35,812 nucleotides of DNA from Acidimicrobiaceae bacterium (lineage in GTDB: Bacteria; Actinomycetota; Acidimicrobiia; Acidimicrobiales; Ilumatobacteraceae): positions 16,616 to 52,427 of the forward strand of contig JAAXJF010000031.1 in NCBI GenBank assembly GCA_012269985.1, in the 5' to 3' direction. Positions 1 to 35,812 of the stretch are shown in pieces. The notes under the pieces are model-generated. The model saw only the letters and a list, made by a program, of their open reading frames with translations, did no database searches and was not told the origin of the DNA. Numbering within the stretch: position 1 is the stretch's first letter; each line of letters starts with the position of its first letter. Position numbers and translations under genes: made by a program.

Positions 1-2
1 AT

Positions 3-665
3 CCGGAAGGAACCGGGCTCGCAATCGAACCCGGAGACTTTTTCGTCGTCCAAGTTCACTATCACTACGAAATCGCAGTTGACCCCGCTGCGTCATGGCT
101 AGAAATTGATATCGAGCCGGCAACATCAGATCTTGAGCCGATCTCGATTACTCGTTACCTCACTCCGGCAGAAATCCCGTGTTCAACTGACGAAGAGGGT
201 CCACTTTGCGATCGGGATGTGATCGCAAATCTCCGGAGAGTGGAGTTTGGACAGTTACCCGCCGACTTCATCAATGCGAGTTGCGGTGTCACCCCGGCCT
301 CATTTGCTCATATGACTGACGGTGTGGCTTGGAGTTCATGCGACCGAGTTGTTCAAGAACCCGGTGAGATTGTCTCTGTGCTGGGGCACATGCATGACTT
401 GGGAGCCCAATATCGAATGACGCTTAACCCTGGTACCGACCGTGAGAAGATCTTGTTGGATATCCCAGATTGGGATTACGACTGGCAGTACTCATATCGA
501 CCAGTTGAGACGATCGAGTTGCAGATCGGAGATGTCCTTCGCTTCGAATGCACCTGGGAGCGTTCACGTCGAGATCCAAATCTTGCACCTGCATACGTGC
601 TGTGGTCTTACGGATCGGACGATGAAATGTGTTTCTCAAGCGTTACGACTCGACCGCTGAAGTAG
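3..665 (+). CDS. PHM-like copper type II monooxygenase, 3' part
   Basis: The reading frame is open from the first bases, so the 5' end lies outside the window. About 220 residues are present. Early in the fragment VVQVHYHYE resembles the QVHY copper-ligand segment of peptidylglycine monooxygenases (PHM). After that come GHMHDLG (an HxH pair like the CuM histidines) and a C-terminal GSDDEMC that resembles the SSDEMC segment carrying the methionine ligand. The order and spacing of these motifs fit the C-terminal half of a copper type II ascorbate-dependent monooxygenase fold. Family members hydroxylate unactivated C-H bonds using O2 and two copper sites, and are usually exported. The signal peptide and substrate cannot be judged from this fragment. 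A GTG at 219 could open a shorter frame, but the QVHY motif upstream argues that translation starts further back. The TAG stop at 663-665 directly abuts the tRNA on the other strand. Confidence 0.8.
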   Translation, partial: PEGTGLAIEPGDFFVVQVHYHYEIAVDPAASWLEIDIEPATSDLEPISITRYLTPAEIPCSTDEEGPLCDRDVIANLRRVEFGQLPADFINASCGVTPASFAHMTDGVAWSSCDRVVQEPGEIVSVLGHMHDLGAQYRMTLNPGTDREKILLDIPDWDYDWQYSYRPVETIELQIGDVLRFECTWERSRRDPNLAPAYVLWSYGSDDEMCFSSVTTRPLK

Positions 666-745
<80 letters not shown>

Positions 746-756
746 TTGTGGGTTTC

Positions 757-786
757 ATCGTACTGAGAGTTGTCAACGTTGGGTCA
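757..786 (-). promoter_or_regulatory. candidate tRNA-Leu promoter
   Basis: On the minus strand a TACGAT hexamer (762-757) lies 11 nt before the tRNA 5' end. A weak TGACCC (786-781) sits 18 nt further upstream. A consensus TTGACA (776-771) is also present, but it is too close to TACGAT to act as its -35. The assignment is tentative. Confidence 0.35.
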
Positions 787-960
787 CTCGCCATCATCTC
801 TGTCTCCAGAGTTCAGTTAATGGGCGAATTTTTCAGGGACGACTCCAGCGGGATGTGAGGACCTCGCTCCTAAGCGGCACAATATGCAGCCAATATCTAT
901 AACTTTGGGGGAGTTTCGATCTGCGAGTTTTCGCATTTCGAGTAATTGGGTCAAACGCTC

Positions 961-1983
961 TTAGTAGCGCTCTCGAAGTCTCGGAAGAACCCCAGAGGCA
1001 AATCGCTCGAAGCTCTCGTTCATCTGCTCGGGATCAAATCCGGGAGGGCACCCCCAGGTCACGACATCGGTGATGCCGTAGGCATCGATGAACTCACACA
1101 TGTCGTTAAACACCTTGTCTTCGTCACCGATGACCCAGGTCTGAGGTATCGGATCGGCATTGCCCGTGAGTTGAAGTGACACGTTGTCGCCTGAGGATGT
1201 GAGCCATTCGGCATAAATTCCGGCTTTGTATCGCTCGGCCGCTCGAATTGAGGGCCAATCTCGGTCGCGGTCATCGGTGACGAGCCACGGTCGGATGATG
1301 CCAACACGACGAGAGGAGGGGTCGATGCCGCGTGCTTGAGTTGCTTCGCGCCACGGGTCAAGCACTTGATCCGCCGCACCCTGAGGCAGAAGGTGAAGCC
1401 CAAGACGTGCTGCTCGTTCCGCTCCGGGTGGTCCCATCGCTGCCATCCAAATTGGAGGGCCTCCCTCTTGCACGGGTGTCGGTGTCACCCGGACGTCGTT
1501 ATACGCGAAGCGCTTACCCTCGAAAGAGAAGCGCTCCCCGGAGAACGCCCGCTGAAGCACTTCGACTCCTTCTTCGGTTCTTGAGACACGTTGCGCCCGC
1601 GGGATATTGAATCCGTGAAACTCATGAAGGGCGTAGCCCATGCCGACACCGATCTCCATCCGCCCGTTCGAGATGTTGTCGAGAACGGCGAGGTCTTCTG
1701 CAAGTCGTAGTGGTTCTTGGAACGGCATCAGGGTGATGTCTGATGAGATTCTGATTCGACTCGTGCGTGAGGCGACCGCTCCCGCCACTGGAATCCACGA
1801 TGGCAGGTAACCGTCGTCGACGAAATGGTGTTCGGTGAACCACACAAGATCGAACCCAAGTTCGTCGAGCCACGCAATTTGGTCGAGGACTGCGCCGTAC
1901 AGTTGGGGCCACGAAAGTGGCGAATCTGTTGGATTTCGGAAGTCATAGCACGCTCCAACACGAAGGTGTGGTCGAGTTGTCAT
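961..1983 (-). CDS. LLM-class flavin-dependent oxidoreductase
   Basis: This 340-residue protein has the bacterial luciferase-like TIM-barrel layout. The N-terminal strand VGACYDFRN is followed by LDELGFDLVWFTEHHF, then TSRIRISSDITLMPFQEPLRLAEDLAVLDNIS and GRMEIGVGMGY, the usual F420/FMN-binding progression. PPIWMAAMGPPGAERAARLG is the later strand-helix typical of the family. Members oxidise or monooxygenate varied substrates with reduced FMN or F420, and which cofactor is used here cannot be told from sequence. The length is normal. The ATG at 1983 is chosen because TACCGT (1990-1995) lies 6 nt upstream, as at other leaderless genes here. The gene diverges from a PLP-enzyme pair, and a shared role is possible but unproven. 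Confidence 0.88.
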   Translation of the reverse strand: MTTRPHLRVGACYDFRNPTDSPLSWPQLYGAVLDQIAWLDELGFDLVWFTEHHFVDDGYLPSWIPVAGAVASRTSRIRISSDITLMPFQEPLRLAEDLAVLDNISNGRMEIGVGMGYALHEFHGFNIPRAQRVSRTEEGVEVLQRAFSGERFSFEGKRFAYNDVRVTPTPVQEGGPPIWMAAMGPPGAERAARLGLHLLPQGAADQVLDPWREATQARGIDPSSRRVGIIRPWLVTDDRDRDWPSIRAAERYKAGIYAEWLTSSGDNVSLQLTGNADPIPQTWVIGDEDKVFNDMCEFIDAYGITDVVTWGCPPGFDPEQMNESFERFASGVLPRLRERY

Positions 1984-1989
1984 GCATTA

Positions 1990-1995
1990 ACGGTA
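1990..1995 (-). promoter_or_regulatory. -10 element of leaderless LLM oxidoreductase gene
   Basis: TACCGT on the minus strand, followed by 6 nt and the ATG at 1983. There is no Shine-Dalgarno sequence, so transcription would begin at or next to the start codon. No convincing -35 is seen. Confidence 0.55.
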
Positions 1996-2062
1996 GAGCA
2001 TTTCCCCGAGATCACTTGTGGGCAAGGTGACGACGGGTGGTGATCGGTGTAAGACTGGGAAA

Positions 2063-3583
2063 GTGACCGCTGTAGATACCGACATCACTAATGCACTGGA
2101 AAACCAATTTGGACTCGCTGATCGACTGGTTGATGAGGCAGCGCTTGAAAATTCGGTTCGCCGTTTCGCAGAACGAGGCATTGTATTGCCAACGTTCGCA
2201 CAGATGGCTGACCCGTCCACAGTGGACGAGGGCCTTGTCGGTGATGCTGATCCGCAGGGCGCCGACCCCCGCAACCTGTGGCGGGTGCACTGGTACAATG
2301 ACCTCGCAGGAAACCGAGTGTCAGTACCTAATCACATTGTATTGACCAAAGAACTCACCGGAGTTGAAAGCCCGATCATCGTTGTCTTCGGCGACCGTTT
2401 CCCGATGATCACTGCGCACAAGGTGCTCGCTGCATACTCATGCCTTGCGCCACGCGTCGTCACCGGTCAATTCGACCCGACCCGCCACCGGGCAATCTGG
2501 CCATCGACGGGCAACTACGCCCGAGGGGGTATAGCAATTAGCCGGATCATGGCGAGCCGCGGCGTAGCGATTCTTCCTGAGGGCATGAGCCAAGAACGTT
2601 TTGACTGGCTCGATAAATGGTGCGAAAACCCAGCAGAGGATGTCATTCGCACCCATGGAACTGAATCGAATGTCAAAGAGATCTACGACGCCTGCAACGA
2701 ACTTGCACTCGATCCTGAAAACTTCGTCCTCAACCAGTTCTCAGAGTTCGGAAATCATCTCGGCCATTACACCGTTACTGGTCAAGCGCTCGCTCATGTC
2801 TTCGAGCACGTGCAACAGAGCAGCGGGCGTGACCTCAACCTCGCAGCGTTCACCTCAGCGACAGGGTCTGCCGGCACCATTGCAGCCGGTGATCGTCTCA
2901 AGGATGAATACGGAACAAAAGTCGTTGCAGTGGAGGCGCTCGAGTGCCCAACAATGCTTGAGAACGGTTTCGGCGAGCACAACATTCAGGGCATTGGTGA
3001 CAAACACATCCCACTCATTCATAACGTCATGAACTCCGACGTGGTGGTGGCCATCAGCGACCGTTCAACCGATGACCTTGACGTGCTGTTCAATACCGAC
3101 GCAGGACGCCGGCTGCTGGCTGGTCGATATGGGATTGACGAAGCAACTATCGATGCTCTCCCTCACTTTGGTTTCTCAGCAATTTGCAACACGTTGGCTG
3201 CGATCAAGACCGCCCGCATGCTCGACCTCGGCGAGAACGATGCGCTCATTACGGTGGCGACAGACGGCGGGGCGCTCTATCCAAGTGAGCGGGCGAAAAC
3301 GCTGGCAACAAGATTTGGCGGCGAGTTATCTGAGGCTGATGCCGCTGCTATTTACGGAGAGCATCTCGCCAATGTTTCAACCGAACACATGATCGAGATG
3401 ACCGAGGCGGATCGTCGTCGAGTCTTCAACTTGGGTTACTACACCTGGGTTGAGCAACAAGGAACGCCGTTTGAACTCTTTGAAGAGCGTCGTCACCAGT
3501 CGTTCTGGCAGAGCCTTCGTCGATACGTCGGCGTGTGGGACTCGATGATCTCTGAATTCAACGAACGCGTCGCATCTGCCTAA
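2063..3583 (+). CDS. PLP-dependent fold-type II enzyme (cysteine synthase-like)
   Basis: About 506 residues, belonging to the tryptophan synthase beta / cysteine synthase superfamily. Lys120 in [10 protein letters not shown] is the likely Schiff-base lysine. STGNYARGG (about 148-156) matches the substrate-carboxylate loop, and [13 protein letters not shown] (about 265-277) is the glycine-rich phosphate-binding loop. The protein is longer than ordinary cysteine synthases (about 300-330 aa), with an N-terminal segment of roughly 100 residues and a C-terminal tail, so I do not assign a specific reaction. The open frame also allows GTG starts at 2018 or 2027. I prefer 2063 because residues before it are low in family character and an imperfect TAAGAC lies 7 nt upstream, but the start is uncertain. 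A second PLP enzyme follows after 9 nt, so the two are probably co-transcribed. Confidence 0.8.
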
Positions 3584-3592
3584 TTCGCGATC

Positions 3593-4813
3593 ATGGTGGT
3601 TGGTCTTCGATGCGTGGTGTGCGGGGAAGAGATCGAAATCTCACGCCCAATGTCGTGGACATGTCCTCGAGCAGCAGAGGCCGATCCGTTTCATGTGCTC
3701 GAGTTTGTCGACGACGGGGAACCACCAACGATTGAGGTCGATCGTGGGGAAAGCAATCCGTTCGTTCGCTATCGCGAGCGAATGGGGTGGTGGGCATTCG
3801 CCCGGGCGAACGGAATGTCCGATGATGAAACCGTTGGTCTTGCTCGGTCGGTCGCAGGGCAATTCAGCGTCACCCCTCTTCAACCGCACGATGGGCTGAG
3901 CGATGTCATTGGTCGTTCGGTGTGGGCGAAAAATGAGACGGTCGGAGTAAGCGGATCTCATAAATCTCGCCATCTCGTCGGCATCATGTTGCACCTCATC
4001 GCTGCTGAACAACTCGGCATGCTGACCGAGCGGCCACCACTTGCGATCTCGTCGTGTGGGAATGCGGCGCTAGCTGCCGCAACGGTTGCGAGTTGGCAAG
4101 AATGGCCGTTGCGAGTGTTCGTTCCGACGTGGATGGATGACGCGTTCGGTAGTGGTCTTGATGCCCTTGGCGCTGAGGTCAACCGTTGTGAACGAATTGC
4201 CGGTGCTGCAGGCGATCCCGCCATGAGCGCGTTTAGAGAGGCGGTGTCGCAGGGGGCAATCCCCTTCAGCGTCCAGGGTCCAGCAAATGCGTGGTGCCTA
4301 GATGGTGGTCGAACCATTGGCTGGGAGCTTCACGATCAATTGAACGACGTTGAGGTAGCCCCGCAGGCGGTATTTGTTCAGGTCGGAGGAGGTGCCCTTG
4401 CAACATCGCTTGCGCTCGGTCTCGGTGATGATGTCCCACTTGTCGTTGTGCAAGCCGAGGGCTGTGCGCCCCTCCACCGCGCCTTGCAAGCGGCATCTGG
4501 AGTTGATGCTCCGGAACTTCACTGGGCTGAACTCATGCAGCCGTGGGAGTCACCTCACTCGTTGGCCGACGGAATTCTCGACGATGAAACGTACGACTGG
4601 ATCAGCATTGGTCGTGCCATTGAGAGATCTTCAGGCCGATCTGTCGTCGCTGCTGAATCAGAGATTGTCCACGCTCATGAGCTGGTCAACACATCAGGAC
4701 CTCCGACTTCGGCGACGGGAACCGCCGGTGTAGCTGGCGCCCTTGGTGAGAGCGCCGCCGGCACGCTTGATGATCGGCCAATTGTTGTACTGCTTTCCGG
4801 AGCTGCACGCTGA
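3593..4813 (+). CDS. threonine synthase-like PLP enzyme
   Basis: This 406-residue fold-type II PLP protein has an N-terminal zinc-ribbon-like segment with Cys7, Cys10 and Cys24. The expected fourth cysteine is not evident, so metal binding may be lost. The catalytic lysine is Lys124 in [20 protein letters not shown] (153-162) is the substrate/phosphate loop, and [12 protein letters not shown] is the glycine-rich PLP-phosphate loop. This layout is closest to threonine synthase (phosphohomoserine to threonine), but related enzymes include threonine dehydratase and diaminopropionate-type enzymes. I therefore leave the symbol empty. It lies 9 nt after another PLP enzyme, and having two such enzymes back to back suggests a small amino-acid pathway or paralogues of different specificity. 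The ATG at 3593 has no clear ribosome binding site, consistent with coupling to the upstream gene. Confidence 0.8.
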
Positions 4814-4832
4814 GCCTGAGCGTAAGTCGGGG

Positions 4833-4838
4833 TAGCCT
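4833..4838 (+). promoter_or_regulatory. -10 element of leaderless clpP
   Basis: TAGCCT followed by 7 nt and the clpP ATG at 4846. There is no Shine-Dalgarno sequence. The same hexamer and spacing recur before gatC. Confidence 0.6.
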
Positions 4839-4845
4839 TAGCCCC

Positions 4846-5448
4846 ATGTCCGGCGACAACGTTCATCTAAGCCCATCCGCACTAGAGGGTGGTATCGACC
4901 CGCGAAGTGATGTGTTTAACCGATTGCTGAAGAATCGTGTTGTTCTGCTCGGTTCTGACGTGAACGATGAGATTGCGAATCAGCTCTGCGCCCAATTGCT
5001 GTATCTCGAAGGCGAAGATCCAAACAGTGATATTTGGTTGTACATCAATTCGCCCGGCGGATCGGTGACTGCAGGTATGGCAATTTACGACACGATGCAG
5101 TTCGTTTCTTGTGATGTGGCGACTGTCTGCCTCGGCCTCGCCGCCTCGATGGGCCAGTTCCTGCTGACGGCGGGAGCCGCTGGTAAGCGTTACAGCCTTC
5201 CGAATGCCCGCATCATGATGCACCAGCCATTGGCGGGTCTTCGCGGTCAGGCAGCCGATATCGCGATTCAGGCTGAGCAGCTCGCCTACACCAAGCTTCG
5301 TATGGCTCAACTCATTGCAGAGCATTCGGGGCAACCTCTCGAGCAGATTCAAGAAGACTCCGAGCGCGATCGTTGGTTTACTGCTGAGCAGGCTAAAGAA
5401 TATGGCCTTTGCGACAACGTGATCCTGCGTCGAGGTGAAATCGTCTGA
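4846..5448 (+). CDS. clpP: ATP-dependent Clp protease proteolytic subunit
   Basis: ClpP is the serine protease barrel that degrades substrates unfolded by ClpX or ClpC in the cytoplasm. The 200-residue length is typical. The catalytic triad is visible: Ser101 in GLAASMGQF, His126 in IMMHQP, and Asp175 in ERDRWFT. The NSPGGSV segment (68-74) forms the oxyanion region. The C-terminal EYGLCDNVI is the usual end of the fold. There is only one clpP here, whereas many actinobacteria carry clpP1P2 in tandem, so a second copy would have to be elsewhere. It appears to have its own leaderless promoter and is not adjacent to clpX or tig. A convergent lipoprotein gene begins 3 nt after its stop. Confidence 0.97.
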
Positions 5449-5451
5449 CGT

Positions 5452-5925
5452 TTAGTCTGCTGCGCCTACCGGCGTTGCAGGCTCAGGAGCGTCGTGCGGG
5501 ACCAAAGTCGTAACTGGTCCGAGGTCGACCTCGCATGATGCCATCGCCCACTCACGGATCGTGAGTGCAGAAAATTCACTTTGGTAGGCGGCGGCGGCAA
5601 CACGTTGGATGCTGCCCGGGTCGCCAGGAACAACGGTGTTCGCAGTCTCGATTGCCTGGAGCACGTTTGACCACTCTTGAGCAACAGCCAACGGCGCAAG
5701 CGTCTGTAAGCGTCGGTAGAGCTCAAGGGTTGCGGTGAGTTCGAGATCGCTGTTAACCGTTGCGGCAACGATTGCTGACCGGTTGCTTCGAAGTTCCTCG
5801 CAGAAGGCGGCCGCATCAGGAACAGGTGTGGCCTCTCCACAGGCAGAAAGAGTTGTCATTGCGAATCCAACGATGGTTGCAATCGAACCAAGACGTTTCC
5901 TCTGCACAAAACGAGTGTTACACAA
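5452..5925 (-). CDS. small putative lipoprotein of unknown function
   Basis: This 157-residue protein starts with a basic N-terminus (QRKR), then a hydrophobic stretch and TTLSAC, a lipobox with Cys29, so it is probably exported, lipidated and anchored outside the membrane. The mature part is largely helical with two further cysteines (Cys42 in AAFCEEL and one in MASCEVD) that could form a disulfide. It ends in a Pro/Ala/Asp-rich tail. I do not recognise a named domain. The GTG at 5925 is supported by GAAGGAG about 7 nt upstream, one of the clearer ribosome binding sites in the window. A GTG seven codons downstream would leave a shorter signal peptide. It is convergent with clpP and divergent from xerC, so there is no operon clue. 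Confidence 0.65.
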   Translation of the reverse strand: MCNTRFVQRKRLGSIATIVGFAMTTLSACGEATPVPDAAAFCEELRSNRSAIVAATVNSDLELTATLELYRRLQTLAPLAVAQEWSNVLQAIETANTVVPGDPGSIQRVAAAAYQSEFSALTIREWAMASCEVDLGPVTTLVPHDAPEPATPVGAAD

Positions 5926-6136
5926 TGGCTCCTTCGATTGCCGCCACCCACCGGGTGGTGCACCTCATTCCGCACATCTGCGAAAGACTCTTCCCGTGAT
6001 TGCATCTGATTGCATCCGTGTCGTCGGCAATTATCCTCGGTACACGTGGCTTCTCGGTTCAAGTCGAGGTTCACGTGGGTCGAGGCCTGCGAGGTTTTTC
6101 GATGTTGGTGTCCGGTGGAGAGCTCTGATGAGCGAA

Positions 6137-6142
6137 TACCCT
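6137..6142 (+). promoter_or_regulatory. -10 element of leaderless xerC
   Basis: TACCCT followed by 7 nt and the GTG at 6150, with no Shine-Dalgarno sequence. No clear -35 is seen. Confidence 0.5.
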
Positions 6143-6149
6143 CGTCTAC

Positions 6150-7055
6150 GTGGACATCGATCCAACGACCGAGTCGAACCAGGTCGATCTGTGGCAGATC
6201 GACCGGTTTATTGCGTCATTGACTTCACTGTCTGAACGAACCCTCGAGGCCTATCGAACCGATCTCCGAATGTTTGCCGAATTCATCTCACGGATGAACA
6301 TCAACGATCCCTCCTCAGTCAACCGAACGAATGTCCGTCGCTACGTCGCTCATCTCTCGACCCGGCAATACGCGCAACGAAGCATTGCGAGAAAGATCGC
6401 ATCGATTCGACGGTATTTCAGGTGGGCACTCCGTCACGATGTTGCCGACACCGACCCCACCCTTGGGGTACAGGTCAGCGGTGGAACTGGTCGTCTGCCG
6501 AAAGTGCTCGATCGGCGAGATCTTGAGCATCTTCTTGAACCCGCCGATGACCCTGAGGAACCCCTTTGGCGTCGTCGGCGAGATGACGCAGTGCTCGAAT
6601 TGCTCTACGGGTCAGGCTTGCGTGTCGCCGAACTCTGTTCGCTCGACGGGTCATCACTCGACCTCGACCATCATGCATTGCGCGTGTGGGGAAAAGGTTC
6701 GAAAGAGCGGCGAGTTCCGATTGGTGAGCCCGCCTGCGATGCCGTCGCAGCATGGTGTGAGATTCGACACGAAGTCGCTCCTTCCGAGGCCGGTGACGCA
6801 CTGTTCACCAACGAGCGTGGCCGACGGCTGACATCACGTGATGTTCGACGCATTCTTGATCGCCGAAGTGCAACACCAACCCATCCGCACGCGCTCCGTC
6901 ACACTTTTGCTACCCATCTTCTCGATGGCGGCGCCGATCTCCGAGCCGTTCAAGAGCTTCTTGGGCATGCCGATGTTGCGACCACCCAGCGTTACACGCA
7001 CGTCAGCAAAGAGCGGCTCACGGCGGCCTATCGCCAATCGCACCCACGAGCATGA
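6150..7055 (+). CDS. xerC: tyrosine recombinase XerC
   Basis: A 301-residue site-specific recombinase that, with XerD, resolves chromosome dimers at dif. Residues 10-100 form the SAM-like core-binding domain (SERTLEAYRTDL, ARKIASIRRYFRW). The catalytic domain follows with Arg158 (SGLRVAEL), Lys182 (WGKGSKERRVP), His247 and Arg250 (HALRHTFATHLLD), His273 (LGHAD) and nucleophile Tyr282 (TQRYTHV). All six catalytic residues are present. Location upstream of a whiG-type sigma factor and rpsB matches actinobacterial chromosomes and favours a housekeeping XerC over a phage integrase; no att sites or phage genes are nearby. Its TGA overlaps the next gene's ATG by 4 nt, implying translational coupling. 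Confidence 0.93.
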   Translation: MDIDPTTESNQVDLWQIDRFIASLTSLSERTLEAYRTDLRMFAEFISRMNINDPSSVNRTNVRRYVAHLSTRQYAQRSIARKIASIRRYFRWALRHDVADTDPTLGVQVSGGTGRLPKVLDRRDLEHLLEPADDPEEPLWRRRRDDAVLELLYGSGLRVAELCSLDGSSLDLDHHALRVWGKGSKERRVPIGEPACDAVAAWCEIRHEVAPSEAGDALFTNERGRRLTSRDVRRILDRRSATPTHPHALRHTFATHLLDGGADLRAVQELLGHADVATTQRYTHVSKERLTAAYRQSHPRA

Positions 7056-7849
7056 CACCTCCGCCTCCACCCCCGGCCGGACAGCGCCCAGGTCTCGTCG
7101 ATGCTGCCACCGAGCTAGCGGAGCAATGGAATCGCTGGAATCGCAGGCGGGCGTCGTCGGCACGAGACCACCTCATTGTGCACTACTCACCGCTGGTCAA
7201 GTTTGTCGCTGGTCGAGTTGGTTCGGGCCTTCCTCGTTCAGTCGACCCAGCCGACTTGGTCGGCTACGGGGTGTTCGGATTGATCGATGCGATCGAAAAG
7301 TTCGACCCCTCTCACGGGGTCAAATTCGAGACATATGCAGCACCGCGAATCCGAGGCGCGATTTACGATGGCCTTCGCGAACTCGACTGGGTTCCAAGAA
7401 CGGTCCGCACCAGAGGTCGCCGCATCGAACAGGCGTTAACAGAGCTCGAGCGAGAACTCGGCCGTTCTCCGAGCGAAGACGAACTCGCTACACACCTCGA
7501 GATTTCGATCGACGAGCTCGCAACGTGGCTATCCGAAATTGCAGCAACCACGGTCGGCACGCTCGACAGAGCAATCTCGATGGGTTTCGAACCCGAGGCA
7601 GACGCGCTCGATGGGTCACATACCCCGGTCGTGGCTGTCGAAGCCGAAGAGCTTCGTTCCATTATTCGACAGGTGATGCGCGAACTTCCAGAGCGGGAGC
7701 GCCTCGTTCTCTCTCTGTATTACGACGAGAACTTGACGCTCGCCGACATTGCGGAGATTCTCGATGTCACCGAGTCTCGTGTATCGCAATTGCATGCCCA
7801 GTCGGTGTTGCGACTTCGTTCTCGAATGCGGGCAGCCGGGCACCTGTAG
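7052..7849 (+). CDS. whiG: FliA/WhiG-family RNA polymerase sigma factor
   Basis: This 265-residue sigma-70 group 3 factor directs RNA polymerase to a specialised promoter set. Region 2 is seen at about 40-110 (LIVHYSPLVKFVAGRV, DLVGYGVFGLIDAIEKFD, GVKFETYAAPRIRGAIYDGLRELDW, the last being the -10 recognition helix). Region 3 spans about 120-170 (ALTELERELGRSPSEDELA). Region 4 is at about 205-258 (LPERERLVLSLYYDENLTLADIAEILDVTESRVSQLHAQ), with the -35 recognition helix in TESRVSQLH. In streptomycetes WhiG controls sporulation, while in motile bacteria FliA controls flagella. Neither gene set is in this window, so the regulon here is unknown. The position between xerC and rpsB matches whiG. The ATG is fused to the xerC stop. 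Confidence 0.9.
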   Translation: MTPPPPPPAGQRPGLVDAATELAEQWNRWNRRRASSARDHLIVHYSPLVKFVAGRVGSGLPRSVDPADLVGYGVFGLIDAIEKFDPSHGVKFETYAAPRIRGAIYDGLRELDWVPRTVRTRGRRIEQALTELERELGRSPSEDELATHLEISIDELATWLSEIAATTVGTLDRAISMGFEPEADALDGSHTPVVAVEAEELRSIIRQVMRELPERERLVLSLYYDENLTLADIAEILDVTESRVSQLHAQSVLRLRSRMRAAGHL

Positions 7850-8357
7850 CGCGTCGACTGGGTCAATCGTGACCGCCCGTGTCGATGTGGTCATCTCGGT
7901 GTTTGCGGGCAGGAGCATTCCTGTTTCGAACTACCCGCTAGCTCGAGATTCCGATCGGCTTCGACCTGACGCCGAAGAACAAATGGCTTGAAGTTATGTC
8001 GAGAAATCCATTGATCAACCTGTACTGACCGGCGTCGTTCCGCATGGAAGGCTTGGTTGCTGGCGCCCTCCCGTCAATCGGCCCATCATCGATCCGTTTC
8101 GGCCGCCACCGTATCGTTGGTGCTCAGGAAACCGCGGCCTTGAATATGCTGCCCAGTCGGGGAACGAAGCCAGGGGCGTCGTGTTCGCCTGATGAGCCCG
8201 GTGATATTTCGGCCACTCGCCGATAGCGTGTCGGATGGCTTACCAACCGGACAGCACCCGAGCATTCGGGTCACTCGAGATACGACATGTTCCCGTCTTT
8301 TGCGGTCGTTACGGCGCCCTGACGTGAACCTAACCGCAACCCACATAGGAGACTTTC
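7850..8357 (+). other. long untranslated region upstream of rpsB
   Basis: About 500 nt with no convincing gene; a 60-codon frame at 8044-8226 has no family resemblance or ribosome binding site. I see no clear promoter. Structure includes a perfect 6-bp hairpin ACCCGA-GCAT-TCGGGT (8256-8271) and a larger hairpin at 8300-8339 just before the rpsB ribosome binding site. The region most likely contains the promoter and leader of the rpsB-tsf operon. In streptomycetes additional genes lie between whiG and rpsB; none is recognisable here. Confidence 0.5.
8300..8339 (+). promoter_or_regulatory. candidate structured leader of rpsB
   Basis: TTGCGGT (8300-8306) pairs perfectly with ACCGCAA (8333-8339). 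Inside, GTTACG pairs with CGTGAAC with one bulged G, enclosing GCGCCCTGA. The structure ends 7 nt before the AGGAG ribosome binding site, so it could regulate translation. Ribosomal protein S2 autoregulation through rpsB leaders is known in other bacteria. Assignment here is inference from position and pairing. Confidence 0.4.
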
Positions 8358-9287
8358 ATGGCTCTCATCAGCATGCGTCAGATGATTGAGGCAGGTGCGC
8401 ACTTCGGCCACCAGACCCGACGCTGGAACCCAAAAATGCGTCGCTTCATCTTCGGTGAGCGCAACGGAATTTACATCATTGATCTCGACCAAACGTTGAA
8501 TCGCGTCGAGACGGCCTACAACTTCCTTCGTGACCTCGTGGCCGACGGCGGCAACGTGCTCTTCGTCGGAACGAAGAAGCAGGCCCAAGACCCCGTTCGC
8601 GAGGCTGCGGATCGTTGCGGAATGCCGTATGTCAACGAGCGTTGGCTCGGCGGAATGCTGACGAACTTTGGCACCATTTCCCTGCGCGTCAACAAGATGC
8701 TCGAACTTGAGCGCCAGAAAGAAATCGGCGAGTTCGATCTCATGATTAAGAAAGAAGCGTTGCTTCTCGACCGCGAACTCACCAAGTTGCAGCGCAACCT
8801 CGGTGGTCTCCGTTCGATGAAGAAGGCACCGGAAGCGATTTTTGTTCTCGACACGATGAAAGAGCACATCGCGGTCACCGAGGCAAACAAACTCGGAATT
8901 CCTGTTGTTGCAGTTGTCGACACCAACGTTGACCCAGATTCCATTCAGTTCCCGCTTCCTGGAAACGACGATGCGATTCGTGCCAACGCATTGTTCGCGA
9001 ACGTGATCGCAGAAGCCGTTCTCGAAGGTCAATACATAGCATCACGCCGCCCGCAGGCAGCTCCTGCCACACCAGAGCCGAAAGAGCGCACCCCTGAAGA
9101 AGAGGCAGCGTTTGCTCAGGCACAGGCTGAGGCTCGTGCCGCCGCCGCTCGCGGCCAGGCTGAGCGAGAGGCTCGGATGGAGGACAAGAAGGCCGCTGAT
9201 GATGCCGCGGCCGATTCAGCGGAAGCACCTGCCGACGAACCAGCTGCCGAAGAGACCGCGGAAGCTGATACTTCGGCTGAATCCTGA
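8358..9287 (+). CDS. rpsB: 30S ribosomal protein S2
   Basis: S2 is a small-subunit protein that joins late and is needed for S1 docking and initiation. The sequence is unmistakable: [24 protein letters not shown] at the N-terminus, [32 protein letters not shown] (near 91-102), [31 protein letters not shown] and [13 protein letters not shown]. The start is preceded by AGGAG at 8347-8351. At 309 residues it exceeds the usual 240-260 because of a tail of roughly 80 residues, rich in Ala and Glu, which begins near residue 235 and is probably disordered. Long acidic tails on S2 occur in other actinobacteria. tsf follows after 24 nt, the standard pair. Confidence 0.98.
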
Positions 9288-9311
9288 AACGATCTGAAGA
9301 GAGGCTGACAG

Positions 9312-10100
9312 ATGTCATTTACCGCACAAGACGTGAAGGCGCTGCGCGAATCAACCGGCGCCGGCATGATGGACTGCAAGAAGGCACTCGAAGAATCATC
9401 GGGTGATATTGAGGCTGCCAAGCAGTACCTGCGAGAGAAGGGGTTGGCGGCAAGCGCAAAGCGCGACGACCGAGAAAACAACCAAGGTCTGGTTGCCCTC
9501 GGTATTGAGGGCTCGACCGCTGCGATGGTCCAGTTGAAGTGCGAGACCGACTTCGTCGCCGGTAGCGAGCACTTCCTCAACGAGGCCGCTGAATTGCTGA
9601 AGTCGGTGCTGGCAGGAGGAGCCGATGCAGTTGCAAGCCGTGAAACTCAAATTGAGGAGCTTCGTATTCTCCTCAAAGAAAAGATCGAACTTGGCAACGT
9701 TGTGCACATGGTTGCTGCTGACGGCAACACCATTGGACACTACGAGCACATTCAGGGTGGCCGAGGGGTCAACGGTGTTCTCGTTGAGATGGCAGGCGCG
9801 AGTGACGAACTTGCCCATGACATCGCTGTCCACATTGCGTTCGCACGCCCGCAGTACCTCAACCGGGAAGATGTTCCTGCCGATGTGGTCGCGACCGAGC
9901 GCTCAACGCTCGAAACAATCACACGCAACGAGGGTAAGCCAGAGCAAGCGATCGAAAAGATCGTTGAAGGCCGCATTGGCGGGTTTTTCAAAGATGTGTG
10001 CCTCCTCGAGCAACCATTTGCCAAAGACGACAAGCAGTCGATTCAGCAGGTGATTGGGTCGGCCGAGATCGTCCGGTTCGCTCAGGTTGAGGTCGGCTGA
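9312..10100 (+). CDS. tsf: translation elongation factor Ts
   Basis: EF-Ts is the guanine nucleotide exchange factor that regenerates EF-Tu-GTP. The 262-residue protein has the N-terminal UBA-like helix set (VKALRESTGAGMMDCKKALEES, residues 8-29), the CETDFVAGSEHF motif that contacts EF-Tu, and the paired core subdomains ending with GFFKDVCLLEQPFAKDDKQSI. The size is normal for actinobacteria. GAGAGG lies about 9 nt upstream of the ATG. It forms the rpsB-tsf operon, with pyrH beginning 12 nt after the stop. Confidence 0.98.
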   Translation: MSFTAQDVKALRESTGAGMMDCKKALEESSGDIEAAKQYLREKGLAASAKRDDRENNQGLVALGIEGSTAAMVQLKCETDFVAGSEHFLNEAAELLKSVLAGGADAVASRETQIEELRILLKEKIELGNVVHMVAADGNTIGHYEHIQGGRGVNGVLVEMAGASDELAHDIAVHIAFARPQYLNREDVPADVVATERSTLETITRNEGKPEQAIEKIVEGRIGGFFKDVCLLEQPFAKDDKQSIQQVIGSAEIVRFAQVEVG

Positions 10101-10112
10101 GATAATTCTTAA

Positions 10113-10856
10113 ATGAGCGACGATTCGACGACCACCCCACGATGGCGACGGATCGTCTTTAAGCCTTCAGGTGAGGCACTGGCTGGACCATCGGGTCGCG
10201 GACTTGACGGCCCGACCCTCGATGCGACTGCCCGAGAGATTATTGACCTTCGGCAGAACCTTGGTGTTGATGTCGCAGTCGTCGTTGGTGGCGGAAATTT
10301 CTGGCGCGGCCGCACCGGCGCAATGGAAGGCATGGACGCCACTCAGAGCGATCACATCGGCATGCTGGGCACAGTGATGAACGCGCTGGCCCTTCAGGAC
10401 GCGCTTGAGCGCCAAGGGCAACCAACTCGTGTGCAGTCTGCGATCGAGATGCCGAGAATCGCTGAGGCTTACATTCGTCGTCGAGCGGTTCGCCACCTCG
10501 AGAAGGGGCGTGTCGTTATCTTTGCCGCCGGTACCGGAAACCCGTTTTTCACCACCGATACCGCCGCAGCACTGCGGGCAGCAGAAATCGAAGCTGATGC
10601 CCTGTTGAAGGGAACACATTCGGGTGTTGACGGCGTGTACGACGCTGATCCCCGTGTTGATGAGTCAGCGGTGAAGTACGACGAGGTTGGCTACATGGAG
10701 GTCATGACAAAGAACCTCAAAGTCATGGACGCCACGGCTATTGCGTTCTGCCGTGATAACTCGATTCCGATTGTCGTGTTTGATATGACGGCTCCCGGAG
10801 CGCTTCGGTCGATCTTGTGCGGCGACTCGGTTGGCACCATGGTGCACGACGTCTAA
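10113..10856 (+). CDS. pyrH: UMP kinase
   Basis: PyrH phosphorylates UMP to UDP with ATP in pyrimidine nucleotide synthesis; it is the bacterial hexameric, amino-acid-kinase-fold type. Visible motifs are [17 protein letters not shown] (phosphate loop region; bacterial members usually have KLSGEAL), [54 protein letters not shown] and [21 protein letters not shown]. The length of 247 is typical. There is no ribosome binding site. GATAAT (10101-10106) lies 6 nt before the ATG, so an internal leaderless promoter is possible, in addition to read-through from tsf. Confidence 0.97.
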
Positions 10857-10911
10857 TCCGAACGCCGTCCTAACATTTTCACGTTGCCCCCAACGGGCTG
10901 CAGCGGGTGGG

Positions 10912-10917
10912 TACGCT
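10912..10917 (+). promoter_or_regulatory. -10 element of leaderless frr
   Basis: TACGCT followed by 6 nt and the GTG at 10924. A 5-bp hairpin, CGTTG-CCCC-CAACG (10882-10895), lies just upstream at the -35 position and could be a weak terminator or operator. Confidence 0.5.
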
Positions 10918-10923
10918 AGAAGG

Positions 10924-11481
10924 GTGATCGACGAGACCATTCTCGAAGCCATCGACAAGATGGAAAAAGCCGTGCTCCACGTGCAATCGCAGTTCGCTAC
11001 GGTGCGCACCGGCCGAGCCGCTCCTGCGCTCGTCGAGCAGTTGCAAGTCGAGTACTACGGAGCACACGTTCCGTTGCAGCAGTTGGCATCGATTCAAGTT
11101 CCTGAGGCACGCCAACTGCTGATCAAGCCGCACGACCGGGCGTCTCTCCCCGCAGTCGAGAAATCGATTAGGGAAAGCGATCTGGGAGTCGCACCGAACA
11201 ACGATGGTGTCGTCATTCGCCTCAATTTTCCAGCGCTCACCGAAGAACGCCGGCGCGACTATGTGAAAGTGGCGAAAAATATGGCTGAAGACGGCCGAAT
11301 CGCCGTTCGAAATATCCGACGTGATGCACGGAAGTCGCTCGAGGCAGCCGAGAAAGACGGCGATATTTCTGCTGATGATCTTGATCGTGCAGAAAAAGAA
11401 CTTGATAAGTACACCCACGAGCACGTGGAGCGAATCGACCAAGGACTCGGCCGTAAAGAAGCTGAGCTCCTCGAGGTCTAG
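10924..11481 (+). CDS. frr: ribosome recycling factor
   Basis: RRF, with EF-G, splits post-termination ribosomes. The GTG at 10924 gives exactly 185 residues, the standard RRF length, and the canonical N-terminus (V/M)IDETILEAIDKMEKAV. An in-frame ATG at 10831 would overlap the end of pyrH and add 31 residues without family resemblance, so I reject it. Motifs include QFATVRTGRAAPALVEQLQVEYYG, IRLNFPALTEERRRDYVKVAKNMAEDGRIAVRNIRRDA (the domain hinge and basic helix) and the closing coiled helix. cdsA starts 14 nt downstream. Confidence 0.96.
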   Translation: MIDETILEAIDKMEKAVLHVQSQFATVRTGRAAPALVEQLQVEYYGAHVPLQQLASIQVPEARQLLIKPHDRASLPAVEKSIRESDLGVAPNNDGVVIRLNFPALTEERRRDYVKVAKNMAEDGRIAVRNIRRDARKSLEAAEKDGDISADDLDRAEKELDKYTHEHVERIDQGLGRKEAELLEV

Positions 11482-11495
11482 AGAGGTGATGAACA

Positions 11496-12911
11496 ATGAG
11501 TGATGACATGTGGGGCGATTCAGGCTCGTTGTTTGATGGCCCTGATCGTCGTAAGTCAGACGACGAGTCGACATCAGAAGACCGGCAGGCCACGCCAACT
11601 TTTTCATTCGACGACGAGTCGGGGCCTCTACCGCATTGGACTGAGGCGCCGTCGGGAGGGATCTCTCGTGCCGATGAGTCGGCCGAAGATACCGAAGAGC
11701 GTGCACCCGTTCGCTCATTTGACGATGACGATCTCGGAATTCTTGACGATGATGTGCCAACCGGTCGGTCAGAAGACGATCTGTGGGCGACGTTTACCGC
11801 TGAGCAGCCCGTATGGCAGTCGGGCGACAGCCCTGAGCCGACGCGTGAATCGCCGGCGGTTGGCACATTCGACGAGCCGGCAGACTCGGCGGGTTCCTCC
11901 ACAGGTCAGCAGAGCCGGATCGTGATCGGAACCGACCCATCCGGGATTGATCGCCCGATGCCAGAGTCACAGGCCGCGGTTCGAGAAGATTCGGGCGGTA
12001 CTCGTCGACGTGCTGCTGGAAAGTCGAAAGCCTCCGCCCCTCGACCAGGTGCTCCGGCGTCGAGTGGTCGCGATTTGCCGGTCGCAACGGCCGTTGGCAT
12101 TCTGCTCGTTGCAATTTTCGTCGGGACGCTGGTCTATCGCCCGTGGGCAGCTCTCGTACTCGTTGCCGTCGTGTTAGGACTTGCCGCTGTCGAGTTCTAC
12201 GACAAGGTGACCGAGAGGGGCTACCGGCCGGCGGTCGTTCCTGGAATTGTCGCATGTGTGATCGCGCCGATTGCTGCGTATTGGCAAGGTGACGGTGCCC
12301 TCCCACTCGTCATTATCTTCGCATTCATCGCCTCTGCAGGCACCTATATCGGGGCACGGTCAGTCGACATCGGTCCGCTTCCAAATGTGTCGATCACGAC
12401 GTTGCCCATCGTGTGGGTCGGGCTTGCTGGTGCATACGCCGGATTGATTCTTCGTTTCTCAACCACGGGGGAGGTGCTGCGGGCTGATAACGGTACCGAC
12501 ACCCTTTTCATGCTCGCCCTCGCAGTGGTTGCGAATGATGTTGGTGCACTGTTCGTTGGTGCAGCAGCCGGCCGCACACCTCTGCGCTCATGGATTTCTC
12601 CCGGGAAGACCGTCGAAGGCTTTATCGGTGGGGCGTTGCTCACAATCGTGGTGCTCATCGTGGTCGGTATCGGGGGATGGAATACCACGTGGGACAGCAC
12701 AGGTGATCTGCTGTTGCTCGCGATTGTGGTCTCGATTTTTGCCCCGATGGGAGATCTCGTCGAGTCGATGTTTAAGCGGAATCTCGGCGTGAAAGATTTC
12801 GGATCATTGGTGAAGGGGCACGGTGGGGTACTTGACCGCTTTGATGGCTTCTTGCTGACGCTGCCGATCGTCTACTACTTGACGCTCATTCTTGAGCCGT
12901 GGGCTGGCTGA
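11496..12911 (+). CDS. cdsA: phosphatidate cytidylyltransferase with long acidic N-terminal extension
   Basis: CdsA makes CDP-diacylglycerol from phosphatidate and CTP for phospholipid synthesis. The first about 190 residues are acidic, Ser/Asp/Glu-rich and without predicted structure (for example SFDDDDLGILDDD), and end in a basic stretch (TRRRAAGKSKASAPRPG). From about residue 197 several hydrophobic transmembrane segments follow. The family signature is complete near the C-terminus: ESMFKRNLGVKDFGSLVKG followed by HGGVLDRFD, with the conserved Asp and His. SPGKTVEGFIGG is also a conserved CdsA motif. Ordinary CdsA is about 270-300 residues, so the extension is unusual; it would be cytoplasmic. 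The start has a strong AGAGGTGAT ribosome binding site. Confidence 0.94.
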   Translation: MSDDMWGDSGSLFDGPDRRKSDDESTSEDRQATPTFSFDDESGPLPHWTEAPSGGISRADESAEDTEERAPVRSFDDDDLGILDDDVPTGRSEDDLWATFTAEQPVWQSGDSPEPTRESPAVGTFDEPADSAGSSTGQQSRIVIGTDPSGIDRPMPESQAAVREDSGGTRRRAAGKSKASAPRPGAPASSGRDLPVATAVGILLVAIFVGTLVYRPWAALVLVAVVLGLAAVEFYDKVTERGYRPAVVPGIVACVIAPIAAYWQGDGALPLVIIFAFIASAGTYIGARSVDIGPLPNVSITTLPIVWVGLAGAYAGLILRFSTTGEVLRADNGTDTLFMLALAVVANDVGALFVGAAAGRTPLRSWISPGKTVEGFIGGALLTIVVLIVVGIGGWNTTWDSTGDLLLLAIVVSIFAPMGDLVESMFKRNLGVKDFGSLVKGHGGVLDRFDGFLLTLPIVYYLTLILEPWAG

Positions 12912-12926
12912 TAGCCAATCACCAAG

Positions 12927-14087
12927 ATGGCTCCTATTCGGGTCGCAGTTGCGGGTTCTACCGGTTCGATTGGCGGCCAAACCCTCGAGATCATTTCGGC
13001 TGACCCCGATGCATTTGATGTCGTCGGTCTTTCGACTGGACGCTCAGCTGCAGTCATTATCGAGCAGGCCAAGACCTTTCGGCCAGCGATTGTCGCAGTA
13101 GCTGACCCCACAGCGCGAAACGAAGTGAGCGAAGCACTATCGGGGCTGAGCGAGATCGAGGTCGTGGCAGATGCGACAGAGATGTGCGACATTGCTGATG
13201 TCGTAATCAACGGGGTCGTGGGTTTTGCCGGTCTTCCTGTCACCATGGCAACACTGTCGAACGGACGTCGACTTGGACTTGCCAACAAAGAAAGTCTGAT
13301 TGCCGCGGGGCCCGTAGTGCAGCCGTTGCGTGAGGTTGACGGTGCAGAACTCGTGCCGGTCGACTCTGAACACTGTGCGTTACACCAATGCCTTCGCTCA
13401 TCGATCGACACTAACCGAGAGGTCTCTCGGTTAGTACTGACGGCAAGCGGCGGCCCGTTTCGGGGCCGTTTGGCAGCAGAGCTCGCGAATGTGACGGTCG
13501 ACGAGGCGCTACGCCATCCGACGTGGTCGATGGGGCCAAAGATCACGATCGATTCATCAACATTGATGAATAAGGGCCTCGAGGTCATTGAAGCGCACGA
13601 ACTGTTCGGTACCCCATTCGATGAGATTGACGTGGTCGTTCACCCGCAGTCGGTGGTGCACTCGATGGTTGAATTCATCGATGGTTCGACGATCGCTCAA
13701 CTGTCGATGCCCGACATGCGGCTCCCAATTGGGTACGCACTCGGGTGGCCTCACCGCCTTGGGACACCGTTCGGAACGATCGATTGGACACAACTTTCGC
13801 AGTTGAATTTCGAGCCACCAGATCGGAGTACATTCAAATGTCTCGATCTTGCCTATGCCGCAGGGCGCGCAGGCGGCACTGCACCTGCAGTGATTTCAGC
13901 AGCCAACGAAATTGCCGTCGATGCGTTTATCGATGGCGAAATCACATGGGCTCAGATCCACGATGTCTCCGCAGCGGTGCTCGACGCAACAGAGCTTTCA
14001 CAGCCATCAACGGTGGACGAAGTTATTGATGCCGATCGTCGCGCTCGTGAGGACGCAAGGCGTGTGATCAGTGGCATGCTTGCGTAA
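12927..14087 (+). CDS. dxr: 1-deoxy-D-xylulose 5-phosphate reductoisomerase
   Basis: DXR converts DXP to MEP with NADPH, the committed step of the MEP isoprenoid pathway. The 386-residue protein has the NADPH loop VAVAGSTGSIGGQTLE (5-20), LANKESLIAAG, the metal-binding VPVDSEHCALHQCL, LTASGGPFRG, HPTWSMGPKITIDSSTLMNKGLEVIEAHELF (active-site loop) and the C-terminal helical domain with PAVISAANEIAVDAFI. All expected catalytic elements are intact. The gene starts 15 nt after cdsA with no clear ribosome binding site. dxr, a site-2 protease and ispG in a row is the known actinobacterial arrangement. A 12-bp perfect palindrome lies within the coding region. Confidence 0.97.
   Translation: MAPIRVAVAGSTGSIGGQTLEIISADPDAFDVVGLSTGRSAAVIIEQAKTFRPAIVAVADPTARNEVSEALSGLSEIEVVADATEMCDIADVVINGVVGFAGLPVTMATLSNGRRLGLANKESLIAAGPVVQPLREVDGAELVPVDSEHCALHQCLRSSIDTNREVSRLVLTASGGPFRGRLAAELANVTVDEALRHPTWSMGPKITIDSSTLMNKGLEVIEAHELFGTPFDEIDVVVHPQSVVHSMVEFIDGSTIAQLSMPDMRLPIGYALGWPHRLGTPFGTIDWTQLSQLNFEPPDRSTFKCLDLAYAAGRAGGTAPAVISAANEIAVDAFIDGEITWAQIHDVSAAVLDATELSQPSTVDEVIDADRRAREDARRVISGMLA
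13410..13435. repeat. perfect 12-bp inverted repeat inside dxr
   Basis: ACTAACCGAGAG and CTCTCGGTTAGT flank a 2-nt centre (GT). In RNA this would be a long stable hairpin within the coding region, encoding TNREVSRLV just before the conserved LTASGGP motif. I saw no second copy in the window. Confidence 0.7.
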
Positions 14088-14095
14088 GAGCAATC

Positions 14096-15391
14096 ATGTC
14101 TGAGCACTTGAAACCAGAGTCAACGCCCCCTGCTGCGTGGCCCGCACCGACTGCACCTTCGCGTTTCGTATCAGAGGTAGTTGCTGGTGGGGCGGTTGGT
14201 GAGCGACCGCCCGATGAGAAGGGCTCGGGCATCATCGGCCTCGTCGTACTCATTGGGATTTTTGTTGCCCTTGCGGTCGCAAACATTTGGTGGTTCGTGT
14301 TCGCAGTTGGGCTGTTGCTCTCCATCGTGCTCCACGAGGTCGGTCATTACTCAACGGCGCGTTGGAGCGGAATGAAAGTGACCCAGTTCTTTGTGGGCTT
14401 CGGACCACGCGTGTGGAGCATGCATCATCGGTCGACCGAGTTCGGTGTTCGGGCGTTGCCACTCGGGGCTTTTGTTCGCATCGTCGGCATGAACATGATG
14501 GACGACGTCGACAATGCTGACGAAGAACAGACTTACCGGTCGAAGTCGTATCCAAAGCGAATGCTCGTCATTACTGCGGGCTCGCTCATGCACTTTTTGT
14601 TGGCACTGGTGCTGCTTTCAGCGGTCTTCACGACCCGGGGTGAGGCGGTGGTGTTGCCGGGCGCGGAAGTGATGTCAGTCGGCGAAGAGATGCCAGCGAC
14701 AGGCGTCGTACTGCCCGGCGATGTGATTTTGAGCGTCGACGGTCGTGAGGTGGTCGACAGTGCTCTCGGTGACGTGGTGAGGTCATTTGAACCAGGATCT
14801 GCAGTTGACATTGCAATCGAGCGTGCAGGCGTCGAAATGGTGGTTAAGGCCACACTCGGCTCGAACGCACTCGTTGGCGGAGATGGCTCATCAGCGTTTT
14901 TGGGTGTTTCGACGGTGATGCCGGTAGCGCTCGAGCAACGTGCATGGTGGTCAGCACCGTGGCATTCGGTCACCGCCATGGTCGATCAGATGTGGATGTC
15001 GGTGAAGGGTGTCGTCACCGTGTTAAATCCGGCGAACGTCATAGCCCACCTGTCGGGTGATAATGCCGATCCGATGACGAGACCGACGACGCTGGTTGGC
15101 ATCACTGCGGTGAGTGATGACGTTGGGCAGTCGGGAGGCTTCGCAGGCATTATCGAATTGTTGGCGTTCTTGAATGTCTTCGTCGGAGTGTTCAACCTGT
15201 TCCCCCTCCTGCCACTCGACGGTGGTCATGCTGCGATTGCGACGTACGAGCGTGCTCGAGAAGGCCGAACGCGCTCGAGATATCACGCCGATGTCGCCCG
15301 GCTTGTTCCTTTGACAATGGCGGTGGTAGCGATGCTTGCATTCATGTTTATGTCCGGTCTGTACCTCGACATCGTCAACCCGATTCGGTGA
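14096..15391 (+). CDS. rip1: site-2 intramembrane metalloprotease (RseP/Rip1 family)
   Basis: This 431-residue M50 protease cleaves transmembrane substrates, classically anti-sigma factors, within the membrane. A 40-residue polar N-terminus precedes the first membrane segments (GIIGLVVLIGIFVALAVANIWWF). The zinc motif is HEVGH (80-84) in a hydrophobic helix, and the second zinc-ligand motif is NLFPLLPLDGGHA near residue 370. Between them is a PDZ domain (MPATGVVLPGDVILSVDGREV). The family identity is clear; the Rip1 label rests on context (dxr-rip1-gcpE order as in mycobacteria). The start at 14096 lies 8 nt after the dxr stop. Substrates cannot be told from this window. Confidence 0.92.
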   Translation: MSEHLKPESTPPAAWPAPTAPSRFVSEVVAGGAVGERPPDEKGSGIIGLVVLIGIFVALAVANIWWFVFAVGLLLSIVLHEVGHYSTARWSGMKVTQFFVGFGPRVWSMHHRSTEFGVRALPLGAFVRIVGMNMMDDVDNADEEQTYRSKSYPKRMLVITAGSLMHFLLALVLLSAVFTTRGEAVVLPGAEVMSVGEEMPATGVVLPGDVILSVDGREVVDSALGDVVRSFEPGSAVDIAIERAGVEMVVKATLGSNALVGGDGSSAFLGVSTVMPVALEQRAWWSAPWHSVTAMVDQMWMSVKGVVTVLNPANVIAHLSGDNADPMTRPTTLVGITAVSDDVGQSGGFAGIIELLAFLNVFVGVFNLFPLLPLDGGHAAIATYERAREGRTRSRYHADVARLVPLTMAVVAMLAFMFMSGLYLDIVNPIR

Positions 15392-15401
15392 GGAGAACCT
15401 G

Positions 15402-16163
15402 ATGGAAGTCAAAGGATGGTCAGGGGAACGTCGCCCATCTCGGATGATCAACGTTGGCGGCGTCCCAGTTGGCGGTGACTCACCGATCACGGTGCAGTCG
15501 ATGACGGTGACAAAAACCGCTGACGTTGAAGGAACACTGCAACAGATCTATGCGCTCGCCGCAGCCGGATGCGACATCATTCGGTGTACCTGCAACGAAC
15601 CGGAGGCCGCGGTCGGCCTCGCTCAGATCGTTCCTCGTTCACCGATTCCGGTGATTGCCGACATCCACCACCAATACAAGATGGCACTTGCTGCGTTAGA
15701 TGCAGGAGTGCACGGGCTGCGACTCAACCCGGGAAACATTCGCCGACCAGAACACATCAAGGCAGTTGCGAGTGAATGTCGAGATCGGGGCGTGCCGATT
15801 CGCATCGGCGTTAATGCAGGATCACTCGACCCTGACCTTTATGAGAAGCACGGAGGAGCAACGCCTGAGGCCATGGTCGAGTCTGCGCAGAGAGAACTCG
15901 AGTATTTCGCGGAGGTCGATTTTGATCTCGTGAAGATCTCGGTCAAGGCATCGAGTGTCCCGTTGATGGTCGAGGCCTACCGGCAACTCGCAGAGGTGAC
16001 CGACCATCCGTTGCATCTCGGAGTAACTGAAGCAGGCCCGCCGCCCGCAGGGCTGGTGAAAGCCACCGCGGGGATTTCGACGCTTCTCATGGAGGGCATT
16101 GGTGACACCATTCGGTATTCACTGACGGCCGACCCGGTCGAGGAGGCTCGTGCAGGCCGCTAA
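15402..16163 (+). CDS. ispG: IspG, N-terminal TIM-barrel part ending at a premature TAA
   Basis: IspG (GcpE) reduces MEcPP to HMBPP with a [4Fe-4S] cluster in the MEP pathway. From the ATG at 15402 (GAGGAG upstream) the frame encodes the substrate-binding TIM barrel: GGDSPITVQSMTVTKTADVEGT, VIADIHHQYKMALAALDAGVHGLRLNPGNI, GVNAGSLD, HLGVTEAGPP and GIGDTIRYSLTADPVEEARAGR. A TAA at 16161-16163 then ends translation after 253 residues, where relatives continue with LLxALGLR. The sequence does continue in exactly the same frame with LLEALGLRERKNVDL, so this is one gene interrupted by a base substitution and not a frameshift. Without the cluster domain the product cannot be active. See the 3' part and the findings for error-versus-pseudogene alternatives. 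Confidence 0.9.
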   Translation: MEVKGWSGERRPSRMINVGGVPVGGDSPITVQSMTVTKTADVEGTLQQIYALAAAGCDIIRCTCNEPEAAVGLAQIVPRSPIPVIADIHHQYKMALAALDAGVHGLRLNPGNIRRPEHIKAVASECRDRGVPIRIGVNAGSLDPDLYEKHGGATPEAMVESAQRELEYFAEVDFDLVKISVKASSVPLMVEAYRQLAEVTDHPLHLGVTEAGPPPAGLVKATAGISTLLMEGIGDTIRYSLTADPVEEARAGR

Positions 16164-16643
16164 CTACTTGAGGCGCTCGGGCTTCGCGAGCGAAAGAATG
16201 TTGATCTCATTGCATTTCAATCATGTTTTCTATCATAAGTTGATGTCATCGAAGTTGCCCAAAAAGCGATTGAGTCATTTGGTGAAGGTCAACTTCCTTT
16301 GCAGGTAGCGGTGATGGGATGTGTCGTGAACGGACCAGGCGAAGCACGAGAGGCCGACCTTGGAATCGCTGCAGGAAACAAGCGAGGCCATCTGTTTATT
16401 AAAGGTCGTAACGTAGCCGTCGTACCTGAAGATGAAATGGTTGGAGCGCTTGTCGAAGGGGCCGAATGCATTCACGTACACGGCACCGAAGCGGCAATCG
16501 CTCGCGCTGATACGGCTCGTGCGGAACGTGAGGCCGAGAAAGACCGGTCGATGTTGCTCGCAGAACAGGGCGATGATGCGAACAATGCGAGCGAACGCAT
16601 CGTTGAGATCGGTCGCCGCCTCTCAGGCGACAGCGCGTCGTAA
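16164..16643 (+). pseudogene. ispG: IspG, C-terminal iron-sulfur domain in the same frame, damaged
   Basis: This continues the ispG frame without any indel. It reads LLEALGLRERKNVDLIA, then FQSCFLS and a second TAA (16236-16238), then VDVIEVAQKAIESFGEG and the intact QVAVMGCVVNGPGEAREADLGIAAGNKRGHLFIKGRNVAVVPED. The family normally has CPSCGRA at the FQSCFLS position, so the first cluster cysteine is replaced by Phe. The second cysteine (SC) and the third (MGCVVNG) remain, as does the NGPGEA motif. A charged C-terminal tail of about 60 residues follows. Damage is confined to a few codons, while both flanks match the family closely, which is unlike ordinary pseudogene decay. Its TAA stop overlaps the TAATTA that also ends the convergent lyase gene. 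Confidence 0.85.
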
Positions 16644-17513
16644 TTAGCCGTTGAGTTCTGCGATTGCGGCGGCGGTCGCAAGGACCCGTCGAGCATTGTC
16701 GACGTGAAGGTTTTCGATCATTCGACCATCGACAGTGATCACTCCACGCCCTTCGCTTACCGCTTCATCAAACGCTTCGATCACTCGCTGTGAGTAGTCG
16801 ATGTCAGCCTCAGACGGGGCCCACACATCATTTGCCGGTTCAACTTGGGTCGGGTGAATGAGGGTTTTACCATCGAAGCCAAATGCCCGACCTTGCTGTG
16901 CTTCAGCTAGGAACCCTTCCGGATTTTTCACGTCGTTGTAGACGCCGTCGAGAATGACCTTGTCGGCTTCTCGAGCTCCGAGAAGCGCCCTTGCGAGGTG
17001 GGGAATCAACGGGCCCCGGTCAGCGTGCTGTTCGGCGCGCAGCTCTTTGATGAGGTCGTTTGTTCCCATGACGAGCACATTGACCCGAGGGTGAGCTGCA
17101 ATCGATCGAATATCAAAGATCGCTGTCGGGGTTTCGACCATCGCCCAGATCGTCATGTCGTCGGGTGCGCCGGCTGCTCCGAGTTGGGCATCGACTTCGT
17201 TGAGGTGATCGGTGGATGTCACCTTCGGAATGACGACGGCAGCAGCCGATGACCCGGCAGCTGCTGCAATGTCGGCTGCTCCCCACGGCGTGTCAAGACC
17301 GTTGCAGCGAATCGTCAGCTCTCGGCGGCCATAGTCACCTGAAGTGGCGGCAGCAACTGCATTTTCACGGGCTGCCTCCTTTGCATCAGGGGCGACGGCG
17401 TCTTCGAGATCGAAGATGATGGCGTCGGCTGCAATGGTCTTTGCCTTTTCGAGCGCTCGCTCGTTTGCTGCAGGCATGTAGAGAACCGATCGGCGTGGCC
17501 GTAATGACGACAT
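16644..17513 (-). CDS. CitE-like CoA ester lyase (HpcH/HpaI aldolase family)
   Basis: A 289-residue TIM-barrel protein of the citrate lyase beta / malyl-CoA lyase family. Motifs are RRSVLYMPAANERALEKA at the N-terminus, AIIFDLEDAVAPDAKEAARE (19 to 50s), LTIRCNGLDTPWG (substrate Arg), VVIPKV, WAMVETPTAIFD (metal-binding Glu) and VLVMGTNDLIKEL (metal-binding Asp region), then GKTLIHPTQVEPAN, the CoA-site end. Relatives split or hydrolyse malyl-, citramalyl- or citryl-CoA. It begins 1 nt after the stop of the Mcl-type lyase and was probably translated from the same transcript. In Rhodobacter a CitE relative (Mcl2) acts as malyl-CoA thioesterase beside Mcl1, so a malate-forming hydrolase is a good alternative to a lyase. 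Confidence 0.87.
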   Translation of the reverse strand: MSSLRPRRSVLYMPAANERALEKAKTIAADAIIFDLEDAVAPDAKEAARENAVAAATSGDYGRRELTIRCNGLDTPWGAADIAAAAGSSAAAVVIPKVTSTDHLNEVDAQLGAAGAPDDMTIWAMVETPTAIFDIRSIAAHPRVNVLVMGTNDLIKELRAEQHADRGPLIPHLARALLGAREADKVILDGVYNDVKNPEGFLAEAQQGRAFGFDGKTLIHPTQVEPANDVWAPSEADIDYSQRVIEAFDEAVSEGRGVITVDGRMIENLHVDNARRVLATAAAIAELNG

Positions 17514-17514
17514 G

Positions 17515-18570
17515 TCAAGATCCCATCTCGTAAAGGGCGGCTAATTCAGGGTCGCTTGCTGCGAGTTGCTCGGCAAGGCGAACGACGACCTGGCATTGCT
17601 TGACCGATGCGTCATCTTCCATCTTGCCGTCGAGCATGATGGCGCCGGTGCCGTCCCCCATTGCGTCGATCACGCGTCGGGCGTGAGCCACTTGTTCAGC
17701 CGATGGCGAGAACACTTCTTTTGCGACGGCGATCTGGTCAGGGTGCAGGCTCCATGCCCCAACACATCCAAGCAAATAGGCATTGCGGAACTGGTCCGCG
17801 CACGCCGTGGTGTCACGAATATCACCGAATGGTCCGTAATACGGCAAGATGCCAGCCATCACACATGCGTCGACCATACGGGCGATCGTGTAGTGCCAAA
17901 GGTCCTGCTGGAATGTTGCTCGGTCAGCATCTGGGCTGTCAGGGTCAGGATCAGACCGCACGAGGTAATCGGGGTGTCCTCCACCAACTCGAGTGGTCTT
18001 CATGCGGCGGTTCGCAGCGAGATCGGCCGGGCCGAGTGAGAGTCCTTGCATGCGTGGTGAGGCCAGACAGATTTCCTCCACATTTGCCACACCGCGAGCG
18101 GTCTCCAGAATTGCGTGCAGCAGGATGGGCCGGGTGAGTCCAGCTTCGGCCTCCAACTGCGCAATCAGGCGATCGGCATAATGGATGTCTTCGGCGCCTT
18201 CAACCTTGGGGAGAATGATGACGTCGACCGCATGCCCTGCTTCGATAACGGCGGCACGGATGTCAGCGAGACACCATGGCGAATCAAGACTGTTCACCCG
18301 AGTCCATAATTGCGTCGAACCGAAATCAACATTCTGAGCGACATCGACGAGCCCGGCACGGGCTGCATCTTTTTCTGCCATCGGCACGCCGTCTTCCAGG
18401 TTGGCGACAAGCACATCGACCTTGCCGACGAGCGACGGAACTTTGCTGCGCATCTTCTCGTTATTTGGCGGGAAGAAATGAAGCATTCGGCTAGGCCGAA
18501 ACGGAATCTCGCGAACGGGTTCAGGGGCGCCGACGGCGAGCGGGCGGAAGAAGTCTTTAGGTGAACGCAC
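17515..18570 (-). CDS. mcl: malyl-CoA/beta-methylmalyl-CoA lyase, Chloroflexus type
   Basis: A 351-residue protein resembling, from memory, the Chloroflexus aurantiacus Mcl over its full length: FFRPLAVGAPEPVREIPFRPSRMLHFFPP at the N-terminus, VLVANLEDGVPMAEKDAARAG, LDVIILPKVEG-like VDVIILPKVEGAEDIHYAD, LLHAILETARGVANVEEI, GLSLGPADLAANRRMKTTRVGGGHP, QQDLWHYTIARMVDACV, YYGPFGDI, FRNAYLLGCVGAWSLHPDQI and MLDGKMEDDASVKQ. The enzyme interconverts acetyl-CoA plus glyoxylate with malyl-CoA, and propionyl-CoA plus glyoxylate with methylmalyl-CoA, and can cleave citramalyl-CoA. The other genes of the 3-hydroxypropionate bicycle are not in the window, so the pathway is open. The GTG start is 6 nt after TAGCGT. 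Confidence 0.9.
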   Translation of the reverse strand: MRSPKDFFRPLAVGAPEPVREIPFRPSRMLHFFPPNNEKMRSKVPSLVGKVDVLVANLEDGVPMAEKDAARAGLVDVAQNVDFGSTQLWTRVNSLDSPWCLADIRAAVIEAGHAVDVIILPKVEGAEDIHYADRLIAQLEAEAGLTRPILLHAILETARGVANVEEICLASPRMQGLSLGPADLAANRRMKTTRVGGGHPDYLVRSDPDPDSPDADRATFQQDLWHYTIARMVDACVMAGILPYYGPFGDIRDTTACADQFRNAYLLGCVGAWSLHPDQIAVAKEVFSPSAEQVAHARRVIDAMGDGTGAIMLDGKMEDDASVKQCQVVVRLAEQLAASDPELAALYEMGS

Positions 18571-18576
18571 ACCCAG

Positions 18577-18582
18577 ACGCTA
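18577..18582 (-). promoter_or_regulatory. -10 element of mcl containing the thioesterase stop codon
   Basis: TAGCGT on the minus strand, followed by 6 nt (CTGGGT) and the GTG at 18570. Its first three bases are the TAG stop codon of the upstream thioesterase gene. Confidence 0.5.
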
Positions 18583-19020
18583 CGTGCCAGGCGCCTCGTT
18601 TGAGAAACCGCGCAGCCAGGCAGGTAGCCGTGTGGGTCGTCCTTCAGGCGTGACTGCGCCGTGAACGGTGATGCCCGTCGAGTGGACGACCTCATCGACG
18701 GTGAGCAGGTACACCATCTGGAAGGTGGCCCGAGTGATCGGCCCCATTGCCACGTGCACGTCAACCACATCGTCAAACTTCAACGGCTGACGGTATTGCA
18801 CCCCTGCTTCCAGCACCGCCATGTCAACGCCCTCCGCCCGAATCTCGTGATAGGGGTGGCCGATATGGCGGAGATATTCCACCCGGGCTTCCTCGAGGTA
18901 GGGGAGGTATCTGCTGTGGTGAACGATGCCCATTGCATCGGTTTCAGCAAATCGAACGCGAATGCGATGCGAGAAGTCATATGCCGAACGGTCGGTAGGT
19001 GGTTCGATAGACATTCTCAC
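18580..19020 (-). CDS. hotdog-fold acyl-CoA thioesterase (YbgC/4HBT family)
   Basis: A 146-residue single hotdog domain. The signature VRFAETDAMGIVHHSRYLPYLEEARVEYLR (about 22-51) carries the catalytic Asp27 in the ETDAMG turn. GVDMAVLEAGVQYRQPLKFDDVVDVHV and GPITRATFQMVYLLT complete the fold. Such enzymes hydrolyse acyl-CoA thioesters in the cytoplasm. It precedes mcl and the CitE-like gene on the same strand and could hydrolyse a CoA ester of that pathway, although short 4HBT enzymes are promiscuous and the substrate is not readable. The start is ambiguous: GTG 19020 has TACGGT 8 nt upstream (leaderless), while ATG 19014 has AAAGG about 8 nt upstream. Confidence 0.85.
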   Translation of the reverse strand: MRMSIEPPTDRSAYDFSHRIRVRFAETDAMGIVHHSRYLPYLEEARVEYLRHIGHPYHEIRAEGVDMAVLEAGVQYRQPLKFDDVVDVHVAMGPITRATFQMVYLLTVDEVVHSTGITVHGAVTPEGRPTRLPAWLRGFSNEAPGT

Positions 19021-19028
19021 AACCTTTG

Positions 19029-19038
19029 ACCGTATCGT
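19029..19038. promoter_or_regulatory. overlapping divergent -10 elements, thioesterase and ybaK
   Basis: ACCGTATCGT contains TACGGT on the minus strand (19034-19029), 8 nt from the thioesterase GTG. It also contains TATCGT on the plus strand (19033-19038), with an expected start near 19045 ahead of GAGGAG and the ybaK-like ATG. The two hexamers share two bases. Confidence 0.4.
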
Positions 19039-19061
19039 GCTGGTGTGAGGAGTCGTGGACT

Positions 19062-19529
19062 ATGACGCCGGCGGTGAAGCTGATGACGAGCACCTCAATG
19101 GCGTTTCGGCTCTGCGAATATGACCACGACCCGGCAAATTCCAATTTCGGTCTCGAGGCGGCAGACCTGCTCGGACTCGACTCAGATCAGGTGTTCAAGA
19201 CTCTTATCGTGCTTGTGGGTGAAGAAGAAATGTGCGCAGTCGTTCCGGTCAGCGGTCAGCTCTCGCTGAAACTCTTTGCGCAGGCAGTTGGTGCAAAGCG
19301 CGCAGAAATGTGCCCCCCTAATCGGGCTGAGCGATCGACCGGGTACCTGGTTGGAGGAATCTCGCCAATTGCGCAGCGCCGACGCCTGAGAACAGTCATC
19401 GATGAAACTGCGCAGTTGTATGACGAGATCTACGTGAGTGGTGGCCGGCGAGGTCTCGATGTTGCGGTCGACCCCAACGATCTTGCATTCCTCACCGATG
19501 CCACGTTCGCCGATATCGCCAGCGGTTAG
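19062..19529 (+). CDS. ybaK: YbaK/EbsC-type aminoacyl-tRNA deacylase
   Basis: A 155-residue protein of the YbaK/ProX editing fold. Family members hydrolyse mischarged Cys-tRNA(Pro) and related tRNAs in trans. Recognisable parts are GLEAADLLGLDSDQVFKTLIV (the YbaK signature with the conserved Lys in VFKTL), CAVVPVSGQLSLKLFAQAVGAKRAEM, GYLVGGISPIAQRRRLRTVID (the GGxSPxG-like loop; here GGISPIA) and VSGGRRGLDVAVDPNDL. The start at 19062 is favoured by GAGGAG upstream. A TTG at 19026 would extend it by 12 residues that do not resemble the family. It diverges from the thioesterase and converges with the M48 protease gene, 12 nt apart. Confidence 0.87.
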   Translation: MTPAVKLMTSTSMAFRLCEYDHDPANSNFGLEAADLLGLDSDQVFKTLIVLVGEEEMCAVVPVSGQLSLKLFAQAVGAKRAEMCPPNRAERSTGYLVGGISPIAQRRRLRTVIDETAQLYDEIYVSGGRRGLDVAVDPNDLAFLTDATFADIASG

Positions 19530-19541
19530 CAGCAGACGCGA

Positions 19542-20462
19542 TCAGATGCCCGACGGATGACGGAGGGTGGCCTCAATCCGCGCCACTCGGGTGCGGGCCG
19601 GTGGGTGGGAGGCATTGAGTCGTTGACGCCACCCGATGCTGCGCTGACCTCCTCCGTGAGCGATGACGGTGTTGAGCGCACTTGCGAGTTCGCGGCCATA
19701 GCCGAGTCGAACGCTTCGTTGATCGGCGTCGAACTCTGATCGATGTCCGACAAGATTGCCGACGGCATCGCTGGCGTAGAGCACGATCAGGAAGACCCAT
19801 GACACCGTAGTGAGGATTGCCGAGACGACCCTGCCAAGAGCGGTGAGTGCAGAGGAATGGGCGACAAAGGTGTCAGTTGCGGCTCTCGCCACGTTCTTCA
19901 CGGCAAACCCCACACGGGCAAGAGCAATGATCGGCAGCGAAAACCAGTGGATCAAGGTGAGCGAGACCGTGTGCAAGCCGAGGTGGTGCGAGAGTTCGTG
20001 AGCGAACACACCGGCGAGTTCACGGGGCCCAAGGTGTTGCAGAGAGAATGAGGTTGTCACCACGAGATGCCCCCCACAGGCAAACGCATTGAGTTCGTCA
20101 GCATCAATAACCCGCAGCACGAATTTGTCAGGATTAATTCCTGCTGCCGTTGCAACCTCTTGCCAGACGGGTTGAGCGACCGAACTTTCTTCAATGGTCA
20201 ACGCCCGAGCGCCGAGAGCAGGAGTGAGGAGAAGTGTTTGAGCGAATCGGACAAAGAGCACACCGGCACCCGCCATCCAGACGATCGGTAGCAACCAAAA
20301 CGTGACCGAAATACCGAACAAGTTGAGCACTGGGTTGAAGGGAATCCAGATAAGCCGCAGTGAAATCAGTGAAAACGGCAACAGCACCAGTAGCGGGGTG
20401 AGCGCCGCGAGTGAAGAAAAGTTGGCGGCGCGGCGAGGGGATCGAGGTGGTGGTGACTCCAC
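19542..20462 (-). CDS. M48-family zinc metalloprotease, membrane-bound
   Basis: About 306 residues. Two hydrophobic segments near the N-terminus (LAALTPLLVLLPFSLISLRL and FWLLPIVWMAGAGVLFV) are followed by the zinc motif HELSHHLG in GVFAHELSHHLGLHT. Further membrane-like helices follow, then EFDADQRSVRLGYG, which supplies the third ligand Glu in an ExxxD motif. Members such as HtpX and Oma1-like proteins degrade or process membrane proteins. The open frame extends to 20540, but I choose the GTG at 20462: TAACCT (20475-20470) lies exactly 7 nt upstream, and the longer form would run into the divergent esterase promoter region. The C-terminus is ordinary. Confidence 0.82.
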   Translation of the reverse strand: MESPPPRSPRRAANFSSLAALTPLLVLLPFSLISLRLIWIPFNPVLNLFGISVTFWLLPIVWMAGAGVLFVRFAQTLLLTPALGARALTIEESSVAQPVWQEVATAAGINPDKFVLRVIDADELNAFACGGHLVVTTSFSLQHLGPRELAGVFAHELSHHLGLHTVSLTLIHWFSLPIIALARVGFAVKNVARAATDTFVAHSSALTALGRVVSAILTTVSWVFLIVLYASDAVGNLVGHRSEFDADQRSVRLGYGRELASALNTVIAHGGGQRSIGWRQRLNASHPPARTRVARIEATLRHPSGI

Positions 20463-20469
20463 ATATGAA

Positions 20470-20475
20470 AGGTTA
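20470..20475 (-). promoter_or_regulatory. -10 element of leaderless M48 protease gene
   Basis: TAACCT on the minus strand, followed by 7 nt (TTCATAT) and GTG 20462. A TTGACA on the plus strand at 20481-20486 may belong to the divergent esterase gene. Confidence 0.5.
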
Positions 20476-20526
20476 CGGAGTTGACAGTGCGGTTTGTCTA
20501 TGCGATCTCTCAGGCAGAATGGAGAG

Positions 20527-21300
20527 ATGGCTGACCACACTTCGTCGACTCCATCGATTATTCCGGGCGCAGAACCACTGTCTCATGTTGCTGGTTCGAC
20601 GACCGGCGTGCTCGTATTGCACGGCTTCACGGGTAATCCGTCTTCGGTACGAATTCTTGCGGAAGCGGCAATTGCCGAGGGCTACGACGTTGAAATGCCC
20701 CGTTTGCCAGGCCACGGCACAACGGTTGATGACATGATGACAACAGGTTGGGATGACTGGTTTGGCACCGCTCTCCAGGCGTTTGACGCCCTTGCCGACC
20801 GATGTGAGCGAGTGGTTGTCGCCGGACTCTCAATGGGCGGTCTTCTCACGCTCTCTGTAGGAGGTGCACGCTCGGCCGCTGGCTTTATCTGTGTCAACCC
20901 GGTCGCACGAATGAGATCACCTGAAGAGGTCGAGATGGTTGAAGAACTCATCGCGGACGGCATGGAGATTCTTCCCGGAGTTGGCTCAGACATTGCTGAT
21001 CCAGAATCGTTTGAAACCGCCTACGAAGGCACCCCACTGGTGCCTCTTCGGTCAATGTTCTTTGAGGGTGTTCAACCTCGATGGGAACAGTGGGGAGATC
21101 TCGAGGTGCCGTTACTTCTCTTCACCTCAGAACAAGACCATGTTGTTGACCCTGCTGACAGTTCGCATCTCGCGGCGACATACGGCGGAAGTGTTGACCA
21201 TGTGTGGTTGAAGAAGTCGTATCACGTTGCAACACAGGACTACGACAAAGCGTTGATCGTTGAGAAGTCGCTCGCGTTCATTTCAGAACTCGCACACTGA
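20527..21300 (+). CDS. alpha/beta-hydrolase, carboxylesterase/monoacylglycerol lipase-like
   Basis: A 257-residue serine hydrolase. LVLHGFTGNPSSVR (29-42) carries the oxyanion-hole HGFTG. The nucleophile elbow is GLSMGG with Ser102. The acid is Asp204 in SEQDHVVDP and the base His233 in KKSYHVATQDYDK. This triad and the about 250-residue size are like Est30-type carboxylesterases and bacterial monoacylglycerol lipases; the natural ester is unknown. No signal peptide is visible, so it is probably cytoplasmic. The ATG at 20527 is preceded by GGAGAG; the open frame extends upstream to 20494, but those residues lack family character. lgt starts 16 nt downstream, but the two are functionally unlinked as far as I can see. 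Confidence 0.88.
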   Translation: MADHTSSTPSIIPGAEPLSHVAGSTTGVLVLHGFTGNPSSVRILAEAAIAEGYDVEMPRLPGHGTTVDDMMTTGWDDWFGTALQAFDALADRCERVVVAGLSMGGLLTLSVGGARSAAGFICVNPVARMRSPEEVEMVEELIADGMEILPGVGSDIADPESFETAYEGTPLVPLRSMFFEGVQPRWEQWGDLEVPLLLFTSEQDHVVDPADSSHLAATYGGSVDHVWLKKSYHVATQDYDKALIVEKSLAFISELAH

Positions 21301-21316
21301 TCGTTGAGCCACCGGT

Positions 21317-22153
21317 ATGTTCGCATCGATTCCCTCACCGTCTTGGTCAAGTCTGTCGATAGGGCCTATCGAGTTGCGGGTGTACGGGTTTCTCATTGCG
21401 GTCGGCGTGGTTCTCGCAGTACGGCGACTTGGTAGTGGACTTGAGCGATTCAAGACGGGTGGATCAGAAGCAGCAGCGTCGATCGGTATATGGGGCGTTG
21501 GAGCGGGTCTCGTCGGCGCCCGCTTGTATCACGTCGTTACTGAATGGGACCGTTTCTCGGGAAATCTCAGCGAGATCCCGAAGGTCTGGCATGGAGGTCT
21601 TGGAGTTCCTGGAGGGGTTCTCCTCGGAACGATCGTTGGCGTCTTGCGGGCACGATCCTTTGGAATTTCGACAGCGGAGACCTTGCATGCTGCGGCGCCG
21701 GCAATTCCGCTCGCTCAAGCTGTTGGGCGATGGGGCAACTGGTTCAACCAAGAATTGTTTGGCCGCCCCACGACTCTGCCGTGGGCATTGCGCATCGATG
21801 ATGACCATCTGCCAGCGGCATACGAATCAGGTACGACCTTCCACCCGACATTTCTGTACGAGAGCATGTGGACCCTGGGCCTCAGTCTGTGGTTGGTTCG
21901 GTTGAGTGGGTCACCACGGTTTGCGGGTTCACGACTCTTTGCGCTGTACGTCAGCGGCTACGGACTCGGCAGGCTGTGGATTGAAGGTCTCCGCATCGAT
22001 GACGCCTCGGTTATCGGGGGTCTTCGATGGAATCAGTGGGTTGCAATCGCCGCGATTGTGGGTGGGCTGATCTATCTTGCAGTGACATCGTCATCTGGCG
22101 ACTCCGCCGAAGAAGTCGATGTGCAGCAGGCCGCCATCAACGGTGACCGGTAG
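21317..22153 (+). CDS. lgt: prolipoprotein diacylglyceryl transferase
   Basis: Lgt transfers diacylglycerol from phosphatidylglycerol to the lipobox cysteine of prolipoproteins at the membrane. At 278 residues it has about seven membrane segments. The diagnostic signature is GRWGNWFNQELFGRPT, and HGGLGVPGGVLLG (His-Gly motif) lies earlier; both are conserved in all Lgt. LYVSGYGLGRLWIEGLRID near the C-terminus is also typical (the conserved Arg pair). The lipoprotein gene at 5.9 kb is a plausible local substrate. No Shine-Dalgarno is visible at the ATG. Its TAG stop codon forms the first three bases of the -10 element for gatC. Confidence 0.94.
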   Translation: MFASIPSPSWSSLSIGPIELRVYGFLIAVGVVLAVRRLGSGLERFKTGGSEAAASIGIWGVGAGLVGARLYHVVTEWDRFSGNLSEIPKVWHGGLGVPGGVLLGTIVGVLRARSFGISTAETLHAAAPAIPLAQAVGRWGNWFNQELFGRPTTLPWALRIDDDHLPAAYESGTTFHPTFLYESMWTLGLSLWLVRLSGSPRFAGSRLFALYVSGYGLGRLWIEGLRIDDASVIGGLRWNQWVAIAAIVGGLIYLAVTSSSGDSAEEVDVQQAAINGDR

Positions 22154-22156
22154 CCT
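22151..22156 (+). promoter_or_regulatory. -10 element of gatC containing the lgt stop codon
   Basis: TAGCCT followed by 7 nt and GTG 22164, identical hexamer and spacing to clpP. The TAG is the lgt stop codon. Confidence 0.55.
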
Positions 22157-22163
22157 CAAGAGG

Positions 22164-22466
22164 GTGTCAGAACAGATAGATCGTGGTGCTGTTGAGCGGG
22201 TCGCAAAGTTGGCGCGGCTCGAATTGAGTGACGCAGAACTCGATGAGGCAACGACCCGTCTTGCGGGAATGATGGCGCACTTTGCCGATATCGATGCGCT
22301 TGACCTCGACGATGTCGAGCCAATGACCCAGCCGTACGAATTGGTCAATGTGTTGCGCGATGACGTTCCGCTCGAGACTCTTGACCACAACGAAGTACTC
22401 GCTGCCGCTCCAGATGCCTCCGACGGCCGATTCGGTGTGCCGCCAATCTTGGGGCTCGACCTGTGA
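22164..22466 (+). CDS. gatC: Asp/Glu-tRNA amidotransferase subunit C
   Basis: GatC stabilises the GatA-GatB amidotransferase that converts Glu-tRNA(Gln) (or Asp-tRNA(Asn)) to the amide form. The GTG at 22164 yields exactly 100 residues with the standard start VSEQIDRGAVERVAKLARLELSDAELD. The conserved end is PYELVNVLRDDVP and FGVPPILGLDL. An upstream in-frame ATG at 22119 would lie inside lgt and is unlikely. The stop TGA overlaps the gatA GTG (GTGA), so gatC and gatA are coupled. Confidence 0.94.
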   Translation: MSEQIDRGAVERVAKLARLELSDAELDEATTRLAGMMAHFADIDALDLDDVEPMTQPYELVNVLRDDVPLETLDHNEVLAAAPDASDGRFGVPPILGLDL

Positions 22467-23902
22467 GCACGTTCCAAAGCGCGCGTTCGATTGCAGCCTC
22501 GGTCTCAACCGGAGAATCATCTGCGGTTGACGTCGTGTCACAGCACCTTGCGCGCATCGAAGAACGCGAAGAAGAGGTCCATGCGTTCAACCTGGTGCTT
22601 CATGATGAGGCGTTGCAATCAGCGGAACGCGTCGATGAACGAATTGCGGCAGGGGAGCAGGTAGGGCCACTTGCTGGGGTGCCGATCGCGCTAAAAGACA
22701 ACCTCTGCACCCGAGGAATTCCGACGACATGCTCGTCGAACATTCTTGACGGGTGGCGCCCTCCATACGACGCAACCGTGGTGTCTCGACTCGCCGACGC
22801 CGGTGCAGTGTTTGTGGGCAAAACCAACCTCGATGAATTTGCGATGGGCTCAAGCACCGAAAACTCGGCGTTCGGCCCTACACGAAACCCGCTCGACACG
22901 AGTCGTGTGCCGGGAGGCTCGTCGGGCGGATCGGCAGCTGCTGTTGCTGCAGGGTTCTCTGCGATGTCGCTCGGTTCAGACACCGGCGGCTCAATCCGTC
23001 AACCTGCGGCCCTTTGCGGGGTTGTTGGCGTCAAGCCCACCTACGGGGCTGTGAGTCGACTCGGGTTGATCGCATTTGCGTCCAGCCTTGACCAGATTGG
23101 GCCGTTCACCCATGACGTTGCAGACGCCGCGCTGCTCCTCGAATGCATGGCCGGGCACGACCCCGGTGATTCAACGTCGATACCGAAACCGTTCCCGTCG
23201 CTGTCTGAGTCACTCGACCGTGGCGTCGCTGGTCTTCGTATCGGTCGCATTGTTGATCTGCCAAGTGGCGCCGATGCTGATGTTGTCGCCTCGGTCGATC
23301 GTGCGTTTGAAGTGCTCGCAGATGCAGGGGCAGAGATCATCGACGTCACGATTCCTGCATTCACCTATGGCCTGACGGCGTACTACCTCATCGCTCCCGC
23401 CGAAGCATCATCGAATTTGGCTCGTTACGACGGCGTTCGATTCGGTTCTCGGGTTGAGGCTGCTGACACCAACTCGATGTACATGGCAACCCGCGGTGAG
23501 GGGTTCGGGCCAGAGGTGAAACGCCGAATCATGCTCGGCACCTACGCACTGTCGGCTGGCTACTACGACGCTTTTTACGGCAAAGCGCTGAAGGTTCGTC
23601 GATTGATGGCTCAAGACTTCGCTACGGCGTACGAGTCGGTCGATGCGTTGGTGACGCCAGCTTCGCCGAGCGTGGCATTCCCGTTCGGTTCTAAGACCTC
23701 TGACCCCCTAGCGATGTACCTCTGTGATTCTTACACGATTCCATCGAACCTCATTGGCCACCCGGCGATGAGCGTGCCATTCGGTGCAGGCGAGAACGAC
23801 CTTCCGGTCGGTGTTCAAGTGCTTGCTCCGGCCATGGGCGAACCGACAATGTTTGCCGTCGCCGCAGAACTCGAACGCTCGGCAGGGGGTAACCATGTCT
23901 GA
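22463..23902 (+). CDS. gatA: Glu-tRNA amidotransferase subunit A
   Basis: GatA is the amidase that releases ammonia from glutamine for tRNA amidation. At 479 residues it has the amidase-signature triad Lys78 (GVPIALKDNLC), cis-Ser153 (VPGGSSGGSAAAVAAG) and nucleophile Ser177 (SLGSDTGGSIRQPAA), spaced as in the known GatA structure. The C-terminal TPASPSVAFPFG and PAMSVPFG segments fit the family. It starts within the gatC stop and its own stop overlaps the gatB ATG by 8 nt, so gatCAB is one tightly coupled unit. Confidence 0.97.
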   Translation: MSTFQSARSIAASVSTGESSAVDVVSQHLARIEEREEEVHAFNLVLHDEALQSAERVDERIAAGEQVGPLAGVPIALKDNLCTRGIPTTCSSNILDGWRPPYDATVVSRLADAGAVFVGKTNLDEFAMGSSTENSAFGPTRNPLDTSRVPGGSSGGSAAAVAAGFSAMSLGSDTGGSIRQPAALCGVVGVKPTYGAVSRLGLIAFASSLDQIGPFTHDVADAALLLECMAGHDPGDSTSIPKPFPSLSESLDRGVAGLRIGRIVDLPSGADADVVASVDRAFEVLADAGAEIIDVTIPAFTYGLTAYYLIAPAEASSNLARYDGVRFGSRVEAADTNSMYMATRGEGFGPEVKRRIMLGTYALSAGYYDAFYGKALKVRRLMAQDFATAYESVDALVTPASPSVAFPFGSKTSDPLAMYLCDSYTIPSNLIGHPAMSVPFGAGENDLPVGVQVLAPAMGEPTMFAVAAELERSAGGNHV

Positions 23903-25334
23903 TTCGGCAACGTGGACCCATGAAGGGTTCGAGATGGTCGTTGGCCTTGAGGTGCATGTCGAGCTCGCCACCGAAACAAAATTGTTCTCAGGCTCTCCCA
24001 ATCGTTTTGGAGATGATCCGAACACCAATATTGACCCGGTGTCGCTCGGTCTGCCTGGCGCCTTGCCGGTGCTCAACCGTCAGGCTGTCGAGTTGGCGAT
24101 GAGAATCGGCCTCGCACTCAATTGCACCGTTCAGTCGTGCACCTTTGCGAGAAAGAATTACTTCTATCCCGATATGCCGAAGGCGTACCAGATCTCTCAG
24201 TATGACCGTCCGCTCAACATTGACGGTCATCTTGAAATTGCTGACGGCATCGTCATCGGCGTCGAGCGAGCACACCTCGAAGAAGACACCGGCAAGAGCA
24301 CCCACATTGGCGGTTCGGGTCGAATTCATGGAAGCGAGGGCTCGCTCATCGATTTCAACCGTGCCGGCGTGCCGCTCGTCGAGATCGTGAGTCGACCTGA
24401 TATCAGAACCCCTGAGCAGGCGCGACAGTACGTCAATGAACTCCGAGCGATTCTCGTTGAAATTGGTGCCTCCGATGCACGCATGGAGGAAGGCTCGATG
24501 CGGGTCGACGCAAACGTGAGTGTTCGTCGTCCGGGCGAAGAGTTCGGCACCCGCTGTGAAATTAAGAATGTGAACTCGGTTCGATCGCTTGGGCGTGCAA
24601 TCGATTACGAGGCACGTCGGCAAGTTGCGTTGATTTCCGATGGTGAAGTGATTCAGCAAGAAACTCGCCATTGGGATGAAGGCGATGGGCGCACGTACAC
24701 CCTTCGCACCAAAGAAGATGCCGACGATTACCGCTATTTTCCTGACCCTGACCTCGTGCCACTCGACCCAGGCGATGAATGGATCAACACCGTTCGCTCA
24801 CAACTTCCGATGTTGCCGGCTGCTCGACGTGCTCGTCTTGCAGAAGTGACCGGTCAGGCGGTCGATAGTGAAGCGATCGCAACGGTGGTCGAGCGTCGCC
24901 AAGACGACTATGTCGTAGCGGTGGCAGAAATCGGTGGTGGTGCCGAACGCGTGCTTGTCCACGTGAAAGAAGCGTTCTCTGAGCAAGGCAGTGAACCGTC
25001 TGTGCCAGCCGCTGATCTCGCAGCATTGGTCACAATGGAAGTAGGCGGAGAACTCACTTCAACGCAGACGAAAACATTGCTTGGCGATCTTGTCGAACAA
25101 GGTGGCGGTGACCCCAAGGCGATGGCGGCAGCTCGTGGGTTTGAGGCGATGGATACATCTGAACTTGACGGATTTGTCGACGACGCAATTGCGGCCGATC
25201 CTGACGCGTGGGCAAAGTTTTGCGCCGGAGACGGCAAAGCGATGGGTGCCCTTGTCGGCCATGTCATGAAGGCATCGCGAGGCCAAGCTGACGGTAAGGC
25301 AGTAACAGCAATCCTTAATTCACGCAAAGGCTGA
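23895..25334 (+). CDS. gatB: Glu-tRNA amidotransferase subunit B
   Basis: GatB phosphorylates the tRNA-bound glutamate and channels it to amidation. At 479 residues it begins with the conserved FEMVVGLEVHVELATETKLFSG and GLPGALPVLNRQAVELAMRIGLAL. Further on are FARKNYFYPDMPKAYQISQYDRPL, LEEDTGKSTH, DFNRAGVPLVEIVSRPD, MRVDANVSVR, CEIKNVNS and the YRYFPDPDLVPL motif. The YqeY-like helical tail ends the protein. The open frame begins earlier at 23784 inside gatA, but ATG 23895 with GGGGGT upstream is the right start. Presence of GatCAB implies that at least one of GlnRS or AsnRS is absent in the organism. Confidence 0.97.
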   Translation: MSDSATWTHEGFEMVVGLEVHVELATETKLFSGSPNRFGDDPNTNIDPVSLGLPGALPVLNRQAVELAMRIGLALNCTVQSCTFARKNYFYPDMPKAYQISQYDRPLNIDGHLEIADGIVIGVERAHLEEDTGKSTHIGGSGRIHGSEGSLIDFNRAGVPLVEIVSRPDIRTPEQARQYVNELRAILVEIGASDARMEEGSMRVDANVSVRRPGEEFGTRCEIKNVNSVRSLGRAIDYEARRQVALISDGEVIQQETRHWDEGDGRTYTLRTKEDADDYRYFPDPDLVPLDPGDEWINTVRSQLPMLPAARRARLAEVTGQAVDSEAIATVVERRQDDYVVAVAEIGGGAERVLVHVKEAFSEQGSEPSVPAADLAALVTMEVGGELTSTQTKTLLGDLVEQGGGDPKAMAAARGFEAMDTSELDGFVDDAIAADPDAWAKFCAGDGKAMGALVGHVMKASRGQADGKAVTAILNSRKG

Positions 25335-25342
25335 ACGCCTCG

Positions 25343-25364
25343 GACGATGGTGGTAGCCATCGTC
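25343..25364. promoter_or_regulatory. perfect 8-bp hairpin between gatB and ilvD
   Basis: GACGATGG and CCATCGTC flank TGGTAG. It has no T tract. It lies after the gatB stop and covers the -35/spacer region of the ilvD promoter, so it may be an operator or a U-less terminator of gatCAB. Confidence 0.55.
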
Positions 25365-25369
25365 AGCAT

Positions 25370-25375
25370 TAGCGT
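25370..25375 (+). promoter_or_regulatory. -10 element of leaderless ilvD
   Basis: TAGCGT followed by 6 nt (GGTGGT) and the ATG at 25382. The hexamer is identical to that of mcl. Confidence 0.55.
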
Positions 25376-25381
25376 GGTGGT

Positions 25382-27091
25382 ATGAGCGATCGTCCATCTG
25401 AGACTTCAGTAGATATCAAGCCGCGTTCGCGCGACGTCACCGACGGTATTCAAAAGGCAGCAGCTCGAGCGATGCTTCGGGCGGTGGGGCTCACCGACGA
25501 CGATTGGAACAAGCCTCAAGTCGGTATCGCCTCGTCGTGGAATGAGATCACCCCATGCAACCTCAGCCTTCGTCGGCTCGCGGAAGCCGCCAAAGATGGT
25601 GTCCAGCGATCAGGTGGCATCGGACTCGAATTCGGGACGATCACCGTTTCCGACGGTATTTCGATGGGACACGAGGGCATGCGGGCCTCGCTGGTGAGTC
25701 GAGAAATTATCTGTGACTCTGTCGAAGCAGTGATCCATGCAGAACGACTTGACGGCGTCGTCGTTCTGGGGGGATGCGATAAGTCGATGCCAGGAATGAT
25801 GATGTCGATTGCGCGGCTCGATCTGCCTGGAATCTTCGTCTACAACGGTTCGACGTTGCCCGGCTATCACAACGGCAAAGCACTCGATGTCACCAGCGTG
25901 TTTGAAGCAATCGGCGCCTGCGCGGCAGGAACGATTTCAGAAGATGAACTGCACGCAATCGAGTCGAACGCTTGCCCGGGAGAGGGTGCATGTGGCGGAA
26001 TGTTCACCGCCAACACGATGTCATCTATCGGAGAAGCACTCGGGCTAAGCTTGCCAGGCTCTGCGTCGCCGCCAGCGGTTGATCGTCGCCGAGAAGATGA
26101 TGCTCGTCGTGCCGGAGAGGCCGTCATCAACATGTTGAAGACGGGTTTGCGTCCTCACGACATCCTCACCAGAGGGGCATTTGAGAATGCGATCACGTTG
26201 GCGAATGCCCTTGGAGGTTCGACAAATGCGGTGCTCCACCTATTGGCGATCGCAAATGAAGCGCGTGTCGATATTGAACTTGCCGACTTCAACCGCATTG
26301 CAGCCCGCGTCCCACACTTCGCTGACATGAAACCTGGTGGCAAGTTCCACATGACCGATCTCGATCGTGTTGGTGGCGTTCCGGTGGTGTTGAAGCATCT
26401 CCTTGAGGAGGGCTTGCTACATGGCGACGAGATGACGGTGACCGGCAAGACGATGGCCGAGAACCTTGCTGAAATTGATCCACCTGCGCCCGACGGAACG
26501 GTCGTGTACCCGATTTCGCAGCCGATTAACGCTGAAGGTGGCCTCAACGTGCTGACCGGTTCTCTCGCACCTTCTGGCTCGGTGGTAAAAGTGGCTGGCC
26601 TTACCGAAGATCAGCGTGTGTTCGAGGGTCCGGCCCGTGTCTTCGATGGTGAAGATGGAGCGATGGCTGCAGTTATGGGTGGTGAAATTGAGCCGGGCAC
26701 TGTCATCGTGATCCGGTATGAGGGGCCGAAGGGTGGCCCAGGGATGCGCGAGATGCTGGCGATCACAGGTGCTCTGAAGGGCGTTGGTCGTGGTGCTGAC
26801 TGTGCATTGATTACCGATGGCCGCTTCTCAGGAGGCACTTGGGGGTTCTGCATTGGACACGTCGCACCCGAGGCGGTCGATGGCGGACCGATCGCCTTCG
26901 TGCAAGATGGCGACCGCATTCGGATCGACGTGCCGACGCTTGGACTTGATCTTCTTGTGGACGACGATGAACTTGCTCGCCGTCGCGAGGGTTGGTCGCC
27001 CATTGAGCCTCGTTATACCACCGGCATCCTTGGCAAATACGCCCGCCTTGCTCAAGGTGCGGAAAAGGGTGCCATCACGAACCCGGTGTGA
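25382..27091 (+). CDS. ilvD: dihydroxyacid dehydratase
   Basis: IlvD dehydrates 2,3-dihydroxy-isovalerate and -methylvalerate to the 2-oxo acids, the third common step of valine and isoleucine synthesis. The 569-residue protein has three conserved cysteines that hold the iron-sulfur cluster: Cys59 ([10 protein letters not shown]), Cys132 ([10 protein letters not shown]) and Cys204 ([14 protein letters not shown]). Their spacing of 73 and 72 residues agrees with known DHADs. [21 protein letters not shown] near the C-terminus is also typical. It is separated from ilvBNC by three unrelated genes and has its own leaderless promoter, with a palindrome overlapping the -35 position. Its stop is 5 nt from the convergent DUF3054 gene. 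Confidence 0.97.
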
Positions 27092-27096
27092 GCCGC

Positions 27097-27489
27097 TTAA
27101 CCGAGTGGAACACCTCGATCAGGTCGACGCGCCCGTGAACGGGCGAAGACTCGCCATCCCAGCAGAAACACGCCGTTAAAGATCGTTGCAACGACGACGA
27201 ACGGCGTCGCAGTTCCGCCATCAAAGATGACCCTTCGAACGGTCATTCCAAGAATGACGACCGACACCCAGACGATCAATCCCGATGTTGGAGTGATCGG
27301 CGAACGGCGAACGACCGGAATGCTCCATGCCATCGCAATCGCAATGAGAAATGGAGCAACTGTTGCAATGTAGCCAGCGATCTGTGATCCGCTGTTGTGC
27401 TCGTTTCTGCCAATGAAGACAAAGATCGCAACGACAGCGGCATCGGCTGCGATGAATCGCCGTCGTGATGCAGAATCAGGACGCTGCAA
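27097..27489 (-). CDS. DUF3054 family membrane protein
   Basis: About 130 residues with four predicted membrane helices (AAVVAIFVFIGR; ATVAPFLIAIAMAWSI; GLIVWVSVVILGMTVRR; PFVVVATIFNGVFLLGWRVF). The pattern FxxADxxVVxxFVxIGR-x-EH, PFL and GWR is that of the DUF3054 family, whose function is unknown. No ATG or GTG fits. The best start is TTG 27489, with AGGCGG about 11 nt upstream, overlapping the flavin reductase end by 14 nt, so the two are likely coupled. A longer frame to 27621 exists but that part is a shadow of the reductase gene. Confidence 0.7.
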   Translation of the reverse strand: MQRPDSASRRRFIAADAAVVAIFVFIGRNEHNSGSQIAGYIATVAPFLIAIAMAWSIPVVRRSPITPTSGLIVWVSVVILGMTVRRVIFDGGTATPFVVVATIFNGVFLLGWRVFARSRARRPDRGVPLG

Positions 27490-27958
27490 AAGTTCCCAAT
27501 CCGCCTTTGAAAAACAGCAGCGGGTCGCCGTCGTTGCCGGCGAGCGACACAACGTCGCCGAGCACGAAGAGATGGTCGCCCATCTCGTAGACCTCATTAA
27601 TCGTGCAGTCGATCCACGCAAGCGAGCCGTCGATCACAGGTGATCCGGTTGACTCAGCGTGCCAGGCAAGTCCATCAAAACGAGATCCTTCGGCGGGTTT
27701 TGCAAACGTCCAGCATTCATCTGCTTGGTGGTTGCCAAGCACGTTGACGCAGAAACTGCCACTCTTTTGAATTGCCTCCCATGTCGACGACTCTTTTCCG
27801 GGAAGGAACCCAACCATCGGTGGGTCGAGTGAAACCGAGGTAAATGAGCCAATCGTCAGACCGGCGGGCTCATCGCCGTCCATCCCAGTGACGACGGTGA
27901 CGCCGGTGGGAAAGTGTCCGAGGACATTACGAAATGCTTTTGGATCGATCGTGCTCAC
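27476..27958 (-). CDS. flavin reductase domain protein (DIM6/NTAB family)
   Basis: A 160-residue FMN-binding split-barrel protein. It begins VLGHFPTGVTVVTGMDGDEPAGLTIGSFTSVSLDPPMVGFLPGKESSTWEAIQKSGSFCVNVLG, the typical FMN-reductase N-terminal half with the substrate loop, and ends with a VGDxL-like LFVLGDVVSLAGN segment. Members use NAD(P)H to reduce FMN or FAD, which can feed monooxygenases such as the LLM enzyme 26 kb away; that link is speculation. The GTG start at 27958 has TAGTGT 7 nt upstream. It diverges from the 5-FCL-like gene and is followed by DUF3054 with overlap. Confidence 0.85.
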   Translation of the reverse strand: MSTIDPKAFRNVLGHFPTGVTVVTGMDGDEPAGLTIGSFTSVSLDPPMVGFLPGKESSTWEAIQKSGSFCVNVLGNHQADECWTFAKPAEGSRFDGLAWHAESTGSPVIDGSLAWIDCTINEVYEMGDHLFVLGDVVSLAGNDGDPLLFFKGGLGTFAAS

Positions 27959-27965
27959 CCCTTCG

Positions 27966-27971
27966 ACACTA
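27966..27971 (-). promoter_or_regulatory. -10 element of leaderless flavin reductase gene
   Basis: TAGTGT on the minus strand, followed by 7 nt (CGAAGGG) and GTG 27958. Confidence 0.5.
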
Positions 27972-28006
27972 CGCGGTCACGGGAGAGGTAGGGGAGGCGA
28001 ACCGGG

Positions 28007-28012
28007 TACGGT
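28007..28012 (+). promoter_or_regulatory. -10 element of leaderless 5-FCL-like gene
   Basis: TACGGT followed by 6 nt (TCTGGT) and GTG 28019. It faces the divergent -10 of the flavin reductase gene about 40 bp away. Confidence 0.5.
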
Positions 28013-28018
28013 TCTGGT

Positions 28019-28480
28019 GTGTCGACCATCATCGATGAAAAGTCGCGGATGCGTGCTGAACTCAGGAAATGGCGCCGCGGTCTGGAGAGTGCGGAGATTG
28101 ACCGTCGGTCTTCGGTGATCTGCGAAGCGCTCATCATGGCAGTGAAATCGTGGACGCCGTCGACCGTGATGGTGTTTGACTCGGTGCCCGGTGAACCTCG
28201 TCTCGAAATATTTCGTGAATGGCTAAGCGAACGTGGCATTGAGATTGCTGTTCCCGAAGATGATCCCGAGCCGCGCAATGTTGACATGGTCGTTGTTCCG
28301 GGAGTTGCGTTCACTGCCGATGGGCACCGGCTCGGCCAGGGTGGTGGTTGGTACGACAGATTTCTAGCCGATGTTGGCGACGAGACGGTGACGATTGGAG
28401 TGTGTTTCGCAGAACAGGTCGTTTCTGCGGTGCCTCAGGAATCCCATGACATCTCGGTACACCGTGTCATCTCTGCGTGA
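28019..28480 (+). CDS. 5-formyltetrahydrofolate cyclo-ligase family protein, short form
   Basis: At 153 residues this is shorter than the usual 180-200. The N-terminal basic helix KSRMRAELRKWRRGLESAEIDRRSSVICEAL and VMVFDSVPGEPRLEIFREWL fit the family, and the C-terminal half has VDMVVVPGVAFTADGHRLGQGGGWYDRFLAD (the ATP/folate-binding signature) and IGVCFAEQVVSAVPQESHDISVHRVIS. Between residues 78 and 90 the usual GxxGIxEP-containing segment is missing (GIEIAVPEDDPEPRNVDMVVV), so about 30 residues appear deleted. 5-FCL converts 5-formyl-THF to 5,10-methenyl-THF with ATP; activity of this shortened form is uncertain. It uses a leaderless GTG. Confidence 0.8.
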   Translation: MSTIIDEKSRMRAELRKWRRGLESAEIDRRSSVICEALIMAVKSWTPSTVMVFDSVPGEPRLEIFREWLSERGIEIAVPEDDPEPRNVDMVVVPGVAFTADGHRLGQGGGWYDRFLADVGDETVTIGVCFAEQVVSAVPQESHDISVHRVISA

Positions 28481-28547
28481 TGTGCATCGCCATCAAGAAC
28501 TTTTGAGTACGTGCGATGTGAGTTGTGCAGGGTTTTACGCCCCGCGT

Positions 28548-28576
28548 TTGCGTTCTGCGGCGCGTGCTGGCACACT
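28548..28576 (+). promoter_or_regulatory. candidate ilvB leader promoter
   Basis: TTGCGT (28548-28553), a 17-nt spacer, then CACACT (28571-28576). Transcription would begin close to the ATG of the leader peptide at 28585. The -10 is weak, so confidence is moderate. Confidence 0.45.
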
Positions 28577-28584
28577 AGAAGGCG

Positions 28585-28635
28585 ATGAAAACAGCACAGC
28601 GCGTGTTTCTTGATCTTGTAGTAGGCATCCGGTAG
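28585..28635 (+). CDS. ilvB leader peptide (attenuator)
   Basis: A 16-codon reading frame encodes [16 protein letters not shown], with Val, Leu, Leu, Val, Val and Ile within its last ten residues. Its TAG stop falls within a hairpin. It sits 106 nt before ilvB and matches the branched-chain-rich leader peptides of ilvB operons in other actinobacteria. Stalling at Leu, Val or Ile codons would alter the downstream fold. Too short to be detected by ordinary gene finders. Confidence 0.75.
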
Positions 28636-28661
28636 CGCACCGGACCTCACACCGCGTGCGC
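28628..28661 (+). promoter_or_regulatory. alternative leader hairpins of the ilvB attenuator
   Basis: TCCGGT-AGCGC-ACCGGA (28628-28644) forms a 6-bp hairpin containing the leader stop codon. GCGCAC (28635-28640) can instead pair with GTGCGC (28656-28661), which excludes the first hairpin. In addition GACCTC (28643-28648) duplicates the GACCTC of the terminator 5' arm and can pair with GGGGTC (28681-28686), giving a possible antiterminator. Confidence 0.55.
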
Positions 28662-28663
28662 AC

Positions 28664-28697
28664 CGACCTCCCGACACCGGGGGGTCGTTCCGTTTTT
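28664..28697 (+). terminator. ilvB attenuator terminator
   Basis: CGACCTCCC (28664-28672) pairs with GGGGGGTCG (28679-28687) with one U-G wobble and a 6-nt loop, followed by TTCCGTTTTT. It is the only clear U-tract intrinsic terminator I found in the window and lies 44 nt before the ilvB start. Confidence 0.75.
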
Positions 28698-28741
28698 CAC
28701 CGCAAGTACTTCATGACCACGACCACCAACCAGGAGAACCA

Positions 28742-30505
28742 ATGAGCACAGCATCTACTCGCATGACCGGGGCCCAAGCTCTGATCAAAGCGCTCGAGAT
28801 GGAGCAGGTTGACACGATCTTCGGATTGCCCGGCGGCTGCATCCTGCCGGCATACGACCCTCTTCTCGAGTCATCTATTCGCCACGTGCTGGTGCGGCAC
28901 GAGCAAGGTGCTGGTCATATGGCGGAGGGTTATGCCCACGTCACCGGTCGACCTGGAGTTGCAATGGTGACATCAGGTCCTGCGGCAACAAACCTTGTGA
29001 CACCTCTGATGGATGCGTACATGGACTCGATTCCGATGGTTGGTATCACTGGTCAGGTGGGTACCTCAGCGATTGGATCTGACGCATTCCAAGAATGTGA
29101 CACGGTCGGCATTACCCGTTCATGCACGAAGCACAACGAACTTGTCATGACACCCGATGACATTCCGCTCGCCGTTCGCCAGGCGTTCCACCTTGCGACG
29201 ACGGGCCGCCCGGGGCCAGTGTTGCTCGACCTCCCGAAAGACGTTCTTCAGAACGAGATGACATGGCATTGGCCGACCGACGATGAGGTGTCCGGCTCGC
29301 TTCCGGGGTATCGCCCGACGATGAATGGTCACCCGCGAATGATCAAAGAAGCCGCACGAATGATTCTTGCGGCCGAACGTCCGGTGCTGTACGTCGGTGG
29401 TGGCATGTTGAAAGCGCGAGCCGCCGAAATTTTGCGAGAGCTCGCAGAGATGACAGGCATCAATGTCGTCACGACGTTGATGGCGCGTGGCGTGTTCCCT
29501 GATGACCACGAGCTATGTCTCGGAATGCCGGGCATGCACGGAACGATCGCCGCAACAACGGCAATGCAGCGCGCCGACCTGCTCATCGCCCTTGGTGCCC
29601 GCTTCGATGATCGAATCACTGGTCGTCTCGACGCGTTCGCACCCGATGCCAAGATCATTCACGTTGACATCGACCCGGCTGAGCAGGGCAAAGTTCGTCG
29701 CCCCGATGTTCCGATTGTGGGCGACTGTCGTCTGGTGACCGAAGAAATCGTGCAGGCAATCCGTGACCTCACGGCATCGGGAATTGAGCAGGCCGACATC
29801 ACCGCATGGAAGTCTCGAGTGTCAGGTTGGCAAGAAATCTTCCCGTTGACGTACGACGAGGCTTCGCCGGGCGCTGGGTTGAAACCGCAGTATTGCCTGG
29901 AAGAACTCCGCGCCGCATCGACTGACGAAACAATCCTCGTTTCGGGCGTGGGTCAACATCAGATGTGGGCGTCACTGCACTGGAAGTTCAACCAGCCGTA
30001 CTCGTGGGTGAACTCCGGTGGTTTGGGTACAATGGGCTTCTCGATTCCTGCTGCGATCGGAGCAAAGGCGGGTCGCCCAGACGCAACGGTGTGGGCTGTC
30101 GATGGCGACGGCTGCTTCCAAATGACGGCGCAAGAACTCGTGACCGCAACGGTCGAGCGCATTCCTGTCAAGGTTGCCCTGTTGAATAACTCGTATCTCG
30201 GTATGGTTCGCCAGTGGCAGGAAATGTTCTATGACGAGCGCTACTCAGAGGTCTACTTGTCAACGGAAACCCCCGACTACGTGAAGTGGGCAGAGTCGAT
30301 GGGTTGCGTTGGTATTCGAGTGGAAAGCCCCGAAGAGGTTGGCCCAGCCATCGAGAAGGCGAACTCGATCAACGATCGGTCGGTTGTTGTCGAATTCCGC
30401 ACCGACTCCGAAGAGAAGGTGTTCCCGATGGTGCCGGCTGGCGTGAGCAACGACGAAGTGCTCGTGCACCCTTCGCAAGAGCAGTTCCGAGCGCAGCTCG
30501 GCTGA
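28742..30505 (+). CDS. ilvB: acetolactate synthase, large (catalytic) subunit
   Basis: The TPP-dependent enzyme that condenses two pyruvates, or pyruvate and 2-oxobutyrate, in branched-chain amino acid synthesis. The 587-residue protein has [16 protein letters not shown], the catalytic Glu54 in [45 protein letters not shown], the FAD-type middle domain ([16 protein letters not shown]) and the TPP motif [15 protein letters not shown] with the distal [12 protein letters not shown]. Length and motifs are normal. The start has a GGAG ribosome binding site 5 nt upstream. It is preceded by a leader peptide and terminator and followed by ilvN after 29 nt and ilvC, so ilvBNC is one attenuated operon. 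Confidence 0.97.
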
Positions 30506-30534
30506 AGTGATTGAAAAGAACTGGAGAACACGAC

Positions 30535-32131
<1,597 letters not shown>

Positions 32132-32139
32132 TGTTCAGT

Positions 32140-32167
32140 GGTGTGTGCCATTGCTGTGGCACACACC
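32140..32167 (+). terminator. hairpin terminator after ilvBNC
   Basis: GGTGTGTGCCA pairs with TGGCACACACC over 11 bp with a 6-nt loop, starting 8 nt after the ilvC stop. There is no T tract, which is common in actinobacteria. Confidence 0.7.
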
Positions 32168-32246
32168 GCATGTGATAGAGATGGGGCAAGGCAGACGGGA
32201 GAACAGGCCCGACAGCGTTACCTTTTCAACAGGCGTTTCTAAATAT

Positions 32247-32259
32247 GACCTTGCAGGTC
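32247..32259. promoter_or_regulatory. candidate operator over the metY -35
   Basis: GACCT-TGC-AGGTC is a palindrome with 5-bp arms lying directly on the TTGCAG -35 element. A repressor of sulfur-amino-acid genes is a reasonable but unproven ligand. Confidence 0.4.
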
Positions 32260-32279
32260 GGGTTTTAAGGGGATAGTCT
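32251..32279 (+). promoter_or_regulatory. metY promoter
   Basis: TTGCAG (32251-32256), an exactly 17-nt spacer and TAGTCT (32274-32279), followed by 8 nt and the ATG. It is the best-formed sigma-A-like promoter in the window and implies an almost leaderless mRNA. Confidence 0.65.
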
Positions 32280-32287
32280 CTCCGACC

Positions 32288-33607
32288 ATGGCTGATAACG
32301 CAAAGAAACTTGGTTTTGAAACCCGCCAGATTCACGTAGGGGGAGACCCAGACCCGGCAACCGGCTCGCGTGCCGTACCGATCTATCAGACGACCGCGTA
32401 CGAGTTTCGCAATACCGAACATGCCGCCAATCTGTTTGCCCTGGGGGAAGTCGGGAATATTTACACCCGCATTATGAACCCAACTCAGGCTGCCTTAGAG
32501 GCACGCCTGAGCGACCTCGAGGGTGGTTGCACGACCGCAATTGGTATTCCTGGTGCGCTTGCGACCTCATCAGGCCAGGCTGCGGAAACGCTTGCGATCC
32601 TTACCGTCGTCGAAGCGGGTCACCACATCGTGGCTTCGCCATCGCTCTATGGCGGTTCCTACAACCTGTTGCACTACACCCTCCCGAAAATGGGCATTGA
32701 AGTCACCTTCGTCGACGACCCGCACGATCTTGACCAGTGGCGGGCGGCCGTGCGAGACAACACTCGCTTGTTCTTTGGAGAGGTATTGCCAAATCCGAAG
32801 AACGACATGTTCGACATCGAAGGCGTCTCAGAGGTCGCTCACTCAGAGGGCATCCCGCTCATGGTCGACAACACCGTTGCGACGCCGTACCTCGTGAGGC
32901 CTCTTGAGTGGGGAGCCGACATCGTGGTGCATTCACTCACCAAGTTCATCGGCGGTCACGGAACGTCGGTGGCCGGCGGCATCGTCGATGGCGGCACATT
33001 CGACTACGCAGCCTCAGGAAGATTTGCGAATTTCACCGAGCCCGACCCGAGCTACCACGGTCTTGCATATTTCCCAGCGCTCGGACATGGCGCAATGATT
33101 CTCAAAGCACGTGTTCAGATGCTTCGAGACCTCGGAATGGCAATCTCTCCATTCAACGCATTCATGATGCTGCAAGGCATGGAGACATTGAGCCTTCGCA
33201 TGGAGCGCCATTTCTCAAATGCGCAGGCAGTGGCTGAGTTCCTCGATGCTCATCCGCAGGTTGAGTCGGTGAACTACGCCGGCCTTGCGTCGAGCGAATG
33301 GCATGAGCGTGCAACTCGCCTCGGTGGCGGTCGCGGCTACGGCTCCGTTCTCGCGTTTGAGATTTCTGGTGGTCTTGAGGCGGGTAAGAAGTTTGTTGAA
33401 GGTCTTGAACTTCACAGCCACGTTGCCAACATTGGTGATGTTCGAAGTCTTGTCATTCACCCGGCGAGCACGACACACTCACAGCTCACCCCAGAAGAGC
33501 AGTCTGCGAGCTCGGTGACGCCGGGGCTCGTGCGACTCTCGGTCGGTCTTGAAAACATTGAAGACATCCTTGATGATCTTCGTGCAGGATTCGCCGCCGC
33601 GTCGTAA
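32288..33607 (+). CDS. metY: O-acetylhomoserine aminocarboxypropyltransferase (sulfhydrylase)
   Basis: A 439-residue PLP enzyme of the Cys/Met metabolism family, making homocysteine from O-acetylhomoserine and sulfide. Motifs are [72 protein letters not shown] (PLP stacking Tyr), [41 protein letters not shown] (catalytic Lys in SLTKFIGG) and [13 protein letters not shown] at the C-terminus. The length and the insert near the middle favour MetY over MetB or MetC. The promoter is 8 nt upstream of ATG, overlaid by a palindrome. It lies after the ilvBNC terminator and converges with the sulfatase gene, 14 nt apart. Confidence 0.95.
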
Positions 33608-33621
33608 CCTGACATCGCCGC

Positions 33622-35589
33622 TTATTGGGTGCTCATTCCAGCTCGCCACATTCCTTCTTCGATCAGTTGCTTGATCGCCGGATCAGGCTCTGAACGTCGT
33701 TGAAGGGTGACGCCATGAATCGTTGCGGTGCAGCGGTAGTCGTGAGGGTATGGGCCCACCGCTGATCCGGTATCGATACCGACATCGAACGTTTCTCCAC
33801 TCATCGAGTAGACGAGTGGCACCGTGCGTTCGATGCGAGCGCCAGCAACGGGGCTGCCATCGACCGACATGACGAGGTCTCCTCCGCCTCCGAAGCCACC
33901 GTCGTAGACAAAGTCGACGACGATCGTGTGCTCACCTTCAGCAAGTGTTTCGCCTGAGATGGTGGTGATGTCGTGACCGAAGCAGTTGTAGGTGAATTGG
34001 GGTGCGCTGTTGTGTAGCCACATCGACCAGCCCGACATATTTCCGCCTTGGCACACAATGACACCTTCAGCCGTGCTGTCGATGTTGATCTTGCCGGTGA
34101 TGGTCCACGAACAATTCTTGAGATTGATCACCGATGATTCAGGCATCCGAACGTGTGCGGTGGAATACGTCATCGACGTGGTGTTGCCGAGGGAGTGAGG
34201 CACTGCAAGGTCACCGTTGCGAGGGGAACCCGCATCTCGAAGCGGGTATACCCCGAGGCGACGAGCCTCTTCATCGAACAGTTCACGTAATTCGGCGAGT
34301 CGCTCGGGTTCGGTGTCGGCGAGGTTGACCGATTGCGAGAAGTCGTTCTTGACGTCGTATAACTCCCAGACTTCATCGGGACCATCGAATTCGTATGCCT
34401 GCATTCTGATCCACGGGACACGACCATGAAAGCATGATGCAATCCACCCGTCGTGGTACATCGCTCGGTTTCCGAGGATTTCGAAATATTGCGAGGTCCG
34501 CGTACTTTCGCCGTCGGAACGAAAGGTGTAGTTCATCGGAACACCGTCGAGTTCCATTTGCTCAATACCGTTCACTCGTTCGGGCGGAGTGATGCCGGCA
34601 GCTGCATAAATCGTCGGAGCGATATCAACGACGTGATGAAACTGCGAGCGCACACCTCCGGCGTCGGTGATGTTGTTGGGCCACGAGATTGCAAGCCCAT
34701 TACGGGTGCCCCCAAAATGAGACGCGACTTGTTTCATCCATTGGAATGGTGAGTCGAGCGCCCAGGCCCACCCAACGTTGAAGTGGTTCTCGCAACGAGC
34801 GGTTCCGAAGTCATCGATGTGCTCGAGTAGCCACTCAGGGTCTTCGTGAACACCATTTTGGAACGATGGTGCGCTCCAGGCGCCGTGAATCGTCCCTTCG
34901 GCTGACGCACCGTTGTCACCGGTGAGATAGATGATGAGGGTGTCAGAACCATGGCGTTCATCAAGTGCGCGCGCTGCGTCGATGACCCGTCCGATGTGAT
35001 GATCGGTATGGGCGAGAAAGCCTGCAAAACATTCCATGAGTCGTGTGGCAACTGGCCGGTACCGCTCTGGATAGTCGTCCCATGCAGGGATCTGGTCAGG
35101 ACGCGTTGTGTTGGCCGTGTCGGGAGGAATCACCTCGAGTTCGAGTTGACGTTCGTAAATGGCGTCACGCAACGCATCCCAGCCCTCATCGAATTTCCCG
35201 GCGAACCGATCGATCCATTCAGCTGGCGCATGATGCGGGGCGTGAACGGCGGGGGTTGAGAAATAACAGAACCAGGGACGGTCAGGAGTCGACGCCCGCT
35301 GCCGTTCAAGCCACTCGATTGCTCGGTCGGCAAGGTCTTCGGTGCGGTGGTAGTCGGGTCGATGGGCGTGAGGCGAATTTGGTGTGGTTTGGTCATAGAC
35401 TGATGGCTCCCACTGGGAAGCTTCGGCGCCGATAATGCCGTAGAACCGATCGAAGCCGAGCCCGGTTGGCCAACGATCGAACGGCCCTGACGGGCTTTGT
35501 TCCCATGAAGGGGCGAGGTGCCATTTTCCGAAGCACGACGTCGAATATCCCGACATTCTCAGCACCTCCGCAACTGACGCTGCCTCCAC
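33622..35589 (-). CDS. arylsulfatase-family protein, C-terminal part
   Basis: This 655-residue open frame lacks the beginning of the sulfatase. It starts at an internal GTG with VEAASVAEVLRMSGYSTSCFGKWHLAPSWEQ, which in sulfatases follows the active-site loop by about 40 residues. It keeps the GKWHL (substrate-binding Lys and His), TPAVHAPHHAPAEW and IIYLTGDNGASAEGTIHG motifs (metal-binding Asp and Asn), and a large C-terminal region with DGSPVAGARIERTVPL. The active-site CSPTR lies upstream in the same frame but beyond a TAA, so this frame alone cannot be active. Full-length relatives are about 750 residues. The substrate is unknown. It converges with metY. Confidence 0.88.
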   Translation of the reverse strand: MEAASVAEVLRMSGYSTSCFGKWHLAPSWEQSPSGPFDRWPTGLGFDRFYGIIGAEASQWEPSVYDQTTPNSPHAHRPDYHRTEDLADRAIEWLERQRASTPDRPWFCYFSTPAVHAPHHAPAEWIDRFAGKFDEGWDALRDAIYERQLELEVIPPDTANTTRPDQIPAWDDYPERYRPVATRLMECFAGFLAHTDHHIGRVIDAARALDERHGSDTLIIYLTGDNGASAEGTIHGAWSAPSFQNGVHEDPEWLLEHIDDFGTARCENHFNVGWAWALDSPFQWMKQVASHFGGTRNGLAISWPNNITDAGGVRSQFHHVVDIAPTIYAAAGITPPERVNGIEQMELDGVPMNYTFRSDGESTRTSQYFEILGNRAMYHDGWIASCFHGRVPWIRMQAYEFDGPDEVWELYDVKNDFSQSVNLADTEPERLAELRELFDEEARRLGVYPLRDAGSPRNGDLAVPHSLGNTTSMTYSTAHVRMPESSVINLKNCSWTITGKINIDSTAEGVIVCQGGNMSGWSMWLHNSAPQFTYNCFGHDITTISGETLAEGEHTIVVDFVYDGGFGGGGDLVMSVDGSPVAGARIERTVPLVYSMSGETFDVGIDTGSAVGPYPHDYRCTATIHGVTLQRRSEPDPAIKQLIEEGMWRAGMSTQ

Positions 35590-35812
35590 AGAAAATACTG
35601 AATCTTAACCAGGAAACCATTTAAATATCTCGGTGATGCCACCCATATGTACCCGGTGATGTTGTCGGCCGGTGAGGAGTGCCGCTCGGGTGGGCGAGCA
35701 CAATGCTGTGGGGTGGAACTGGTTGTACGACGGGCACTCATCGGCGACTCGTTAGAGAGCGGGCGTGGGCACAGGGGGCACGATCACGGGCTGTGCCCGC
35801 TATCTGAAGACG
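35590..35812 (-). pseudogene. arylsulfatase N-terminal part with active site, interrupted, runs off window
   Basis: In the same minus-strand frame as the C-terminal part it reads [19 protein letters not shown], with the formylglycine cysteine at 35700-35698 (TGC of CSPTR), then [16 protein letters not shown], an odd FKWFPG and a TAA (35607-35605), then DSVFSVEAAS, which joins the downstream frame. The sulfatase family usually has EIATGFPGY at FKWFPG*, so the stop replaces a Tyr. Further upstream the frame has two more stops (a TAA in PTPAL*RVADE and a TAG nearer the window end), where the sequence is less certain. The gene's true start is outside the window. Confidence 0.75.

Follow-up and report, generated by a model that had tools for sequence, protein, structure and literature searches.

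Two stops and a lost motif in the ispG gene of a draft actinobacterial genome: a probable local consensus error

The ispG gene in the stretch of DNA analysed here (the window, 35,812 bases) is read with two in-frame stops and without its CPSCGRAE motif. On the basis of sequence comparisons, we consider it very probable that this patch arose as a local consensus error when the draft genome was assembled from short reads, and that the gene itself is not mutated. A tail of poor quality, contributed by one read or a few and running from left to right up to 16236, would have entered the consensus at a place where depth was presumably thin, with G called as T and C called as A within the tail. The sequencing platform was probably a four-colour Illumina instrument, and the isolated C>T change at 16161 may be part of the same tail. 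The living cell would keep an ordinary, intact IspG.

The window covers the last 35.8 kb of contig C49 (52,427 bases), up to the contig end (window position 35812). It is immediately preceded by a 10-N gap (C49:16606−16615), and no N gap was found inside it. The source assembly is a draft (2.15 Mb, 103 contigs) with a completeness of about 94%. The genomes closest to it come from the environment and bear the titles Ilumatobacteraceae, Acidimicrobiaceae or Actinobacteria.

The interrupted ispG frame

A re-reading of the window agrees with the preliminary description that the ispG frame runs from 15402 to 16643 with no indel and carries TAA at 16161−16163 and 16236−16238. The frame as a whole scored 364.9 bits against TIGR00612, above the cut-off, and covered model positions 1−353 of 357. 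Its two halves were also matched separately by the profile NF001540 (15402−16160, 1.8e-98; 16239−16640, 2.3e-20). Both parts of IspG are present, the TIM-barrel part and the C-terminal MGC..NGPGE part. The CPSCGR motif, which is presumably cluster-binding, is absent from the printed consensus. The frame therefore resembles the IspG/GcpE family in matching TIGR00612 and in keeping MGCVVNGPGE, and differs from it by the missing CPSCGRAE and the two stops. The features discussed are listed in table 1.

Table 1. Positions of the features discussed, in window coordinates.
Feature	Position	Strand	Remarks
ispG, flavodoxin-dependent HMBPP synthase, consensus frame interrupted	15402..16643	+	two TAA; TIGR00612 match
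First in-frame TAA	16161..16163	+	CAA (Gln) in three nearest relatives, one C>T
Putative error patch over CPSCGRAE codons	16216..16236	+	six G>T and one C>A, unanimous
Second in-frame TAA	16236..16238	+	at a Glu invariant in 85/85 distinct relatives
Degraded patch in sulfatase frame near end of C49	35587..35626	-	stop at 35607

In each of 99 ispG loci from relatives, the first 370 aligned columns were free of stops. After identical sequences were merged, 85 distinct ones covered the site, and every one of them reads CPSCGRAE where the window has FQSCFLS followed by a stop; the replacement of the usual CPSCGRA by FQSCFLS between the two TAA codons, reported earlier, is thus borne out. The origin proposed for the first stop, a G>T change in a GAA codon, is not. 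Position 254, where this TAA falls, is Gln in 83 of the 85 distinct relatives and Thr in the other two, and the change is CAA to TAA by C>T. The clustered patch is accordingly confined to 16216−16236, with 16161 an isolated change 55 bases upstream. The three nearest relatives aligned with the window at equal length over 16001−16420, with identities of 90.7, 89.5 and 86.9% over these 420 bases, and the site is intact in all three genomes (87−91% over the site).

In the part before the patch, 12 of the changes specific to the window were silent and two were not. The corresponding counts for the three relatives were 7/1, 8/2 and 26/8, so ispG has apparently been under ordinary constraint. In the part that follows the patch (16239−16640), six of 16 changes in the window altered the protein, compared with five of 28 in the three relatives together. 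This excess is in the direction expected of a dead gene, at p = 0.17. Two of the six (16253 C>A and 16271 G>T) match the spectrum of the patch; the altering changes also include those at 16458 and 16468.

Spectrum of the patch and damage elsewhere in the assembly

We counted changes that were specific to the window and unanimous against the three nearest relatives. The patch contains G>T at 16216, 16227, 16228, 16231, 16233 and 16236 and C>A at 16219. Six of its seven G sites and one of its five C sites were changed, but none of the two A or four T sites; a further three sites were not unanimous. The skew to G>T and C>A described previously for the motif therefore extends to all seven unanimous changes, as against 60 of 625 in the remaining comparable window (Fisher p = 1.1e-7), or 51 of 598 when the contig end is excluded. 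Such a spectrum is unlike the lineage's own substitutions and fits miscalls. When the window's 67 G>T/C>A changes were placed uniformly, seven within 21 bp were reached in none of 20,000 placements. The C>T at 16161, which falls outside this class, speaks against an error, as does the lack of an N gap within the window.

To see whether the patch is unique in this genome, 1.11 Mb of it was compared with 1.11 Mb of the relative G015, giving 509 kb of comparable sequence. At least six G>T/C>A differences within 21 bp were found at three places: position 16216 of the window (8 differences), L205 403 (7) and L190 11116 (7). The first count is 8 where the unanimous count was 7 because a single relative served as reference. 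In 2000 simulations with the 1770 G>T/C>A differences placed uniformly, the maximum was five per 21 bases. Other classes of change cluster as well, with seven T>C/A>G in 21 bp at L195 14399 and six T>G/A>C at L193 2359, so a uniform spread is an overly strict null, and the nature of the L205 and L190 clusters weighs more than these statistics.

The L190 cluster (G000:C21) lies in a duplicated stretch. Over 10846−11190 the same stretch stands on either side of a 10-N gap, clean on the left and garbled on the right. The right copy matches the clean one near its right side and decays leftward to A-rich nonsense with a run of A. The first 60 bases along the decay hold 22 differences (9 G>T, 5 C>A, 4 A>T, 3 C>T and 1 A>G), and of the 91 differences within 150 bases, 58 are changes to T. 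The garbled copy has the look of a read tail that failed and was retained in the assembly, and the error types that lead in it, G>T and C>A, also make up the ispG patch, although its early A>T and C>T are absent from that patch. Since the garbled copy adjoins its own clean copy, this assembly produces such a spectrum even where nothing has mutated in the cell, and a demonstrable consensus error of the kind proposed for ispG is present in the same genome.

L205 corresponds to contig C78, whose start encodes DNA polymerase III alpha (TIGR00594). Here 17 unanimous changes against three relatives fall within 348−421 (6 C>A, 4 G>T, 4 A>T and 3 others), and two in-frame TAG codons interrupt the frame within the patch; the finger domain lies downstream. 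Another contig, C14, ends in the front part of a polymerase III alpha gene. We infer that the broken C78 gene is the replicative polymerase, while the uninterrupted homologue carried by C96 leaves its essential status in doubt. Near the end of C49, the 16 unanimous changes of the degraded sulfatase patch include 11 to T on the - strand, and 11 further changes at 35703−35773 are accompanied by a second stop at 35754; in three relatives the sulfatase frame is open over 35500−35776. Both the polymerase (dnaE) and the contig-end patches are probably further consensus errors, although their more mixed spectra (10 of 17 and 6 of 16 changes, respectively, in the G>T/C>A class) count against this.

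Published error profiles offer a partial parallel. On the HiSeq, the commonest substitutions reported were A/C (29.2%) and G/T (26.8%) exchanges, for which a shared laser was held responsible; where read ends were of low quality, errors crowded densely into one region (PMC3334598). The ispG patch shares with these region-specific Illumina errors both the same-laser exchanges G>T and C>A and the dense packing. In contrast, the HiSeq hot spots described in that study mostly run the other way, 118 of 136 positions being dominated by miscalls of A or T as G or C, whereas the patch runs from G/C to T/A; the commonest GAIIx error given there is A into C. The errors in PMC3334598 were also seen in reads, whereas the ispG patch stands in a consensus. 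Regarding assemblies, Chen et al. (2020) described local errors in metagenome-assembled genomes that spoil protein-coding genes, as well as IDBA-UD and CLC assemblies in which Ns had been put between flanks that overlap (PMC7111523). The wrong consensus stretches and the Ns between overlapping ends reported there for public draft genomes are both found here.

By eye, a 6-base inverted repeat (16174−16179 and 16187−16192) lies upstream of the patch, a candidate for a hairpin trigger of Illumina errors. Simple dephasing was rejected, as the wrong bases do not consistently copy a neighbour (also by eye).

Taken together, the change at 16161, the altering changes after the patch and the direction of the published hot spots do not outweigh the L190 pair and the repeated damage. 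Of the two origins suggested for the patch in the preliminary description, a clustered error is well supported by the L190 control, the spectrum and the other patches, and a focused mutation process is not needed. Claims of gene loss from draft environmental genomes require read support, and where G>T/C>A changes cluster at invariant codons, they provide a usable flag for read-tail errors in draft assemblies.

Gene loss, focused mutation and the isoprenoid pathway

Were the interruption real, the cell would have lost an enzyme that it is expected to depend on, the MEP pathway being described as essential to most bacteria (PMC11218510). With this pathway in place but IspG missing, growth would be expected to need isoprenoids from outside. 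The main alternative to a consensus error is that ispG is a genuine, very recent pseudogene, with isoprenoids scavenged or an ispG located in the unassembled part of the genome. We regard this as improbable. The two stops and the loss of a motif cysteine are in its favour, as is the slight, non-significant excess of altering changes after the stops. Pseudogene decay, on the other hand, would be spread over the gene and made up mostly of common substitution types, whereas the disabling changes here amount to one patch of a single class and one C>T; seven transversions of the same kind within 21 bp, next to coding sequence that is well preserved, do not resemble gradual decay.

The genomic setting also argues against loss. 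Upstream of ispG, the window carries an uninterrupted dxr, as described previously, and an RseP-like protease (123 bits, below the model cut-off of 148). A search for the other pathway genes had been recommended; ours took in dxs, dxr, ispF and ispH. All four were found uninterrupted, with dxs on C70, ispF on C88 and ispH on C33. The front part of ispG was matched in 54 of 61 genomes (this one and 60 relatives), and the gene is present in all 46 genomes, again including this one, with a completeness of at least 90% and a contamination of no more than 5%.

It had been pointed out that a real loss would call for another copy of ispG. A family search of the whole assembly revealed no second ispG, the sole TIGR00612 match being the interrupted one, although at about 94% completeness a second copy could be missing. 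A mevalonate bypass was set aside, as HMG-CoA reductase gave no match in the genome in a search that was positive in five of 14 control genomes. Within the limits of that completeness, the lack of both makes a genuine loss of ispG unlikely.

A focused biological mutation, whether a single multi-base event, an oxidative burst of G>T or targeted hypermutation, is more improbable still. The strong bias to G (six of seven G sites changed, none of the six A/T sites) would suit such a process, as would the similar, more mixed patch in the polymerase gene on C78, but the L190 pair, garbled beside clean across its N gap, yields the spectrum without mutation in the cell. We found no sign of a donor for template switching or gene conversion: a 116-base query across the patch matched only the site itself in the genome, a search in which a donor just a few dozen bases long could be missed. 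Equally remote is a G>T process in this actinobacterial lineage that hits conserved genes such as ispG and dnaE patch by patch, with some cells living on their neighbours' isoprenoids. Recoding or readthrough of TAA was dismissed because the motif codons are wrong too.

Surroundings of the N gaps

The 1.11 Mb examined contains 26 gaps, 24 of them of 10 N. A GC content of 36% or less was observed in four of 51 gap flanks of 50 bases, compared with 0.185% of random places (p = 2.7e-6), while gap flanks overall did not have lowered GC (p = 0.31). The rate of G>T/C>A differences against distance from the gaps gives an uneven, mixed picture: 8/582 sites within 50 bases, 1/728 at 51−100, 15/1557 at 101−200, 18/4749 at 201−500 and 1421/412,636 beyond. 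T>G/A>C differences within 50 bases of gaps also numbered 8/582.

In the comparison with G015, clusters at L193 2353−2420 and 4029−4080 and at L163 80−150 have T/A in G015 and G/C in the window's genome; these may be similar errors in G015 or diverged regions. Low-complexity or AT-rich stretches were observed at L128 15111−15150, L169 9698−9730, L206 1120−1192, L129 19010−19060, L246 before 1245 and L192 19604. Five of the six adjoin N gaps, that in L192 being the one with no listed gap, and all of them look like further read tails.
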